DNA of 64,000 nucleotides. Source: a bacterium (GTDB taxonomy: Bacteria > JAJVIF01). Both the position numbers and the translations under genes were made by a program. The notes under the pieces were generated by a model. The model worked only from the letters and a program-made list of their open reading frames with translations, ran no database searches and was not told the origin of the DNA. The number at the start of each line of letters is the position of its first letter. The stretch's first letter is position 1. Location: assembly GCA_022072165.1 (NCBI GenBank), contig JAJVIF010000001.1, positions 957,353 to 1,021,352 of the forward strand. Reading direction: 5' to 3'. Below are positions 1-64,000 of this stretch, piece after piece.

Positions 1-33
1 CGCCAGGACGGCGGCGGTGACCCAGGGGTCCAT
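1..33 (-). CDS. N-terminus of an unidentified protein, cut by the window edge
   Basis: On the minus strand an ATG at 33 opens a frame reading MDPWVTAAVLA that runs off the left edge. A GGGAG sequence six bases upstream is a good ribosome site. An alternative in-frame ATG lies at 39, directly against that GGGAG. The frame begins about 40 bases after the TSUP gene, so it may be the next gene of the larE-larB-TSUP unit. Eleven residues are too few to identify a family, though the hydrophobic start could begin a membrane segment. Confidence 0.4.
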   Translation of the reverse strand, partial: MDPWVTAAVLA

Positions 34-75
34 ACCCATCTCCCGCCCGCGTTGTAGCACGCGCCGGGCCGGGAA

Positions 76-882
76 TCACTCATGCTGCCAGAGGAATTTT
101 TCCTGCATCTGTTCCCGGACATCGATGGCGGGATTGTGGTCCACGCCGCCGAAGAGGTAACCCAGCGCGACAATGGTCAGCATCCCGAGGAACAACAGGC
201 GGAAGCGTCCGTGGCTGGAGGTCTTCAGCACCCAGACACCGAGCTGGACACCCACCGCGACCGCGATCACGACTCCCCAGGCCATCACGGGCGAAATGTG
301 CTGGAAGAATCCCAGGGCGGCATAAGTCGAGAGCTTCACGCTGTTCATGGCGAGGGCGGCGGCGGTGATGGTCGCGACCAGGTGGATGCCGGTGAGTCCA
401 TGTCGGAAGAGGAACGGGGCGGCGATGGGTCCGGTTGTGCCAAAGAGGGCGGAGAGTGCGCCGGTGAGGAGCCCCACCGCCGGGATTTGTGCGAGGTTGA
501 CCTGCCAGTCGTGTTTGGTCTGGAAGAACTCGGTGGCGACAAAGATCAGGATGCCGACCGCGAGGGTGCGTCGCAGTAAGAGCTCAGGCATGTTGCCGAT
601 GAGCATGGCTCCGATGAACGCGCCGATCATGCCGCCGATGGCGAGTCGCCAGACCACATTCCACTTCGCTTCGCGCCAGATCGCCAGGGTCAGCATGATG
701 TTGCGCGAGATCTGCGAAAGGGCCACCACAATAAGGGCTTCCTGGGGCGGCAGCAGCGCCAGCGCCAGGGGCATCAGGACCCCGGCTCCGCCGACGCCGG
801 TGGCCGAGTTCACGATCCCGGACATCAGTGTCGCGCCCCAGATAAGGAGCATCCGGACTTCCGGCGTCAGGTCGAATGTCAT
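76..882 (-). CDS. TSUP (TauE/SafE) family membrane transporter
   Basis: The 268-residue protein is almost entirely hydrophobic helices, with the family pattern near the N-terminus (residues 18-40, SGIVNSATGVGGAGVLMPL) and a second Gly-rich repeat after mid-protein (LTGALSALFGTTGPIAAPF). This internal duplication is typical of TSUP proteins, which export sulfite, sulfoacetate or small carboxylates across the inner membrane. The start overlaps the larB stop in an ATGA arrangement, so translation is probably coupled. Next to larB and larE, the substrate could be a sulfur species or a carboxylate, but this is context only; TSUP substrates cannot be read from sequence. Confidence 0.85.
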   Translation of the reverse strand: MTFDLTPEVRMLLIWGATLMSGIVNSATGVGGAGVLMPLALALLPPQEALIVVALSQISRNIMLTLAIWREAKWNVVWRLAIGGMIGAFIGAMLIGNMPELLLRRTLAVGILIFVATEFFQTKHDWQVNLAQIPAVGLLTGALSALFGTTGPIAAPFLFRHGLTGIHLVATITAAALAMNSVKLSTYAALGFFQHISPVMAWGVVIAVAVGVQLGVWVLKTSSHGRFRLLFLGMLTIVALGYLFGGVDHNPAIDVREQMQEKFLWQHE

Positions 883-1649
883 ACGCTGCCAGCCTTGCGT
901 CGATCCATTTGTCGCGCCAGGAGACCAGCGAAGTATCCGGCACCAAAGCCGTTATCGATGTTGACGGTCACTGTTCCCGCCGCGCAGCTGTTGAGCATGG
1001 TCAGCATGGCAGCAAAGCCCCCCAGTCCGGTGCCATAGCCGGTGGAGGTCGGGACCGCAATCAGCGGCTTGCCAAGCAGCCCCCCGACCACACTGGGGAG
1101 CGCGCCTTCCATGCCCGCCACCACGATGACCAGATCGGCGGCCTCGAGCAGATCCTTGCGTCCCGTGAGTCGGTGGATCCCGGCGACTCCGGCATCCCAG
1201 AGGGTCGTCACCTGACACCCCTGCAACGTCGCCATCAGGGCCGCTTCCCTGGCGACCGGCAGATCGGCAGTCCCGGCGGCGATGACCAGCACGTTGACAT
1301 CCAGCGATGGCGGCGGAACGGGTGCATGGAGGATCGCAGCGTCGGGATCGTAGTGAAGGTCCGGGAAGGCATCGCGGAGCGGCGCGACCCGGTCGGGCGT
1401 GAGGCGCGTCACCACCACCACTGCGCCAGCCTGTTGCTGGGCAGTGATGACATCGTGCAACTGGGCATCGGTCTTGCCGGGGGCATAGATGACCTCCGGA
1501 AAGCCCACCCGCAGTGAGCGATGATGGTCGAGCTGAATCGCACCGAGGTCTTCCAGTGCGAAATATCGGAGTTGTCGGACCGCAGCATCGACCGTCAACT
1601 CACCGGCAGCGACCTGCGAGAGCAGGCTGGTCAGTCGGGGTTCATCCAC
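879..1649 (-). CDS. larB: LarB, nickel-pincer cofactor biosynthesis carboxylase/hydrolase
   Basis: LarB carboxylates nicotinic acid adenine dinucleotide and hydrolyses its phosphoanhydride, the first step in making the nickel-pincer nucleotide of lactate racemase and related enzymes. The 256-residue protein has the LarB layout: an N-terminal helical part (about 1-90) and a C-terminal PurE-like domain (about 115-256) with VLVIAAGTADLPVAREAA and GMEGALPSVVGGLLGKPLIAVPTS stretches. It sits between larE (8-bp overlap upstream) and the TSUP gene (4-bp overlap downstream), so the three form one coupled unit. No larC or larA homologue is in the window. Confidence 0.93.
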   Translation of the reverse strand: MDEPRLTSLLSQVAAGELTVDAAVRQLRYFALEDLGAIQLDHHRSLRVGFPEVIYAPGKTDAQLHDVITAQQQAGAVVVVTRLTPDRVAPLRDAFPDLHYDPDAAILHAPVPPPSLDVNVLVIAAGTADLPVAREAALMATLQGCQVTTLWDAGVAGIHRLTGRKDLLEAADLVIVVAGMEGALPSVVGGLLGKPLIAVPTSTGYGTGLGGFAAMLTMLNSCAAGTVTVNIDNGFGAGYFAGLLARQMDRRKAGSV

Positions 1650-2478
1650 GGGCCAGCACGTCGGCGGGGAGCCCTTCGTTGAGCGCTCCGGTGCGATAGC
1701 CCTCCAGGTCGAGGGCGATGTAGGTGAATCCCAGCGTTTTCAGCGCATTGAGCAGGGCGGTCCGGATGGCGGGATCAATCGCCCGGGGGAGTTCTTCTGG
1801 GGCGACTTCGAGCCGGGCGATGGGGGCATGGTCGCGCACCCGAAACTGCCGGAAGCCACAGGCACGGACCGCGGCTTCCGCCGCCTCGATCCGGGCAAGC
1901 AGTTCGGGTGTGATCCGGGTGCCGTAGGGGAACCGACTTGCGAGGCAGGCGGTTCCCGGCAGGTCGGCGATGGGGAGGTTCAACTCGCGGGCGAGTTCCC
2001 GCAGGTCCGTTTTACAGAGACCCGCTTCCACCAGCAGATGACGGACTCCGGCATCCCTGGCGGCTTTGAGCCCTGGGCGAAAATCGCCCAGGTCATCGAG
2101 GGTCGTCCCATCGGCCAGGACCGCAGCGGGCGCGATGTCACGACAGAGGTCGCGCATGGCAGCGTAAAGTTCGCTTTTGCAATGGAAGCAGCGCGATGGC
2201 GGATTGGCGGCATACCGCGGGTCACTCAGTTCCTTCGTCTGCACAAAGTGCTGGACAATCCCCCACTCCCTGGCCAGGGATTCCGCCCGTTCCCGTTCAT
2301 TAGCGGCATACGACGGACTCAGGGCGGTCACCGCGAAGGCTTTGTCCCCCAGGACCTGATGGGCAACGTACAACAACAGCGCGGAGTCCAGGCCACCTGA
2401 GAAGGCCACAGCGACCCCTGGGAGTCCCGCAATGAGGTTTTGCAGCGCTGGCGGAAGAATCTCAGGAGGGGATGCCAC
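1642..2478 (-). CDS. larE: LarE, ATP-dependent sulfur transferase of nickel-pincer synthesis
   Basis: LarE adenylates the pyridinium biscarboxylate mononucleotide made by LarB and adds the sulfurs of the pincer. The PP-loop motif SGGLDS is at residues 27-32. Cys97 and Cys100 (CFHC) and Cys178 (GTACLASR) fit the three-cysteine class of LarE reported to carry an Fe-S cluster, rather than the Lactiplantibacillus enzyme that sacrifices a single cysteine. Length (278) is normal. The GTG start follows a TACAAT hexamer by five bases with no ribosome site, so the mRNA is probably leaderless. It is the first gene of the larE-larB-TSUP unit. Confidence 0.93.
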   Translation of the reverse strand: MASPPEILPPALQNLIAGLPGVAVAFSGGLDSALLLYVAHQVLGDKAFAVTALSPSYAANERERAESLAREWGIVQHFVQTKELSDPRYAANPPSRCFHCKSELYAAMRDLCRDIAPAAVLADGTTLDDLGDFRPGLKAARDAGVRHLLVEAGLCKTDLRELARELNLPIADLPGTACLASRFPYGTRITPELLARIEAAEAAVRACGFRQFRVRDHAPIARLEVAPEELPRAIDPAIRTALLNALKTLGFTYIALDLEGYRTGALNEGLPADVLARG

Positions 2479-2483
2479 AACTC

Positions 2484-2489
2484 ATTGTA
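2484..2489 (-). promoter_or_regulatory. -10 hexamer of larE (leaderless)
   Basis: TACAAT lies five bases upstream of the larE GTG, so transcription should begin at or very near the start codon. No Shine-Dalgarno is present. Confidence 0.6.
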
Positions 2490-2533
2490 GATGCGAAAGC
2501 GCTGACAGTGCAGTTTCGCTCCGGTCTCACAGT

Positions 2534-2557
2534 AAAAGCGCTCCCAGGAGGGAGCGC
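2534..2557 (-). terminator. Intrinsic terminator after the secreted protein at 2582-3520
   Basis: Read on the minus strand, GCGCTCCC and GGGAGCGC form a perfect 8-bp stem around a TCCT loop, followed by TTTT. It lies 25 bases past the stop codon of the gene upstream. Confidence 0.85.
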
Positions 2558-2581
2558 GATCAGCAGACTGTTCTCCAAGTG

Positions 2582-3520
2582 TTATGGCCCGGAGATGGTA
2601 GGCACTTCTGCGAGGAACTCGTCCCAGCTTTGCCAGACCTCGTACGCACTGAGCTTTGCTTCAATGGCTGCCTGCCCCTCGGCCCCATGACCGAGCGTCG
2701 TCTGCGTACCGCTCAGCCTGTCAGGATCAGCCTCATGAAAGAGCAACCAGCGTTGCTGATCGCCTGACCCCGCAGGGAGGAGAAGGGCCACCCCAGTTCT
2801 ATCCCGGCGAATCCACCACTGGGGAGCGGGGCCTTCGTCGTACTCGCGCAAGGCAGGAGGACGAGCGCCCATCCCCAACGCTCGAAAGGCTTCAGCTGGG
2901 GTAGCTGGATAACGGCCAAAAATCAGCCGGAACTGGCTGACAGGTCGCAGGCACGCGGAGGCTGGGCTGACTCGCCCCTGGTTCTGCCCCTGCTGGCGAA
3001 TCTCATCAAGGGTAGCTGGATCCAGGGAAGCAGGGGACGGGATGCAGGCACGCTCTTCTTCCTGAGCTGGCGCTCCTGGAGCCCATGCCACCACTCGCAG
3101 CGAAGTCAGTGGATTCGTTGGAGTCCACAGTATCGCACCACCAGACGGCTGCCCCGGGGGCAAGGAATCCATGATCTCCCATGACGCCTGAGGTGTAGAG
3201 ACCGGCCAGACTGCCACTTGTGGTAGTAACTCTGGCAGAGTCGCGGGCCACTCGCCAGACCGTGCAAAAGCGCACATGGTGGATGTCCGCAGTACAGCGG
3301 CCAATATGTTGCGCTGCACAAACGGCAACGCAGAGTGATCTCCCAGAGGCAGCCGCAGCAGATAATTCGCCGGATGAATACGCGCTGAAGCGACCGGGGT
3401 CAACGGTGATTCACCAGGTGATTTCTCAGATGGAACTTGCGTATCTCCAGCGGCTTGAAGTGGGGGTACACACAAGCTTCCGATCACAAAGAAAGCGACC
3501 AGTGTCCAAAGACCTTTCAT
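2582..3520 (-). CDS. Unknown secreted protein
   Basis: The 312-residue protein opens with a signal peptide (MKGLWTLVAFFVIGSLCVPPLQA) and I expect cleavage after the AGA/AA region. The mature part is Pro-rich, with several Trp residues near the middle, and has no domain I recognise. The start at 3520 is chosen over the GTG at 3538 because GGAGGG lies six bases upstream and the signal peptide begins there. It stands alone between a terminator and a 290-bp gap, so neighbours say nothing about function. Confidence 0.7.
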   Translation of the reverse strand: MKGLWTLVAFFVIGSLCVPPLQAAGDTQVPSEKSPGESPLTPVASARIHPANYLLRLPLGDHSALPFVQRNILAAVLRTSTMCAFARSGEWPATLPELLPQVAVWPVSTPQASWEIMDSLPPGQPSGGAILWTPTNPLTSLRVVAWAPGAPAQEEERACIPSPASLDPATLDEIRQQGQNQGRVSPASACLRPVSQFRLIFGRYPATPAEAFRALGMGARPPALREYDEGPAPQWWIRRDRTGVALLLPAGSGDQQRWLLFHEADPDRLSGTQTTLGHGAEGQAAIEAKLSAYEVWQSWDEFLAEVPTISGP

Positions 3521-3812
3521 GACAGACCCTCCGTTCAAAGAGGTAGCATCATGCTTGAAGACTCAGAGCGCTTTATGCCACGATGCACTGCAGAGCTGTA
3601 TCTTACTTTTTAGTTCTCGCGAATGCAAGACGCCATAGCCGTCTGAAAACAGATCTGAGTTAACTCCTAACAGACGATTGATCGCTCTCTCGTGCAAGCG
3701 ACGTTAAGCCCAGCGATCATGCCCCGGCTGAGATGAGCCGGCATCTCGCTAGCCTGCCCTGTTTGTGAGTGGCTGGTGAACAGTTCTTTGAGATTCGGCT
3801 TCACCATGATGG
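3521..3812. other. Intergenic stretch without a recognised feature
   Basis: About 290 bases that are visibly richer in A and T than the flanking genes. Apart from the ribosome site for the gene at 3520, I find only an imperfect hairpin near 3723-3745 (GCCCCGGCT against AGCCGGC) without a T-tract. I see no tRNA, riboswitch core or convincing open frame. Confidence 0.5.
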
Positions 3813-4445
3813 CTAATCTGGCACGCTGAGCACTCTGTACTCGAACGACTTCGGCGCTCCAGCACCGTTGGCGTTGTACACCACGACCGTACCGGTATAG
3901 GTCCCGGGAGGTCCCAGGGTCACCGTCGGACTGGAGTCCGTCGCGACCTGGGGTGTGGCACCTTCCCCAAACGACCAGCGCCAGCCGGTCGGTTCGCCAG
4001 CATCGATGGTGGTCATGGCGGTCACACTGAAGGTGGCCGTGGCCCCAGTAATCCCGATTTCGCCGGTGGGTGTCACCTCGCCCGCAATGGGAGCGTTGGC
4101 AGCAGGGGTATCGATGGCGAGGAAGAGCCGGGTGGTGGCATGGCCGCCAACCGCAAAGGGACCGATGAGTCCGGTGAAGGGGCCGGACTGGGTGGTTGCG
4201 CCCGCCACCTGCCAGGTCCCCTCTTCGACTTCGAAATTGAAACGCCCGAGGGCGTCGGTCTGACGGATTTCGACTGGGGTCGTGAGTTCCTCGCCCGCAT
4301 AAAGCGCGACCCAGCCTTCGCGGACCAGAATCGAGGGAGACCCCTCTACCCGAAAGTAGGTCATGGCCCCCAGGATGGTCCCGATGGAGGAATCGACACA
4401 GCCGGTGAGGAGCAGGAGGGGGAGGAGGAGTCCGACAGTGCGCAT
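3813..4445 (-). CDS. Lipoprotein with a PKD-like domain
   Basis: A short signal peptide ends in the lipobox LLTGC (Cys16), so the protein should be membrane anchored by a lipid. Residues about 40-110 form a beta-rich, carboxypeptidase-regulatory-like segment (DALGRFNFEVEEGTWQVAG). The C-terminal 90 residues look like a PKD domain: GWRWSFGEGATP, then TVTLGPPGTYTGTVVVYNANG. The start at 4445 lies eight bases after a TACTCT hexamer; the GTG at 4463 would overlap that promoter. Such proteins usually act in adhesion or surface display, but no partner is visible here. Confidence 0.75.
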   Translation of the reverse strand: MRTVGLLLPLLLLTGCVDSSIGTILGAMTYFRVEGSPSILVREGWVALYAGEELTTPVEIRQTDALGRFNFEVEEGTWQVAGATTQSGPFTGLIGPFAVGGHATTRLFLAIDTPAANAPIAGEVTPTGEIGITGATATFSVTAMTTIDAGEPTGWRWSFGEGATPQVATDSSPTVTLGPPGTYTGTVVVYNANGAGAPKSFEYRVLSVPD

Positions 4446-4453
4446 GACAAAGA

Positions 4454-4459
4454 AGAGTA
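4454..4459 (-). promoter_or_regulatory. -10 hexamer of the PKD lipoprotein (leaderless)
   Basis: TACTCT ends eight bases before the ATG at 4445, with no ribosome site in between. Confidence 0.5.
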
Positions 4460-4495
4460 GCACGGGGCCTCCTCGCAGCAGTCCTGCCCGGTGCC

Positions 4496-5260
4496 TTACC
4501 GGGAGAAGCGGTACTTCAGGAGGGTGTAGATGGCTTCGACTCCATCTTTCCAGCCGATTTTCTTCCCCTCGGTGATGGTGCGCCCGCGATAGGTAATCGG
4601 GACCTCCACCAGGCGGGCCCCGTTTTTCAGCACCTTCGCGGTCACTTCCGGGCAGAACTCAAAGCGCTGGCAGGTCAGGTTCACCTGGGCAAGGACGTCG
4701 CGCCGGAAGGCCTTGTAGCAGGTCGCTTCATCAGTGATGTGCGTTCCATAGAGCACACTCGCCATGCCGGCCAGGAGCTTGTTACAGATCAGATTCGGCA
4801 GGGCCATGTTCTCGACCTTGCCCAGGAAACGGGAGCCATACACGACATCCGCTTTCCCCTCGCGGATGGGAGCGATGACCTGTGGCAGTTCCTGGGGGTC
4901 GTACTCCAGGTCGGCATCCTGGATGATGACGATGTCACCGGTGGCGTATTTCAGGCCGATCCGGATGGCAAAGCCTTTGCCGGAGTTCAGCATACTGAAG
5001 TGGACCGTCAGCAAATCCCCATCAGGATTCTTCTCACGAATGGCCTGCAACAGCTCCACGGTGCCATCGGTGGAGCCGTCATCAACGACGATGATCTCCT
5101 TCTGGAGCCCAAAGTCGACCGCCCTGACTGCTTCGAGGACCGCCTCGATGTTCTGGTGCTCGTTGTAGCAGGGGATGATGATGGAGACCTTGCGAAAGCC
5201 GGAGGGCTCCACCTGGAAGGCGGGCTGGGCGTCTGCAGGCTGGAGGATGGGAGTCGCCAC
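4496..5260 (-). CDS. Family-2 glycosyltransferase (dolichol-phosphate mannosyltransferase-like)
   Basis: This 254-residue GT-A enzyme has the donor-binding core VSIIIPCYNEHQNIE, VVDDGSTDGT, and the metal-binding IIQDADLEYDP (a DxD-type motif). A conserved YKAFRRDVL stretch follows. It ends in a soluble tail (TYRGRTITEGKKIGWKDGVEAIYTLLKYRFSR) typical of DPM1-like enzymes that move a sugar from a nucleotide to a polyprenyl phosphate. There is no C-terminal membrane anchor, unlike the relative at 14783-15733. The GTG start lies ten bases after a perfect TATAAT. Confidence 0.88.
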   Translation of the reverse strand: MATPILQPADAQPAFQVEPSGFRKVSIIIPCYNEHQNIEAVLEAVRAVDFGLQKEIIVVDDGSTDGTVELLQAIREKNPDGDLLTVHFSMLNSGKGFAIRIGLKYATGDIVIIQDADLEYDPQELPQVIAPIREGKADVVYGSRFLGKVENMALPNLICNKLLAGMASVLYGTHITDEATCYKAFRRDVLAQVNLTCQRFEFCPEVTAKVLKNGARLVEVPITYRGRTITEGKKIGWKDGVEAIYTLLKYRFSR

Positions 5261-5270
5261 GACAGCAGCG

Positions 5271-5276
5271 ATTATA
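5271..5276 (-). promoter_or_regulatory. -10 hexamer TATAAT of the glycosyltransferase
   Basis: A consensus TATAAT ends ten bases before the GTG at 5260. No ribosome site lies between them, so the leader is absent or only a few bases long. Confidence 0.65.
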
Positions 5277-5334
5277 CCGGGGCATGATTCATTCTAAAGC
5301 GCTTCGAATCAGGGAATCTTGTCTCGCATCGGGG

Positions 5335-6075
5335 TCACGAGTCCTTCATCCGACGTCGCCGGGGAAGCAGGGGTGCATCGACGACCCCCTGATCCCGCAG
5401 TTCCAGGACCAGGTAGCCACTGATGGCCAAGTGCGCCTGCAGCTCCTTGAGGATGGATGACTCGCGTGTGAGGAGTCGGATAACCAGTTTCTGCTGACCA
5501 TTTTCCTGCGGCTCGACACTGGCGTTGTGCAGTCGGACCCGACCATCTCCAGTGAAGTCCCGCACGATGCGGGACAGGATCCGATCACGCCCCCGGGGCA
5601 TCTGAATGGTGATGACGAATTCCCGCAAGGGCCCGCGCTCACGTCCCTGCAGCGCGAGGAGTCGTCGCTCCAGGACCCGGACGAGTGTCTGAACCAGCAA
5701 CACAAGCGTTGCAGCGGCCAGCGCCAGGGCGTACTCCCCCGCCCCAGCGGCAAGTCCAGCGCCTGCCGAGACCCAGAGGGCGGAGGCGGTAGTGAGTCCA
5801 ATCACCCGGGCGCGTCGCTGCATGATGACGCCGGCCCCGATGAAGCCGATGCCAGTCACGACCTGGGCCGCCAATCGCCCAGGGTCCCCATCACCGACCG
5901 CAAAGACTGTCCGGGAAAGAATGCTGAAGAGGCAAGCCCCAATAGCGACCAGGGCATTAGTCCGGACCCCGGCATCGTGACGGGTCCACTCCCGCTCTGC
6001 GCCAATCAGCAGGCCCGCGAGAGTCGCGGTCCCGAAGGCCCAGGCGAGTTCGATCCAGGGGAGAGTTGGTGTCAC
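5335..6075 (-). CDS. MgtC/SapB family membrane protein
   Basis: The N-terminal 140 residues hold several membrane helices with family signatures: GLLIGAEREWTRHDAGVRTNALVAIGA and VVTGIGFIGAGVIMQ. The C-terminal 100 residues form a soluble ACT-like domain (FVITIQMPRGRDRILSRIVRD). MgtC proteins affect survival at low magnesium and modulate ATP synthase or ion transport in pathogens; the role of environmental homologues is unclear. The GTG start lies seven bases after TACATT, with no ribosome site. Confidence 0.88.
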   Translation of the reverse strand: MTPTLPWIELAWAFGTATLAGLLIGAEREWTRHDAGVRTNALVAIGACLFSILSRTVFAVGDGDPGRLAAQVVTGIGFIGAGVIMQRRARVIGLTTASALWVSAGAGLAAGAGEYALALAAATLVLLVQTLVRVLERRLLALQGRERGPLREFVITIQMPRGRDRILSRIVRDFTGDGRVRLHNASVEPQENGQQKLVIRLLTRESSILKELQAHLAISGYLVLELRDQGVVDAPLLPRRRRMKDS

Positions 6076-6082
6076 GAATTGG

Positions 6083-6088
6083 AATGTA
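6083..6088 (-). promoter_or_regulatory. -10 hexamer of the MgtC-family gene (leaderless)
   Basis: TACATT ends seven bases before the GTG at 6075. Confidence 0.6.
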
Positions 6089-6110
6089 ACACCGGGATCA
6101 CAGGGGCGAG

Positions 6111-6467
6111 CTAGTCAACTGTCGCGAGTGGCGTCAGGGCGGCGAGTTGTGTAGCGGTGCGAGCCATCGGGGCAGCCGCCCGATCCGGGAAGGGGGATTT
6201 GGAGGTGTCGCGGGTAGCGATGAGGAGCATCGCCGCAAGGGCGAGGGCAAGCCCGGTAATGCTCCGTCCCCTCCCCTTCTTCGACAGACTCTGGGAGGTC
6301 AGCTTCGTTTCCAGCGCGGACATCGCCACAATGGCCATGATGGCAAAGATCGCCGCGGCCAGGGCGACGGTGTATTCGCGATAGGGGGAGAAGAGAATCT
6401 GCAGCAGCGCGACCAGCCCCCAGAGGAAGCTCAGCCAGCTCAGCAGGTTCGCGGAGACGTCATACAT
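6111..6467 (-). CDS. Small unknown membrane protein
   Basis: The 118-residue protein has three predicted membrane helices (about 10-27, 32-50 and 70-86) and a hydrophilic C-terminal tail. No family is recognised. The ATG lies seven bases after a TACAAT hexamer, which supports it as a real, independently transcribed gene. The following ftsK gene has its own signals. Confidence 0.65.
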   Translation of the reverse strand: MYDVSANLLSWLSFLWGLVALLQILFSPYREYTVALAAAIFAIMAIVAMSALETKLTSQSLSKKGRGRSITGLALALAAMLLIATRDTSKSPFPDRAAAPMARTATQLAALTPLATVD

Positions 6468-6474
6468 AGGCTGG

Positions 6475-6480
6475 ATTGTA
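6475..6480 (-). promoter_or_regulatory. -10 hexamer of the small membrane protein (leaderless)
   Basis: TACAAT ends seven bases before the ATG at 6467. Confidence 0.6.
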
Positions 6481-6488
6481 GCGGGTCG

Positions 6489-8975
6489 CTAGTAGTCCTC
6501 ATCCGACTCATCGTCGAACCCGTCGTCCTCGATGCTCTCGTAGAGGTCCCGTCGCAACAGCTCGCGTGGTTTGGCGCCGTTCGGCCCGCCGATGATTCCC
6601 TTCGCATGCAGGACATCGATGATCCTGGCGGCCCGGTTATAGCCGATACGGAGTTTCCGCTGGACCATGGATGCCGAAATCATCCCCTCCTGCAGGGCAA
6701 TCTGCAGGGCAGCGTCGTAGTACTCCGCGTCATCGCCCAACCCATCGATGTCCTCGTCCCCGCTCTCCATGCCGGCTGCGAGGTCTTCATCGCGGTCCAC
6801 CAGGATTTCGTCGTTGTACTCCGGCGAGAGCTGGGTCGTGATGGCTTCGACTACTGTGCTGATTTCGACCTCATCGACAAAGCAGCCCTGAGCCCGGATC
6901 GGTTTGCTCTCCCCGATCGCCTTAAAGAGCATGTCGCCATATCCGAGGAGCTTGTCGGCCCCGGCGTGGTCGAGGATGGTCTTGGAGTCGACGATGCTCG
7001 GGACTTTGAAGGCGATACGGGTGGGAATGTTGGCTTTGATCTGCCCGGTGATGACTTTGACATCCGGCCGCTGGGTCGCGAGGATCAGATGGATCCCCAC
7101 CGCCCGGGCGAGCCGCGCCAGGCGATTGATGAGCTTTTCGAGATCCACAGCGCCCAGCGCCATAAGGTCTGCCAGCTCGTCGATCACGATGACGATGTAC
7201 GGCATGGGATTCCGGGGATGCCTGGCGTTGTACTCCCCGATGTTCCGGACCCGGGCCTGCTGCAGCGTCTTGTAACGGTCGTCCATTTCCTTGTCGGCCC
7301 AGTTCAGCGCATTCAGCGCTTTGCGGGCGTCATCGACGACCGGGACCAGCAGATGGGGCAGCCCGTTGTAGGTGACCAGTTCGACGCGCTTTGGGTCGAT
7401 CAGGATCATTTTCACGAGCCCGGGATGTCCCCGGTACAGGAGGCTCATGATGATGGTGTTGAGACAGACTGACTTCCCGGCCCCGGTCTGTCCGGCGATC
7501 AGGAGGTGGGGCATCCGGGCGAGATCCGCCACGATGCAGTTGCCAGCCAGGTCCTTGCCCAGCGCGACCGTCAGGACTGAACTCGCGGACTGGAACGCAT
7601 CGCTTCCCAGGATTTCCCGCAATGTCACGAGATGCTTGACCTTGTTGGGGAGTTCGATGCCAACCGCTTTGCGCCCTGGAATCGGCGCTTCCACCCGGAC
7701 ACTCTTCACGGCGAGGTCGAAGCGGAGATCGTTTTCCATGCCCTGGATCTTGGCCATGCGGGTGCCATCTTCCGGAATGCACTCCACGCGGGTCACGGAG
7801 GGTCCGACCGTGATGCGGTCGACATGGGCCACGACCCCGTAGCGCGCCAGCGCCTGCTCCACGACTTCTTTGACGCCATCGTAGTTTTCCGTGTTCGCGG
7901 CTCGCTCCGGCGGATCATTCAGCAGTTTGAGCGAGGGGAACTCGTAGGGCATGTCAAAGGTCGAGGCACGGAACGGTAGATCCTGCTGCTCCCCCTGCAA
8001 CATGCCGAGGCCCTCGACTTCGCCCTCGGGGTCGACCATTACATTGGTGTCAATGACCGAAAAGGATCGTCCAGTGCCCGCAGACTCTTCGTCTCCTTCT
8101 TTGTCGTCGTCTTCATCGACCCCTGCTGCTTCCAGTTCTTCGGTGATCTCATCGACCACTGCCGCCAGGATGGCTGCCTGCGACTCGGCATCGGGGGCTT
8201 CGCGACGGGAACGACGCCGTCGCGGGGGCTCTGGCGATGGGATCATCGCCAGGGCGACTTCATCTTCAGCATCGATCTCCTCGCTGTCGTACTCCGTTTC
8301 ATCAGCATCAGCCAAAGCAGCGTCCCGACGTGCCTGCCAGGCGGCCTGCAACGCATGGAGTCGCGACCGGGAGAGCCGCCAGAGGTCGCCCCAGCCGATG
8401 CCGGTCAGCAGCGGTAGCGCCAGCATCCCGACCCCGATGAGCACCAGTCGGGCACTCAACTGACCGAAGAGCGCTACCAGCCAGCCGGCCAGTGTGATGC
8501 CGATCCATCCAACCTGGTAGCGGTCTTCGCTCTCGAGGAAATAGGCGCTCTGTCGCAGCAGCACGCCGCCATAGGCGAGCGTACAGAGAATGACGACCAG
8601 GCTGTAGGCCCAGGCTCCCTGCAGCACACCTGCGGGGCGGGGTTCATCCGGCTGTCCCGGGAGACGGTAAATCGCCAGAGCGCCAAGGGCCAGCGGCAGC
8701 AAGAGCAGCCAGGCTCCGGTGAAGCCAATGACCGGAATCACCAGATGTCGGATGCCGAGGGAGAGCCAGCTGGGGTTAGCGGTCTGGGTCAGGTCCAGGA
8801 GGGCAATGACATAGGGGGCCGCAAACAGCCCCAACGCGATCAGTCCCGCTTCACGTCGGATGCGGGGTGCGAGTTGCCATCGGCTGCGTAGTCGGCGCAG
8901 TTGCTCCGACCAATGCGGCGGATCCTCGAAATCAATCGCGGTGAGATCGGGGCTGGTTTGGATGCGTGGCGCCAC
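6489..8975 (-). CDS. ftsK: FtsK/SpoIIIE DNA translocase
   Basis: FtsK pumps chromosomal DNA through the closing septum and helps resolve dimers. In order: N-terminal membrane helices (about residues 30-190), an acidic linker rich in Asp and Glu, then the RecA-like motor with Walker A AGQTGAGKS and Walker B YIVIVIDELADLM, and a C-terminal winged-helix gamma domain (MVQRKLRIGYNRAARIIDVLHAKGIIG) that reads polar DNA motifs. I place the start at the GTG at 8975 (828 residues) because GGGAGGG lies eight bases upstream. A TATACT promoter at 9032-9037 would exclude the more upstream GTG at 9047. Confidence 0.95.
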   Translation of the reverse strand: MAPRIQTSPDLTAIDFEDPPHWSEQLRRLRSRWQLAPRIRREAGLIALGLFAAPYVIALLDLTQTANPSWLSLGIRHLVIPVIGFTGAWLLLLPLALGALAIYRLPGQPDEPRPAGVLQGAWAYSLVVILCTLAYGGVLLRQSAYFLESEDRYQVGWIGITLAGWLVALFGQLSARLVLIGVGMLALPLLTGIGWGDLWRLSRSRLHALQAAWQARRDAALADADETEYDSEEIDAEDEVALAMIPSPEPPRRRRSRREAPDAESQAAILAAVVDEITEELEAAGVDEDDDKEGDEESAGTGRSFSVIDTNVMVDPEGEVEGLGMLQGEQQDLPFRASTFDMPYEFPSLKLLNDPPERAANTENYDGVKEVVEQALARYGVVAHVDRITVGPSVTRVECIPEDGTRMAKIQGMENDLRFDLAVKSVRVEAPIPGRKAVGIELPNKVKHLVTLREILGSDAFQSASSVLTVALGKDLAGNCIVADLARMPHLLIAGQTGAGKSVCLNTIIMSLLYRGHPGLVKMILIDPKRVELVTYNGLPHLLVPVVDDARKALNALNWADKEMDDRYKTLQQARVRNIGEYNARHPRNPMPYIVIVIDELADLMALGAVDLEKLINRLARLARAVGIHLILATQRPDVKVITGQIKANIPTRIAFKVPSIVDSKTILDHAGADKLLGYGDMLFKAIGESKPIRAQGCFVDEVEISTVVEAITTQLSPEYNDEILVDRDEDLAAGMESGDEDIDGLGDDAEYYDAALQIALQEGMISASMVQRKLRIGYNRAARIIDVLHAKGIIGGPNGAKPRELLRRDLYESIEDDGFDDESDEDY

Positions 8976-9031
8976 GGGGCCATCCCTCCCTGGGGGGCTC
9001 CGGTGCCGACGAGTCCTATGCTGCGTGAGGA

Positions 9032-9037
9032 AGTATA
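9032..9037 (-). promoter_or_regulatory. -10 hexamer upstream of ftsK
   Basis: TATACT lies about 55 bases upstream of the chosen GTG start and inside the longest possible reading frame, so it also argues for the shorter protein. Confidence 0.5.
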
Positions 9038-9093
9038 CGGGAACCACACTGAGCAGGTGAGCCGTTATGTCGCATCCTGCAGAACCGAGTGCC

Positions 9094-10410
9094 CTACAAC
9101 CGACCCCGGGCTTTGATGCTGATGTACGCCTTTACGACCGCACCGCTCAGCTGGCCCGGTGGAACATCCACCACGATCCCCCCGGCCTCACGAATCGCCT
9201 GGAGCGCGCCAGCCCGCTCTACCACGACTTCCGCCACTGCTGCCTGGTGATAGAGCTCGGCTTCCGTGGTCGGTGACGCATCGAGGAGCGCGGGGAATCG
9301 CGGGTCCGGCAGGGTCACCACGACCGGCAGATGACGCCTCGCCAGCAGGCGGATGCCAGCCAGCAGATCGCGACTCAGCTCCCGTCCCTGTACCTCAGTA
9401 AAGAGGACCATCAGGGTCCGCTTCCTGACCAGACTGGCAATCGCCGCGAGTTGCGCGACATAGTCCGGCTCAACGCCTTCCGGCTGCAGACTCCCGAGTT
9501 GTTCCATGACCTGCTGCATTTGTCCGGCACCACTCCGCGGCAGCAGCGCGGTGTGGAGTCGTTCGCCGAACGCCGCCGCGCCCACCAGGTCCCCCCGTTC
9601 GACTGCGACCCACGCCAGCGAAAGGGCGGCCGAAAGTGCGGCATCGAGGCGCATGACACCCTCCACGGGCACCCGCATGGATCGTCCGCAATCGACCAGG
9701 AGCATCAGTGATTGCGCCCTCTCTGGTTCCAACTCCCGGACGATGAGGCTGCCGCGACGGGCTGAAGCTTTCCAGTCGATGCTCCGCATGGCATCACCCG
9801 GCGCATAGGGTCGCAGCTCACGAAAGAAAGTCCCCTCTTCCCGACGGGGCAATCGTCGACTCCCCAGGGGAATCGCTTCACGTCGCGCCCACAGCCGGAG
9901 GTCCTGCAATGCCCGGAGCCCCGGCAGGACCTGACTCTCCTGACGCATGGGGCGTCGCTCCTGCCAGATCGCCAGGCCCCAGGGCGAACGGCTTCGCAAA
10001 CGGAGTTCGGGGAAGGTCACCAGACCGCGGGCCAGAGGAGTCATCGTGAGGTTCACCGCGCCGGAGGGCTCAGGCGCCGTCTGGAACTGCAACTGGCGCG
10101 GCTCGACAGGAAAGTCTGGCTGGGTCGCAGCCTCCTGCAGCATGACCTGCAATGGCACTCCAGCGCGCTGCCACCAGCGGTACGCAATGATCTCTGGCTC
10201 GCCCAGTCCCATGGGCGATGGCAGGTCGCGTTGTACCTCAAGCTGTTGCACTGCCTGACGAACCTGTAGCGCATCGACCGTGATCGCGACCAGCACCAGT
10301 GCCGCATGAATCCAAAACAGCAATTCCACCGCCGGAAACCATGCAGCGAGTATCAGCCAGCCTCCTGCGGCTCCCAGCAACGCCAAAGCCCGTCCGGTCA
10401 GCAGTGGCAT
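9094..10410 (-). CDS. DUF58 domain protein of a MoxR operon
   Basis: The protein has two N-terminal membrane helices (about 5-45) and a C-terminal DUF58 domain carrying the signature RELRPYAPGDAMRSIDWKASARRGSLIVRELE, followed by a von Willebrand-A-like fold (LMLLVDCGRSM). DUF58 proteins are nearly always next to MoxR ATPases. They are thought to help the ATPase assemble or activate protein complexes in the envelope. It begins five bases after the MoxR stop codon and is the last gene of the three-gene unit. Confidence 0.92.
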   Translation of the reverse strand: MPLLTGRALALLGAAGGWLILAAWFPAVELLFWIHAALVLVAITVDALQVRQAVQQLEVQRDLPSPMGLGEPEIIAYRWWQRAGVPLQVMLQEAATQPDFPVEPRQLQFQTAPEPSGAVNLTMTPLARGLVTFPELRLRSRSPWGLAIWQERRPMRQESQVLPGLRALQDLRLWARREAIPLGSRRLPRREEGTFFRELRPYAPGDAMRSIDWKASARRGSLIVRELEPERAQSLMLLVDCGRSMRVPVEGVMRLDAALSAALSLAWVAVERGDLVGAAAFGERLHTALLPRSGAGQMQQVMEQLGSLQPEGVEPDYVAQLAAIASLVRKRTLMVLFTEVQGRELSRDLLAGIRLLARRHLPVVVTLPDPRFPALLDASPTTEAELYHQAAVAEVVVERAGALQAIREAGGIVVDVPPGQLSGAVVKAYISIKARGRL

Positions 10411-10415
10411 CGGTG

Positions 10416-11366
10416 TTACCGGGGAACTGGCACGCGCTCGGCCAGTTCCCGCAGGACCGTGTCCGCCGTCGTGCCTTCGATCTCAGCTTCAGGACGCAGG
10501 AGCAGGCGATGTCGCCAGACCGGGGCCAGCATTTCCTTCAGATCATCAGGCAGCACGTAATCCCGACCCTCCAGGGCAGCAACTGTTCGCCCAGCCTGCA
10601 TCAGTGCGACCCCCGCCCTGGGCGAGGCCCCCAGCAGGACCAGCTCATGCGCCCGACTGGCCGAGAGCAGTTCGGCGAGGTACCGATGCAATTCAGGGGC
10701 AACACGGATGGTCGCGGCGGCGCCCCGGAGCGCGACATAGCGATCGGCGCTACCGACCGGAGCGATCCCGGCGAGGTCCAACCGTGCGGGGTCGAAGCCT
10801 TCTGCATGTCGTCGCAGCAGGTCTTCCTCCGTGGCGCGATCCGGATAGGGCACCAGGATCTTCATCAGAAACCGGTCGAGCTGTGCCTCAGGCAGCGGAT
10901 AGGTCCCCTCGTACTCCACTGGATTCTGGGTGGCAAAGACCATGAAGCCGGGCGGCAAGGGATGGGTCTCGCCATCAATGGTGACCTGCCGCTCCTGCAT
11001 CGCTTCCAGCAGCGCTGACTGCGTCTTCGGCGGGGTCCGGTTGATTTCGTCGGCGAGCAGAAACGTGGTGAAGACGGGTCCCCGACGCAGGACAAAGCGC
11101 TGGCTGTCTGGCTGATAGATGTTGACCCCCACCAGGTCTGCCGGGAGCAGATCTGGTGTGAACTGGATGCGCTTAAAGGGGACATCAAACGTCAGCGCCA
11201 TCGCGCGCACAATGAGCGTTTTGGCGACCCCCGGAACCCCCTCCAGCAGAACATGACCGCCCGTGAGCAGCGCGATCAGCATCTGCCGCAAGACTTCGTC
11301 CTGTCCAGCGATGACTTTCCGCAACTGGTCGAGGGCTTCACGATAGAGCGACGCATGATCGGTCAT
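10416..11366 (-). CDS. MoxR-family AAA+ ATPase
   Basis: This 316-residue ATPase has Walker A GVPGVAKT (about 44-51), Walker B FLLADEIN and sensor motif FATQNPVEYEGTYPLPEAQLDRF, all as in MoxR. The start overlaps the stop of the DUF4350 gene (ATGA), and the DUF58 gene follows at once. This DUF4350-MoxR-DUF58 order is common, and MoxR proteins act as chaperone-like remodelers for von Willebrand-A proteins. The client here is not known. Confidence 0.95.
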   Translation of the reverse strand: MTDHASLYREALDQLRKVIAGQDEVLRQMLIALLTGGHVLLEGVPGVAKTLIVRAMALTFDVPFKRIQFTPDLLPADLVGVNIYQPDSQRFVLRRGPVFTTFLLADEINRTPPKTQSALLEAMQERQVTIDGETHPLPPGFMVFATQNPVEYEGTYPLPEAQLDRFLMKILVPYPDRATEEDLLRRHAEGFDPARLDLAGIAPVGSADRYVALRGAAATIRVAPELHRYLAELLSASRAHELVLLGASPRAGVALMQAGRTVAALEGRDYVLPDDLKEMLAPVWRHRLLLRPEAEIEGTTADTVLRELAERVPVPR

Positions 11367-12655
11367 TGAAGAGAGTCCGTTTCCGTCGAGGTCAGCAGAC
11401 GTTGCAGGGTGGCGGGCGATGTGGAGGCGGGATCCCGTTCGGCGAGGAGCTTGGCCAGTCGCCGGGCCCGATGCCTTCGCTCCAGCGACTCCGGCGCGGC
11501 ACTGTAGTCATCCGCCGGACGCTGGGACTGATACCTGAAGTACGCGCCGAGATTGTAAAAGACGACATCCCAGGCCCGGGAGCGGGCATAGAGACGTCCC
11601 AGGGCTTCGGCATAGATCACAGGCTCGGGCGACGAAGTCGTGGCATCGGGCCTCGCCGGAACGAAACGGATGCCGTAACTGAGCATCGCCAGCAGCACCA
11701 CGAATCCCAGCCAAGCCAGGAGTCGTCCCCAGGACGCCGCCAGCAGTTCCCGCATCCCCCGGAGCTGTGAGTGGTAACCATGTGGCGCTTCCAGGAACAG
11801 CGTACTCCCCGGACGAGTCCGGTAGTCCAGCAGTCGGGCGGCAAGTTCCCCACACGCTGGCGCTGCCAGGAGCGCGTTGGTCACCCACTCGGTGGTCGTC
11901 AGTACCACCACCCGACCCTGCCCATGTGTCCGCTCCCCCATGATCGTCCCCTCGGCGGTCGTGAGCAGGGGCAGGAGCGGGCTCGCGATGTCCTCTGCCG
12001 AACCCCGACGGGTCAGGACCGGCAGAATCCAGTTGCTGCCCTGAGCAAATGGGACCGCCAGGAGTGGCGGCAGTGCGTGGAGCAGTGGATGTCCGGGCTG
12101 CGCGCTCTGAACTGGGAGTCCCTGTGCTGGTGTGTTATGCAGCGTCGGAATCGCCCACGATAACTGCGCCCAGGGCTCCAGTGGCTGTAACTGTGCTGCA
12201 CTGGAGGTCGCGAGGCTGACATTCTCGATTTCAGCGTCGCCTGTCAGTCGATCCAGCGGGTCGCTAAAGGGGAGTGCTCCGAATCCACTCAGGCCGGCGT
12301 ATGCCCGGTCACCCTTCGCAATCAGGATCAGGGTGCCGCCTTCAGCGACCCACCGATCCAAAAAACCGGCTTCACCCGCCCGAAGGGGCTCGGCCGGCTG
12401 GATCAGCCAAATCTGCGCGATGGTCCCCGGAATCGGCTCCAGCAGCGGCTTGCGGTATTGCACGGGGTCTTGCTGTCGACTCTTCGCCAGTGCCAGCAGC
12501 CCTGCGGCCCCTCGACTATTCTGGCTATAGGTGGACCCTGCCTCGCCCGGACGACTCCGTTGCATCAGCAGCTGGATGGCGAAAGGGAGTCCCAAGAGGA
12601 GCAGGATCGCCACTGCGACCCACCAGCGACCAGTCCGGCTTTCCTGGAGTAGCAT
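11363..12655 (-). CDS. DUF4350 domain membrane protein
   Basis: The 430-residue protein has a membrane helix at the N-terminus (about 12-30) and another near residue 325, framing a periplasmic or extracytoplasmic domain. The pattern YSQNSRGAAGLLALAKSRQ, then WVAEGGTLILIAKGD, matches DUF4350 proteins. These have a class-I glutamine-amidotransferase-like fold and occur with MoxR/DUF58. The ATG lies nine bases after TAGCAT, so this is the promoter-proximal gene of the operon. Confidence 0.85.
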   Translation of the reverse strand: MLLQESRTGRWWVAVAILLLLGLPFAIQLLMQRSRPGEAGSTYSQNSRGAAGLLALAKSRQQDPVQYRKPLLEPIPGTIAQIWLIQPAEPLRAGEAGFLDRWVAEGGTLILIAKGDRAYAGLSGFGALPFSDPLDRLTGDAEIENVSLATSSAAQLQPLEPWAQLSWAIPTLHNTPAQGLPVQSAQPGHPLLHALPPLLAVPFAQGSNWILPVLTRRGSAEDIASPLLPLLTTAEGTIMGERTHGQGRVVVLTTTEWVTNALLAAPACGELAARLLDYRTRPGSTLFLEAPHGYHSQLRGMRELLAASWGRLLAWLGFVVLLAMLSYGIRFVPARPDATTSSPEPVIYAEALGRLYARSRAWDVVFYNLGAYFRYQSQRPADDYSAAPESLERRHRARRLAKLLAERDPASTSPATLQRLLTSTETDSLQ

Positions 12656-12664
12656 CCAGAACGG

Positions 12665-12670
12665 ATGCTA
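12665..12670 (-). promoter_or_regulatory. -10 hexamer of the DUF4350-MoxR-DUF58 operon (leaderless)
   Basis: TAGCAT ends nine bases before the ATG at 12655. Confidence 0.55.
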
Positions 12671-12749
12671 TCGCACTCTACCGGACGGGGTATCCTTCAG
12701 GGCACCGGGAGAGGACCGGAGTCCTCGCTTGCTGTCGAGAGGTCGTCTC

Positions 12750-13886
12750 ATGTATCGCCTGCCGTTCCTCATCATCCTTTGTGCGCTCTTCCCTGGAGGT
12801 GTCACTGCCTCCTGGGCCGCACCAGATCCTGAGGTCTTTGGCGATGAGCCTGCCGCCGCTCCTGCCGCACCAGCCAAGCCCGAGCCTGCCAAAGCGGGAG
12901 AAGAGCGGATCGATCTGGAATCGCTGTTTCCAGCCTCCGGGCGAGTCTATGGCTGGAAACGAATGTTTGATGAAGCGTCCGGCTACGCCGACTGGCAACT
13001 CGAGGAGATTCTCGGTCCAGGGGCCGATCTCTATCGGGAATACAGTGTCGAAGAGCTGCGGAGCCTCGACTATGAACTGGAGAACTCGGAGATTTCTATT
13101 GAGCTATTCAGGACCAGCAAGTCAGATGGCGCATATGGGCTCTACACCATCTTTAACGCCGCCTTCGGTGACGAAACACCCGTCATCCTGACCAATGTGG
13201 AAGCGGGCCCGAAATCCGAACCGGGCAAAGTCACGACCGGGCAGGTCCGGGCAGAAGGGAAAAACATTCCCCCGGCCGTGGGAGACAACTACCGGATCTA
13301 TCCCGGGCAGGGTGCCGAGTTCTTCAAAGGGCGGGTGTATGGACGGATCCGGACCTTCGGCGAGATCAACGACCTGCACATGCTGGCCCTGACTTTCGCG
13401 ATCCTCGAGCGGATTCCCCGCGATGCCCCCCGCCCACCAGTCCTGCGGGAGCTCCCGAAGCCGGGAATGCTCACCAACAGTCAGCGGTATGTGGTCGGGC
13501 CACTGTCGGTTTATGAACTGAACTACCCCGTGCCGGCTGAACTCTGGGGCGTCTCAGGCTCTTCCAGGGCGGCCAGCGCCCGCTATCGATTCGGGGTAAA
13601 TGAAACGTACGACGTCCTGGTGGTGCAGTACGGCAATCCCAGCTGGGCTGCATCGCGGTATCAGAGCGTGAAGGACTTCCTCAGCGGCGACCCGGACTTC
13701 GATGTCTTCCCCGCCAGCAGCCGGGTCCCCCAGCCATTTTTCTGCGCCCGGGCCAAGGGCGACGAGCGCTTCGTGGGGCTTCATCTGAGCGTCGATCGGA
13801 TTTACTTCTACGCGGGCGTGCCGAATGCGACCCTGTTCGACCGCATCCTGACGACCAGCACCCAAATCTCTGTCCGCAATTCCTAG
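12750..13886 (+). CDS. Secreted DUF6599-like protein
   Basis: A signal peptide (MYRLPFLIILCALFPGGVTASWAA) is followed by an Ala/Pro linker. The 300-residue domain reads LFPASGRVYGWKR, then LGPGADLYREYSVEELRSLDYE and ISIELFRTSKSDGAYGLYTIF. That spacing resembles the DUF6599 family, whose function is unknown. I start at 12750, where the signal peptide and a GAGAGG ribosome site begin; a much longer frame upstream would overlap the divergent operon. The last bases overlap the convergent crp-like gene within a shared CTAG. Confidence 0.75.
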   Translation: MYRLPFLIILCALFPGGVTASWAAPDPEVFGDEPAAAPAAPAKPEPAKAGEERIDLESLFPASGRVYGWKRMFDEASGYADWQLEEILGPGADLYREYSVEELRSLDYELENSEISIELFRTSKSDGAYGLYTIFNAAFGDETPVILTNVEAGPKSEPGKVTTGQVRAEGKNIPPAVGDNYRIYPGQGAEFFKGRVYGRIRTFGEINDLHMLALTFAILERIPRDAPRPPVLRELPKPGMLTNSQRYVVGPLSVYELNYPVPAELWGVSGSSRAASARYRFGVNETYDVLVVQYGNPSWAASRYQSVKDFLSGDPDFDVFPASSRVPQPFFCARAKGDERFVGLHLSVDRIYFYAGVPNATLFDRILTTSTQISVRNS

Positions 13887-14581
13887 CGTTCTGCCAGTCC
13901 ACCGTTGGCCAGGCGCTGGAGCTTCTCCGGCTGGCGCAAGGTGATGGTCTTGCGCCCGATATCCAGATAGCCGTCTTTTTTGAGCCCGTTGAGCAAAGTT
14001 GTCACGGTTTCCCGACTGGTCCCCACTGACGATGCCAGGTCATGGTGTGACATCCCGATATCGAGCAGCGTATCCCCTTTCCCATTCTCCTGACCATACT
14101 GCTGGGCTTGGCGCAACAAAAAGCGAATGAGACGCTCCTGCACCGGGCAGCAGGACATGTCCGTCAATCGATCCAGCAGACTGGACGCCATGGTGTGATT
14201 CAAGTTGGCCAGCCGACGACAGGCTGGGGCGTAATCTGCGATGTGCGACCAAAAGTGGTCCACGGGGAAAGCGGTCAGGCCCGCGACTTCCAGTGCTACC
14301 GCGTCGACTACGAGGGGATCGTCATAAAGCTTCTCCATCCCGGCAATCTCGCCCGGACCGCACAAATGCAGAAAGAAGTCCCCAGATGAGAGGGGCACAT
14401 GGAGCCGGATCCGGCCGTGGTGCAACAGATAGAGATGATCGGAGTCGGCATGGGAGTAGAGCGTTTCGCGGGCACGCACGACACGTGGTACCCCCGCTTC
14501 CGCCAACGCCTGGAGTCGCGCAGCGGGCATGCCAGACAGCAAAGGCGTCTGCCCGAGGAGCGTCGCAAGATCCTGCGACAT
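13883..14581 (-). CDS. Crp/Fnr-family transcription regulator
   Basis: The N-terminal 130 residues form a cyclic-nucleotide-binding-like beta roll (SDHLYLLHHGRIRLHVPLSSGDFFLHLCGPGEIAGM), and residues about 170-215 form the winged helix-turn-helix (MSHHDLASSVGTSRETVTTLLNGLKKDGYL). The RPAETSARL phosphate-binding cassette of true cAMP receptors is absent, and no N-terminal FNR cysteine cluster is seen, so the ligand is unclear. Cys150 and Cys151 (DMSCCP) could sense redox state. AGGTGA precedes the ATG by six bases. It is divergent from a glycosyltransferase 200 bp away. Confidence 0.9.
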   Translation of the reverse strand: MSQDLATLLGQTPLLSGMPAARLQALAEAGVPRVVRARETLYSHADSDHLYLLHHGRIRLHVPLSSGDFFLHLCGPGEIAGMEKLYDDPLVVDAVALEVAGLTAFPVDHFWSHIADYAPACRRLANLNHTMASSLLDRLTDMSCCPVQERLIRFLLRQAQQYGQENGKGDTLLDIGMSHHDLASSVGTSRETVTTLLNGLKKDGYLDIGRKTITLRQPEKLQRLANGGLAER

Positions 14582-14768
14582 CGAAAGTCACCTTGGTACT
14601 GACCGTCGTTCCGCCCCCCGCCCGGGAGCTGAAAGTGCACGCACCTGAGCAATTACTGCCGATGACCCTGCTGCAGGTGAACCCAGCGTAATGTACTGAA
14701 AACTGACCTGTTTGTATCCGTTAAAGTCCTTACATACAGCGCCCCCCGCTCCACAGCAGGATTCAGGG

Positions 14769-14774
14769 TATCCT
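14769..14774 (+). promoter_or_regulatory. -10 hexamer of the membrane-anchored glycosyltransferase (leaderless)
   Basis: TATCCT ends eight bases before the GTG at 14783. Upstream, TGTAT and ATACA at 14713-14738 form a 5-bp inverted repeat with a 16-base gap that could bind a regulator; I give the repeat little weight. Confidence 0.5.
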
Positions 14775-14782
14775 CCCACCCC

Positions 14783-15733
14783 GTGACGTCCGCTCCCCTC
14801 ATCAGTACTCGCCCTGTGACCTCTCCCGCCGCCCTCGGCGAGGAGCCGCAGTACGAGGCGACCATCATCATCCCTGCCTACAACGAAGCCGAAAACATCG
14901 CGGCAGTGGTGGCGGCGGTGCAGGCGCTGGGCGGGCAATACGAGATTCTGGTCGTGGATGACAGCTCGACAGACGGGACGGACCAGATTGCCCGTCAGGC
15001 GGGAGCCCGGGTCCTGCGACACCCCTACAACAAGGGGAATGGCGCAGCGGTGAAGTCCGGGATCCGTCATGCCCGGGGTCCGAAAGTGGTCATTATTGAT
15101 GGGGATGGACAGCATCCGCCGGACCTTATCCCGGAGATGGTGGCCCGCCTCGATGTCTACGACCTCGTCGTCGGGGCACGGACGAAGTCCTCGGAGACGC
15201 ACTGGATTCGCGATCTGGGAAACTGGGTCTTTAACTCCTTTGGCAGCCTGGTAGCGGGCTGCACAATTCCCGACCTGACCTCGGGCTTTCGGGGGATGCG
15301 TCGGGAAGTCGCGATGGAGTTCATCCACATGTTTCCCAACGGCTTCAGCCTGCCGACCACCAGTACCCTGTCTGTGATCACCGCAGGCTACAACATCAAC
15401 TACATCCCCATTGTGGCGCGACGCCGCAAAGGGCACAGCAAGATCAAGCCTCTCCAGGATGGCCTCCGGTTCCTCTACATTATTGTCCGGGTTGCGGTGA
15501 ACTTTAAGCCGATGCGGGTTTTTGGTCCCCTGGCCCTGGCCTTCTTCATCATGGGAGTCGGCTCAACCCTCTGGTACTACCAGAACCGGGAAGGGACTCC
15601 GTTTTACGCCTACAACGTCATGCTCTTCATCATGAGCGTGCAGATCCTGCTCTTTGGGCTGATCGCTGAGCAGATCGCGGCCCTCCGCTTCAGCCTGGGT
15701 AAGAGCCAGCACTTGGTCAAAGACCCTGATTAA
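14783..15733 (+). CDS. Membrane-anchored family-2 glycosyltransferase
   Basis: The GT-A domain (about 25-240) carries TIIIPAYNEAENI, VVDDSSTDGTDQIA and VIIDGDGQHPPDLI (metal-binding DGDGQ), as in polyprenyl-phosphate sugar transferases of the DPM1/ArnC type. Two C-terminal helices (about 250-275 and 280-300) anchor it in the inner membrane. It probably charges a lipid carrier with a hexose for envelope glycans or protein glycosylation. The GTG follows TATCCT by eight bases, and a strong terminator lies 31 bases after the stop. Confidence 0.9.
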   Translation: MTSAPLISTRPVTSPAALGEEPQYEATIIIPAYNEAENIAAVVAAVQALGGQYEILVVDDSSTDGTDQIARQAGARVLRHPYNKGNGAAVKSGIRHARGPKVVIIDGDGQHPPDLIPEMVARLDVYDLVVGARTKSSETHWIRDLGNWVFNSFGSLVAGCTIPDLTSGFRGMRREVAMEFIHMFPNGFSLPTTSTLSVITAGYNINYIPIVARRRKGHSKIKPLQDGLRFLYIIVRVAVNFKPMRVFGPLALAFFIMGVGSTLWYYQNREGTPFYAYNVMLFIMSVQILLFGLIAEQIAALRFSLGKSQHLVKDPD

Positions 15734-15763
15734 CATTTCAGTATCAGGACTCAAAGTTAAACA

Positions 15764-15796
15764 CGACCCGCAGCCTGAGCTGCGGGTCGCAGTTTT
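15764..15796 (+). terminator. Intrinsic terminator after the glycosyltransferase
   Basis: CGACCCGCAGC and GCTGCGGGTCG form a perfect 11-bp stem around CTGA, followed by CAGTTTT. Confidence 0.85.
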
Positions 15797-15817
15797 GCGC
15801 CTCACGGATCCGCCCGG

Positions 15818-18800
15818 CTAGGGGCAGCTGTCGAAGGTGTCCTCCAGGAAGTTGGCGTCGAAGGAAACGATCGGCGCCTTATAGATGGAGTAGGGCGACG
15901 TATCGACCATGATGCCGTTGCAGCCGCTCAGCGGCGTGAACCGTCCGACATCGATGGTCAGCAGGCCCATCCCGTTGAGGCAGTAATCCCCCATCTCGAT
16001 GGAATGGAGCCCCCGATGCGAAGTGCGGTAGCCGTAGATGAGTACCACCACGGCCTCGAAGTCCTGCAGATCGTTGATCCCCGGCGGATCACCAGGACCA
16101 AGCTCCGCCCAAATGGTGCGGTAATCCGCCTTGCGCTGATTGAGATCTGGGTCTGCCAGCAGGACGTAGTTCGACTTGGGGTCGGTCCAGGCACTGCGAT
16201 CGCTCTGCGCCAACGATTCGAACTCGAAGCAGTCCTCCGGCGGGGGACAGACATCGAAGGTGTCATCCTGCAGCGTGACGTTGTAGCCAGCAGTCCCCTT
16301 TGGGATCAGGATGAGGGTCCAGGGATGCGACGGTCCGGTTCCAGGCGCGCAGGTCATCGGCTCCCCGAGGAATGACTCCACCCGCAGGTAGCTGGAAGTG
16401 GACTCGACACAGATCTGATAGGTCGACCGGAACCGGAAGCCCTCACCATCAGGAGTGAAACCACTGGAGGAGAGGAGCACGTCGTTCGCAGTGAAGTTCA
16501 CCGGTGGACGGGGCGGCCGGGTGCCAGCATTGGTGAAGAACGAGTTCCAGAGAGTCACGAACTCGCCGTTGCTGGAAGCCGTGCCCTTAAACTGGGTGAC
16601 GGAGACGTTGTCAGGGTAATCCCCGGCATCGATCTCTTCAGCAAACTCAGGAATGCAGTTTTCGCCAGGATCGCAGACATCAACCTGACGCCGGCTGAAG
16701 GTGTACGCCGGCTGGTTCCAGGTCCCCTTCGGCACGGTGACGAACTCGTAGGGGGTCGTGGGCACAGGCAGTGGCGGCGGGCAGGTCACCGGAATCTGAT
16801 CTGCGACCTGCATGCCAGAAAAGTTGTCGGCATCACACCCAGACTCCACACGCACCCCATACAGTTCCTGCCCCTGGTTGTGCCAACCAGTCGTAGTAAA
16901 CAGCACGGTCAGGGTGTTGAAATCCACCGCCGGCGGCGTCGAGGCATTGCCCTTTACAGATCGCCATACTTGCTGAAACGTACTGGCGGAGAAGATCGCC
17001 ATGTCGGTGCCGAATCCTGACGCCCAGTGGGCTGCGCCGTTCCCCTTATCGAGAACCTCGAGGATGGGTCCACCGCATCCTCCACCGTTGCAGATGTCGT
17101 CGGGAGTTACGTCGAAGGTGATGTCAGGAGCGGAGGCACTGAGCTTGGGCGTAGAAAAGACGGTCACCAGCCGGGAAGGGAAGCTATTCTGTGGATCGCA
17201 CCCCGGGCTCAACGGCTGCCAGTGCGTAGCCTTCACAATGACTTCCTGAGTCGTGGGATTTTCACTGACGCACGTGATCTCCATCCGCTCAGAGCCCATG
17301 CCAGACCGCTGCGGGAACGCCATGATCCAGGCGTCGTTGCTGGGGAAATTGACAGCTGGTGGGGCAATCTCCGGGAAGAGCCGGGACCATTCGGTGTTGA
17401 AGTCGGCGGATGACGAGAAGTGCTTGTAACTGGCACCGCCGGTCGCCGCATTGGTGACATCAGCCTGCGCCAGGATTGTGACAGGGAGCGAGTCTTCACA
17501 TTCCCCTCCCGGATTGCAGACATCGACGATCATCTGATCAAAGGAGGCGGTCGCCACCGGAGCCGGGATGGTCACGATTTGGAAGGGACTCGAAGGGGTG
17601 TTGCCAGCGGGAGTGCAGGAGAGATACTCCCCCGCTTCCCAGGTCACCAGGACTGACGGGTCCGATGGTCCTTCGCAGACCTGCGTTACCTGAGCATAGC
17701 GGCGTCCATCCTGCGGGGCAGATCGTCCGGAGGTAACCACCAATGCGGCCGCATTCCGAAAGTCGATCACCGGCAGCGGATTCGGGCCATACAGCGGACC
17801 CGCGACAGTCGTGAACGTGAGTTGATCTTTCACGAGCCAGGCGTTCGGGCCGCCCGCATAGGCGCCGCCCAACTCTACGCTGTCACCGGCATCCACCCAG
17901 TCAAACGGCACTTCGGTACAGTTTGAGGTGCAAGTGTCGAACTGTTCTTCTACAAAGCTCCACTCCGGCTGACCGGTGGTCACCAGCGCCAGGGCATAGG
18001 GAGCAGCAGGTCGGGGACCGCCGGTGCAGCCGCTCAATGGCTCGCCGCGACGGACGGTCACAACGAGTCCAAAGGCGTTAGGACAGATGTCCTGGATGCT
18101 GACCGACCGGAGATCCATGTCGGATGGGGTCGCTCCGGTACAGGCCACAACCACTTTCTGGGTAGCCCAATCGATCGGCGGCAACGGGACGGTGGAGGTG
18201 GTGAGCTGCCCCAGCAGATCGGCGAGTTCGGTGTCGCTCTCAGCGACTTCATACAACGGCTCCTTGTTAGAGTACGCATCAGCATCGCTGTTCCAGAACT
18301 CGTCAAAGGAGAGGCAGTTGGGATTCCCGCTCACCGACACCTGGAAGATCCCGTAGGTCGCGAACTCCGAGGGTGGCGTGTAAGGAGTAACGAGGTCTTT
18401 GCTAATGAAGGTCACCGGTCCCAACGGTGGAGTCCCGCCCTCCGGCACCCGCTCATCGATGATCTTGACAATCCCGGTGTAGGTCCCGGCAGGCACCGCC
18501 AGCGTGTTTGTCAACGTCGTCGTCAGTGTCCAGGGGCTCGCCAAAGTCCCCTGCCCGGTAGCTGAACTGACATCGAGATCTTGCGTGCTGACCCCGGTAA
18601 TCTCCGGAATCCCCAGGTTGGCGCCACTAATCTTGCTGCTGACAGCCAGCCCTCGACGATTCGTGGAGCTGGGAAAGTTGGGGTCCACGCTCAGGGAACT
18701 GCTCTGCTGCCAGTCCAGCGCTTCAATTGAGAGCTGAACCGTGGAGGAGGCGTTGCCGGCCTGCAGCGCTCCGCTGGGCGTGACCCGCACGAGGAACGGC

Positions 18801-19648
18801 TCCGGTGCTGCACCAGCTGGCATGTAATGCTCCGGGGTCAGCCGATCAGGCTTGGTCGCGGCACTGACGGCATACGCACCGGTCAGCACCAGGTCCCAGG
18901 TGACCTGCTCGCCGGGCGACAGCCGGATGTCATAGCTGGCGGTCGCGGTCTGATTGTTGCCCAGGACCAGATAACCGCTGGGGTCGTCATAGTTGAGGCT
19001 CCAGCCGACTGTTCCATCGAAGCTACCGATGCCCAGATTCGCGGGTGTCGCACCAAACAGCTTGTACGGGAAAGCAGTGGCGGTGAAGCCCGCTGGCGCT
19101 TCTAACAGACTGGTGTATCCATCGGCGTTGCTGAGGCGATTCGGATTCAGCGTGACATGGCCATCGAGCCACGATGAGGTGCCATCCAGCAGGACAATCC
19201 CTTTGACTGTCGACAGCCACAGGTCGCGACGATTCATCGCAGAGACTGGGGCTTCGTCATCCGCGAGGGGGAACGGGTGCCGAATCTGGAGCTTCACCCG
19301 AACACCAGTCCCAATCTTCTCGAAACCAGTCACCTGCAGGCAGTCCCGGCAGAAGGTCTCTGTAAATGCCGCGGTGAGATCGACATTGAAATGCTGCCCC
19401 ACCTGCGCACTGGCGAGTCGGGCCGATTCCAGCAGCGCGGCGTCCTCAGACAGCGTGAGCTGGAAGCGCCCAAAGGGGGCTTCGATGACATCAGCACCGA
19501 AGTAGCCCCCCAGGGCGAGAGGTGTATTGGGATCGAGCGATGCCACTCCTGTGGGAGTAAGCGGGGACTTCCCGTTGTTACAGGAGAGCAGACTCATCGC
19601 CAGGAGTCCGGTGGCCATGGCCGATCCGATATGGCGCATGCGGGGCAT
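15818..19648 (-). CDS. Giant lipoprotein with six Cys-rich PrcB_C-like repeats
   Basis: The 1276-residue protein has a lipobox MSLLSC (Cys23). Residues about 45-330 form an N-terminal module with LQVTGF, HPFP (124-127), NRRDL (139-143), NADGY and FPY landmarks that recur in the lipoprotein at 58970-62548. A beta-rich stretch follows (about 300-440). From about 447 to the end are six repeats of 130-140 residues. Each has a Trp, a PP-V-(D/N)-F or similar strand, two cysteines flanking the second half, a (T/S)PY or SPF/HPW turn and a linker of the D-x-C-x(4-6)-C type. This resembles the PrcB C-terminal domain in tandem. GAGGTG precedes the ATG at 19648, so the 65 residues upstream are not used. 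Confidence 0.8.
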   Translation of the reverse strand: MPRMRHIGSAMATGLLAMSLLSCNNGKSPLTPTGVASLDPNTPLALGGYFGADVIEAPFGRFQLTLSEDAALLESARLASAQVGQHFNVDLTAAFTETFCRDCLQVTGFEKIGTGVRVKLQIRHPFPLADDEAPVSAMNRRDLWLSTVKGIVLLDGTSSWLDGHVTLNPNRLSNADGYTSLLEAPAGFTATAFPYKLFGATPANLGIGSFDGTVGWSLNYDDPSGYLVLGNNQTATASYDIRLSPGEQVTWDLVLTGAYAVSAATKPDRLTPEHYMPAGAAPEPFLVRVTPSGALQAGNASSTVQLSIEALDWQQSSSLSVDPNFPSSTNRRGLAVSSKISGANLGIPEITGVSTQDLDVSSATGQGTLASPWTLTTTLTNTLAVPAGTYTGIVKIIDERVPEGGTPPLGPVTFISKDLVTPYTPPSEFATYGIFQVSVSGNPNCLSFDEFWNSDADAYSNKEPLYEVAESDTELADLLGQLTTSTVPLPPIDWATQKVVVACTGATPSDMDLRSVSIQDICPNAFGLVVTVRRGEPLSGCTGGPRPAAPYALALVTTGQPEWSFVEEQFDTCTSNCTEVPFDWVDAGDSVELGGAYAGGPNAWLVKDQLTFTTVAGPLYGPNPLPVIDFRNAAALVVTSGRSAPQDGRRYAQVTQVCEGPSDPSVLVTWEAGEYLSCTPAGNTPSSPFQIVTIPAPVATASFDQMIVDVCNPGGECEDSLPVTILAQADVTNAATGGASYKHFSSSADFNTEWSRLFPEIAPPAVNFPSNDAWIMAFPQRSGMGSERMEITCVSENPTTQEVIVKATHWQPLSPGCDPQNSFPSRLVTVFSTPKLSASAPDITFDVTPDDICNGGGCGGPILEVLDKGNGAAHWASGFGTDMAIFSASTFQQVWRSVKGNASTPPAVDFNTLTVLFTTTGWHNQGQELYGVRVESGCDADNFSGMQVADQIPVTCPPPLPVPTTPYEFVTVPKGTWNQPAYTFSRRQVDVCDPGENCIPEFAEEIDAGDYPDNVSVTQFKGTASSNGEFVTLWNSFFTNAGTRPPRPPVNFTANDVLLSSSGFTPDGEGFRFRSTYQICVESTSSYLRVESFLGEPMTCAPGTGPSHPWTLILIPKGTAGYNVTLQDDTFDVCPPPEDCFEFESLAQSDRSAWTDPKSNYVLLADPDLNQRKADYRTIWAELGPGDPPGINDLQDFEAVVVLIYGYRTSHRGLHSIEMGDYCLNGMGLLTIDVGRFTPLSGCNGIMVDTSPYSIYKAPIVSFDANFLEDTFDSCP
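15821..18310 (-). repeat. Six tandem protein-coding repeats within the giant lipoprotein
   Basis: Approximate mature-frame boundaries are residues 447-577, 581-717, 719-858, 861-998, 1001-1140 and 1141-1275. Copies are diverged in sequence but keep the same order of landmarks: PLPPIDW, LPVIDF, PPAVNF, PPAVDF, PPVNF and a looser DPPGIND in the sixth. Each then has a Cys pair, a T/S-P-aromatic turn and a Cys-containing linker. Confidence 0.75.
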
Positions 19649-19766
19649 ACGGCACCTCAGCAATCCCGTCAGACTCCTGTGGTGAGAGCGATCTGACGGG
19701 ATGAGTTGTAGCGTGTGACGAGACGGCAACAGTATACCCCCTCTATGCACGAAAACTAACAGGAAG

Positions 19767-20885
19767 TTACATGTCGGTGGGCCGGACCAGCCGGTCGCCA
19801 ACCGCCCAGGCGGGGCGACGGATAGGGCGTCCGGACATGCCACGCAACAGGAGCCAGGTGGCCCGGCCGATCCAGACCGTGATACTCAGACTCTGGATCC
19901 CCAGCGAAAGGAGGTACGCCAGCAGTCCTTTCAATCCGCTTCCCGACCGATAGACCACGCCACCAAACATCCCGCTGGTGGCATAGCGCGCGGCCTGCTC
20001 CGCTTCCAGTGCCGCCAGAGTCATCACCTGATTGGTTTGGATGCGACGAATCCGGGACCAGGAATACTTCCAGCCAGCGGCGACCTGCTGATACACCGCA
20101 TGAGTTGTGACGATGCAGGAGCGGCGATACGGATCGCTGGCATCCGGATCGACCACTCTGGCCGCCAGCCAGGTGTCATCGCTCCAGCGCAGGAGTGGCC
20201 AGACCGGAGCATCCAGGCGGACCAGACAACAACAGCCGATGGGATACCGCTGGCGACGGGCAAACTGACGGCGGGTGGCGGTCGCCTGCGCGACCCAGTC
20301 GGCAGTCCTGACCGGGACCCGCTGAAGCCCGAAGGTCCAGATGTCTTCCCCACGGCGTTCCCCGGCGGCTCGCAACAGCGCAGTCAGCCCCCCGGCATCC
20401 AACGTGATGTCATCATCGATCCAGAGCACCCAGGTCGCTTTGCAGGCGATGCCTATTGCTGCCGCGGCATTGATCGTGTCGACCTTGATGCGCGACCGGA
20501 GCAGCATGGGCGCGATGAAGAGGTTGACCGGCAAGTCGGCACACAACGCCCGCGCAAAAGAGACTGCCTGAGCGATCTGGGCAGGGTCCCGATACTGGAC
20601 ACCGACCACCAGTCCGATGGCGAGTCCCAGCTCCGCGGCGGCAGCAGCCAACTGATCAGCATACTCCGCGAGCGATTCCCGGACTGCATCGATGGGACGT
20701 CCGATGTGCGTTGGGAGAATGGCAAGAACCTGTACGCCAGCTGCAGCGAGAGCTGCCAGGGCACCGGGGTCAGGCCATTCCGGTGGTGGTGGCTCCGGGT
20801 CATTCTCCACGGCCCGCTGCCACCAGGGTTGGCAGCAGCGGATCAGCCGCCCGAGGGGCGTGGTTCGTGCGACAGGGGCTCCCAT
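19767..20885 (-). CDS. Glycosyltransferase-like protein with a GT-A core and membrane tail
   Basis: The 372-residue protein has an alternating beta/alpha N-terminal half ending in WVLWIDDDITLDAGGLTALL, whose DDD is the metal-binding motif of GT-A enzymes. Two hydrophobic helices lie near the C-terminus (about 320-350). I cannot assign a family number. The ATG follows TACACT by nine bases. It is divergent from the GT4 gene at 20935 with only 49 bp between starts, so the two probably share a control region and one glycan pathway. Confidence 0.75.
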   Translation of the reverse strand: MGAPVARTTPLGRLIRCCQPWWQRAVENDPEPPPPEWPDPGALAALAAAGVQVLAILPTHIGRPIDAVRESLAEYADQLAAAAAELGLAIGLVVGVQYRDPAQIAQAVSFARALCADLPVNLFIAPMLLRSRIKVDTINAAAAIGIACKATWVLWIDDDITLDAGGLTALLRAAGERRGEDIWTFGLQRVPVRTADWVAQATATRRQFARRQRYPIGCCCLVRLDAPVWPLLRWSDDTWLAARVVDPDASDPYRRSCIVTTHAVYQQVAAGWKYSWSRIRRIQTNQVMTLAALEAEQAARYATSGMFGGVVYRSGSGLKGLLAYLLSLGIQSLSITVWIGRATWLLLRGMSGRPIRRPAWAVGDRLVRPTDM

Positions 20886-20894
20886 GACGGGGCG

Positions 20895-20900
20895 AGTGTA
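20895..20900 (-). promoter_or_regulatory. -10 hexamer of the divergent GT-A gene (leaderless)
   Basis: TACACT ends nine bases before the ATG at 20885. Confidence 0.55.
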
Positions 20901-20919
20901 CCCCTCTCATCGGGCGTGG

Positions 20920-20925
20920 TACTGT
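20920..20925 (+). promoter_or_regulatory. -10 hexamer of the GT4 gene (leaderless)
   Basis: TACTGT ends nine bases before the ATG at 20935. Only 19 bases separate it from the oppositely directed hexamer at 20895-20900, so the two promoters overlap back to back. Confidence 0.5.
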
Positions 20926-20934
20926 CCCGGCACT

Positions 20935-22071
20935 ATGCGTCTGGCGGTCTTCGGCCCGACCCATCCGATTCGTGGCGGGATCTCCCACTACACCACGCTC
21001 CTGGTCCGGGCGCTGCGACAGCGTCACGAAGTGGATTTCTTCAGCATCCGATATCAGTACCCACCACTGCTCTATCCGGGCGAGGCGCAGTACGCGTCAC
21101 TGGACGATCCGGAAGCCATCCGTGAAGACCACGAGCCACTGTTTCATTCACTCCAGCCCTGGACCTGGCAACAGATCGTCGGGCGAGTTGCTCATGGGAA
21201 CTACGACCTCTTTATCCCCACCTGGTGGACAGTCTTTTTTGCCCTGGCTTCCGGACATCTGACCCATCACATCCGCCGAGCAGGGGGGCCGCCGGTTTGC
21301 TGGCTCTGCCACAACGTGAAGATGCACGAGGATCGGGCAATCGATAAAGCGCTGGTACGCCTCGGCCTTGGTGGCGCGCAGGGGTACATCGTCCATAGCC
21401 AGGAAGATGCCGCCAATCTGACAAAGCTCTTCCCGAATCCCCGGGTCTGGGTGCATGTGCATCCGACCTACGATCACTTCGCGACGCTGTATCAGGAGCG
21501 GATGCAGGGGGCACTTCCGCCACCGCCCAAACGTCCGACATGCCTCTTTTTTGGCGTCAACCGGGACTACAAGGGGCTTAAGTACCTCATCGCTGCCTGG
21601 CCGCTGGTGGTGCGGGAACTCCCCGATGCTCGCCTCCTCATCGCCGGATCGTTTTGGGATGACCCCAACACCTACCGGGAGCAGGCGCGGTCGTTGGGGG
21701 TCGGCGACAGTGTCGAGATCACGGCGGAGTACATTCCCAACGAGCAGGTCGGGGACTGGTTCGCCCAAGCAGATGTCACGGTCCTCCCCTATCGGAGCGC
21801 GACACAAAGCGGCATCGTGCAGATCGCGTATGGTTTCGATCTGCCGGTGATCGTGACCCGGGTGGGGGGCCTCCCAGAAGTGGTCGCCGAAGGCGAAACT
21901 GGGTATGTGGTGGAGAAAGAGGACCCGGAAGCGCTGGCCTCCGCCATCGTAAAGTTCTTCCGCGAAGGGGGGCGAGCCCGGATGATTCCGTCAATCCGGG
22001 AGTATCGGAAGCGCTTTGACTGGTCGGCGATGGTGGATCGAATTGAGGAAATCGCCACGACCCTCCGCTAA
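20935..22071 (+). CDS. Family-4 glycosyltransferase
   Basis: This 378-residue GT-B enzyme starts with GPTHPIRGGISHYTTLLVRAL, the Gly-rich acceptor loop of GT4 proteins. The second Rossmann half has FFGVNRDYKGLKYLIAAWPLV, LLIAGSFWDD and the nucleotide-sugar binding region YRSATQSGIVQIAYGFDLPVIVTRVGGLPEVV. It likely adds a hexose from a nucleotide donor to a lipid or polysaccharide on the inner face of the membrane. I start at 20935, where the fold begins; the longer frame upstream would cross the divergent promoter region. Confidence 0.92.
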   Translation: MRLAVFGPTHPIRGGISHYTTLLVRALRQRHEVDFFSIRYQYPPLLYPGEAQYASLDDPEAIREDHEPLFHSLQPWTWQQIVGRVAHGNYDLFIPTWWTVFFALASGHLTHHIRRAGGPPVCWLCHNVKMHEDRAIDKALVRLGLGGAQGYIVHSQEDAANLTKLFPNPRVWVHVHPTYDHFATLYQERMQGALPPPPKRPTCLFFGVNRDYKGLKYLIAAWPLVVRELPDARLLIAGSFWDDPNTYREQARSLGVGDSVEITAEYIPNEQVGDWFAQADVTVLPYRSATQSGIVQIAYGFDLPVIVTRVGGLPEVVAEGETGYVVEKEDPEALASAIVKFFREGGRARMIPSIREYRKRFDWSAMVDRIEEIATTLR

Positions 22072-22104
22072 TCCGCAGTCACGAAAGTGCAGCAGCGCCT
22101 CTGG

Positions 22105-22110
22105 TAGCAT
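22105..22110 (+). promoter_or_regulatory. -10 hexamer of the TPR gene (leaderless)
   Basis: TAGCAT ends seven bases before the ATG at 22118. Confidence 0.55.
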
Positions 22111-22117
22111 CCTGCCC

Positions 22118-23815
22118 ATGGCCGACACCACTGCTCCTACCCTCTTCGCCGACCCCACCAGCCTCCCGGAAGATGCCCGTCATCACTGGGCCTCGCTCAT
22201 CGACCTGACCAGCCAGCGGGAGTTCAACCAGGAGCGCGTCATCCCAGGTGCGCCGATGCCGTCGATGCACCAGCAGGTCTGGCAACTCTCCGATCAGCTT
22301 TTCACTGCGCATCCCGGATTCCTGCACAACCGGATGTTGCGGGCGAACTTGCATCTGCATCAGCAATCGCTGCCCGAAGCGGAGGCGGAAGCGCGATTTG
22401 TCGTGCAATACGCCCCCTGTTCGGAACAGGCACATGGCCTCCTGAAGCGGATCCTGGCTCTGCGGGGCGCGCTGGAAGAGGGCAAGGCGATCCACGCCGC
22501 TGCCAGCGCCCGGTGTGAGGAGTTACCGCCGTACGAGGACGCCCTCCTCTTCTTACAGGGGGATCTGCGCTATCTCTATCCTGACGCTGCTCTCTCGGTC
22601 TGGACCCAGCATCTCTCCCAGCATCCTGAGGATGCCGCAGTCACGCAAGCCTGTGCGGAGTTGCTGCTTGCGCTGGATCAGCTGGAGGACGCCCAGCGAC
22701 TCCTGGAGCGGGGGGTCGCAGCGATTCCAGACTCCGCTGATCTCCGCCTGCTCCTCGGCAGCCTCCGCGCCGAAATGGGGGACCTCGCCAACGCCCAGGA
22801 AGACTTCGAGCATCTTTTGGCTGCAGACCCATATCACGGCAAAGCCCGGATGCATCTGGCCCGGGTCCATGCCGAGGTGGGCGACTTGAAGACCGCCCTG
22901 AAGCTCCTGAAAGAAGGCGCGGAAGAGAACACTGGCGATCCCGATTACTGCTTGTTGCTGGGGCAGATCGCTATGGCCCTGGAACAGCATGACCTCGCCG
23001 GAACCGCTTTCGTACGGGCCCTCGCGGCAGACCTGGAGGATGAGGAGGATGTCGCGGAGGCGGAAGACGCCCTGCGCAATATGGGGCTCTGGCACGATGG
23101 CAATGTCCGGTTGCAATACCTGCTGGCGGACAGGGCGTTGAACGTCGGCGACGGCTTGCGCGCCATCAGCCATCTGAGTCTCGTGCAGCAGGCCGGGGTC
23201 GACACCCGGGAGTTCCACATGAAGATGGCGGAAGCTCATCACGCCATGGGGCTGTTGGATGATCCGCTGAACTTTCTCGTCCTTGCAAAAAGCAAGAAGC
23301 GCCGGACCTACGACACCCACGGTGTGGAAGACCCCTCGGATGGACGCCTGGATCTCCTGATGCTCTCGATCCTCCTCCAGGCGGACTACCCCAAAGAGGA
23401 AGCGCTACCAAAGCTGGAAGCACACAAGGATATGGAGCGTTCAGGTCGGGGCGAGCCGGAGTCGTACTTCCTCACGCTGGCGGACTGCTGGGCCCGGGTC
23501 GGCGATATCGACCGCGCCAATGCTGCGCTGCGACTGGGCATCGAACGCAATCCCCTCGATCCCCTCCCCTGGATGGAACTGGCCACGTTACTGGAATCCA
23601 CCGATCAGCCGGGGGAAGCAGTCCGCGCCTGGCGTCAGGTCTGGGACCTTACAGGTCCTGATCCCGATGTCGCGCACCATTTGTCTGCCTGCTATGAGCA
23701 GCTCGGCGCTCTCCCCTGGGCGGAGTACTGCGCGAACCGGGCCGCAGACCTCGAGGCGGAAGCCGGCGCTGAGGATGAGGGTGAAGCAGAAGAAGACGAG
23801 GAGTCCGGGAGCTAG
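22118..23815 (+). CDS. Tetratricopeptide-repeat protein
   Basis: The 565-residue protein is nearly all helical and without a signal peptide. It holds at least seven TPR-like units, for example QLEDAQRLLERGVAAIPDSADLRLLLGSLRAEMGDLANAQEDFEHLLAADPYHGKARMHLARVHAEVGDLKTALKLLKEGAEE in the middle, given here only as position about 185-300, and more units at 470-560. The tail is strongly acidic. TPR proteins are scaffolds, so the partner is unknown. The last codons form the 5' arm of the terminator at 23799-23837. Confidence 0.82.
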   Translation: MADTTAPTLFADPTSLPEDARHHWASLIDLTSQREFNQERVIPGAPMPSMHQQVWQLSDQLFTAHPGFLHNRMLRANLHLHQQSLPEAEAEARFVVQYAPCSEQAHGLLKRILALRGALEEGKAIHAAASARCEELPPYEDALLFLQGDLRYLYPDAALSVWTQHLSQHPEDAAVTQACAELLLALDQLEDAQRLLERGVAAIPDSADLRLLLGSLRAEMGDLANAQEDFEHLLAADPYHGKARMHLARVHAEVGDLKTALKLLKEGAEENTGDPDYCLLLGQIAMALEQHDLAGTAFVRALAADLEDEEDVAEAEDALRNMGLWHDGNVRLQYLLADRALNVGDGLRAISHLSLVQQAGVDTREFHMKMAEAHHAMGLLDDPLNFLVLAKSKKRRTYDTHGVEDPSDGRLDLLMLSILLQADYPKEEALPKLEAHKDMERSGRGEPESYFLTLADCWARVGDIDRANAALRLGIERNPLDPLPWMELATLLESTDQPGEAVRAWRQVWDLTGPDPDVAHHLSACYEQLGALPWAEYCANRAADLEAEAGAEDEGEAEEDEESGS

Positions 23816-23837
23816 CCCAGCTCAGGACTCCTTTTTC
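23799..23837 (+). terminator. Terminator overlapping the ends of two convergent genes
   Basis: AGGAGTCC (23799-23806) pairs with GGACTCCT (23825-23832), and GAGCT with AGCTC forms an inner stem. Five T residues follow. The 5' arm is the end of the TPR gene, and the 3' arm and T-tract lie inside the last codons of the convergent fumarase gene. Confidence 0.75.
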
Positions 23838-25294
23838 TTCTGGCCTGCCTTGCTCCCTTTACCGGTCAGCGTGCCGGTGAGCTGCCGGAGATTGAGCTGC
23901 CGATCGAGATCGCGCTGGCTCATGATCCCCTGCTCGACCACCATGTCGAGGATGTTGCGATCCTCTTTCACGGCGAGTTTCACCACCGCCGCGGCAGCCT
24001 CGTAACCAATGATCGGGTTCAGCGCGGTGGCGATCTGTGGAGTCCGCAGGAGCCACGACCGGCAATCCTTCTCGTTCGCCTGCATCCCGACAATGCAGCG
24101 CTCGCGGAAGGCATCCACCGATGTCGTGAGAATCTGGCAGGCATGGAGCAGGTTGAACGCCATGACAGGCATCATGACGTTGAGTTCCAGTTGCCCGCCG
24201 GAAGTCGCGGCCCAGACGGTGGTGCAGCATCCGTTGACCTGATAGCAGACCTGACTGAGCATCTCGGCCATCACGGGATTCACTTTGCCGGGCATGATGC
24301 TGGAGCCCGGCTGCACCGCTGGCAGCGCCAGTTCATTGAATCCTGTCCGGGGACCGGAGGCAAGCAGCCGGATGTCGCCGGCGATTTTCTGCAGGCAGCA
24401 GGCGAGGGCGTTCAGGGCTCCGGCTGCGATGTTGGCGGCTTCGGTGTTCTGCACGAAGGCGAAGAGAGACTCGGGGAGGACGAACTTCATCCCCGTTTCT
24501 TTCGCGATGTAGTCGCAGGCTGTCTCGGCGAAACCGGCAGGTGTGTTGATCCCGGAACCGATGGCGTTGCCACCGATGCCAATCTCGAGCAGATACTTCA
24601 CGGCATCCTGCAGGTTCCGGCGATGAATCGCGAGATTGGCGGCATAGCCAAGCATCTCCTGGCTCAGCCGCATGGGGACCGCATCCTGGAGGTGGGTCCG
24701 TCCGGCCTTCAGCACATGATCCCAGGCCTTCGCCTTCGCCCTGAACTCATCTTCCAGTCGCTGAATGCTGGGGAGGAGGTCGTGCATGATCGCCTCCGCA
24801 GTGGCGATGTGCATCGCGACATGAATGGTGTCGTTGGTGGACTGCCCCATGTTGACGTGGTCATTGGGATGGACCCGGGAAAGCCCATCGCCCGTGGCTC
24901 CCAGAATCTGCAGCGCCCGGTTCGCGATCACTTCATTGGCATTCATGTTCTGGCTCGTACCGGCCCCGGCCTGATAGGCATCGACCACGAAGTGGGCATC
25001 CAGTGATCCAGCGATGACTTCATCGCAGGCTTTGAGCAGCGCTGTAATGTCCTTCGCCTTCATACGAGCAGTCAGCGTTCCGAGGTCGCGATTCGCGAGG
25101 GCCGCAGCCTTCTTGATGATCCCCTGCGCCCGGATGAATCGTCGGGGCAACCGGTATCCGGAAACGGGGAAGTTTTCCACTGCCCGCTGGGTCTGCGCGC
25201 CATACAGGGCATCGACGGGGACCCGGACCTCGCCGAGGGTGTCGTGAGTGATGCGATACTGCCCAGTTGCAGCGGGAGTGCGTTTGCCGGCCAT
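23822..25294 (-). CDS. fumC: Class II fumarate hydratase (aspartase/fumarase superfamily)
   Basis: Fumarase adds water to fumarate to give malate in the citric acid cycle. The 490-residue protein has the superfamily signature GSSIMPGKVNPV and the catalytic stretches HPNDHVNMGQSTNDT, GRTHLQDAVPMRLSQE and SQNMNANEVIANRA. The Gly in MPGKVNP and HLQDA favour fumarase. The VP and MGQSTND stretches are partly aspartase-like, so aspartate ammonia-lyase remains possible. The start at 25294 is preceded at six bases by GGAGG and has a TATGAT -10 farther upstream; 22 residues before it are not needed. It ends in a Lys-rich tail. Confidence 0.82.
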   Translation of the reverse strand: MAGKRTPAATGQYRITHDTLGEVRVPVDALYGAQTQRAVENFPVSGYRLPRRFIRAQGIIKKAAALANRDLGTLTARMKAKDITALLKACDEVIAGSLDAHFVVDAYQAGAGTSQNMNANEVIANRALQILGATGDGLSRVHPNDHVNMGQSTNDTIHVAMHIATAEAIMHDLLPSIQRLEDEFRAKAKAWDHVLKAGRTHLQDAVPMRLSQEMLGYAANLAIHRRNLQDAVKYLLEIGIGGNAIGSGINTPAGFAETACDYIAKETGMKFVLPESLFAFVQNTEAANIAAGALNALACCLQKIAGDIRLLASGPRTGFNELALPAVQPGSSIMPGKVNPVMAEMLSQVCYQVNGCCTTVWAATSGGQLELNVMMPVMAFNLLHACQILTTSVDAFRERCIVGMQANEKDCRSWLLRTPQIATALNPIIGYEAAAAVVKLAVKEDRNILDMVVEQGIMSQRDLDRQLNLRQLTGTLTGKGSKAGQKKKES

Positions 25295-25331
25295 GCGGGG
25301 CCTCCGACGAGTGAAATCAATGTGCCCGGGC

Positions 25332-25337
25332 ATCATA
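25332..25337 (-). promoter_or_regulatory. -10 hexamer upstream of fumC
   Basis: TATGAT lies 37 bases before the ATG at 25294, giving a short leader that contains the GGAGG ribosome site. Confidence 0.5.
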
Positions 25338-25397
25338 GCCACGACCGGGGTGGCTCGCATCCATGCAGATCACATTCGCCCACCGCCGTCCCGGTAG

Positions 25398-26351
25398 TCA
25401 GCTCCGCAGTCGCGCGAGGGTGGCGTCGGTGGCTTCCAGCAAGTGGTGCAGGATGCCCGGCTCGAAAACCGCATGGCCCGCATCCGGGACCACAATCAAC
25501 TGGCTCCCGGGCCACGCCTGATGCAGTTCCCAGGCACTTTTCATGGGGCAGACGACGTCATAACGTCCCTGCACAATGGTGCAGGGGAGATGCCGGATGA
25601 CCGGGACCTGTTCCAGCAGATAGTTGTCGGTGGGGAACCAGCAGTTGTGCATAAAGAAGTGATTTTCGATCCGCGCCAGGGCCAGCGCTCGATCCGGCTC
25701 CTCAAAAAGCCCGACACTGACGATATCGATCAGCAACCGGGAGGTCGCAGCCTCGAACTGACTCCAGGCCCGGGCCGCCGCCAGTTGCACCGATGCGTCC
25801 TCAGAGGTTAGCTGCTTGCGGAAGGCGGTGCGCAGATCGTGTCGCTCTGCTTCCGGGATCACGGCGATGTACTGTTCGTAGTAGTCGGGAAAGAGCCAGC
25901 TGGTCCCTTCCTGATAGAAGAAGTCGAGCTCGCTCGGCCGACAGAGAAAGATGCCGCGCAGCAGCAGGCTCTCAACCCGATCGGGATGCGTGATGGCGTA
26001 GCACAGAGCGAGGGTACTCCCCCAGGAGCCCCCGAAGACTGTCCACTTGTCGATGCCCAGATGCTCCCGGATCCGTTCGATGTCCCGGACCAGATCCCAG
26101 GTGGTGTTGTCGGTCAGCTCGGCTATGGGGGTCGAGCGACCACAGCCCCGCTGGTCGAACAGCACGGCATGCCAGTCCGGATGAAAGAAGCCACGATGCT
26201 GGGGGGCTGAGCCGCCGCCGGGTCCGCCGTGCAGGAAGAGCATGGGCGGTCCGCTGGCCGTCCCACACTCTTCGACATAGAGCGTGTGGAGGTCAGAGAC
26301 CGGCAGCTGATGGGTGGCGAAGGGCTCGGTGGCCGGGTAAGGGGTCCGCAT
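25398..26351 (-). CDS. pip: Proline iminopeptidase
   Basis: This 317-residue alpha/beta hydrolase has the family markers LHGGPGGGSAP (oxyanion region), DQRGCGRS and the nucleophile elbow GGSWGSTLAL, followed by an all-helical cap, then GRYDVVCP (acid) and DAGHAVFEPG (catalytic His). It removes N-terminal proline from peptides in the cytoplasm. The ATG at 26351 lies eight bases after TATCCT; the more upstream ATG overlaps this promoter. It is transcribed separately from the resB gene before it. Confidence 0.93.
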   Translation of the reverse strand: MRTPYPATEPFATHQLPVSDLHTLYVEECGTASGPPMLFLHGGPGGGSAPQHRGFFHPDWHAVLFDQRGCGRSTPIAELTDNTTWDLVRDIERIREHLGIDKWTVFGGSWGSTLALCYAITHPDRVESLLLRGIFLCRPSELDFFYQEGTSWLFPDYYEQYIAVIPEAERHDLRTAFRKQLTSEDASVQLAAARAWSQFEAATSRLLIDIVSVGLFEEPDRALALARIENHFFMHNCWFPTDNYLLEQVPVIRHLPCTIVQGRYDVVCPMKSAWELHQAWPGSQLIVVPDAGHAVFEPGILHHLLEATDATLARLRS

Positions 26352-26359
26352 GGCGCGAC

Positions 26360-26365
26360 AGGATA
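26360..26365 (-). promoter_or_regulatory. -10 hexamer of pip (leaderless)
   Basis: TATCCT ends eight bases before the ATG at 26351. Confidence 0.55.
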
Positions 26366-26382
26366 GCCGCAACCAGTCCCCC

Positions 26383-27900
26383 TTAGAACGCCAAATCGCC
26401 CTTCAGGTCTTCTTCGGGGTCGATCGCCTTCTGCCCGAGCCAGCGACGGGTGAAGAGCCGCAGGGCGGTCCGCCCGGCGCGGTACTTCGTTCCCCACCAG
26501 ACGCGGGTGCCGCCACCCTCCAGGGGCTGGAAAATCAGCCGCGCATCGTGGTACGGGAAAAAGAGCGGATAGAGAATCCCGAAGACGCAGACCGCAAATG
26601 CGCTGTACATGATGGGAACCCCACGGTCCCGCTTTACCTGGAGGATCGTGGCTTCCCGCACGCCCTTCAGGGTGATCGTCACCGGGGTGCCATCAGCACC
26701 CGGCACAGTCTGCGGGACATCCTGCACCAAAATCCCGGTCCCCTCGCCTAACTCCTGATAGGGGAAGACGCTGAAGCGGTTCTCAGGATCATTGAGCGGT
26801 CGCCCTTCCCAGAGCATGACCCGGAAGGGGAGCAATTCCCCCCGGGACCCATCGGGGTTCAGCCAGTACCCGCCGGCGACACTCCCGGAAGGCTTGATCA
26901 TGACCGGTTTGGGCAGGAACGGCAGGGGCAGTAGCTGGTCCGGCTGAAACTGGATGACCGTGTCAACACCGTTCCCCTGGAAGCGGATTTCCGGCAACTG
27001 CGCGAAGGAGGACTGGTAGTACTTCACATGGTCGTAGACCAGCGGGATGTTGACCTCGATGGTCTCTTCTTTCAGGACCTCGCCGGTCTCGCTCAACACC
27101 TGCAACCGGCTCTTGAAATCGGTCGGGAAGACCTTCGCAAAGAAGGTCATGTCGTTGGGGAAGTCTTTGGGTTCGTATTCCTGGTAGTACTCCGCAAGCC
27201 GGATCCGCTGGCCGGTGTCGGTCTGCACATGCACTTCGCCCTCGCCAATGATGGCTGTCGTTTCTTTGAGGGAGGACAAAACACCGACAATCGCCCCAAC
27301 TGCCATCACGATGAACGCGAAGTGCATCGCGACATTGGCCCACTTCGCCGTGAGCCCACGCCGCAACAGAATCTGCGTCTCCCCTTTCGTCCCTTCCCGG
27401 GTGAACAGGGTGTAGTGACGCGCCTTGAAGGAGGCCATGAGGGCTTCGATGGATAGCTCCGGTAGCTCCAGATAACCGTTGAAGCGAGCGCCTTCGATTT
27501 CAGAGAGCGACGTATGGGGTTTCACGTTTGCTGCCAGCCTTCGGGCAGCGGTGAGTCGACCAAAAGCGCAGAGCGTGACACTGACCACCAGCAGGGCGAC
27601 CGTGGCGATGAAGTAGCCGGTCTTGAAGATGCGGTCAAACCCCAGGATGACAATCCACTTGTACTGCTCCGGCGTGTACCACTGAAGATAGTCCGCCGGG
27701 GTGTCACCGAAGGCCGCCTGGGGGACCGCGGCTCCGATGATGTTCATGACGGCGATGACCAGCAGGAGGAAAATGCCGAATTTGAGCTGCTGGATGATGT
27801 GGAGGAAATCCAGCCACGCCATCCAGAGGAGGTCAAAGAGTCCCAGGCCCTGATCGCTGGTGGCCGGTCGTGCGCCCGCCGGCTGAACGGTCGTTGCCAT
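26383..27900 (-). CDS. resB: ResB-like cytochrome c biogenesis protein
   Basis: ResB (Ccs1) works with ResC/CcsA in system II to deliver heme to apocytochrome c on the outer face of the membrane. The 505-residue protein has the ResB layout: membrane helices near residues 35-55, 85-105 and 190-210, a large extracytoplasmic region (about 215-425), and a last helix near 440. No ccsA gene is beside it. It begins a few bases after the rex stop and is third in gatB-rex-resB, so Rex probably controls it together with the redox state. Confidence 0.85.
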   Translation of the reverse strand: MATTVQPAGARPATSDQGLGLFDLLWMAWLDFLHIIQQLKFGIFLLLVIAVMNIIGAAVPQAAFGDTPADYLQWYTPEQYKWIVILGFDRIFKTGYFIATVALLVVSVTLCAFGRLTAARRLAANVKPHTSLSEIEGARFNGYLELPELSIEALMASFKARHYTLFTREGTKGETQILLRRGLTAKWANVAMHFAFIVMAVGAIVGVLSSLKETTAIIGEGEVHVQTDTGQRIRLAEYYQEYEPKDFPNDMTFFAKVFPTDFKSRLQVLSETGEVLKEETIEVNIPLVYDHVKYYQSSFAQLPEIRFQGNGVDTVIQFQPDQLLPLPFLPKPVMIKPSGSVAGGYWLNPDGSRGELLPFRVMLWEGRPLNDPENRFSVFPYQELGEGTGILVQDVPQTVPGADGTPVTITLKGVREATILQVKRDRGVPIMYSAFAVCVFGILYPLFFPYHDARLIFQPLEGGGTRVWWGTKYRAGRTALRLFTRRWLGQKAIDPEEDLKGDLAF

Positions 27901-27903
27901 GTC

Positions 27904-28629
27904 TTAGTCGTCGTCCTTCCAGGCGGTTGCTGGCGCCGGTCCTACGCCACCTTCCGCGATGAGCATATAGCTTAGCAAGCGCAGTTCCACCGTGATGTCC
28001 ACATGTCGCACACTGATACCGTCCGGGACATTTAGGGTCACCGGAGCGATGTTCAGCAGCGCCCTGACACCGGCCGCGACCAGGCGATCCGCCATCTCCT
28101 GGGCTACACGGGCCGGGACCGTCAGAATCGCGAGCTGGATTCCCTCTTTGCGGCAAACCGAGTCCAGGGAGCTGATCGGATCGATACGGACGCCCTCGAG
28201 GGTCGTCCCGATGAGGTTCGGGTCCACATCAAAGAGGGCCCGCAGGACAAAGCCCCGCTCCACCATGCCGGTATAGCGCGAAAGGGCGGTCCCGATGTGG
28301 CCGACCCCGACAATGGCCATGGGCCACTCGCGATGCAGGCCAAGCACGGCCGAAAGGCGCTCCAGCAGCATCGAGACGCTGTACCCCTTGCCCCGAACCC
28401 CAAACTCCCCGACATACGCCAGATCTTTGCGCAACTGCGATGCCTTCACACCGACTGTGGTGGCCAGCAACTCGGAGGAAATCGACTCCTGGCCCTCCTG
28501 GCTAAAGTGTTGCAACACCCGGATGTATCGATAAAGTCGACGAATGGTGACCAGCGGAATGCCCGGCAGGTGATGCTCCACTGCATCCCGACGTCCCTGG
28601 GGCAATTTGCGAGGATTGGCAGCTGTCAT
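27904..28629 (-). CDS. rex: Redox-sensing repressor Rex
   Basis: Rex binds DNA when the NADH/NAD ratio is low and leaves it when NADH is high. The 241-residue protein has an N-terminal winged helix (VTIRRLYRYIRVLQHFSQEGQESISSELLATTVGVKASQLRKDL, about 25-70) and a Rossmann domain with the NADH loop IVGVGHIGTAL. A C-terminal helix that swaps between subunits follows. The start overlaps the gatB stop by four bases. A matching operator lies upstream of gatB at 30247-30266, so it likely represses its own operon. Confidence 0.95.
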   Translation of the reverse strand: MTAANPRKLPQGRRDAVEHHLPGIPLVTIRRLYRYIRVLQHFSQEGQESISSELLATTVGVKASQLRKDLAYVGEFGVRGKGYSVSMLLERLSAVLGLHREWPMAIVGVGHIGTALSRYTGMVERGFVLRALFDVDPNLIGTTLEGVRIDPISSLDSVCRKEGIQLAILTVPARVAQEMADRLVAAGVRALLNIAPVTLNVPDGISVRHVDITVELRLLSYMLIAEGGVGPAPATAWKDDD

Positions 28630-30113
28630 GCCCCACCGGACTCCCGGCGCGCTTCCAGTCGCTGGCGAATCATGACTGGCAACAGCGTGGGGTTCGCCTT
28701 GCCACCACTGGCTTTCATCACTTTCCCCACGAACGCGCCGAGCAGGGCTTCCTTGCCACCCAAAAATTGCCCGACCAGGGGAGCGGAGTCATTGAGCACC
28801 TCTTCAATCAATGCTTCAAGGGCTCCTGTGTCCGAAATCTGCTCCAGCCCCCGGGCAGAGATGACCTCGGCGATTGTTCCGCCATCCCGGATGACAGCCT
28901 CCCAGACTTCTTTGCCCTGGGGCTTGGAAATGCGACCAGCAGCGATTGCACCGACCAGGTCAGCGAGGTGCCGGGGGGTGATATCCAGCTCCGATAACTC
29001 GCGTCCCAGGACATTCATCAACCGGTAGGTCTCGCCCGTGAGCCAGACCGCGGCCTCCCGGGAGTCTGCCCCCAGGTTAAGGGCTTCCCGATAAAAGGTC
29101 GCCGCGTTGCGTTCTACCAGGAGGTCAGCGGTGTAGTAATCGAGGCCGTACTCGTCCATCAGGGCAGTCTTGATAGCCAGCGGCGCGGCTTCCAGCGTGG
29201 CACGCAGCGAGTCGACCTGCCCCGAATCGATGACCAGCGGTGGCAGGTCGGGCTCAGGGAAGTAGCGATAATCCGCTGCAGTCTCCTTGACCCGCATGAC
29301 GAACGTCGCCTGCTTCTTTTCATCGAATCCCCGGGTCTCCGGTCGCAATCCATGCAGCGCTCCCGTTTCCAGCAACTCCTGCTGGCGGACCGCCTCGAAC
29401 AGGATCGCCTTACCGACCTGGCTGAAGGAGTTGATGTTTTTCACTTCAGTTTTGGGATTCAGCAGGTCGGTCCCGGCAGGTCGCACCGAAATGTTCGGCT
29501 CGCACCGCAGATGTCCCTCTTCCATGTTGGCCTGCGATGCGCCAACGTTTCGCAGGATTCCCTGCAATTCACGCAGATAGAGTTCTGCCTCTTCGGCGGA
29601 ACGGATGTCAGGCTCGGTCACGATCTCCATGAGCGGGACTCCCGCCCGGTTGTGATCCAGGAGGGTCTCGCCGGTCTCCAAATGCAGGAGTTTCGCGGTG
29701 TCTTCTTCAAGATGAACACGCCGGATTCGGATGCTGCGGATGGAGCCATCACTCAAACGAACCGACAGCGCACCGTGCTCTCCTAATGGATACTCAAACT
29801 GGCTGATCTGGTAGCCCTTGGGGAGGTCGGGGTAGAAGTAGTTCTTGCGGGCGAACTGGCTCACCGGATTGACCTGACACCCCAGGGCTAGCGCGATCTT
29901 AAGTCCGAGCCGCACCGCTTCAGCGTTCACCACAGGCAAGCTCCCCGGCCAGCCCAGACAGACCGGACAGACATGGCTATTGGGAGCATCGCCAAAGGCG
30001 TTTTCGCAGCCGCAGTACATCTTGGTACGGGTCTGCAACTGGACATGGGTTTCCATGCCTACAACAGTTTCCCAGGCGGCGGGTGTGGCAGTGACAGGGG
30101 GAGTGGCGGACAC
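28626..30113 (-). CDS. gatB: Aspartyl/glutamyl-tRNA amidotransferase subunit B
   Basis: GatB phosphorylates and amidates misacylated Glu-tRNA(Gln) or Asp-tRNA(Asn) with GatA and GatC. The 495-residue protein begins with VVGMETHVQL and has the GatB catalytic cradle (LDHNRAGVPLMEIVTEPDI; LRCEPNISVRPAG), then the helical and YqeY-like tail that grips the tRNA elbow. It uses a GTG start seven bases after GGAGGG. Finding it ahead of rex and resB in one redox-controlled unit is unusual, since gatB usually sits with gatA and gatC. Confidence 0.97.
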   Translation of the reverse strand: MSATPPVTATPAAWETVVGMETHVQLQTRTKMYCGCENAFGDAPNSHVCPVCLGWPGSLPVVNAEAVRLGLKIALALGCQVNPVSQFARKNYFYPDLPKGYQISQFEYPLGEHGALSVRLSDGSIRSIRIRRVHLEEDTAKLLHLETGETLLDHNRAGVPLMEIVTEPDIRSAEEAELYLRELQGILRNVGASQANMEEGHLRCEPNISVRPAGTDLLNPKTEVKNINSFSQVGKAILFEAVRQQELLETGALHGLRPETRGFDEKKQATFVMRVKETAADYRYFPEPDLPPLVIDSGQVDSLRATLEAAPLAIKTALMDEYGLDYYTADLLVERNAATFYREALNLGADSREAAVWLTGETYRLMNVLGRELSELDITPRHLADLVGAIAAGRISKPQGKEVWEAVIRDGGTIAEVISARGLEQISDTGALEALIEEVLNDSAPLVGQFLGGKEALLGAFVGKVMKASGGKANPTLLPVMIRQRLEARRESGGA

Positions 30114-30217
30114 GACAGGACCCTCCGGGGGGAACAGAGCCTGCAGTGGGGCGCTGGTGTCGAGCCAGGCCCGATTTTCCAGTCATGATGCGGCTTCGCG
30201 CACGATTTTCTGGAAGC

Positions 30218-30243
30218 AAAACGCCGGGGCCGACGCCTCCGGC
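30218..30243 (-). terminator. Terminator-like hairpin upstream of gatB
   Basis: On the minus strand GCCGG and CCGGC pair around a GC-rich loop and are followed by GTTTTGC. It may end transcription of the gene at 30271-31872. It also lies downstream of the Rex-box promoter, so it could act as an attenuator in the gatB leader. Confidence 0.5.
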
Positions 30244-30246
30244 GAG

Positions 30247-30266
30247 CTTGTGAAGTTTATCACAAG
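30247..30266. promoter_or_regulatory. Rex operator with an embedded -10 for gatB-rex-resB
   Basis: The plus strand reads TTGTGAAGTTTATCACAA (30248-30265). It has one mismatch to the Rex consensus TTGTGAA-N4-TTCACAA and is an inverted repeat with 7-bp arms CTTGTGA/TCACAAG. The minus strand contains TAAACT (30254-30259), the only TANNNT hexamer between the upstream stop codon and gatB. Rex bound here would cover the -10. It starts five bases after the stop codon of the 30271 gene. Confidence 0.85.
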
Positions 30267-30270
30267 GGGC

Positions 30271-31872
30271 TTACCACCCCATGTCCGCCGACAGATCATC
30301 AGGCCGGACAACGAGGTAGGTCACCATGTCCTCATAGCCGTCGCCCTCGGTGATGAACAGACCATCTTCGGTCAGGGTGTAGTTGTCGACCGCATCGGCG
30401 TAGTCATCGGAGTGTCCGTAGACCAGGAGCTGACAGCCGATGTTCTTCCCCTTTTGCCGCTGCGTGACATAGGTGAAATTGCCGGGGCTGCGGGCATCAA
30501 ACTCGACCGCTGCCATGGCGTCCCTGGTGAACGGATTGACAGGCATCTCGGCCAGGAACCCGGTGCGTACCAGTTCAGCGATGCTGGTGGGGTATTGCCC
30601 ACGGTCAAGGTAGTAATCATCCAGCGCCAACTCAATGTCACCGGCGGCTTTCATCAGCGCCTGCCGCTTCCTGCTCGCCTGCTCGCTCCGGATCATGTCG
30701 CTGGCTGCCGACACCATGCCGAGTTCATAGGCCTTATAGAGCGCATGCACCAACTGGCGGTCCGCCTTCACGGTCATGGTGAAGGCATGGGGGGTGGCGG
30801 AGCGGAGCACGGTCACTTCGCCCATCTGGAGATTCAGCACAGCAGCCGGATCTGGCATCCCGCTGGGAGTCGCTTCCGGACCCGCCGCAGAAAGCGCCAG
30901 ATCGACTGCCCAGGCCGGGACCTGCTGGCGGATCTTTTCCACATTCAGCCGAGTCTGATAGACATACTCCGGCAGCAGGATTTTGGTCGAGACCAGGGCT
31001 TCCTGCAGGGTCTTTTCGGCGGTAGGGATATCAGTTGCCAGGACCGCCAGCCGCCCCTCCGTGAACATGACCAGCGGGATCGGGAAGCGATCACTTTTTT
31101 GCAGGACCTGATAGGTCCGTTCGTTGTGGGTCGAGTTGCTCCAGGTGAGCTTCCGCATCCCGGTGTAGGCCAGCAGGTGTTCAGCGAAGCCAGCCGCCGA
31201 CTCGTCATACTCCACCAGCATCGAAACGTCGGCCTTAAGCGCCATCGGTTCCGCGTTCCAGAGGACAAAGTGGATGGCGTCGGCACCGCTCAGTACCGCC
31301 TGCAATTTGGGGAGGTACTCGTGAAAGATGCTCAGCGCGCCATGAACTTCCCGCATCCCAAAGGGGGCCTCTGGGCTGGTCATCAGTTCAGCCTTCGTCT
31401 CCATACTTTCGGCGCACATGGTGAGGTAGTCGCCTGGACGCGAAAGAGTCGTGGCCATCATAAAGTCAGCGGGTGCCAGTTCCCGACCAAACGTGGACCG
31501 GGTCCCGGCATGAGTCAGCCAGCGTCCGACCGGCGTCCCCTCCCCAGCGGGATCAAAGCTGATGGTGAATTCTTCCTCAAAGCCGGAGTCATCAAGGCGG
31601 GTCTTTTGCCGAAACTCGCGGATGTCCGCCAGCCCCAGCCCATGCAGCACCACCATCATCGTTCGAAACGACTCCAGGGCCTCCGGATCCTCGGCAAACT
31701 CCGCTTCCAGCTTTGCCAGCAGCTGTTCCATCCCTTGCATGACATAGGCCCCGTCATAGACCATGTCCGATTCCAGGCGGATCAGGGGATCGGCAGGACG
31801 GGCATCGACAGTCGCTGGGATCGCCAGGGTCGTGAGGGCAAGGAGAGTACCGGCCAGTGAGAGCGCGCGCAT
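30271..31872 (-). CDS. Unknown secreted protein with a pseudopilin-like C-terminal domain
   Basis: The 533-residue protein has a signal peptide (MRALSLAGTLLALTTLAIPATVDA). The central 380 residues have no domain I recognise. The last 130 residues (about 405-533) read IELALDDYYLDRGQYPTSIAELV, then NPFTRDAMAAVEF and LLVYGHSDDY. They resemble the C-terminal globular part of GspG-type pseudopilins, but the N-terminal prepilin helix and cleavage site are absent, so it is not a pilin. GGAGG precedes the ATG by 11 bases. Confidence 0.7.
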   Translation of the reverse strand: MRALSLAGTLLALTTLAIPATVDARPADPLIRLESDMVYDGAYVMQGMEQLLAKLEAEFAEDPEALESFRTMMVVLHGLGLADIREFRQKTRLDDSGFEEEFTISFDPAGEGTPVGRWLTHAGTRSTFGRELAPADFMMATTLSRPGDYLTMCAESMETKAELMTSPEAPFGMREVHGALSIFHEYLPKLQAVLSGADAIHFVLWNAEPMALKADVSMLVEYDESAAGFAEHLLAYTGMRKLTWSNSTHNERTYQVLQKSDRFPIPLVMFTEGRLAVLATDIPTAEKTLQEALVSTKILLPEYVYQTRLNVEKIRQQVPAWAVDLALSAAGPEATPSGMPDPAAVLNLQMGEVTVLRSATPHAFTMTVKADRQLVHALYKAYELGMVSAASDMIRSEQASRKRQALMKAAGDIELALDDYYLDRGQYPTSIAELVRTGFLAEMPVNPFTRDAMAAVEFDARSPGNFTYVTQRQKGKNIGCQLLVYGHSDDYADAVDNYTLTEDGLFITEGDGYEDMVTYLVVRPDDLSADMGW

Positions 31873-31948
31873 GTGCAGAGAAGCCTCCGAAGAGATGGTG
31901 TCCTTGACGGGTTACGGTAGCACAGCGACCCGTTGCACAATGCGGCGT

Positions 31949-33166
31949 ATGACGCTACGCCTGCTGACTGCCGGGGAATCGCACGGACCGGGGCTGACCG
32001 GCATTCTGGAAGGCCTGCCCGCCGGGCTTGCCCTGCCGCTTGACCGGATAGATGCAGAACTTACCCGTCGACAGCAGGGGGTCGGTCGGGGCGCACGAAT
32101 GCAGATTGAGCAGGACCGGATTACCTGCACCGGTGGCGTGCGTCATGGGATCACGCTGGGGAGTCCCGTGTGCCTGTGGCTCCCCAATCGCGACTTCGAG
32201 AACTGGCAGGAGCGGATGCAGCCAGGTCCCCTGCCTGGAGGAGCTACTCCACCAGCGCCAGTGACGCTGGTCAGGCCGGGGCACATTGATCTCGCCGGGA
32301 GTCTGAAGCTGGCGCATTTCGATGTCCGCAACACCCTGGAGCGGGCCAGTGCCCGGGAGACCGCGATGCGGGTCGCCCTCGGCACCTGCGCCCGCATCCT
32401 GCTGGAAGCCTGCGACATCCACATCACCAGTCGCCTGTTGCAGTACGGCACGTACTCGTTTCCGCCGTATGAACCTGCTTTCCCGACCTCCCGCGACTGG
32501 GAGGAACACCGGGAGGCCTGCCTGACTCAGGGGGCATCAGCGCTCACTGCAGCGACTTCGGAACTGCAATCAGCCGCAGAGGAGGCACGGGCAGCAGGGA
32601 CCTCCCTCGGGGGCAGTTTTCAGGTGTTGGCTTACGGGCTCCCTCCCGGACTCGGGCACTACATCCAATGGGATCGCCGTCTGGATGGACGTCTCGCCCA
32701 GGCACTGATGAGCATCCACGCCGTCAAGGCCGTGGGCTTTGGCGCAGGCGATTCCCTTGCCGGGATGGTCGGGTCGGAGAGCAATGACGCTCTCTTCGTT
32801 CGAGATCCAGCAGAGCGACGACCGGGCGGTCCCTGGTGGAAGCGAACGAAAAACTATATGGGGGGCCTGGAAGGCGGGCTGACGAACGGAGAGCCGCTCA
32901 CCGCGACCCTCACCCTCAAGCCGCTCTCGACACAGACCACCGCGCTCCCCAGCATCGACCTGGCGACCGGTGCGCCGGCCTCCGCATTAGTCGAGCGGAC
33001 AGATGTCGCGGTGGTGGAGGCAGCCGCCGTGGTCGCCGAGGCGATGGTTGCTCTGGTACTGGCCGATGCGCTCATGGAGCAATGTGGCGGCTCGGCCCTC
33101 GTGGATGTCGAGGAGAACTACCGGGCGTACCGGAAGCGGGTATTTCGCGAGCCGTCTGGCAGCTAG
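31949..33166 (+). CDS. aroC: Chorismate synthase
   Basis: AroC converts EPSP to chorismate, the last step of the shikimate route, with reduced FMN as cofactor. The 405-residue protein has the signatures TAGESHGPGLTGILEGLPAGL, RRQQGVGRGARMQIEQD, LKLAHFDVRNTLERASARETAMRV and GGLEGGLTNGEPL. I start at the ATG at 31949, which gives the usual MxLRxLTAGESHG beginning; an in-frame ATG at 31940 is also possible. The gene ends against a hairpin shared with the convergent ABC binding-protein gene. Confidence 0.95.
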   Translation: MTLRLLTAGESHGPGLTGILEGLPAGLALPLDRIDAELTRRQQGVGRGARMQIEQDRITCTGGVRHGITLGSPVCLWLPNRDFENWQERMQPGPLPGGATPPAPVTLVRPGHIDLAGSLKLAHFDVRNTLERASARETAMRVALGTCARILLEACDIHITSRLLQYGTYSFPPYEPAFPTSRDWEEHREACLTQGASALTAATSELQSAAEEARAAGTSLGGSFQVLAYGLPPGLGHYIQWDRRLDGRLAQALMSIHAVKAVGFGAGDSLAGMVGSESNDALFVRDPAERRPGGPWWKRTKNYMGGLEGGLTNGEPLTATLTLKPLSTQTTALPSIDLATGAPASALVERTDVAVVEAAAVVAEAMVALVLADALMEQCGGSALVDVEENYRAYRKRVFREPSGS

Positions 33167-33192
33167 CAGTATCAACATTTTGCGAAGATGCG

Positions 33193-33225
33193 AAAAGCAA
33201 CCACGCCGGGGTCTCCCCCGGCGTG
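33193..33225 (-). terminator. Terminator between convergent aroC and ABC binding-protein genes
   Basis: CACGCCGGGG and CCCCGGCGTG form a perfect 10-bp stem with a 4-base loop. On the minus strand it is followed by TTGCTTTT, which favours it ending the binding-protein transcript; it may also slow plus-strand transcription from aroC. Confidence 0.75.
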
Positions 33226-33250
33226 TGACAAGTCTGCCGGTGAGCGTCGC

Positions 33251-34975
33251 TTACTTCTCGAACCAGACGTTCTCCAGGCGGACATGCTGGATGGTGTCGG
33301 CGGAGTCCACCGCGGTGAATTTCATCCCTTTGACGCTCTTTTTCACGAGGATTTCATTGATACCGTGCTCGATGATAGCCCAGGGGGCATCATTGAGGAT
33401 CAGCCGTTCCGCCTGGGTGTAGAGCTTCATGCGGGTGGCGTGGTCGGTGTTCCGCTGGGCTTCTTCCAGCAACTTGTCGACCTGCGGGTTGCTGTAGAAG
33501 CTGTGATTCCCCAGAGGACCAGCGTTCGCCGAATGGAACATGACATAGAGCCAGTTGTCCGGATCGGGATAGTCCTGGATCCAGCCCATCCGGAAGATCT
33601 GCGGCTCGCCTTCATCGACGGCTTTGATGTAGGCCGCCCATTCCATGGTCCGGGTATCGGTGGAGATGCCAACCTTCTTGAGGTCATTCTGGATCGCTGC
33701 TGCGATGTCGGGATGGGATCCCTCTTTGTTGAACCAGAGGGTGATCGGCGGCAGCCCTTCGCCGTTGGGGTAGCCGGCTTCTTTCAGGAGTTCGCCAGCC
33801 TTTGCCGGATTGAACTCATAGTTCGGGACATCGGTGGGGTTCTTGTAATCCCCGAGGCCTGGCGGGATGACTTTCCAGTAGGGAATCCCCTGACTCTTCA
33901 TGATGTCCGTCACGATGTAGTCGCGATCAATGGCGTAGTTGACTGCCTGGCGCAGGAGGAGCGCTTTGCGCTGCGCTGCGGCGTCATTCGCCTTTTCCGG
34001 CGGAACCCCAAACGGCTCCTTGATCATGTTGAAGCCGTAGTACATGAGCGACGCCAGCGGGTATCGGTGGAGCTCTTCCTGCATCGAGGCATCATCTTTC
34101 ACCAGCGGCCAGACGGCGGTCGGCTCGACCCAGCAGTGATGCAGATTCCCGCGCTTGTACTCCTCGAACTGTTGCCGGTTCTCTTTGATGACCTTGTAGA
34201 CCACGCCGGAGAGCTTGGCTGGTCCCTTCCAGTAGTCCTTATTGGCCTCCAGGACGATGTGCTGGTTCTGCTTCCAGTCGACGAACTTGAAGGGTCCGGA
34301 CCCGACCGGATGAAGGGTGAACTGGTCATCGCCGACCTTCTTCACTTCCTCTTCGGGCACGATGGCGAAGGTGTTCTGCGCCAGGTGATAGATGAACGGC
34401 GCATACGGCTCGGCGAGCTTGATAGTGATCTGCGTGGGGCTCTCCACGATGACTCCGGGCAGGTCTGCCGCTGTGCCAGCATTGAACTCTTTGCCTCCCA
34501 GAATCGGCGTGGCCCAGTTCGACCGCTTGGACGCGACCTTCGGATCAAGAATGCGCTTGATGGTGTACTCCACGTCTTTCGCTTCGACCCGGCGACCGTT
34601 GTGAAACGTTGCCTTATCGGTCAGGGTGAAGCGGTAAGTGACGTTATCGGCATCGATGGACCAGGCGGTCGCGATTTCTGGCGCGACATTGAGGTCATCA
34701 TCCAGCGTCACCAGCGTGTCGAAGATCTGGTTGCAGACACTGTCGGATGTCGTATCCGAAATCTGCGCCGGATCCAGTGTTGGCGGATTGGAAGTTGTCG
34801 GAAAAAAGTAGGTGTTTCCGTCCTTGGTCCACTCCGGCAGATTGGTGGTATCGGCTTCGCTGCCCGATCCCCCGTCAGCAGATTTCTCTGCCTGCTGCCC
34901 CGAGTCACCACTGCCACAGCCCGTCACTACCGTCAGGGCCAGCAGGAGCAGGCTCCAGCGCCACAGTTGCTGCAT
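33251..34975 (-). CDS. Oligopeptide/nickel-type ABC transporter substrate-binding lipoprotein
   Basis: The 574-residue protein has a lipobox LTVVTGC (Cys20) and the family-5 binding-protein fold: TLDPAQISDTTSDSVCNQIFDTLVTLDDDLNVAPEIATAW near residue 70, then the TFHNGRRVEAKDVEYTIKRI and NYAIDRDYI regions. Such proteins capture oligopeptides, dipeptides or metal chelates outside the membrane. The permease and ATPase genes are not next to it, so they must be elsewhere. I start at 34975, where GGAGGG lies upstream and the signal peptide begins; 83 residues before it are not used. Confidence 0.93.
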   Translation of the reverse strand: MQQLWRWSLLLLALTVVTGCGSGDSGQQAEKSADGGSGSEADTTNLPEWTKDGNTYFFPTTSNPPTLDPAQISDTTSDSVCNQIFDTLVTLDDDLNVAPEIATAWSIDADNVTYRFTLTDKATFHNGRRVEAKDVEYTIKRILDPKVASKRSNWATPILGGKEFNAGTAADLPGVIVESPTQITIKLAEPYAPFIYHLAQNTFAIVPEEEVKKVGDDQFTLHPVGSGPFKFVDWKQNQHIVLEANKDYWKGPAKLSGVVYKVIKENRQQFEEYKRGNLHHCWVEPTAVWPLVKDDASMQEELHRYPLASLMYYGFNMIKEPFGVPPEKANDAAAQRKALLLRQAVNYAIDRDYIVTDIMKSQGIPYWKVIPPGLGDYKNPTDVPNYEFNPAKAGELLKEAGYPNGEGLPPITLWFNKEGSHPDIAAAIQNDLKKVGISTDTRTMEWAAYIKAVDEGEPQIFRMGWIQDYPDPDNWLYVMFHSANAGPLGNHSFYSNPQVDKLLEEAQRNTDHATRMKLYTQAERLILNDAPWAIIEHGINEILVKKSVKGMKFTAVDSADTIQHVRLENVWFEK

Positions 34976-35060
34976 GAGATCCCTCCTCGCACGTTGCCTT
35001 TGAGTTAGCTGGGGAGTATCCCCTGCCTGTTCATCGTGCGCAACGCCGCTCAGTATGCCC

Positions 35061-35097
35061 GAAAACGAAACCGCGCCCCGGGTGTCCGGGACGCGGT
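35061..35097 (-). terminator. Intrinsic terminator after metK
   Basis: On the minus strand ACCGCG-T-CCCGG pairs with CCGGG-G-CGCGGT (12 bp with one G-T pair) and is followed by TTCGTTTTC. Confidence 0.8.
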
Positions 35098-35126
35098 CTT
35101 CAGACGGTGGTCGCTGGCAGAAAGCT

Positions 35127-36344
35127 TCAGGCGACCGCGGCCGGCTCCTTGAGACCCGCTTCGGACCGGAGGAGTTCGACTTTGTCGAGGCGTTCCCAGG
35201 GGAGATCGACATCGGTCCGGCCAAAGTGTCCGTAGGCGGCGGTCGGACGATAAATCGGACGTCGGAGGTCGAGGGTCGAGACGATAGAGGCCGGCCGCAG
35301 GTCGAAGTGCGCCGCGACCAGACTTTCGATCAGTTCTTCGGAAATCCCGGGGGCATTGGTGCCGAAGGTCTCCACCAGCACCGACAGCGGCTTGGCGACC
35401 CCGATGGCATAGGCGACCTGGATCTCGCAGCGCTGAGCCAGCCCTGCTGCCACGACATTCTTGGCGATGTAGCGCGCCGCATAAGAAGCGCTGCGGTCGA
35501 CCTTTGTCGGGTCCTTGCCCGAGAACGCGCCGCCTCCATGCCGCGCCCAGCCACCATAGGTGTCCACGATGATCTTGCGCCCGGTCAGCCCGGAGTCGCC
35601 GTGCGGGCCACCCGTCACAAACCGTCCGGTGGGATTGGTCAGATAGCGCGTTTCGGCACTGGTCATCTCGGCCGGAACGACGGCATTAACAACGTGCTCC
35701 CTGATGCCGGCGGAGATTTCATCATGGCTCACATGGGGGTCGTGCTGCGTGGAGATCAGCACGGTCGTGATCTCGGAAGGTTTGCCATCCCGATAGCGGA
35801 TGGTGACCTGCGACTTACCATCGGGACGCACCCATGGGAGGGTGCCATTCTTCCGGACTTCCGCCAGGCGACGGGTCAACCGGTGGGCGTAGGCGATTGG
35901 CGCGGGCATGTACTCCGGCGTCTCGTTCGTGGCGTAGCCGAACATCAGGCCCTGGTCGCCCGCTCCGATCTGGTCGAGGGGATCACTCCCCGACTCCCGG
36001 TGCTCCAGTGCCGCATCGACTCCCTGCGCGATGTCGTGCGATTGCGGATCGAGGGAGACCAGCACCCCGCAGGTGTCGCCCATGATCCCAAATTCGGCCT
36101 TGGTGTAACCGATCTCGAGGACGGTCCGCCGTACGACAGTCGGAATGTCCACATAGGCGTTGGTGGTGATTTCTCCCATCACCAGTACGAGGCCTGTGGT
36201 GAGCGCGGTCTCGCACGCCACCCGGCTCATCGGGTCCTTTTCGAGCAGGGCATCCAGGACAGCGTCAGAAATCTGATCGGCCATTTTGTCGGGATGGCCC
36301 TCAGTGACCGACTCAGAAGTGAAGTGAAAGTCGTGCTTCGGCAC
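35127..36344 (-). CDS. metK: S-adenosylmethionine synthetase
   Basis: MetK joins ATP and methionine to make SAM. The 405-residue enzyme begins [31 protein letters not shown], the universal MetK start, and contains [16 protein letters not shown] and [18 protein letters not shown], which hold the ATP and metal sites. The GTG at 36344 has GGGGAG six bases upstream. The 45 residues upstream belong to the riboswitch leader and are not protein. Expression is very likely under a SAM-I riboswitch at 36430-36558. Confidence 0.97.
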
Positions 36345-36403
36345 AGGCGACTCCCCAGCGGTCCGCACCAGGGCGGAAACGGAATGCGTAAGCGGGCATG
36401 GCA

Positions 36404-36429
36404 GGGGAGGTGCCGGCCTGATGGCCGGC
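36404..36429 (-). promoter_or_regulatory. Expression-platform hairpin and anti-SD of the metK riboswitch
   Basis: Immediately after the riboswitch P1, GCCGGCC and GGCCGGC form a perfect 7-bp hairpin with an ATCA loop (36412-36429) but no T-tract. CTCCCC at 36404-36409 is complementary to the metK ribosome site GGGGAG at 36351-36356. This suggests control of translation start rather than termination; it is inference. Confidence 0.5.
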
Positions 36430-36558
36430 GTCTTATCTGTCCAGCGACCAGTCGTGCGTCGCTGGCAGGATTTGGCACCTCGCACCGGGCAGCGCTGGCT
36501 GCTGGTGCTGGTTGCCGGGCTTCCTCGGGCCAGTCCCTCTGCCTGCTCTCGATAAGAC
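36430..36558 (-). promoter_or_regulatory. SAM-I (S-box) riboswitch of metK
   Basis: The leader contains the S-box landmarks in order: GTCTTATC and GATAAGAC as an 8-bp P1, GAGAGC, GAGGGACTGGCCCG, GAAGCCCGGCAACC, GGTGCCAAATCC, and a P4 stem CCAGCGA/TCGCTGG before CAGATAAG. These are the conserved elements of the SAM-I aptamer, which switches off methionine and SAM genes when SAM is high. The element is 129 nt and sits 85 nt upstream of the metK GTG. Confidence 0.93.
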
Positions 36559-36564
36559 AGGGGT

Positions 36565-36594
36565 AACGTACTGTTCGACAGAAAGTCGTGTCAA
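36565..36594 (-). promoter_or_regulatory. Sigma-70-type promoter of metK
   Basis: TTGACA (36589-36594), an 18-bp spacer and TACGTT (36565-36570) lie just upstream of the riboswitch, giving transcription start close to the aptamer's first base. Confidence 0.7.
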
Positions 36595-36637
36595 TGGCTC
36601 ATCAGAAAAGATTTATCCCGGAAGCCAGGTCTCCAGG

Positions 36638-37525
36638 CTAGTTGTCCAGGAACAACTGAAGCAGGTTAAACAGGTCCTGCGTGGCGTCTGTGGCATCGGT
36701 GGCGATGGTCGGCCGGGCGCTCTCGAGGTCGGTTCTGGCACCTACCGCATTCCCCTGGAGCCATCGGGCGAAGGCCCGGGCGACCTGCAAGTCCACCGGA
36801 CCGAGCTGGTCGTGGCGCGGAGCTGACCGGTACTCGCCCGGCCGCTCCAGCGCTTCGGTGAGGAGTCGCTCGGCATCAGCGGCATCGGCCAGATTCATCC
36901 CCTGCAACAACCGGACGCCTGCCAGGCCCACCAGCGCATCAGTCCCGGTACACCCGGCCCCTTGTGCCGCCGCAAAGTAGCTGGTCGCGGTGCCCAGCTG
37001 GTTTCGACGTGCCGCGACCCAGCCCAGGACATTGTCGATCGCCGGGTTGGTCGCAAACTGCGGGGTCGCCTTAAGCTCCAGCAAAAAGGTTTCGGCATCC
37101 GTAAAGCGACCCGCACGAAAGAGTTCCCAGGCGATGTCGAGTTCTTCCGGACTCAGGCTGATGGTGATCGTCCGCTGATCCCGCGCTTCGGGGACTTCAA
37201 ACGGCTGCAGCAGTTCGCTCGGACCAGCCGCCGTCTGCAACGTCGCCTGCAGGCGGTACTCACCTGGCACCAGGTCGATCTGGATGCGGCCATCCGCTCC
37301 GGTTCTGACAGGCCAGGCCTGCGCTTGTTCCCGCCCCAATATCAGGCCCCTGAGACCACTGGCGCCAGAAAGTGGCGCACCACAGTCGTCTTCGATCAAC
37401 AGGACTGTCCGGCCCAGCGACATTGGCAGCGAGCCGGGAGTGGACCGCTGCTGATCGCAAGCGCTGCTCCCCAAAAGTAGGGGGAGCAGCAGCCAGCAGA
37501 AGCCAGGATGCCGGACAGCGGTCAT
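36638..37525 (-). CDS. Unknown exported protein, paralogue of 37541-38431
   Basis: The 295-residue protein starts with a hydrophobic leader ending in a weak lipobox (GSSAC, Cys23). A beta-rich part follows (about 35-125) with a carboxypeptidase-regulatory-like DGRIQIDLVPGEYRLQATLQT. The rest is a helical TPR-like region ending in DLFNLLQLFLDN. The next gene upstream encodes a clearly related protein with the same layout and end (DLFNTLDLLLRN), so the two arose by duplication. GGAG precedes the ATG, and the gene lies 15 bases after its paralogue in one operon. Confidence 0.7.
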   Translation of the reverse strand: MTAVRHPGFCWLLLPLLLGSSACDQQRSTPGSLPMSLGRTVLLIEDDCGAPLSGASGLRGLILGREQAQAWPVRTGADGRIQIDLVPGEYRLQATLQTAAGPSELLQPFEVPEARDQRTITISLSPEELDIAWELFRAGRFTDAETFLLELKATPQFATNPAIDNVLGWVAARRNQLGTATSYFAAAQGAGCTGTDALVGLAGVRLLQGMNLADAADAERLLTEALERPGEYRSAPRHDQLGPVDLQVARAFARWLQGNAVGARTDLESARPTIATDATDATQDLFNLLQLFLDN

Positions 37526-37540
37526 GCGGACTCCGTTGAA

Positions 37541-38431
37541 CTAGTTGCGGAGCAACAGGTCCAGGGTGTTGAAGAGATCGATGCCCGCATCGGAGCCACC
37601 TGCGATTTGTGGCCGGATGGCATCCAGATTCGCCTGCACATTGGCCAGGTCGCCCTGCATGAAATGTGCGAACGCCCGACAGACGAAGAGGTCGGGTTCC
37701 GTGATGTTGTCGTGGGTCGGGGCTGAGGTGTAATCGCCAGGGGCATCGATGACGGTCGAAAGCCGGGTAATGGCTTCGGTCAGGTCCGCCGAAGAGGTAT
37801 TCCGGAGCAGGAGGAGTCCGGACTTTCCGACAAAGGCATCGAAGTTGTTCGGATCAGCGGCGAGTGCCAGATTGAACGCGGCATCACCAGCGCTCAGTTC
37901 CCCGTTTCGAACCCGAGCCCAGCCGAGGGCGTTGTTGGCATTGTTGGCCCCGATATTCGCCGCCGCCGCCCGGGCTTCGTAGAGGACAAATGCCGCGATG
38001 GCCCCCGGATAGTCCCCAGCCCGGAATCGCTGCCAGCCAAGCGACAGATCGTTGTCTTTCAGACGAATTTGCTGGACCTTGCCTTTGTCAGTTTCAGCCA
38101 CCGTGATGCTCTGTGTGGCAGAAATCAGGATCGCCGCGGCCTTGCGGCGGTAGGTCGCACTGACGGTGTAAGTACCGGGGTCCAGATTCACACTGACCCG
38201 TCCATCGTTCCCCGCCGTGACGGTGAGCGCGCTTGTCAGTGCGCCGCCGCTCACCTGGGCGGTGAGGGCGGATCCAGCGTTGGTGATGGGTGCACCGAAG
38301 TCATCGGTGAAGGCCAGGATAGTGCTGGCGGTGCCGCCACCACCACCGCCGCATCCGGTCAGGAGGACCAGGCTCAGCGCGAGCAACAGGACGAGTTCTG
38401 CCAAGGGGGCCTGTGAGAGTTGCCGGGTCAT
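37541..38431 (-). CDS. Unknown lipoprotein, paralogue of 36638-37525
   Basis: A lipobox LLTGC (Cys27) is followed by a Gly run and a beta-rich part (about 35-125, NDGRVSVNLDPGTYTVSATYRR). A helical TPR-like half then reads LSLGWQRFRAGDYPGAIAAF, NNALGWARVRNGEL and DNITEPDLFVCRAFAHFMQGDLANVQANL. The same strings occur, diverged, in the next gene. It follows the subtilase by five bases, so it is co-translated with a secreted protease. Confidence 0.75.
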   Translation of the reverse strand: MTRQLSQAPLAELVLLLALSLVLLTGCGGGGGGTASTILAFTDDFGAPITNAGSALTAQVSGGALTSALTVTAGNDGRVSVNLDPGTYTVSATYRRKAAAILISATQSITVAETDKGKVQQIRLKDNDLSLGWQRFRAGDYPGAIAAFVLYEARAAAANIGANNANNALGWARVRNGELSAGDAAFNLALAADPNNFDAFVGKSGLLLLRNTSSADLTEAITRLSTVIDAPGDYTSAPTHDNITEPDLFVCRAFAHFMQGDLANVQANLDAIRPQIAGGSDAGIDLFNTLDLLLRN

Positions 38432-38436
38432 GGGCG

Positions 38437-40131
38437 TTACGCGTCCTTCTTGTAGTTAATGGCCAGGGAGCGGGTGCCACCCTCGGCGAGGGTGCCATCG
38501 ACCGTCACTTTGATGTCAGCGTTGCCGTTGACGAGGAAGCGGTAGAAGAGGATGTTGGGGTCGGAAGCCAGCGTCTGCGCTGCGGGCTCCAGGCTCCTGA
38601 CACCATCCTGCTGGGTGATCTCCACTACGACGCGCGGCTGGCTGGTACCGACCAGGGGCTTGCGCTTTTTAATAGTGATGTAGACCTGGTTCGTGTAGAT
38701 GGGATTCGCAGCGACCCCGACCACGAAGGCATCGTTCACCGCGCCGCCCCGGCCGGAGAGCGCCGTGAAGAAGTCGACAAGCCCAAAGCCGAATTCATCG
38801 TTGCGGCCGTCCGCATTTTGAGTCCCGATGTCACGGGCGGTGGACGTGATGATATCGGAGACCTCTGATGCGGTGAGGTCCGGGAACTGTGCAAAGATCG
38901 CCGCGGCCAGCCCGGAGACCAGCGGGGTCGCAAACGACGTTCCTGAAATCTGTCCGACTTTCTGCTCGTGGTAACAGGCGCCAGGATCGCAGCGGAAGAT
39001 CGGCGCGGAGACCGGCGCGGAAGGCGCCAGGGTCACGACACTCGAGCCGACCGCCACGACATCCACCATGTCGCCATAGTTCGAGAACTTGCTCTTTTTG
39101 ATGCCCGTCAGATTCTCCGGATTCGGGAGGGGATCGACGCTCCCTACACCGATGACACCGGCATAGCCAGCGGGATAGAAGATGTTGCTGGACAGGGTGG
39201 GATCATCAAACTTCCCGAGCTGGCCTTCGCCCCCAACACCGTTGCCGGTCGCGGCGACCACCAGGAGCCCGGCGGCCTGTGCGCGCTTGATCCCGTTCTC
39301 TTCCGTGATCGAAGAGCTGAAGCCCCCCAGCGAGAGATTGATCACCTTCGCCTGCTGGGCGATGGCGATGTCGATGGCTTCGACTTCATCTGGAATCGTG
39401 CAAATCAGCGACTGGGTGCCGCAGGAGCGAATCCCGATGATTTCGGACTGCCACATGGAGCCCGCGACAAACTGCCCGTTGTTCCCCAGCGCACCGATGA
39501 CCCCGGCGACCGCCGTGCCGTGCCCGGAGTCATCCTGGGCTGATCCCCCCTGGTCGCCACGGGTATTGAAGGTCGTGCCACCAACTGTGACACCCTGCAA
39601 ATCGGGGTGATTGAAGTCCACGCCGGTATCAATGACTGCGATTTTTGCGCCCAACGCCGCGGTCCGCAGGTCCCAGCCTAGCGGCCCACGGGACATCTCC
39701 ATGTTTCGCTGCTGCGGGAAGAGCGGATCGTTGGGAACACGCTGGAGGTACCGGACGTAGCTCGGCTCGGCATAGAGCACCGCTGGGTCCTGCTGGAAAT
39801 GCGCCACTGCTGCCTGGACATCACCGCTGATCTTCACCGTCACCAGCCCTGGGACAGTCCGGTGGATTTCCATGCTATGGACTCCCAGGTCTACCGGCGC
39901 TGCCTTAGAAAAGGCCTGCGCTGATCGGAGCGTGGGAATGGCATCCGGGTCGCGATAGCAAACCAGCACCTGGCCTGGGAAGTACCCCAAGTCCAGCGCT
40001 GACATGCTGCGTGCGGGTACGCCCGGATCCGCTGTCGCTGGGGTTGGCCCTCCGGGAGCCTCTGCAAAAACGCCCCACAAGAGCCCGGCGACCACGAAAG
40101 TCAGGGCTCCCAGGCGGATCAGTCGATGCAT
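38437..40131 (-). CDS. Subtilisin-family (S8) secreted serine protease
   Basis: The 564-residue protein has a signal peptide and an inhibitor-type prosegment (PGQVLVCYRDPD..., residues about 55-130). The catalytic domain carries Asp in VIDTGVDFNHPDL, His in DDSGHGTAVAG, the oxyanion Asn in VVAATGNG and Ser in SGTSFATPLVSGLAA. A C-terminal beta-rich region of about 100 residues follows. It is a full-length, probably active protease. The start at 40131 is taken from a GAGGTG ribosome site six bases upstream. It heads an operon with two paralogous lipoproteins. Confidence 0.93.
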   Translation of the reverse strand: MHRLIRLGALTFVVAGLLWGVFAEAPGGPTPATADPGVPARSMSALDLGYFPGQVLVCYRDPDAIPTLRSAQAFSKAAPVDLGVHSMEIHRTVPGLVTVKISGDVQAAVAHFQQDPAVLYAEPSYVRYLQRVPNDPLFPQQRNMEMSRGPLGWDLRTAALGAKIAVIDTGVDFNHPDLQGVTVGGTTFNTRGDQGGSAQDDSGHGTAVAGVIGALGNNGQFVAGSMWQSEIIGIRSCGTQSLICTIPDEVEAIDIAIAQQAKVINLSLGGFSSSITEENGIKRAQAAGLLVVAATGNGVGGEGQLGKFDDPTLSSNIFYPAGYAGVIGVGSVDPLPNPENLTGIKKSKFSNYGDMVDVVAVGSSVVTLAPSAPVSAPIFRCDPGACYHEQKVGQISGTSFATPLVSGLAAAIFAQFPDLTASEVSDIITSTARDIGTQNADGRNDEFGFGLVDFFTALSGRGGAVNDAFVVGVAANPIYTNQVYITIKKRKPLVGTSQPRVVVEITQQDGVRSLEPAAQTLASDPNILFYRFLVNGNADIKVTVDGTLAEGGTRSLAINYKKDA

Positions 40132-40302
40132 GTGCCGCACCTCGCGTGCTTCCTGCGGAATCCGGTCAAGTGCCGGAAGGATACAGGAAATGACAGGAAC
40201 CGACGAATCCCGGTTCAGCCAGGACCCGATTGGTTCGTTTTAAGACGTCTTTAGTATCGCCGGCACTTCGCCAACTGGACAGCGCTCCTCGGGCGATCTG
40301 GC

Positions 40303-40334
40303 AAAAAAATGGCCTCCGGTCACCCGGAGGCCAT
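40303..40334 (-). terminator. Intrinsic terminator after the 40367-41734 gene
   Basis: ATGGCCTCCGG and CCGGAGGCCAT form a perfect 11-bp stem with a GTGA loop, followed by a run of T residues on the minus strand. It lies 32 bases past the stop codon. Confidence 0.9.
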
Positions 40335-40366
40335 GCGAACTGTTGAGGCGGCTCGGCAAAGAGGGA

Positions 40367-41734
40367 TTACTCGAGCACCATCTGGGTGCCCCAGCCCATC
40401 TCCTGCAGCTTGTGGACCTCGGTGGGAGTGGTGTCGAGCACGTTCCCCAGTGGAGTCGTGGTGTCGATGCGGTCGAGGCTGATGGTGGCCGCGAGGCCCC
40501 AGCCAGCCTGGCTCGGCACCGGGAACCCTCCCTGGCGGATGCTCGGCTGCTTGGCGTTGAGGTCTGGCGCGAGGGCGACCACCACGCCACGGTCGATGTC
40601 AAAGAGGACATTCCCCTGGACGACGATGTCGCCCATGATGTCGCTCTCCAGCCGACGCTCGAGATTTTCATCGAGGGTCGACATCTCGAACTGCCGCAGA
40701 CCGGTGAAGCTGATCACCGCCACGCGGAAGCGCTCCATGGTCTCGATACCCTCAAGGGTAAAGGTGAGTGGAATCTCGACCGTCTGCCCCACATAGGGGA
40801 CATCCCAGAACCAGGGACCCTTCCAGCTTTCCCCGACATGGATCGGACCATCGGGGAGTGTCAGGAAATGGCTGGTCTGCCAGAACTGGCGCACCGTAAT
40901 GTTGCGGCGGGGATTGATGATGTCGCCGATGATGTCGAGCCCGGAGAAGTTCAGGAGTCGCCCATTCTGGGCGATGGAGTAATTCAGCTGGGTCTCGAGA
41001 ATCGGGCTGACGACGAACTCGTCTTCGTTCTGCGCGCCGGCAGTCGGTCCACCCGGGACCCCGCCGCCGCCCCCTTCGCCACCTTCACCGCCGCCGCCAC
41101 GCTGCATGGGGGACCAGGGGGTATTTCCCATGGCCATCGGCCCCATCTGATAGTTGGAGGGTCGGTAACCGTTGCCGAAGGATGCAAAGGTCCGTTGCTT
41201 CGAGTTGCGCCAGACCTGATGCGCTAGTTCCTGTGCCTGGATCAGGTCCGGGAACCCTGCTTCCACGCCCGGGGCCGCCTTGGGCTGAATCCCCATCGTG
41301 GGGGCAGGGAGGGACATCAGCCGGGGGGCGGGCATCGACTGCCCCTGTCCGGCGTCCGCGGGCGGTTGGTCGAAGCCACCCGGAGCGCCACCACCACCCG
41401 CAAAGGGGTTCGTGGGATCCGGCGGCGTATCGAAGATGATGTTGGTCTGGGGGTCGTAGGTCTGGAACTCCACATCGAACTCGATGACCCCGGAGCCGTT
41501 GTTGGCCACAACCTCATCGAAGATGCTCTGGATCGCGCCCTGCACCTGCGTGTAGGTGGCGAACTGGATCTCCGTGCCCGACAGTCGCGCGAACTGGGCA
41601 TAGTGCAGCCGCACGTTGGTCGGCGGATTGAACTTCAGCTCCGCATCGAAGTAGAGCTTACTCTCACTGGGCTTGGTCGGCAGCAGCACGTAGCTGGTGA
41701 TCAACCCCAACGCCAGCAGTCCTGGCATCCGCAT
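40367..41734 (-). CDS. Unknown secreted protein with a Gly/Pro-rich middle
   Basis: The 455-residue protein has a signal-like N-terminus (MRMPGLLALGLITSYVLLP). The first 115 residues are beta-rich. The middle (about 115-255) is low-complexity Gly, Pro and Ala with Met-rich patches. The last 190 residues contain PDGPIHVGESWKGPWFWDVPYVGQTVEIPLTFTLEGIETMERF, in the style of DUF6263-like proteins, which I offer only as a weak resemblance. The start at 41734 follows AGGAGG by ten bases. The reading frame upstream overlaps a tRNA gene and is not real. Confidence 0.7.
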   Translation of the reverse strand: MRMPGLLALGLITSYVLLPTKPSESKLYFDAELKFNPPTNVRLHYAQFARLSGTEIQFATYTQVQGAIQSIFDEVVANNGSGVIEFDVEFQTYDPQTNIIFDTPPDPTNPFAGGGGAPGGFDQPPADAGQGQSMPAPRLMSLPAPTMGIQPKAAPGVEAGFPDLIQAQELAHQVWRNSKQRTFASFGNGYRPSNYQMGPMAMGNTPWSPMQRGGGGEGGEGGGGGVPGGPTAGAQNEDEFVVSPILETQLNYSIAQNGRLLNFSGLDIIGDIINPRRNITVRQFWQTSHFLTLPDGPIHVGESWKGPWFWDVPYVGQTVEIPLTFTLEGIETMERFRVAVISFTGLRQFEMSTLDENLERRLESDIMGDIVVQGNVLFDIDRGVVVALAPDLNAKQPSIRQGGFPVPSQAGWGLAATISLDRIDTTTPLGNVLDTTPTEVHKLQEMGWGTQMVLE

Positions 41735-41956
41735 GGGCGGGAGTCCTCCTGAGACTGGTGCGTCGCACAAGATCGCGACGCCTCGACGCAACGTCTGACC
41801 CGACCCCCGGCAGGGAGCCGTAGGGCGGGATGATACCCAATAAAGAGGGATGACTTCAAAGGGAAGAAGGTTTTGGGGCCCCGCTGAGTAAGGAAATCCT
41901 GGAAACAGCCCTGACATCTCCCCCAAAAATAGAAAAACCACCGCACAGAAAGGCGG

Positions 41957-42031
41957 TGGTGGAGCCAAGGGGATTTGAACCCCTAACCCCTTGCATGCCA
42001 TGCAAGTGCTCTACCGTTGAGCTATGGCCCC
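41957..42031 (-). tRNA. tRNA-Ala (anticodon GGC)
   Basis: The 75-nt gene folds as a standard cloverleaf: acceptor GGGGCCA/TGGCTCC (one G-T pair), D arm GCTC/GAGC, anticodon stem CTTGC/GCAAG with loop ATGGCAT (anticodon GGC), 5-base variable loop, and T arm AGGGG-TTCAAAT-CCCCT. The CCA end is encoded. It stands alone between two protein genes. Confidence 0.97.
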
Positions 42032-42151
42032 ACGTTCCTCAACCTTCAGCCCTTCGGGCAGCGACCGTGGCGGACGCTGCGGGCGGAAGTGGCATTGTAT
42101 CGCCTGCCGTATGGGAGTCAATGCCCTCAGGCTGGCAATCTTCCTCCCGCA

Positions 42152-42787
42152 TTAGGGGAGCGCTCGCATCTCCAGTTGGCTGAAGGCGTCCTCTTCCGAG
42201 CGCATCGCTTTCAGATGTCCGAGGATGCTCTCCAGCTCAGGAGCAGCCTCGGCCCACAGACTGGCCGGCGCAGAAGCAGTGGCGATAAAGGGGATCTCGT
42301 CCGCAGCAAACTCGTAGAACCCCAGAATCTGATGGAACACGGCCTTCTCATCAGCCTGCAGTTCCACGACCGCCCATACCAGCGGGACTGTGATGTCGCC
42401 TACGGGTGCCAAGCCTGCCTGCTGTGGCGACATCCCAGGCTCGGCCTCCAGACTCTCCCAGATCGCGGCGAAGAAGTCTTCCCGGGCGAGCTCTGGCTCT
42501 TCCATCAGCGTAATGCCGCAGTTCGGCAGATGGTCCGGAGCCACAAAGCGGAGGACATCGCCACTCTCCTCCACGACCCAGCCTGCGGGCAAACCGACTT
42601 CCAGACGCCAGTCTTCCAGCAGCACGGGCGTCAGTTCCACGTCCGGATGCTCCAGTGACAACTGGCGCACAGTCAGCTTCGGTGCCGGGGCCAGAGTCGC
42701 ATCCTGGGGATCAGCGACCGCGAGCCCCCCGCTCAGCAGCAGGCTGCCGCAGACGATGCCGAGGAATGACAGGTGTTCGCGAGGCAT
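42152..42787 (-). CDS. Unknown secreted protein
   Basis: The 211-residue protein has a signal peptide (MPREHLSFLGIVCGSLLLSGGLAVA). The mature part is acidic, with EDWRLEVGLPAGWVVEESGDVLRFVAPD, a pattern seen in PsbP/DUF-type lipocalin-like exported proteins but too weak to assign. It begins two bases after the stop codon of the Pro-rich membrane protein, so the two are co-translated. Confidence 0.65.
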   Translation of the reverse strand: MPREHLSFLGIVCGSLLLSGGLAVADPQDATLAPAPKLTVRQLSLEHPDVELTPVLLEDWRLEVGLPAGWVVEESGDVLRFVAPDHLPNCGITLMEEPELAREDFFAAIWESLEAEPGMSPQQAGLAPVGDITVPLVWAVVELQADEKAVFHQILGFYEFAADEIPFIATASAPASLWAEAAPELESILGHLKAMRSEEDAFSQLEMRALP

Positions 42788-42789
42788 CG

Positions 42790-43524
42790 CTACCGGCCTG
42801 CCCTACTGAGACCCAGTTCCCGCGCCAGTTGCTTGGCGTCGTCATTGATCGGCACCGGAATGCCATCCGTGGTGATTTCAAACTCGTAGCGAGTGCTCCG
42901 GCCACCGCCCGATGTCACGACATAGGTAATCGTGACCGTGTTGGTGGAGGACTTGAAGCCGCTTTCCTGATCGACGGTGTCGCCAGCGCTCTGACGCTCG
43001 TACATCCAGGTGCCGAGCTTGGAGAAATCATCCATCGCCCCGGCAAGTCCTTCCATCGTGCTGGAAGTTGTGCCGTCACTGTCGCTGGTGTCCCAGGAAC
43101 CACCTGAGGACGTATCTCCCGAAGAGTCAGAAGAAGAGCCATCCCAGGAGTCGGACGAAGAATCGTCCCAGGAGGACCCCCCACTGCTATCCCCCAATTC
43201 CTTTTCCAGTTCGCGGGTGAATTCACCGAAGGCCTGCTCGAATTCAGGCCCCATGCCCTTGGCGACTTCGTCCATCCACTTCGCGCCACTCGCAACGGCC
43301 CACCAGCTGCAGCCGCCACAGCAGCAGCAGCTCAGGAGCAGGATCACGAGGCAGGCCATCCACCAGTTGAACTTTTTACCCCCCTGAGGCGGCGGCACGC
43401 TCGAAGGTGGCACGCTGCCGGGCGGTGCAGAGAAAGTTGGGGGTGGCGGCGGTGCGGGAGGCACGCCTCCGGGAGGGCCGTAGCTGGGCGGAGGGGCGCC
43501 GATCGTGGGGGGCTGAGTCGCCAT
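42790..43524 (-). CDS. Unknown membrane protein with Pro-rich N-terminus
   Basis: The 244-residue protein has a 50-residue N-terminus made of Pro, Gly and Ser (cytoplasmic), one membrane helix (about 53-75) with the unusual run SCCCCGGCS, and an extracytoplasmic low-complexity region of Ser and Asp (about 110-160). A folded C-terminal 80 residues follow. Such Pro-rich plus single-helix layouts are common in actinobacterial-type membrane proteins of unknown role. AGGAGCT precedes the ATG, and TAGCAT farther upstream is the likely -10. Confidence 0.65.
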   Translation of the reverse strand: MATQPPTIGAPPPSYGPPGGVPPAPPPPPTFSAPPGSVPPSSVPPPQGGKKFNWWMACLVILLLSCCCCGGCSWWAVASGAKWMDEVAKGMGPEFEQAFGEFTRELEKELGDSSGGSSWDDSSSDSWDGSSSDSSGDTSSGGSWDTSDSDGTTSSTMEGLAGAMDDFSKLGTWMYERQSAGDTVDQESGFKSSTNTVTITYVVTSGGGRSTRYEFEITTDGIPVPINDDAKQLARELGLSRAGR

Positions 43525-43580
43525 GGTGTGAGCTCCTGGGTCGTGTACAAGTCTTAATAGGATGCTAGCACGATCCCAGC

Positions 43581-44666
43581 CTAGTCCCGACTTCCCGGGA
43601 GATACGTCCGTCGCACCAGCGGCAGCACTTGCCGCCGTCGATCCACCAGCAGTCGCGCGGCCTGATAAGGGGTGATCCCTTCGGCGTTCGCGAGAAAGAG
43701 CACCTTCCGGCAGAGATCACCAATCCGGACACTTTTGCGGGTGATCAGCTCCATCCTCCAGCCTTCGAGTTCACCGATCGCCTGGAGGACTCCCCCAGCA
43801 TTGATGACCCAGTCCGGAACAAAGTGGATCCCTTTGGCAAGGAGCCGGGCTTCGTCGGCGACTTCATCGAGCAACGGATTGTTGGCAGCCAGCGCCAGGA
43901 CCCGGCACTGCAGCCGCTCGATAGTCCCTTCATGGAGCACCCCTCCGATGGCTGCCGGGACGAAGATGTCGCAGGGGACATCAAAGATCGAAGCGGGATC
44001 AACAATCGTCGCCTGGAGTTCTGCCTGCGCCCGCTGGCAGATCGCTGGGTCAGGATCGGCGACGGTGAGCTGACACCCAGCCCGGTGCAGATGCTCCGCC
44101 AGCGGCCAGCCAAGAGCTCCTGCGCCCTGCAACGCCACATGCCGGCCCTGGAGATCGGAGGTCCCGAAGGCGACTTCGGCAAGAGCCTGTATGCCGCAAA
44201 AGACTCCGAGTGCCGCTGAAATCCCGCTGGACCCGGTGGAATGGGCGGAGGCTTCGTGACACAGAATGCGGTCCGTTTCACGGGAGATCCAGGCGGCATC
44301 CTGCAGATCGAGGTTGAGATCGACGCCGGTCCCGAAGCGATCGCCGGTCATTTCGATGAACCTTCCGAAAGCCCGTAGGTAGGCTTCGCTCTTCTGCGTC
44401 GCGGGATCTCCCCAGATGACCGCCTTCGCACCACCGTAGTCTTCTCCAATGACCCCACACTTGTAGGTCATGGCCTGGCTGAGGCGCATCACATCAAACA
44501 GGGCATCGGATTCGGCGTCGTAATTCCGCATCCTGACCCCTCCCAGGGTGGGGCCCAGGCTGGAGTCGTGGATCGCGATGATCGCTTTCATGCCAGTGAG
44601 TTTGTCTCTGACAAACCGGACTTCTTCGGCATCGTAGCGGTCCATCCAGTCAAAAATGCCTTCCAT
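43581..44666 (-). CDS. Leucine-dehydrogenase-type amino acid dehydrogenase
   Basis: The 361-residue enzyme belongs to the Glu/Leu/Phe/Val dehydrogenases, which deaminate branched-chain amino acids with NAD. It has GPTLGGVRM, MTYKCGVIGEDYGGAKAVIWGDP (catalytic Lys region), GTGVDLNLDLQDAAWI and the Rossmann loop LQGAGALGWPLAEHL, and length matches leucine dehydrogenase. The exact substrate cannot be told. The start at 44666 is set by the homologous N-terminus MEGIFDWMDRYDAEEV and a GAGGAG site ten bases upstream; TATAAT at 44746-44751 is its -10. Confidence 0.92.
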   Translation of the reverse strand: MEGIFDWMDRYDAEEVRFVRDKLTGMKAIIAIHDSSLGPTLGGVRMRNYDAESDALFDVMRLSQAMTYKCGVIGEDYGGAKAVIWGDPATQKSEAYLRAFGRFIEMTGDRFGTGVDLNLDLQDAAWISRETDRILCHEASAHSTGSSGISAALGVFCGIQALAEVAFGTSDLQGRHVALQGAGALGWPLAEHLHRAGCQLTVADPDPAICQRAQAELQATIVDPASIFDVPCDIFVPAAIGGVLHEGTIERLQCRVLALAANNPLLDEVADEARLLAKGIHFVPDWVINAGGVLQAIGELEGWRMELITRKSVRIGDLCRKVLFLANAEGITPYQAARLLVDRRRQVLPLVRRTYLPGSRD

Positions 44667-44745
44667 AGGGCTGCGACTCCTCGGGGGGCTGCTGATGCGC
44701 TGTGTCGGCACCGACTCCTGACCGCCGTGACAGCATGGTGGCAGG

Positions 44746-44751
44746 ATTATA
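44746..44751 (-). promoter_or_regulatory. -10 hexamer TATAAT of the amino acid dehydrogenase
   Basis: A consensus TATAAT lies 80 bases before the ATG at 44666 on the minus strand, and only 12 bases from the oppositely oriented TACACT of the thioesterase gene. Confidence 0.5.
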
Positions 44752-44763
44752 GGAAGGTGCCGG

Positions 44764-44769
44764 TACACT
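44764..44769 (+). promoter_or_regulatory. -10 hexamer of the hotdog thioesterase (leaderless)
   Basis: TACACT ends seven bases before the ATG at 44777. Confidence 0.6.
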
Positions 44770-44776
44770 CGGGCGT

Positions 44777-45241
44777 ATGGCCACAGACACCCCGATGCCG
44801 GTTCCGCCCCAGGTCGATCAGTCCTGGTCGGAATGCTTTGCCTGCGGACCACACGAACCACACGGCTTGCGACTCACGTATCGGTTCCTGGATGAGAAGA
44901 CCATCGAGGCCCCGATGCAGCTGGATCGTCGCTTTCAGGGCTTTCACGGGGTGATTCACGGTGGGCTACTCACCACAGCCCTGGATGACGCCATGGCCAA
45001 CATCGCCTGCCTGCAGGGGGAAGCGGCCGTCACCGGCGAGTTGACAGTCCGGTTCCGACGGCCGGTGCTCGTGGGAGAAGTGGTTGTCGTACGGGCCTGG
45101 CAGACACGCCGGGTCGGGAAACTGCTGGAGTGCGAAGGAGCGGTGCTGGATCTGGACGGGTTGGTCCGGGCCGAAGCAAAGGGGAAATTCCTGATTACGG
45201 GGCCACTCACCAGACCAGATGCTGGCAGTCACCCGGTGTAG
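44777..45241 (+). CDS. Hotdog-fold (PaaI-type) acyl-CoA thioesterase
   Basis: The 154-residue protein has the single hotdog domain with HGVIHGGLLTTALDDAMANIA, where the His-Gly-Gly and the following Asp match the PaaI thioesterase active site, and CFACGPHEPHGL near the N-terminus, common in this subgroup. It probably hydrolyses an acyl-CoA in the cytoplasm. It is divergent from a leucine-dehydrogenase-type gene with 110 bp between, which could link both to branched-chain acyl metabolism; this is inference. Confidence 0.88.
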   Translation: MATDTPMPVPPQVDQSWSECFACGPHEPHGLRLTYRFLDEKTIEAPMQLDRRFQGFHGVIHGGLLTTALDDAMANIACLQGEAAVTGELTVRFRRPVLVGEVVVVRAWQTRRVGKLLECEGAVLDLDGLVRAEAKGKFLITGPLTRPDAGSHPV

Positions 45242-45249
45242 CTGACGTG

Positions 45250-45255
45250 TATACT
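45250..45255 (+). promoter_or_regulatory. -10 hexamer of the RskA-like lipoprotein gene
   Basis: TATACT lies 62 bases upstream of the GTG at 45318, giving a leader that includes the AGGAGG ribosome site. Confidence 0.55.
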
Positions 45256-45317
45256 CCTGCGCCACGCTGACGGACTTCCTTCCGTCACATCGTGCTTGTC
45301 CGCAGGAGGCTTGACCC

Positions 45318-46430
45318 GTGCAGGTTCGCGCACTTCGTTCCATGCTTGCTGGTGCTGCCGCGATGGCAGTGCTGGGTGGATGTTCTGACTCGAGTCCCGC
45401 CAGCAATATCCTGAAAGAGTCGGGGGAACGACCGTTCCGGGCGACTGTCGCCGCGAGCTTCAACAATCTCCCCGATCTCGGCACTTCCGGGCAGTATGAG
45501 CTCTGGCTGGAAGCCCCAGGGCAGGTCCCAGTCTCCGCGGGCGTGTTCCGCATCAATGCACAGGGACGCCCCACCTCCATTGATGGCACCCCGTTCAAAC
45601 TGACCGCCGGCAGCGCGACCTTCAGCCCCGGTCCTGAACTGAAGGACGTCACCCGCGCGTATCTGAGCATGGAAACGTTCAACGACGGTGATCCTCAGCG
45701 GAACGGCCCGATCCTCATGTCGGGTGGCATCTTCAGCGACGCCGGCTTCCTGGCGGTGTCCGGGGAGATTCCGACGCAGTTTGCGGGCACTCCGAATCTC
45801 TCCCTGGACCAGTCCGGTGCGTTCTTTATTCTCCTGAGCCCCTCGGACAACTCCACTAAGCCGAACAATGACAACCAGGGCCTGCACTTCATCAGTGCCG
45901 GACTGAAGGAAGGACTGGCTGCCCTCTTTGCGCCGGTCCCGAACGCTCCGAACATGGAACTGACCCGGCTCCCCGACACCTTCGTTTACGAAGCGTGGGT
46001 GGTGGAGGATGTCAATGATCGCCTGGCCGCAACTCGCGGCACTGACCGCTCGCAGGCGCGATTCTTGAGTGTTGGTCGCTTTACCGATCCGAGCGGCAAC
46101 ACCTTCGACAGCGATGGCATCGGCCTGGCAGCGGGATCGGATCCCCTGCCCCTCGCGGCTCTCGCCAAGGGCTGGGTCGGCAGCGACTTCGTGGTCCAGG
46201 GTCCTGCCGGACAGGGCGAAGATCTGACCAACGGTCGGTTCTACGCGGTCATCTCCATCGAGCCGGTGAACGACCCCTCTCCCTCTACGCCCTTCCAGGT
46301 GCTGCTTTATCAGCGGATCGGCAAAGGCGCAGGCACGGGGGCCGGGAATCGCTACCCGATGTCCAACGCCTATAACGTCGGGACCGATGTGTTCGCCCCG
46401 GCCCAGGTGTCAATCAAGCTCCTGCCATAA
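45318..46430 (+). CDS. Lipoprotein with two RskA-like beta-sandwich segments
   Basis: The 370-residue protein has a lipobox VLGGC (Cys22). Two halves resemble the C-terminal domain of RskA-type anti-sigma factors. The first reads GQYELWLEAPGQVPVSAGVFRINAQGRP, then YLSMETFNDGDPQRNGPILMSG. The second reads FVYEAWVVEDV..., FLSVGRF, then AVISIEPVNDPSPSTPFQVLLYQ. There is no sigma-factor-binding N-terminus and no membrane helix apart from the lipid anchor, so regulation is unlikely. GTG start with AGGAGG eight bases upstream. Confidence 0.72.
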   Translation: MQVRALRSMLAGAAAMAVLGGCSDSSPASNILKESGERPFRATVAASFNNLPDLGTSGQYELWLEAPGQVPVSAGVFRINAQGRPTSIDGTPFKLTAGSATFSPGPELKDVTRAYLSMETFNDGDPQRNGPILMSGGIFSDAGFLAVSGEIPTQFAGTPNLSLDQSGAFFILLSPSDNSTKPNNDNQGLHFISAGLKEGLAALFAPVPNAPNMELTRLPDTFVYEAWVVEDVNDRLAATRGTDRSQARFLSVGRFTDPSGNTFDSDGIGLAAGSDPLPLAALAKGWVGSDFVVQGPAGQGEDLTNGRFYAVISIEPVNDPSPSTPFQVLLYQRIGKGAGTGAGNRYPMSNAYNVGTDVFAPAQVSIKLLP

Positions 46431-46544
46431 GCCCGGCTTCTGGGTGCAGACGTTCCTTTCCCCGGGTTCGCCCGGGGATTTTCTTAATCTCCCTGCCGTG
46501 GTGGCAGTCGCCTGGATCCATCAGCTCGGTGGAAAGAATTGCAG

Positions 46545-46571
46545 GACGCCCCCCGGAAGCCGGGGGGCGTC
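46545..46571. terminator. Strong hairpin between convergent lipoprotein and kinase genes
   Basis: GACGCCCCCCGG and CCGGGGGGCGTC form a perfect 12-bp stem with a 3-base loop. It lies 114 bases after the lipoprotein stop and 28 bases after the kinase stop. The minus strand side has a weak T-rich stretch (TTCTTT) a few bases on. It probably ends the kinase transcript. Confidence 0.6.
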
Positions 46572-46598
46572 ACAGTTCCAGCAGGTGGATGCCGGAGA

Positions 46599-47408
46599 TT
46601 ACTTGACAGGTGTCAGCGGGGTGATGACCCGTTGCACAGGATCCTTCTGGAGCAGGGAGTTCACCAGGGTCACCAGTTCCGGATCCGCGTTGGGATTCAG
46701 ATCGGTGATGGGGGTCGGCTCGTCCTCTTTGATCTTCCGTCGCAGTTCGTCTTCGGTCGTGGCGAGGAACGGCAGCTTCGCGGTGCACATGAAGTACGCC
46801 ATCACTCCGGCAGCCCAGCGATCCGACGCAAAGTCTGGCTGCCCATCGAGTTGCTCCGGTGCCATGTAATAGAGCGTGCCTGCATGGGCGTTGCGCGCCG
46901 TGAGTTCGTCCTTCCGAATCGCGAAGCCGAAGTCGGTGAGCTTGATGGTGAAGTCCTGGGTCATAAGTATGTTCGCTGGCTTGACGTCTCTGTGCAGGAT
47001 GCCCTGCTTTTCCAGATAGACCAGCGCTTCAAGCAACTGAATCATCAGATGCTTCGCCAGACGTGGCGACAGGGGGGCCTGGTTGAGATCCAGGATCTCT
47101 TCCATCGGCTTCCCCTCGATGAGTTCCATGACGAAGAAGGGGATGTTTGACGAACGCTCGAACTCGATAGCGTGGACTTTTACGATGCCCGGATGATCGA
47201 GTTCGTACAGGAGTTCCGCTTCTGCCAGGGACTTCCGGATGTTCGCGCGTTCGTTGAGGGGAACCTTCAGCGCGACGAGCTTTTTCGTGTCGCCTTTGGC
47301 GCTGAGATCTTCGGCGGCATAGACCGTTGCGAACGCCCCCTGACCCAGACGGTATTTAACGCCGAACGAATTGAGGCGCTGGTTCATCCACTTATCGGTG
47401 TCGGTCAT
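46599..47408 (-). CDS. Stand-alone Ser/Thr protein kinase (Hanks type)
   Basis: The 269-residue protein is just a kinase domain with no membrane or sensor part. It has the Gly loop LGQGAFATVY (21-30), Lys48 (VALKVPL), HRDVKPANIL (Asp141), DFG (Asp159) and APEQL, with the DRWAAGV helix. All catalytic residues are present, so it should be active, and the short Pro-rich tail (VITPLTPVK) may be a docking or autophosphorylation site. It lies divergent from the dcw cluster 375 bp away. A TGCTATACT extended -10 and AAGGGAG precede the ATG. Confidence 0.9.
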   Translation of the reverse strand: MTDTDKWMNQRLNSFGVKYRLGQGAFATVYAAEDLSAKGDTKKLVALKVPLNERANIRKSLAEAELLYELDHPGIVKVHAIEFERSSNIPFFVMELIEGKPMEEILDLNQAPLSPRLAKHLMIQLLEALVYLEKQGILHRDVKPANILMTQDFTIKLTDFGFAIRKDELTARNAHAGTLYYMAPEQLDGQPDFASDRWAAGVMAYFMCTAKLPFLATTEDELRRKIKEDEPTPITDLNPNADPELVTLVNSLLQKDPVQRVITPLTPVK

Positions 47409-47782
47409 GGCTCCCTTGAGGCGTGGGGGGGGTGGAGTGCGGCGAAGTTCGTGTCCTGCCCGGTCGGCAGGGAGCCGGAGTATAGCACCGGGACTGGCGG
47501 GGAGTGTCCGGAGTTGAGGCAGCGCAAAGGCGCATAAACACTGCTATTTCCGGTGCCTGAGGTGCGATGCGATGGGGCACGATGAGGAGACCATAAGGTG
47601 ACATTTGTGACCCCGTTGCGTCAACCAAAATCCCTTGATACAGTAGGCTGCACTTCGGAACTTCCTGGCGTAGCTACGGAATTTCTCGCCTCAGCTCAAC
47701 CGCAAAAGCGGGAGAAGCTGGAGAGATTCTGGAATCAGCAACTGCCACGAAGTTCCTATCACGGAACGCGCCAACCACGACC
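47409..47782. other. Divergent promoter region between kinase and mraZ
   Basis: The 374 bases hold the kinase promoter (TGCTATACT at about 47479-47487, minus) and a plus-strand promoter at 47616-47644. No further gene is seen. I do not find the GTGGG-type repeats that MraZ binds in other bacteria. Confidence 0.6.
47616..47644 (+). promoter_or_regulatory. Sigma-70-type promoter of the mraZ cluster
   Basis: TTGCGT, a 17-bp spacer and TACAGT lie 139 bases upstream of the mraZ ATG. This leaves a leader of about 130 nt with no obvious ribosome site directly before mraZ. Confidence 0.6.
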
Positions 47783-48325
47783 ATGACCAGGCTTTTCGGA
47801 CGCTGGTACATCTCGGTCGATACCTCCCGCCGGATCACGCTTCCGGTGGAAGCCACGCGCCGTCTGGAATCGCTGGGCATCTCCTCCTTCATGGTGGGCA
47901 CGCCGGCGCAGCTTCGCTGCATCTGGTTGATCCCCACCGCGGAATGGCCGGAAGCGGAAGCAGCGCTCCAGCAGGCGATGGACTTCCATGTCCTGGATGA
48001 AGGGCCGGCCAGCCAGTACGCCCGGCTGTGTAACTCGTCCTGGGAAGAGGTCCGGCTCTCCGAGAAGCGTATCGCGTTCGATGAGTCGGTGTTGCGCTGG
48101 GCACGGCTTGATGCCCGGAGCATCACTGAAAAGGATCGCGATGCGAAATCCACCACCGCTGTTCTGGTAGCGATGGGTCGTCGGCTCGAGCTCTGGCATC
48201 CCGATGAGTTCGAGAAGCAGATCGCCCGCAGCGCCGTTCCACCCGCCGGGGTCACCCTGGCACAACAGAGTTTTGCTCACCCTGAGGCCCCGGACGCGGC
48301 CGATGGCTCGACCCGACAGTCCTAA
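47783..48325 (+). CDS. mraZ: MraZ, transcription regulator of the dcw cluster
   Basis: MraZ binds DNA repeats upstream of its own cluster and controls division and cell-wall genes. The 180-residue protein has two AbrB/SpoVT-like halves: YISVDTSRRITLPVEATRRLESLG and RIAFDESVLRWARLDA..., then LVAMGRRLELWHPDEFEKQ, which fits the GxxxEIWxxxxW end of MraZ. The tail beyond residue 150 is extra. The sequence is quite divergent, but the position directly before rsmH supports the call. The end overlaps rsmH by 23 bases. Confidence 0.85.
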   Translation: MTRLFGRWYISVDTSRRITLPVEATRRLESLGISSFMVGTPAQLRCIWLIPTAEWPEAEAALQQAMDFHVLDEGPASQYARLCNSSWEEVRLSEKRIAFDESVLRWARLDARSITEKDRDAKSTTAVLVAMGRRLELWHPDEFEKQIARSAVPPAGVTLAQQSFAHPEAPDAADGSTRQS

Positions 48326-49244
48326 ACCCACTGTCCACCGCCCGGTGCTTGTCGAGTCCTGTGCTGCACACATCATCGGACCGCGTCCAGGCCTCTGTTA
48401 CATCGACTGCAACCTCGGAGACGGTGGTTTCACGCAGGCCATCCTCTCCCGGGATCCGACCGCCAGGATCCTCGCCTTTGAACTCGATTCCACTGTCATA
48501 GGACCGGCGCTGGAGCGGCTCGGTCCGGAACAGGCAAAGCAGGTCACCGTGTATCAGCGATCCTTCGCCACACTCCGCGAGACTCTGGCCTCCCAGCAAT
48601 TGCTGGGGACCATAGCCGGCGCGGTGGTCGACCCGGGCCTCCGCCTGGGACAGGCGACTGATCCCGCCGCCGGTTTTTCCTTCTCAGCCGACGGCCCCCT
48701 GCGTATGACCTTTGACCCCTCGGCAAAGTACACGGCGGCGGACTATCTGAAGAGTGTTTCCGCTGAGGAACTCGCTGCACGCTTCGTCGCCAATGGCATT
48801 GCGCCCAAGGATGCCCAGCGGGTGGCACAGGCGATCGTGACACGGAGCCAGTCAGCTCCGCTGGAGACGACCGGCGAATTGCGGGAGCTGATCATCGCGA
48901 CCCTGGGCCGGACACGGGAGGGGAAGCGGCATGTCGCGACCCGCTACTTCCAGGCCATCCGTACTGCTGTGACTGGCGAGCTGGAAGCCTTTGAAAGTCT
49001 GTTGCCGCAGTTACTGGATGCCCTCATGGTGGGCGGCAAAGCGGCCATCCTGACCTACCAGGGTGAGGAATCGAAGATCGCCAGGGAATTCCTGAAAACG
49101 TACAAGCACCGTCGCGCCGACGCCCCGGAGGGGCCCCGGTTGCGCGTCCTGACTCCCAGCCCGGAGCGCCCATCGCTGGCTGAAATCAGGACCAATACCG
49201 CCGCCCGGTCCGCACTGCTCCGGGTCATTGAGCGGATTCAGTAG
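48303..49244 (+). CDS. rsmH: RsmH (MraW), 16S rRNA C1402 methyltransferase, divergent
   Basis: RsmH methylates N4 of cytidine 1402 in 16S rRNA using SAM. The 313-residue protein has the typical start HRPVLVESC and SAM loop YIDCNLGDGGFTQAIL. The GFSFSADGPLRMTFDPSAKYTAADYL region, RYFQAIRTAVTGEL and the end NTAARSALLRVIER match too. Two normally invariant motifs are degraded: DLGVSS reads DPGLRL and FHSLEDRIVK reads YQGEESKIAR. So activity is uncertain. I take the ATG at 48303, which overlaps mraZ by 23 bases. Confidence 0.85.
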   Translation: MARPDSPKPTVHRPVLVESCAAHIIGPRPGLCYIDCNLGDGGFTQAILSRDPTARILAFELDSTVIGPALERLGPEQAKQVTVYQRSFATLRETLASQQLLGTIAGAVVDPGLRLGQATDPAAGFSFSADGPLRMTFDPSAKYTAADYLKSVSAEELAARFVANGIAPKDAQRVAQAIVTRSQSAPLETTGELRELIIATLGRTREGKRHVATRYFQAIRTAVTGELEAFESLLPQLLDALMVGGKAAILTYQGEESKIAREFLKTYKHRRADAPEGPRLRVLTPSPERPSLAEIRTNTAARSALLRVIERIQ

Positions 49245-49269
49245 CGCCGGGGACTGAGCACCCCCGGCG
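49245..49269 (+). terminator. Hairpin after rsmH without a T-tract
   Basis: CGCCGGGG and CCCCGGCG form an 8-bp stem with a 9-base loop, directly after the rsmH stop codon. Without a T-run it may act as a processing or pausing site rather than a terminator. Confidence 0.4.
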
Positions 49270-49347
49270 GTCAGAGTCAGAGCACACCAGTCATCGCCCT
49301 GCTGCTATCCCGTGTTGGGAAGCAGGGCCGGTCTTGAGGAGACACGG

Positions 49348-49785
49348 ATGTCAGCACAACCGCTGCGGAGTCCCTACCCGTCAAAAACTGCCGGGGGGTA
49401 TCGCTCCCCCGAACATCTCGCCACGCCGGCAACGGTGCAGTGGCATACGAGCCTGCCTGCCATCTGGAACTTTCCCCGGTCCACCCAGATCTGGTGGGCA
49501 GGCTCGGTACTCTTTTTCCTGCTGGCCCTCAGTGTCGCCGGGACGGCCCGGGCACTGGAGCGCACCAGGGTCATGGAATTGCGGCAGCTGGAGAAGACGC
49601 TCGCCGAAACCCGGGCGGAGACGCTCCGGCTGGAGCGTGAGTATCGCAATCTGCTGCGGACCCGGAACGATCAGGCGTTGCTGTCAGCGGGCGCAGCATC
49701 ACGCATTCCGGCGGGGCTCCCGCTGGAAATTTCTGCGGATCCCCTCCCCCACGGACTCGCCTCAGCCCATCGCCAAGGTCAGTAG
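49348..49785 (+). CDS. ftsL: FtsL-like division protein
   Basis: The 145-residue protein has a 45-residue cytoplasmic N-terminus, one membrane helix (about 48-68, WWAGSVLFFLLALSVAGTARAL) and a following coiled coil (about 70-105, LRQLEKTLAETRAETLRLEREYRNLL). This layout and the position between rsmH and a class-B PBP are those of FtsL, which recruits FtsI and FtsW to the divisome. Sequence alone would not prove it because FtsL is poorly conserved. GAGGAG precedes the ATG by seven bases. Confidence 0.75.
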   Translation: MSAQPLRSPYPSKTAGGYRSPEHLATPATVQWHTSLPAIWNFPRSTQIWWAGSVLFFLLALSVAGTARALERTRVMELRQLEKTLAETRAETLRLEREYRNLLRTRNDQALLSAGAASRIPAGLPLEISADPLPHGLASAHRQGQ

Positions 49786-49787
49786 CA

Positions 49788-51911
49788 ATGCGTTACTCCG
49801 AGCGTCAGTCACCACCGCAGCTACGCCTGGTTCAGGGCGAGATTCCGTCCGGCTCTGATGATGGCGGGCTGGTGCGGTGGAAGCGGCCACTTGCTCGCAC
49901 AACGTTTCGTAATGCTCAGGTACTGATCTGGAGCTGCCTGACTCTCTGCCTCGGCTGGCTGGGCCAGAGGGCTCTTATCGAGGGTCCAGCGCAGCGGGTG
50001 GCCTGGGAGCAGTCCCAGGTCCGGACCGAAAATCGCCTGCCTCCCCGGGGACAAATTTTCGATCGCAATGGCGCTCTCCTGGGAGAGACCGTCGCGGGGT
50101 ACGACTGCTGGCTGCAGCAGCCCCGGGTGGATGTGCGGATCCGGGATCTGATGACCACGATGCTGACAGAGGCGACGGGACGCCCTGCCGAAGAAGTCGA
50201 AGCACTGGTGTACCACGGTGGTTGGCGAGCGGAACTCTTCCGCGACATGACGCCCGAACAGCGGGACCGGATGGAGCGCTGGAAGCGTTCGCTCTGGCGC
50301 AAACAGGCGCTGGCCTTCGCGGAGACCGCAGCAGGGCAGGAACTGATTGCCACGGCGTTTCAGGGGAACAAAACGGAGTGGTACCACGCCGTCTCTCATG
50401 CAGTCGGCGACGTCAAAATTGAGCAGGTCGACCGCCGTCGTTACCCCCTGGGATCTCTCGCAGGGCAGGTCCTGGGGTATGTCACAGAGCGCAAAGAGGG
50501 CATTCATCCGGGGGGAGGCATCGAACTCGCGCTAAATCAGCAGTTGGTGGGTGACCTCCCATCCCTCCTGACACGGTCGGGATTCGTCGCGGCCCCCTTA
50601 GGCAAACCGGCGGAGAGCGTGGAGCTCACCATCGATGCCGATGTCCAGTTCATCGCTGAACAGGCGCTGGCAGTCGGGTTGCACCGGACCCGCGCCCGGG
50701 CTGGTGTCGCTATTGTGATGGACGCAGAGTCAGGCGACCTGCTCGCTATCGCGAATGCCCCGGTGTTTGATCCTGAGGTCTACCGACGATTCAAAAATCA
50801 GCCTGACTCATTGCTGCAGCCTCCCGATGAAGGAGCTCCGGAACAAGACGCCTCAGGGGATGCCTCTGCGAGCACGCTGAAACTGGCAGGGCGGACTCCA
50901 CCCTGTCAGACCCAATGGCCCCTGAGTGCCGACACGCTCGATAGCTGGCAGGACCCGCTCTTACCAGGCTTGCGTCCTGGGGTCACCGAGGAACACATCC
51001 GCAATCACGCCCTGGCCTGGCAGGTAGAGCCCGGGTCCATTTTCAAGCCCTTCACGATGCTGGCCGCCCTGGAATCTGGTGCGGTGAAACCATCCGATAC
51101 CTACATCATCGGGCCAGCGCCGCTCAAAATCGGGGCGCATTACATCAACGACCATGTCTCACCTGCGACCAATGAAGTCTGGGACACCACCCGAATCATG
51201 GTGAAGTCCTCCAATAAGGGGATGGCGAAAATCGCGTTGCAGACGCCGCTCCCTGCCATGCTGAACACCCTGCACAAGCTTCACCTCGGGGAGCAACTCC
51301 TCGGCTTCGCTGATGAAGGGTCCGGAAAAATTGGGCTCCCCGGGCAGCGCTGGGGGGAGGCAGAGCGGGGCACCCTGGGGTATGGCCACGGCATGATCAC
51401 AGTCACGCCCCTGCAGATGACTGCCGCGATGAATGCCATCGCCACGGGCAGTTATGTGCGTCCGCGGCTGATCCGGGCCACCCAGGCGGGCAATGGCCAA
51501 TGGCGGGAAGTCGCGCCCGCTCCCCGGGAAGTCACCTTCGATCCGGCTGCGATCCAGGCAGTCCAGGCGCAGCTGGAGGCTGTCGTCACGCAGGAAGGGA
51601 CCGGCCATCGGGCACGGGTTGATGGCTTCCGGGTCGCTGGCAAGACGGGTACAGCGAAGAAGATCGTGGGGGGCGCTTACTCAAAGCAGTACTACTCCTC
51701 CTTCCTGGGCTATGGCCCGGTGGAAGCTCCACGCTACACGGTTCTGGTGATGTATGACGAACCCATCGTCGACAAGTACGGCGGACTTGCCGCCGCACCG
51801 GTCTTTAGTTCCATCATGGAATGGCTCTTGCTACGGGATAAGCGACGCCCATCAGGCAACGACCCCTCCGGGGATGTGGCACCTCCCGACATCCTCCTGG
51901 CTCGCCGCTAA
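49788..51911 (+). CDS. ftsI: FtsI-type class-B penicillin-binding protein
   Basis: This transpeptidase cross-links septal murein. The 707-residue protein has a short cytoplasmic tail, a membrane helix (about 45-62), a dimerisation domain, and the transpeptidase domain with SIFK (Ser417, Lys420), SSN (474-476) and KTGT (619-622). Between about 330 and 405 is an extra, Pro/Asp/Ser-rich segment just before the active serine, where most FtsI proteins have only a short loop. It starts two bases after the ftsL stop, so translation is probably coupled. A terminator follows the stop. Confidence 0.94.
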   Translation: MRYSERQSPPQLRLVQGEIPSGSDDGGLVRWKRPLARTTFRNAQVLIWSCLTLCLGWLGQRALIEGPAQRVAWEQSQVRTENRLPPRGQIFDRNGALLGETVAGYDCWLQQPRVDVRIRDLMTTMLTEATGRPAEEVEALVYHGGWRAELFRDMTPEQRDRMERWKRSLWRKQALAFAETAAGQELIATAFQGNKTEWYHAVSHAVGDVKIEQVDRRRYPLGSLAGQVLGYVTERKEGIHPGGGIELALNQQLVGDLPSLLTRSGFVAAPLGKPAESVELTIDADVQFIAEQALAVGLHRTRARAGVAIVMDAESGDLLAIANAPVFDPEVYRRFKNQPDSLLQPPDEGAPEQDASGDASASTLKLAGRTPPCQTQWPLSADTLDSWQDPLLPGLRPGVTEEHIRNHALAWQVEPGSIFKPFTMLAALESGAVKPSDTYIIGPAPLKIGAHYINDHVSPATNEVWDTTRIMVKSSNKGMAKIALQTPLPAMLNTLHKLHLGEQLLGFADEGSGKIGLPGQRWGEAERGTLGYGHGMITVTPLQMTAAMNAIATGSYVRPRLIRATQAGNGQWREVAPAPREVTFDPAAIQAVQAQLEAVVTQEGTGHRARVDGFRVAGKTGTAKKIVGGAYSKQYYSSFLGYGPVEAPRYTVLVMYDEPIVDKYGGLAAAPVFSSIMEWLLLRDKRRPSGNDPSGDVAPPDILLARR

Positions 51912-51939
51912 AAGCTGTCCACGTTCCGTGTTGTGACAA

Positions 51940-51965
51940 GCCGGGCGCATAGCGCCCGGCCTTTT
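51940..51965 (+). terminator. Intrinsic terminator after ftsI, inside the dcw cluster
   Basis: GCCGGGCGC and GCGCCCGGC form a perfect 9-bp stem with an ATA loop, followed by CTTTT. It splits mraZ-ftsI from murE-murD. Confidence 0.85.
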
Positions 51966-52009
51966 GTCAGGTCGTAGGCGCATAGCGCCCGGCCTTTTGC
52001 TGGGTCGAA
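51944..52009 (+). repeat. Two 33-bp tandem copies covering the ftsI terminator
   Basis: Positions 51944-51966 and 51977-51999 are identical over 23 bases. The following ten bases of each copy are similar (TCAGGTCGTA against CTGGGTCGAA). The second copy keeps a 5-bp stem and the CTTTT, so it is a weaker second terminator. Confidence 0.8.
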
Positions 52010-52061
52010 GGGGTGCTGAAGCCGCCGGCAGCATCTGCCCGGTCGCTGGAACGAATTCTGC

Positions 52062-52067
52062 TACGCT
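52062..52067 (+). promoter_or_regulatory. -10 hexamer of murE (leaderless)
   Basis: TACGCT ends seven bases before the GTG at 52075. It would supply a new promoter downstream of the terminator pair. Confidence 0.5.
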
Positions 52068-52074
52068 CCCCTGT

Positions 52075-53625
52075 GTGAACCGGCTTGAAGCTCTCCTCGC
52101 TACCCTCCAGCCTGATCCCCTCCCCGCGTCCACGATCGAACAGTGTCTGGAAGGCACCTTTGACACCCCGTTGTCCGGGGATGGCCTCTGTCATGGGCTG
52201 GCCTATGACTCACGCCGGGTGACGCCAGGATCGCTCTTTGTCGCCCTTTGCGGCGAAAAGGTGGATGGGCACGCATATCTCCGCGATGCCTGGGAGCGGG
52301 GGGCGCGGGGCGCGGTGGTCGAGCATCCTGATGCTGCTCTGGCCATGCCTCAACTCACTGTGACGGACAGCCGTCGCGCCTTAAGCCTGCTGAGCGATCT
52401 CGCCTACCGTGCATCTTCACGGCATCTCTCGACCATCGGCATCACCGGGACCAAGGGCAAAACATCCACGACCTACTTCGTTCGACATCTGCTGGAGCAG
52501 GGCGGACATCAAACAGGTGTGATCGGCACCCTGGGCTGGCATGTGGGTGGTGAAACAGTCCCACTCCCGCTGACCACACCAGAGTCGCTGGAGTTGCATC
52601 AACTGCTGGCAGCTTTGCGGCAGGCGGGGTGCTCCCATGTCGCGATGGAAGCCTCGGCGCACGGGGTCCACTTTCAGCGGACCCGTGATGTCACCTTCTC
52701 CCGGCTCCTCTTTACGAATCTGGCGCAGGATCACCTCGATTTCTTCGGCAGCATGGAAGCATACGGTGCTGCGAAAGCCCGGCTCTTTACGGAGCAGTTG
52801 CCAGAGCATCCGGAAGCACTTGGACTCATCAACATCGATGATCCCTTCGGGCAGCAGCTGGCATCGCTGCTCCCGGCTGAGCAGCTCATGACCGTGGGTA
52901 CCCAGGCACAGGCGCAGGTACGGGGCACGCTCATGGAAGCGCGTCCGGGCCAGCTCCGACTCCGGATCCAGTTCCGGGAGCAGGGCGAGATTGAAGCGCT
53001 GGTGCCTTTAGGGGGAGCGTTCTTCCTGACCAATCTGCTGCTGGCCGCCGCCACTGCTGCCAGTCTGGGCGTCAGCCTGACCGCGATCACCGCAGGCCTG
53101 GCCACGATGCCCGCGGTCCCCGGACGTCATGAAGTCGTCTCGACTCCCGACGATGACATCTCAGTGGTCGTGGACTACGCCCATACGCCGATGAGCGTGG
53201 CCGCCATCCTGGCGACGGTCGAACGGGACTCCGCCCGTCCGGTGATCGCGCTGGTGGGGTGCGGCGGCGACCGGGATCGGAGCAAGCGTCCTCAAATGGG
53301 ACGCCTCGCGCTGGATGGGGCCGACCAGGTCTTTGTGACCTCCGACAATCCACGCAGTGAAGACCCGGAAGCCATCATCGCCGACATCCTCACCGGGATT
53401 CCCACAGAAGCGGTCGGGCAGAGCGTCCGTGTGGAGGTTGACCGGGGGACCGCCATCGCCTCGATGATCCAGGAAGCCCCCGCCGGGGCGCGGCTCTTTA
53501 TCCTCGGCAAAGGCCACGAGCCTTATCAGATTCTGAAAGACCGCACGATTGCCTTTGATGATCGGGAACATGCCCGGACCGCACTGGCGGCTCGTCGTGA
53601 AGCACGACTGGGAGCCACTGTATGA
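52075..53625 (+). CDS. murE: MurE, UDP-MurNAc-tripeptide synthetase (meso-DAP type)
   Basis: MurE adds the third amino acid to UDP-MurNAc-Ala-Glu. The 516-residue protein has the central ATP loop GITGTKGKTSTTYF, the DHLDFF region and, in the C-terminal domain, SDNPRSEDPEAI. The DNPR form selects meso-diaminopimelate instead of lysine. I start at the GTG at 52075, next to a TACGCT hexamer; the 37 residues upstream run into the terminator repeat. It overlaps murF in ATGA fashion. Confidence 0.95.
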   Translation: MNRLEALLATLQPDPLPASTIEQCLEGTFDTPLSGDGLCHGLAYDSRRVTPGSLFVALCGEKVDGHAYLRDAWERGARGAVVEHPDAALAMPQLTVTDSRRALSLLSDLAYRASSRHLSTIGITGTKGKTSTTYFVRHLLEQGGHQTGVIGTLGWHVGGETVPLPLTTPESLELHQLLAALRQAGCSHVAMEASAHGVHFQRTRDVTFSRLLFTNLAQDHLDFFGSMEAYGAAKARLFTEQLPEHPEALGLINIDDPFGQQLASLLPAEQLMTVGTQAQAQVRGTLMEARPGQLRLRIQFREQGEIEALVPLGGAFFLTNLLLAAATAASLGVSLTAITAGLATMPAVPGRHEVVSTPDDDISVVVDYAHTPMSVAAILATVERDSARPVIALVGCGGDRDRSKRPQMGRLALDGADQVFVTSDNPRSEDPEAIIADILTGIPTEAVGQSVRVEVDRGTAIASMIQEAPAGARLFILGKGHEPYQILKDRTIAFDDREHARTALAARREARLGATV

Positions 53626-55085
53626 CCGCGACTCCCCTCTCGCCAGACTCACCCATCAGCACCCATCCGGCCCCTCCGCCTCTGCGACTCACCCTGGCGG
53701 AGGTCGTGGTCGAAACAGGCGCGACCCTGTTGCAGGGAGACCCGGAGTCGTTGCTGGGAGCGGTGGATATCGACTCCCGTCGACTGCAGCCAGGTGACTG
53801 GTTCCTCGCACATGTCGGTTCGCAGGTCGATGGGCATGGCTATCTCGCCGATGCGGCACTACAACAAATCGGGGGAGCTATCGTCACGGATCGCTCGCGC
53901 CTCCCTGCAGGCTGGGGCCTCCCCACCCTGGTGGTCGAGTCACATCAGGAGTTTCTGGAACGATTGGGAATGGCCATCCGGTCGCGCTTTACCGGACCGG
54001 TCGTCGGCATCACTGGTAGTGTCGGCAAAACATCCTGTCGTCACATCCTCAGCCATCTGCTGAGCGCGGACCGGACGGTCCTGTCGACCCCCTGGAACTG
54101 GAATACGGAGATTGGGGTCCCGCTCACTCTGACGCATCTGCTTCAGGAAGGGGCGGATGTCTGTGTGCTGGAACTGGCGATGCGGGGGGCGGGGCAGATA
54201 AGTCAACTCACACGCATTACCCGTCCACAAGTTGGCATCCTGACGGCCATTGCTCCGGTCCATCTGGAGTTACTCGGTTCGCTCTGGGGGATTCTGGAGG
54301 CAAAGCTGGAGCTCTTCCGGGAGATGGCACCAGAGGGGACCTGGGTCTACCCCGCCTCCGACACCTTCCTGCAGGCGGGACTGGCGAACCTCCCGACCAT
54401 CGCTCATCAGACTCTCCTCTTTATGCCGGGGCAGGAGCTGCTGGGTCCGGGCGATCCGGCGATTCTCCGCGCTGACTCCCTTGTCTGGCAGGAAGCTGTG
54501 GAGTCCTGGGCCTTCAACCTCGACTGGCAGCATCAACGGGTCCCGACAGCGCTGCGGACCATCGCGCAGGCGCAAATCTGGAGTGCCCTGGCGGCGATTG
54601 CTGGCGCGCTGGCGCTGGGGATGTCGCTTGAGCAGATCGGCGCACAGTTGCCACAGGTTCCACCTATCACAGGGCGCATGGAGCTGCGTCGTCGCTTCCC
54701 GCAGCGCATACTCCTGTTCGACTGTTACAACTCGAATCCTGTCTCGGCAGCAGAAGCGCTTGAAACACTGGTACGGGTCGCCGGGTCTCGCCCTGCCATC
54801 GCGATTCTCGGCGGCATGAAGGAACTCGGTGCGGAGAGCGAGCGCTACCATCGGGAACTGGGGACCCGGGTCCGCCTGCTCGGCATCCCCTGGTTGTTGG
54901 CGATCGGAGAGGAATCGACCTGGATCGCCGATGCTGCGGCTGGTGGCAGCACTACGGTCTTTACCGCCGCGACCGCACACGACGCCGTGGGCTGGCTGCA
55001 GACACAAGTCCCGGCCGATGCAGTCGTCCTGCTCAAAGGATCCCGGGCATACGCTCTGGAGTCGTTGCTGGAGCATTCCTGGTAG
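53622..55085 (+). CDS. murF: MurF, UDP-MurNAc-pentapeptide synthetase
   Basis: MurF adds D-Ala-D-Ala to the murein precursor. The 487-residue enzyme has GITGSVGKTSCRHIL (ATP loop), WNTEIGVPLTLTHL and DCYNSNPVSAAEALETL, the canonical order of motifs. The N-terminal substrate domain (about 15-115) and C-terminal Rossmann domain are complete. It starts within the murE stop codon and is followed 48 bases later by mraY. Confidence 0.95.
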   Translation: MTATPLSPDSPISTHPAPPPLRLTLAEVVVETGATLLQGDPESLLGAVDIDSRRLQPGDWFLAHVGSQVDGHGYLADAALQQIGGAIVTDRSRLPAGWGLPTLVVESHQEFLERLGMAIRSRFTGPVVGITGSVGKTSCRHILSHLLSADRTVLSTPWNWNTEIGVPLTLTHLLQEGADVCVLELAMRGAGQISQLTRITRPQVGILTAIAPVHLELLGSLWGILEAKLELFREMAPEGTWVYPASDTFLQAGLANLPTIAHQTLLFMPGQELLGPGDPAILRADSLVWQEAVESWAFNLDWQHQRVPTALRTIAQAQIWSALAAIAGALALGMSLEQIGAQLPQVPPITGRMELRRRFPQRILLFDCYNSNPVSAAEALETLVRVAGSRPAIAILGGMKELGAESERYHRELGTRVRLLGIPWLLAIGEESTWIADAAAGGSTTVFTAATAHDAVGWLQTQVPADAVVLLKGSRAYALESLLEHSW

Positions 55086-55133
55086 CTCCCGCAGAAAGGA
55101 ACCGGGTCGCTGACTCCCCTTTGGCATCCCCTA

Positions 55134-56150
55134 TTGATTCTGCTCGCAGCGGCCATCGTCACCTGGCTGACCGATGGCTGGCTGCTGCAATGGCTCACAC
55201 GGCAACAGGTGCGGGCACAGATACGGACCGATGGACCTGCGACGCATCAGGCGAAGGCGAAGACACCTGCCCTCGGCGGCGCGGTCTTTCCCCTGGGTTG
55301 GCTGGCCGGACTCCTGGTGGGAGTCGGATTCCTCCTGGCCGAAGACCGGACGTACTTCTCCGCCACTCCGCATCGCATCACCCTGGCCCTGCTGCTACTG
55401 GTCAACACGGCCGCGTTCGGCATCGGATTCGCCGATGACTGGCTCAAGGTCGCGCAGAAGAGTTCGACGGGACTGAAGGCCCGGTTCCGGCTTCCGCTTC
55501 AGCTTTTGGCGGGATTGCTCCTCGGTTGGGTGGCCTCGATGCTGGCCGGCGATGCTGTACGGCACTTCCTCCCTATCCCCGGACTGCAGTGGGCCTTGCT
55601 GCCATCGATGGCGCTGGTGGGCTGGTTGACGCTTTACTTTGCCGGCACGCTGAACGCTGTGAACTTCACCGATGGCCTCGACACGCTGCTGGCGGGTACG
55701 GGCACCATCGCGCTACTGATTGTGGGGATCCTGTCTTATGGCTGGGTCGCCCGATGGGTTCCGATGGACCCACTGTTGGGGCATGCTGCTTTCGCCGGGG
55801 CAGGCGTGCTACTGGGGTTTTATCCGCACAATCGTCATCCCGCGAAACTCTTCATGGGCGATGGGGGGGCCTACTTCATCGGGGGGCTGCTGGCGAGCAT
55901 TACGGCCCTGCAGGGGACTTCCTTCTGTTTTCTGGTCATCGGAGCGGTCTTTTATCTCGAACTCCTGAGCGTCATCCTGCAGGTCAGTGTGTTCCGGCTG
56001 ACAAAGGGCCAACGTCGGCTCTTTCCGATGGCCCCTCTGCATCACGCCCTCGAAGTGAAGGGCTGGAAAGAGCAGGATGTGGTGAGCCTGTTCTGGGGCA
56101 TTAGCCTGGGGGCTGGCCTCCTTGGCTGGTGGATCGTCCGGACACTCTGA
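55134..56150 (+). CDS. mraY: MraY, phospho-MurNAc-pentapeptide translocase
   Basis: MraY moves phospho-MurNAc-pentapeptide onto undecaprenyl phosphate, giving lipid I. The roughly 338-residue protein has ten or so membrane helices, TPALGGAVFPLG, the catalytic IGFADDWLKV, NAVNFTDGLDTLLAGT, and PLHHALEVKGWKEQDVV. In most MraY the last motif reads PLHHHFE, so the third His is Ala and Phe is Leu here. No ATG exists near the start: I give the TTG at 55134, though a CTG at 55110 nine bases after AGGA is as likely. Confidence 0.9.
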   Translation: MILLAAAIVTWLTDGWLLQWLTRQQVRAQIRTDGPATHQAKAKTPALGGAVFPLGWLAGLLVGVGFLLAEDRTYFSATPHRITLALLLLVNTAAFGIGFADDWLKVAQKSSTGLKARFRLPLQLLAGLLLGWVASMLAGDAVRHFLPIPGLQWALLPSMALVGWLTLYFAGTLNAVNFTDGLDTLLAGTGTIALLIVGILSYGWVARWVPMDPLLGHAAFAGAGVLLGFYPHNRHPAKLFMGDGGAYFIGGLLASITALQGTSFCFLVIGAVFYLELLSVILQVSVFRLTKGQRRLFPMAPLHHALEVKGWKEQDVVSLFWGISLGAGLLGWWIVRTL

Positions 56151-56223
56151 CCAACAGTCCGGGTCCCTTTGCTACCATGCTCTTACGCCACTCCCACATC
56201 CTTGCGTCACCAGAGGAAGTCCT

Positions 56224-57672
56224 ATGACCACACCTGCAGAACGCCCGTCCACGGCTCCCAGTCCCAAAGCCATCGCAGGGAAGCGATTCGCGATTTATGG
56301 ACTGGGGGTGACTGGTCGGGCCATGTGCCGGTTCCTGCTGCAGCACGGCGGCCAGGTGATTGCCCTCGACGATGCACCTGCCGATCAGATAAGTCAGTTG
56401 GAGCGGGATGCACTGGAAGAAGCGGGTGTGGAACTGATTTTTCAACCGACAGCCCATGACTGGATGAGATTGCTGCCGCGAGTCGGCGCGCTGATCCCTT
56501 CTCCGGGTATCGCGGTCTCCCGACTTATCCTCGACATGACCACGCAAAACAAAGTGGAAGTGCTGGCCGAACTGGACCTGGCGGGGGACTACGCCCAGGG
56601 CCAGGTCGTGTCTGTCACCGGCACCAATGGCAAGTCCACGATTTCAGCCTGGATTCACTGGCTCCTGCGGGAAGCTGGACAGGATTCCCGGCTTGGGGGC
56701 AACTACGGTATCCCCACGGTCGATACGCTGCAGGGAGGCACACCGCAGTCCTGGTATGTCTGGGAGGTTTCCAGCTATCAGCTGGAAGGGACGCATCGCT
56801 TCCATCCGGCTATCGGGGTGCTGTGCAACATCACCCCGGACCATCTCCATCGCCATGGCACAGTCGCGGCGTATATGGCAGCCAAGATGCGACAGTTTGC
56901 TCGGCAGGGACCCAACGATGTGGCGATCGTCAATCTCGATGATCGCGGAATCATGGATGCGCTGGCCGCACATCCCCTGCATCCTGAGACCCGCTGCTGG
57001 GGCTATGGCCTCGACAGTGATGCTGGCCAGGCGGGATGCACGGGCGACGAACTATGGATCAAAATCGACGATACCCGCACGCCCCTTTGTCGTCTGAGCG
57101 ACCTGCCGGTACCTGGAAAGCACAACGCCAGCAACGCTCTGGCGGTCGCCCTGGCAGCTCTGGCGGCAAACCTGAGCATCGACGACATTCGAACCCACCT
57201 CGTGACGTTTCGCGGGCTCCCCCATCGGCTCGAGCGGATCCCCAGCGCTGATGGCCTGCACTGGATCAACGACTCGAAGTCCACCAACGCGGAGTCAACC
57301 CTCGCCGCAATCGCGAGCTTCCAGTCACCGTATCACCTGATTCTGGGCGGCGCAGAAAAGCAGCTGGATTACACGGCCCTCTATGCAGCGTTGCAAGCGG
57401 CACCGGTCCAGTCGGTTATCGGGATGGGTCCAGCGGGAATCCGCATGGCGGAGGAACTGGCGGCGTCAGGATGCACCTGTCCGGTGTCGGCCGTGGTGAA
57501 TCTGAAGGAGGCCGTAGAGGCGACTCGACTAAACGCGGCTCCGGAGGCTATCGTCCTTTTCTCACCGGGGGCACCAAGCTTCAACGAGTTTCGCAATTTC
57601 GAGGAGCGGGGCGAGTCCCTCAGGAACCTGGTTGCATCGCACGTCCCGACTTCGACCCCGGTGTCGTCGTAG
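56224..57672 (+). CDS. murD: MurD, UDP-MurNAc-Ala D-glutamate ligase
   Basis: MurD adds D-glutamate to UDP-MurNAc-alanine. The 482-residue enzyme has the N-terminal Rossmann GLGVTGRAMCRFLL, ATP loop TGTNGKST, NITPDHLHRHG and the C-terminal INDSKSTNAEST, as in the family. GAGGAAG precedes the ATG at 56224; the longer frame upstream is not used. The gene's last 53 bases overlap the last 53 bases of the convergent ftsW. murG, murC, ftsQ, ftsA and ftsZ do not follow. Confidence 0.95.
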   Translation: MTTPAERPSTAPSPKAIAGKRFAIYGLGVTGRAMCRFLLQHGGQVIALDDAPADQISQLERDALEEAGVELIFQPTAHDWMRLLPRVGALIPSPGIAVSRLILDMTTQNKVEVLAELDLAGDYAQGQVVSVTGTNGKSTISAWIHWLLREAGQDSRLGGNYGIPTVDTLQGGTPQSWYVWEVSSYQLEGTHRFHPAIGVLCNITPDHLHRHGTVAAYMAAKMRQFARQGPNDVAIVNLDDRGIMDALAAHPLHPETRCWGYGLDSDAGQAGCTGDELWIKIDDTRTPLCRLSDLPVPGKHNASNALAVALAALAANLSIDDIRTHLVTFRGLPHRLERIPSADGLHWINDSKSTNAESTLAAIASFQSPYHLILGGAEKQLDYTALYAALQAAPVQSVIGMGPAGIRMAEELAASGCTCPVSAVVNLKEAVEATRLNAAPEAIVLFSPGAPSFNEFRNFEERGESLRNLVASHVPTSTPVSS

Positions 57673-58831
57673 CTGGCTGCTGAGCGATCCGGATCACCCG
57701 GTCCGCTGCCTGGGCCACCATGGCCACCAGCGCGACCTCCATACCGACCACCAGCGCCGCGCTGCCCCCCTTGGAGAAGAACGGCAACGGGACTCCGGTG
57801 GTATAGCCGCCAAGGTTGACCTGCAGGTGGATCAGGACCTGGAGTCCCCAGTGGACGGCGATCCCGAGAGCTACCAGCTGCAGGACGCGATTCTCGATCG
57901 CTCCACCCAGCCAGAGGACATAAGCAATGATGCCGCCCAGGGCAAGAATGATGCAGACGCCTCCGAGAAAGCCGTACTCCTCTACCAGGATGGCAAAGAT
58001 GAAGTCGCTGTCGTGCTGCGGCAAGGCGTAACGAAGTTCTGAGCGACCCGGTCCGACCCCGAACCACCCTCCACGGGCCATGGCAAAAGCTGCCTGGTCC
58101 GCCTGATACGACTCCGCCCGGGTATCCAGATCATGGGCAGCGGCGTTGCCGCTGAAGGACTGCCATCGACGTCCCCGTTCGCCATCGTTGCCGACATATA
58201 AACCGAGCAGAAGCACCGCGATCAATAAGAGTCCGAAGAGAATTCGTTGTGAGATCCCCCCCACCCAAGCCAGGACGAACATCAGGACCCCGAGGAGCGC
58301 AGTGCCCGAGAGATTCGGCTGCACGAAGACGAGGAGCAGGATCAGGCCGCAGTAGAAGAGCCAACCGCCGACCCGCACACTTTGTTCCTCTTGCGTGCAG
58401 TCGCCGACCGCAGCGAAGGCCCAGGCTCCACTGAGGATAACGGCGAGCTTGGCGAACTCCAGTGGCTGAAAGGACATGCCAAAGATGAAGATCCAGCGAT
58501 CCGCCCCATTGACCGAGGCCCCCTGAAGCTTGGCCCAGCCGAGCAAAATCACGGCAGCGACCAGCGTACTGCCCGCCACTTTGCGCCAGGCCTCGGGTGA
58601 GAGCAGTCGGCCGATACTACCCACCACTATCCCGAAGACGAAGAGTCCCAGTTCCAGCCCAGCGGAGGTGAACAGCTGCCACCAGGGAGCGCCAGGCATC
58701 GGTCGGGCACTGATGATAGTCTGGGCCAGCCAGCCAAATCCGATGAGGGGGAGGACACAGCTCCACCAGAGTCGCTCCCAGGTGCCAGCCCGCTGGGGCA
58801 TTGTCGCGGTGTGGGGCGGAAGGGCGGACAT
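57620..58831 (-). CDS. ftsW: SEDS-family protein, FtsW (or RodA)
   Basis: SEDS proteins polymerise glycan strands with a class-B PBP. The 403-residue protein has about ten membrane helices, a conserved NGADRWIFIFGMSFQPLEFAKL stretch and GVGPGRSELRYALPQHDSDFIFAILVEEYGFLGG, the signature loop of FtsW and RodA. Adjacency to the dcw cluster favours FtsW, but it faces the opposite way. I start at the ATG at 58831, which has CAGGAG upstream, instead of the ATG at 58858. Confidence 0.88.
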   Translation of the reverse strand: MSALPPHTATMPQRAGTWERLWWSCVLPLIGFGWLAQTIISARPMPGAPWWQLFTSAGLELGLFVFGIVVGSIGRLLSPEAWRKVAGSTLVAAVILLGWAKLQGASVNGADRWIFIFGMSFQPLEFAKLAVILSGAWAFAAVGDCTQEEQSVRVGGWLFYCGLILLLVFVQPNLSGTALLGVLMFVLAWVGGISQRILFGLLLIAVLLLGLYVGNDGERGRRWQSFSGNAAAHDLDTRAESYQADQAAFAMARGGWFGVGPGRSELRYALPQHDSDFIFAILVEEYGFLGGVCIILALGGIIAYVLWLGGAIENRVLQLVALGIAVHWGLQVLIHLQVNLGGYTTGVPLPFFSKGGSAALVVGMEVALVAMVAQAADRVIRIAQQPATTTPGSKSGRAMQPGS

Positions 58832-58911
58832 TGGCGGCTCCTGTGGGTGGTGCGACATAACAGCACAATTTGCGCCATCGGCAGGCTCTGCCTCAGCTGG
58901 TTGCGGCCATT

Positions 58912-58943
58912 AAAAAAGCCCCCCGGAGCCGGGCTCCCGGGGG
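58912..58943 (-). terminator. Intrinsic terminator after the large SBBP-type lipoprotein
   Basis: On the minus strand CCCCCGGGAGC and GCTCCGGGGG form a stem with one bulge, followed by CTTTTTT. It lies 27 bases past the stop at 58970. Confidence 0.9.
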
Positions 58944-58969
58944 TCGAGTTGAAGTCCTGAAACTGCAGG

Positions 58970-61900
58970 CTAGTTGTACTGTCCGGTAGCTCCGGAGAGC
59001 TTGACAATGGCGAAGTCGTTCCCCTGCAGCGTCCGGGAATCAACGCCTGGTCCGGGATCGAAATCGATAGTGGTCGTGGCTGTGGTTTTGTACAGGAAGA
59101 TGGGGTTGGCAGAGGAGTCCAGGTCAACCGCAAAGATGTACTGGAAGTTAGACGAGGCCCAAGTCTGTGCCCAGTATGAGGCATTGCCCGTCGCCCGGTC
59201 GTACTTGGCCATCACGGCTTCGGTGGAGTTGACGAAAGGCAGCGCCCCATATCCCCAGTCGGAGTTTGTGGAGTTGTGGTGCCCACAGGCGAACAGGTCG
59301 GAGTTGGTCACGGCTATGCCACCACTGACATGTTCTGCGGTCGTTCCGGAAATGAGGCGCTGCCACACAGGCGTATTCGTATGGTCGATCATCCCCAGGT
59401 AGCCATCGGTCGAGCCAGCGGAGGTCAGGTTGCCGAGGGGAGCACCGAGACTCAGATTCTGCCCGACTCCACTGGCCCAGGAACCACCGACGTAGTAACC
59501 GAATCCATTGGAGTCCAGGCTGGAGATGGTGTCGTTGGCAGTCGATGCGATGGTCCCAAAAGTTCGCTGAGATCCGGCGATGAAGGAACCGCTGGAGGAG
59601 TATCGGACGATGAAGACGTCCTGGCCGCCGTTCGACAGGACAGCGCTGTCGCCAAAATCGTTCGCGGTCGCCGTGCCATCAAAGACTCCGGCGACGATGA
59701 TGTCTGACGGGCCGAGGGCCAGACTCTGAATGCGCTGATTATTGGCCGCACCGCCAGCCGCTGACGGCACCAGATTGACCGCCCAGTTTGCTGCAGCTCC
59801 AGCAGGTGTAAACGCGCCCGTGTTGTACTGCACCAGGACGGCATCACGCAATCCGTTGGTCGCCACTGTGGTCCCTCCGAAGTCCAGCGTGCCTGCGCCA
59901 GAGGGCGAGGTTCCGATGTACACCCGGCCGCTTACTCCATCGACGATCATGCTCCGCGAACTGGGGCCATAGTACAAAGTCGTGGAGTTCAGTCCGGTTG
60001 GTGACTCCTGCGATGTGGAGACCGTGTCGTTTGAGCGAGCCATCCCGAGAAAATTCCCGGAGGAGTCGAACTTCAGAATGATGCAGTCCTCCAGCGTGCC
60101 ATTGGAGGTCTGATCGATGGCACCACCGCCGAGCCCGGCGAGGTTGAGCGTCCCGTTCCAGCTTTGGTACACATATGCGTTGTTCGCGCCATCGACGGCG
60201 ACCGAGAAGACCCGTCCGCTGGTGGACGTCGCGTTCCAGGTGCGATCCAGAATCCAGCTGCCATCAGTACCGTTGAGCTTGAGCAGGAAGAACGGGTCGC
60301 CTGTCAGATTCGGTCGTAGTCCGCCTCCGAAGTCCGCTCCAGGGGCGTTGGTGGCCCAGTCTCCTGCCACCCAGACATTGTTGGCGTGGTCGACAACCAT
60401 CGAATACGCCCGGTCAATTCCACTGGTAGTCGCGGTCATCGTGTAAGCCCATCCCACCAGCGGCCCGCCACTGGTGATGGTGCCATTGACCGTCGGATAC
60501 GCGGTCCCGCTGGTGGTGGGATGCAGGGCGTCGTTGGCATAGACCGTAAAGGTCACGGTGGCATGCGGGGGATTAGCGATGGGGGTGGTGTTAGCGGCGT
60601 TGGGGAACGCGCTGAACGTCAGGGTGTCGCTGTTGCGATTGTTGACGATGGTGTAGGAGATGGTGTCCCCTTCGGGGTCCGTTGCGGTCCCGGTCCCGGC
60701 GTTCATGGTGAAGGTCGCCGGGGTCGGCAGCGAGGCTGAGGCCAGCGCCCGGGTGCCCGTCACTTGCGGGGGGCGGTTCGGTCCGAGGGTGTAGCTCAGG
60801 GGATAGTCCACCTGGTCGGTGCCATCATCCAGGCGGACGATGACATCAATGGGATCCGGCGTCAGGTCGAGATTGTTCATGTTCGGCGACGAGGGGGTCT
60901 GCGCCGGATAGGGGCTGTTGAGGCCGCTCACGACGGTCACAAAGCCGAGCCCATCGCCCCAGTCGACACTGATGTCCAGCGGATCACTGTCCGCATCGGC
61001 GATCCCCGTGATGCTGACCCCCGCCTGGGTCCCGGAGAGCAAGGTCGCCCCACTGGTCAGCGCGACCGTCGCGCTCGGTGGCGCATTGAATGCGAAGAGC
61101 GGGACCGTGAAGGCCTGATAGGTCACCGACGCCGGCGTCACCGCCAGCGGCGCGAGATTTTCGTCCAGGCCAATCAGCAGCCCACTGGCGGCATCCGCAG
61201 CCCGGACCACCCCCACATAGTTGTTCGGGACCTGGCCGGACCCCGCCGGCTTGGTCACCAGCCCGGTCATGAAAATCGCATCGCCCGGTCGTCCGGAGTC
61301 CTCGCCCGGATCGCCGCCCGATGATGTGTCGTCATCGATGACCGTCCCGATGGGAGCGGTCACAGTGGCATCGCCCAGGATCCCCGGGATGCAGATATCA
61401 AGAGTCGGGACGCCACTCTCGCCCTGCGCCACGTTGGTGAAGCTGGGATCAGTGGCCAGGTCCGCTTCGGTGGTCTCGGTCGCCCGGGCATCCCAGTCCT
61501 CGACATAGAAGCTGAAGTCCACCGCCGAAATGGTGTCGGCATAGAAGAGCCCATCCTGGCTTTCCAGCCGAACCCGGTGCACATCGAGGGCACCGTGCGG
61601 CATCCGGTAGGCAAACAGACTCGCATCCGGACTCGCCGGTGGGAGGCGGTTCGCTTTCTTCTGCGCCGGGGTCGCTCCGCCGCGGGGATCGTTGTAGACC
61701 GCGATCATGGCAACGTCGAGGCTGAAGCCCCCCCCGATCGCGCCTTTGTTGAAGCTGACGGTGTTCGCCGCCGCCTGTCCCTGATGCAGGACCCCATACC
61801 CGGTCCAGCCATCGTTCGCCGGACCAAACTCACTCCGGGTCCAGCCGTCGCTTCCGAAGTTCCCGGTGACGTCCCCGCCGTTGGAGACGCCAAGGCGGGC

Positions 61901-62548
61901 ATCCGCCAGTTCATCGACCAGCTGCCGATATGGGAAGGTGTTCGCCGTCCCGCTGGTGGTCAGCAGCCCACCTGGGCTGAAATAGGCATCCGCGTTCGCC
62001 ACCAGGTCATGGTTTAGCACCCGGTCGGTGAAGTACGTATGACCGGTCGCGGTCGGGACGTCCACCAGGAAGAGCGCCATACCGCTGATCCCCAGGTCCG
62101 CCCGGTTCGTGGAGCCATTCGGGGTGCCCGTGATGTTGTTCGGCGCGGGGAAGGGATGCTTCACCACATACTCCACGTCGATCGTGGTCCCGGTCGCGCT
62201 GACCCCGGTCACCTGGAAGGACTTGGCGTTGAGGAAGCTATCAATGGAGAGCAGATACAGGTCGTCATTCGCCTGCCCCGCCCGGGTCGCTTTCAGGGCG
62301 CTGGTGGCCGTCAGGGTCGACGGGTCCACCGTCACGGTGTAGAGCGCCAGGGCGGCGGTCTGCACCAGCCCCGCCTGACTCGGCGTCCCCAACGCGGCCG
62401 GCGTGTTCAGCACACTGGTCGGCAGGGCACCTGATGGAGTGGATGATGAGGATGCAGACGGGGGGCTGACCGGGGACGATGACCCACCGGCACACCCCAG
62501 CAGGGCCGCTGCGGACAATGCCGCCGCGGACCAGAGCAGATGGCGCAT
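58970..62548 (-). CDS. Giant lipoprotein with a shared N-terminal module and an SBBP-type propeller
   Basis: The 1192-residue protein has a lipobox ALLGC (Cys19). Residues about 70-460 match the N-terminal module of the 15818-19648 lipoprotein: FQVTG, VKHPFP (131-134), NRADL (148-152), NADAYF, TFPYRQL, then a YVEDWDARATE...DPSF unit. A middle beta-rich, Ig/cadherin-like part follows (for example VTGTRALASASLPTPATFTMN). The last 480 residues have repeats of the SBBP type, with AVDGANNAYVYQSWNGTLNLAG and GTLDFGG strings, likely a beta-propeller. GGAGGT precedes the ATG by seven bases; 35 residues upstream are not used. Function unknown; surface binding is plausible. Confidence 0.8.
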   Translation of the reverse strand: MRHLLWSAAALSAAALLGCAGGSSSPVSPPSASSSSTPSGALPTSVLNTPAALGTPSQAGLVQTAALALYTVTVDPSTLTATSALKATRAGQANDDLYLLSIDSFLNAKSFQVTGVSATGTTIDVEYVVKHPFPAPNNITGTPNGSTNRADLGISGMALFLVDVPTATGHTYFTDRVLNHDLVANADAYFSPGGLLTTSGTANTFPYRQLVDELADARLGVSNGGDVTGNFGSDGWTRSEFGPANDGWTGYGVLHQGQAAANTVSFNKGAIGGGFSLDVAMIAVYNDPRGGATPAQKKANRLPPASPDASLFAYRMPHGALDVHRVRLESQDGLFYADTISAVDFSFYVEDWDARATETTEADLATDPSFTNVAQGESGVPTLDICIPGILGDATVTAPIGTVIDDDTSSGGDPGEDSGRPGDAIFMTGLVTKPAGSGQVPNNYVGVVRAADAASGLLIGLDENLAPLAVTPASVTYQAFTVPLFAFNAPPSATVALTSGATLLSGTQAGVSITGIADADSDPLDISVDWGDGLGFVTVVSGLNSPYPAQTPSSPNMNNLDLTPDPIDVIVRLDDGTDQVDYPLSYTLGPNRPPQVTGTRALASASLPTPATFTMNAGTGTATDPEGDTISYTIVNNRNSDTLTFSAFPNAANTTPIANPPHATVTFTVYANDALHPTTSGTAYPTVNGTITSGGPLVGWAYTMTATTSGIDRAYSMVVDHANNVWVAGDWATNAPGADFGGGLRPNLTGDPFFLLKLNGTDGSWILDRTWNATSTSGRVFSVAVDGANNAYVYQSWNGTLNLAGLGGGAIDQTSNGTLEDCIILKFDSSGNFLGMARSNDTVSTSQESPTGLNSTTLYYGPSSRSMIVDGVSGRVYIGTSPSGAGTLDFGGTTVATNGLRDAVLVQYNTGAFTPAGAAANWAVNLVPSAAGGAANNQRIQSLALGPSDIIVAGVFDGTATANDFGDSAVLSNGGQDVFIVRYSSSGSFIAGSQRTFGTIASTANDTISSLDSNGFGYYVGGSWASGVGQNLSLGAPLGNLTSAGSTDGYLGMIDHTNTPVWQRLISGTTAEHVSGGIAVTNSDLFACGHHNSTNSDWGYGALPFVNSTEAVMAKYDRATGNASYWAQTWASSNFQYIFAVDLDSSANPIFLYKTTATTTIDFDPGPGVDSRTLQGNDFAIVKLSGATGQYN

Positions 62549-62710
62549 GAGCGAGACCTCCAGAGTTGCGAGAAAAACATGCCGGCAGGTGGGCGCGCGG
62601 ACGCTGAATGCACGTCGACGGCTGCGCTGGTCGCTGCCAGGATCTGAGTCCATTATAGGCGAGCAAGCAGCGATGATCAGAGACTGCTAACACTCATGGC
62701 TCGCGAAAGC

Positions 62711-62741
62711 AAAAGCCCCCCGGAGCCTGGCTCCGGGGGGC
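62711..62741 (-). terminator. Intrinsic terminator after the partial protein at the right edge
   Basis: On the minus strand GCCCCCCGGAGCC and GGCTCCGGGGGGC form a perfect 13-bp stem around a single base, followed by TTTT. Confidence 0.9.
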
Positions 62742-62769
62742 GTGAATTAGCTGAGGCTCGACGGGATCC

Positions 62770-64000
62770 TTACGGATCGACGGTGATGGAGAACCGCTGC
62801 ATGTTCCAGGCCGACTCCTCGAAGAGGGAGTTCGTCACCGTGTCGCCGTCATCGATCAGGTCGTCGTAGGCCACCATCACCACGGTGTACGAGCCGGCGG
62901 GAAGTTCCCCGGCACCTGCTCCAGTCGGGATCTGGATGTGGACCTTCAGCGGTGAGGCGGGAGTGGCACCGTCCGGATCGGAGCCGATACCGTGGGCAAA
63001 GCCAGCCGGTGGGAGTCCGACACCAGTCGGCAGAATCTTATTGCCGGCGATGTCGTTGCCTGGGTCATAGCCGATGACCTGATTGCCAGTGGCGTCGTCA
63101 AACACGACCCAGCTGATGTGCTGCACGCCACCAGCAGTGGGGGCGTTGTAGAACTTCAGGCTCGGCGACTCGCCGCGCAGGATACCAGTGAGACCGCCGC
63201 CGGACGGGGTGGGCGTACCGAGCACGAAGACCGTGCTGAAGCCCGCCCGCTCGGTCACGACACTCAGATCAGGCGGCAGCACATTGCGGACTGCGGCTTC
63301 GGAGGCGGGGTTGTACCAGGCCGACCACGAGGGCGGCAGGGCCGCACCCGCCTGCATGTCGGTAATGTCGACATACAGATTCACCGGCGTGTTGGTGCCA
63401 GCGGCACCATTGGCGGAATTGGTGGTGTCTTTCACCATCGTCAGCGCTTCGGGTTTGTTGAAGCCAGGGCGGTAGTAAATGGGGTTGCCACGGCGTTCCC
63501 GAGTTCGTACCACTTTTTCAGAAGGAGGATCCGACGCGATCGGACCTGCCGAGTTACCGTAGTTCCCTGCCAGCGCGAAGATGAAGCTGACGGTGCTGGC
63601 ACCGGCAGCGGCATTGAGCTTGAACGTGGTTTCAGCGCTTTGACCCTGGGCCAGAACACGGTCACCGGTATCTCCAGACGGGATGAACTCGACGTAGGGC
63701 GAGGCGAAGACGCCACCGAAGCCATCCGGGCTGGTGTAGTCGAAGAGCGGGAGGCTCGCCTCCGCCACCGGTGCTCCGGCGGACGTGGTGAGCACGCCAT
63801 CAGCGCCATTGTTCATGCCTTCGGCGTTGATGACATAGCCAGCCAGACCGGGATAGGGTCCGCCGGTCCGGGGACCGAAGTAGCCCTTGATGGTCCCGGT
63901 ATCCGCATCGGTGCCGGTCGCGATGCCAGCGGGGACGAGAGGAATCCCGGTGTCCACGATGTCGCTGGCCGGATTCGGACCGCCATTGACGATGTAGCCC
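62770..64000 (-). CDS. Unknown exported beta-rich protein, 5' end outside the window
   Basis: The frame runs from the stop at 62770 to the right edge without a stop, so the start lies beyond the window. The visible 410 residues are beta-rich and low in cysteine, with Ig-like strings such as WVVFDDATGNQVIGYDPGNDI and ELPAGSYTVVMVAYDDLIDDGD, and many Gly, Ala and Pro residues. No family is recognised. Location and style suggest another surface or lipoprotein paired with the giant lipoprotein downstream. Confidence 0.75.
   Translation of the reverse strand, partial: GYIVNGGPNPASDIVDTGIPLVPAGIATGTDADTGTIKGYFGPRTGGPYPGLAGYVINAEGMNNGADGVLTTSAGAPVAEASLPLFDYTSPDGFGGVFASPYVEFIPSGDTGDRVLAQGQSAETTFKLNAAAGASTVSFIFALAGNYGNSAGPIASDPPSEKVVRTRERRGNPIYYRPGFNKPEALTMVKDTTNSANGAAGTNTPVNLYVDITDMQAGAALPPSWSAWYNPASEAAVRNVLPPDLSVVTERAGFSTVFVLGTPTPSGGGLTGILRGESPSLKFYNAPTAGGVQHISWVVFDDATGNQVIGYDPGNDIAGNKILPTGVGLPPAGFAHGIGSDPDGATPASPLKVHIQIPTGAGAGELPAGSYTVVMVAYDDLIDDGDTVTNSLFEESAWNMQRFSITVDP

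Follow-up and report, generated by a model that had tools for sequence, protein, structure and literature searches.

A predicted Rex operator (minus-strand sequence CTTGTGATAAACTTCACAAG) was found at 30247-30266 of the window, the whole 64-kb stretch of DNA analysed here, and we consider it likely, judging from the sequence, that it lies over an extended -10 element driving gatB, rex and a resB-like gene, probably together with the next two genes. Specifically, the 18-bp core TTGTGAAGTTTATCACAA, at 30248-30265, departs at a single base from TTGTGAANNNNTTCACAA, the published Rex consensus (Ravcheev et al. 2012, cited in PMC5317091 and PMC6391272). It was the sole match with ≤1 mismatch in the window, where 0.0019 would be expected by chance (0.10 per genome); these composition-based expectations were computed at 62% GC, and the genome regions that we read had 61-66% GC. 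A 7-bp inverted repeat, CTTGTGA...TCACAAG with a 6-nt spacer, fills 30247-30266 and reaches one base beyond the 18-mer on each side, and five bases separate the core from 30271, the end of the upstream minus-strand ORF. An earlier sequence-only reading had called the site a Rex operator with a single consensus mismatch, a 7-bp inverted repeat and a five-base distance from the upstream stop; all three details hold, and the identity itself is supported by the rarity of the motif and by a genome-wide set of like sites. Given a consensus match above chance, a Rex protein with conserved DNA- and NAD-binding domains, and similar sites ahead of respiratory and redox genes, we read the site as a genuine Rex operator within a clear predicted Rex regulon, and we infer that Rex is its binder.

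A pattern search of the genome (3.26 Mb, 4 contigs, 99% complete) returned six sites with ≤1 mismatch to the published consensus (two perfect and four with one mismatch), compared with ~0.1 expected. Their similar flanks yielded the genome's own longer motif, GCTTGTGA-N6-TCACAAGC, which was present in five exact copies, in two copies with one mismatch (the gatB site and etfBA) and in one with two mismatches, 5' of a PaaA/PaaC-like gene. At ≤3 mismatches, this motif gave 14 matches genome-wide vs. 2 for the reversed control. The gatB site differs from the 22-bp motif only at the outermost G, and its mismatch to the published consensus falls at a position that is free in the genome's own motif. 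The predicted targets (G000, L005-L010) were sdhCAB, a haem-copper oxidase with a FixO/cytochrome c subunit, complex I, an acyl-CoA dehydrogenase, etfBA, and an Rrf2 regulator with a cytochrome c. Like sites before these genes constitute a predicted respiratory Rex regulon, which provides a sketch of such a regulon in a bacterial class that has been sampled only sparsely.

Within the class, comparisons were made with three relatives, of which G001 and G003 belong to one family and G002 to another. Their predicted targets (L098-L111) included thiolase/hbd, PFOR, sdhCAB, an acetyl-CoA synthetase-like gene, malic enzyme, Hdr-like and NuoE-like genes, glutamate dehydrogenase and etf. It could be argued that a CRP/FNR-family regulator owns the sites, given that its core TGTGA-N6-TCACA lies within the motif, and that the rex operon is just one of its targets. 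The invariant core in the genome is TTGTGA-N6-TCACAA with a mixed position 7 (A 8, T 4, C 2 of 14 half-sites), and the sdh, nuo and oxidase targets could fit such a regulator. Nonetheless, all 14 half-sites in the genome begin with TTGTGA, position 7 in the relatives is mostly A (19/24) as in the Rex consensus, and PFOR, thiolase, malic enzyme, NuoE-like and ETF genes are Rex-like targets. The site also stands at the head of the rex operon in this genome and ahead of rex in G002, and we regard ownership by a CRP/FNR-type protein as quite improbable. With regard to the Rex protein, the rex product can be aligned over its length with solved structures of Rex, among them that of Thermus (entries 1xcb and 3ikt). 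SQLRKDLAY, the recognition helix by homology, and the wing GEFG-RG-GY were invariant in the Rex proteins of the class, which is consistent with a single DNA target common to them. The rare motif, the respiratory targets, the opening of the operon of Rex itself by the site, and the conserved helix and wing all support the reading of a Rex operator over the gatB promoter.

The sequence-only reading had also noticed a -10 hexamer inside the operator, had described it as the only one before gatB, and had proposed that Rex blocks its own promoter. TAAACT does lie within the operator (minus strand, 30259-30254), and the operator's own TGA stands immediately 5' of it, giving a putative extended -10 (TGA-TAAACT, 30254-30262). 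TAAACT matches 4/6 consensus -10 bases, no -35-like hexamer was found at the usual spacing from it, and a sigma-70 scan of the region called no promoter. It is the sole TANNNT between 30330 and 30080. The claim of an "only -10" is nevertheless weakened by near-matches of lower quality before gatB (GAAAAT at 30210 and CATCAT near 30187), by possible read-through from the upstream gene, and by the expectation that an apparently essential gatB is not fully shut off.

To evaluate the register of the embedded hexamer, each of 20 Rex-like sites of the class was oriented by its downstream gene, and operator positions 7-12 were compared. TANNNT occupied these positions in six gene-facing cases vs. none in the opposite direction, and TGATANNNT was found at six class sites, all gene-facing, and at none when reversed. 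These were the gatB site, the site of the acyl-CoA dehydrogenase, the sites of sdhCAB and the Hdr-like gene in G001, and those of etf and rex in G002; at the Hdr-like gene, the embedded -10 is a perfect TATAAT. Summed over the 20 sites, which were picked by eye and include two homologous PFOR sites, the match to TATAAT was 69 gene-facing vs. 44 in reverse (random flips, P = 0.004). Since Rex sites are near-palindromic, Rex itself supplies no reason for a -10 to point in one direction. At the complex I site, the operator covers the -35 instead (TTCACA, 17 bp, TATAAT). This overlap and the gene-facing register support occlusion of RNA polymerase by Rex as the likely mode of action. Given that the putative extended -10 is embedded in the operator, and that five further Rex sites of the class, one of them at the rex promoter of G002, carry it gene-facing in the same register, Rex probably represses its own promoter at the gatB site, as had been proposed. 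The arrangement would be a compact promoter: a Rex half-site would lend its TG to the extended -10 element, and the operator spacer would carry the hexamer. It recurs in three families of the class.

The genes downstream are tightly packed on the minus strand. gatB (28626-30113; Asp-tRNA(Asn)/Glu-tRNA(Gln) amidotransferase subunit B) was above the cut-off of NCBIfam NF004012 and carries the Pfam domains GatB_N and GatB_Yqey; it has a GTG start with GGAGG just 5' of it. It overlaps rex (27904-28629; redox-sensing transcriptional repressor, above the cut-off of NCBIfam NF003992) by an ATGA, and the resB-like cytochrome c assembly gene (26383-27900; Pfam ResB, 1e-43) starts 3 bp past the end of rex. 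This packing bears out the view of gatB, rex and resB as one unit. Close same-strand spacing makes a prolyl aminopeptidase gene (25398-26372; above the TIGR01249 cut-off) a probable member and an aspartate ammonia-lyase/fumarase family gene (23822-25360; above the NF008909 cut-off) a possible one. No operator was found directly 5' of rex itself, which leaves the gatB operator as the only visible route to autoregulation. The upstream ORF (30271-31872, minus strand, 533 aa) matched no family in NCBIfam or Pfam, and its codon-position GC resembles that of the neighbouring genes. Further upstream, a SAM riboswitch (RF00162, 77.6 bits; 36430-36558, minus strand) lies directly 5' of metK. The genes metK, aroC and rex and the gene of an oligopeptide-binding protein lie close together both in the window (27904-36485) and in the distant relative G002 (L047:1822-6962), a long-standing neighbourhood within the class.

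The genome encodes AsnRS, one gatA and one gatB, and only weak matches to GlnRS, none of them above cut-off; GlnRS is present in all three relatives. With no recognisable GlnRS and a single gatB, Gln-tRNA would depend on GatCAB and gatB is probably essential in this genome. Apparent essentiality implies either that control by Rex is partial or that gatB has a second source of transcript; it adds interest to the case and argues against a strict switch. It is possible, although on balance we find it unlikely, that Rex binds the site while gatB is mostly transcribed from elsewhere, by upstream read-through or from a weak promoter below the hairpin, so that the operator would chiefly adjust the expression of rex and resB or form a partial roadblock. 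This would suit an essential gatB, the weak -10 without a -35, and an upstream gene on the same strand with a weak terminator-like stem alone between. Set against it are the recurrence of the embedded gene-facing -10 in relatives and the lack of any other TANNNT before gatB. The hexamer's 4/6 match, the missing -35, the gatB-rex-resB order without the site in G001 and the harm that tight repression of gatB would cause also weigh against our preferred reading, in which the embedded promoter drives the operon. We hold as rather doubtful the stronger proposal that, without GlnRS, NADH/NAD+ sets Gln-tRNA supply through the operator-embedded -10 of the sole gatB. If true, redox state would throttle translation along with the respiratory chain; an apparently essential tRNA-amidation gene under a redox repressor makes a testable case.

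A GC-rich stem-loop followed by UUUU (30218-30244, minus strand; stem 30244-30222) lies in the predicted leader, and the sequence-only reading had suggested that it could attenuate expression. In favour of such a second layer of control are the nine-pair stem and its U-tract in the leader; the fold has an energy of approximately -18.5 kcal/mol. This is no better than expected from shuffled sequences (z = -0.69 for the surrounding 56 nt; z = -1.32 for the whole leader), the U-tract is only four long, and a terminator scan did not call the stem-loop. The -10 at 30259-30254 predicts an RNA start near 30247, which places the hairpin ~4 nt into the RNA and leaves no room 5' for a sensing or antitermination element. 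No Rfam leader family was found at the hairpin, nor was a leader terminator above chance with alternative pairing or a sensor. A dispersed repeat was ruled out, as the hairpin is single copy in the genome. We consider an attenuator extremely unlikely; more plausibly, the stem is a weak terminator belonging to the upstream gene or protects the 5' end of the RNA.

Under the preferred reading of a Rex-repressed embedded promoter, and assuming that this Rex responds to NADH in the direction described for characterised members of its family, Rex would sit on the site at low NADH/NAD+ and keep RNA polymerase off. Bound Rex would hold down the production of itself and of the genes transcribed with it. 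A rise in NADH would release Rex, and the operon would be expressed with complex I, succinate dehydrogenase, the terminal oxidase, ETF and acyl-CoA dehydrogenase. gatB, being apparently essential, would probably be only partly repressed.

A scan of the relatives did not recover the site upstream of gatB. The gatB-rex order is kept in G001 and G003, and thus in a second family of the class, and resB follows in G001. No site with ≤3 mismatches was found between gatA and gatB in G001; on the contig where gatC stands with the first part of gatA, the closest operator match has three mismatches and lies inside gatA. The G003 contig breaks off within gatB. In G002, rex lies behind aroC with its own operator, TTGTGATAAAATTAACAA, carrying the same embedded -10, and no match to gatA or gatB was found in this genome. 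As G001 and G003 share the gene order and G002 shares the predicted autoregulation, the combination was seen only in the window's genome. Outside the class, gatB and rex formed an operon in 0/46 genomes having both genes (coordinates compared by eye), which agrees with the earlier impression that gatB in a Rex operon is unusual, and a contig scan of the genomes returned only distant Rex loci without gatB. Two loci were set aside as candidates. In the low-GC genome G100 (L112), from outside the class, gatB and rex point towards each other across a single intervening gene and form no operon. In the unrelated genome G028 (L022, L113), the GatB match beside rex reads as a GatE/GatB-like gene divergent from it, again not an operon, and the best intergenic site has at least four mismatches. 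GTGTCAACCGATTGACAG lies between or near the starts of these two genes, and the locus is possibly a second link between amidotransferase genes and rex.

Our text searches linking Rex with GatB, Rex with ResB, or redox control with the amidotransferase returned no relevant paper, and the Rex-regulon papers compared here, which cite Ravcheev et al. 2012 for the consensus, do not mention gatB as a member of a Rex operon. Autoregulation of Rex and overlap of operator and promoter are known (PMC5355995; PMC6391272; PMC2883068), and occlusion of RNA polymerase has been proposed for Rex of S. avermitilis (PMC5355995) and S. aureus (PMC2883068). The closest likeness is to rex-hemAC1DB of Streptomyces avermitilis (PMC5355995), where rex also lies in a respiration-related operon that Rex represses through a promoter operator, and where nuo is also a target. 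It differs in that the S. avermitilis operator lies over the -35 and rex is accompanied there by haem genes, whereas here a putative extended -10 is covered and the partners are gatB and resB. Rex regulons with TTGTGAANNNNTTCACAA (PMC5317091, PMC6391272) share with this genome the operator sequence, the Rex family, energy-metabolism targets and, as predicted here, autoregulation, but the motif here is longer and relaxed at position 7. With regard to gatCAB operons, G001 has gatC-gatA in one contig and, on a second, the last part of gatA with gatB-rex-resB, probably as one operon; in contrast, gatA adjoins gatC ~0.8 Mb from gatB in the window's genome, with no Rex site nearby, and gatB stands alone beside rex. 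The kind of system is known; what is new is its proposed link to gatB where the genome has no recognisable GlnRS.
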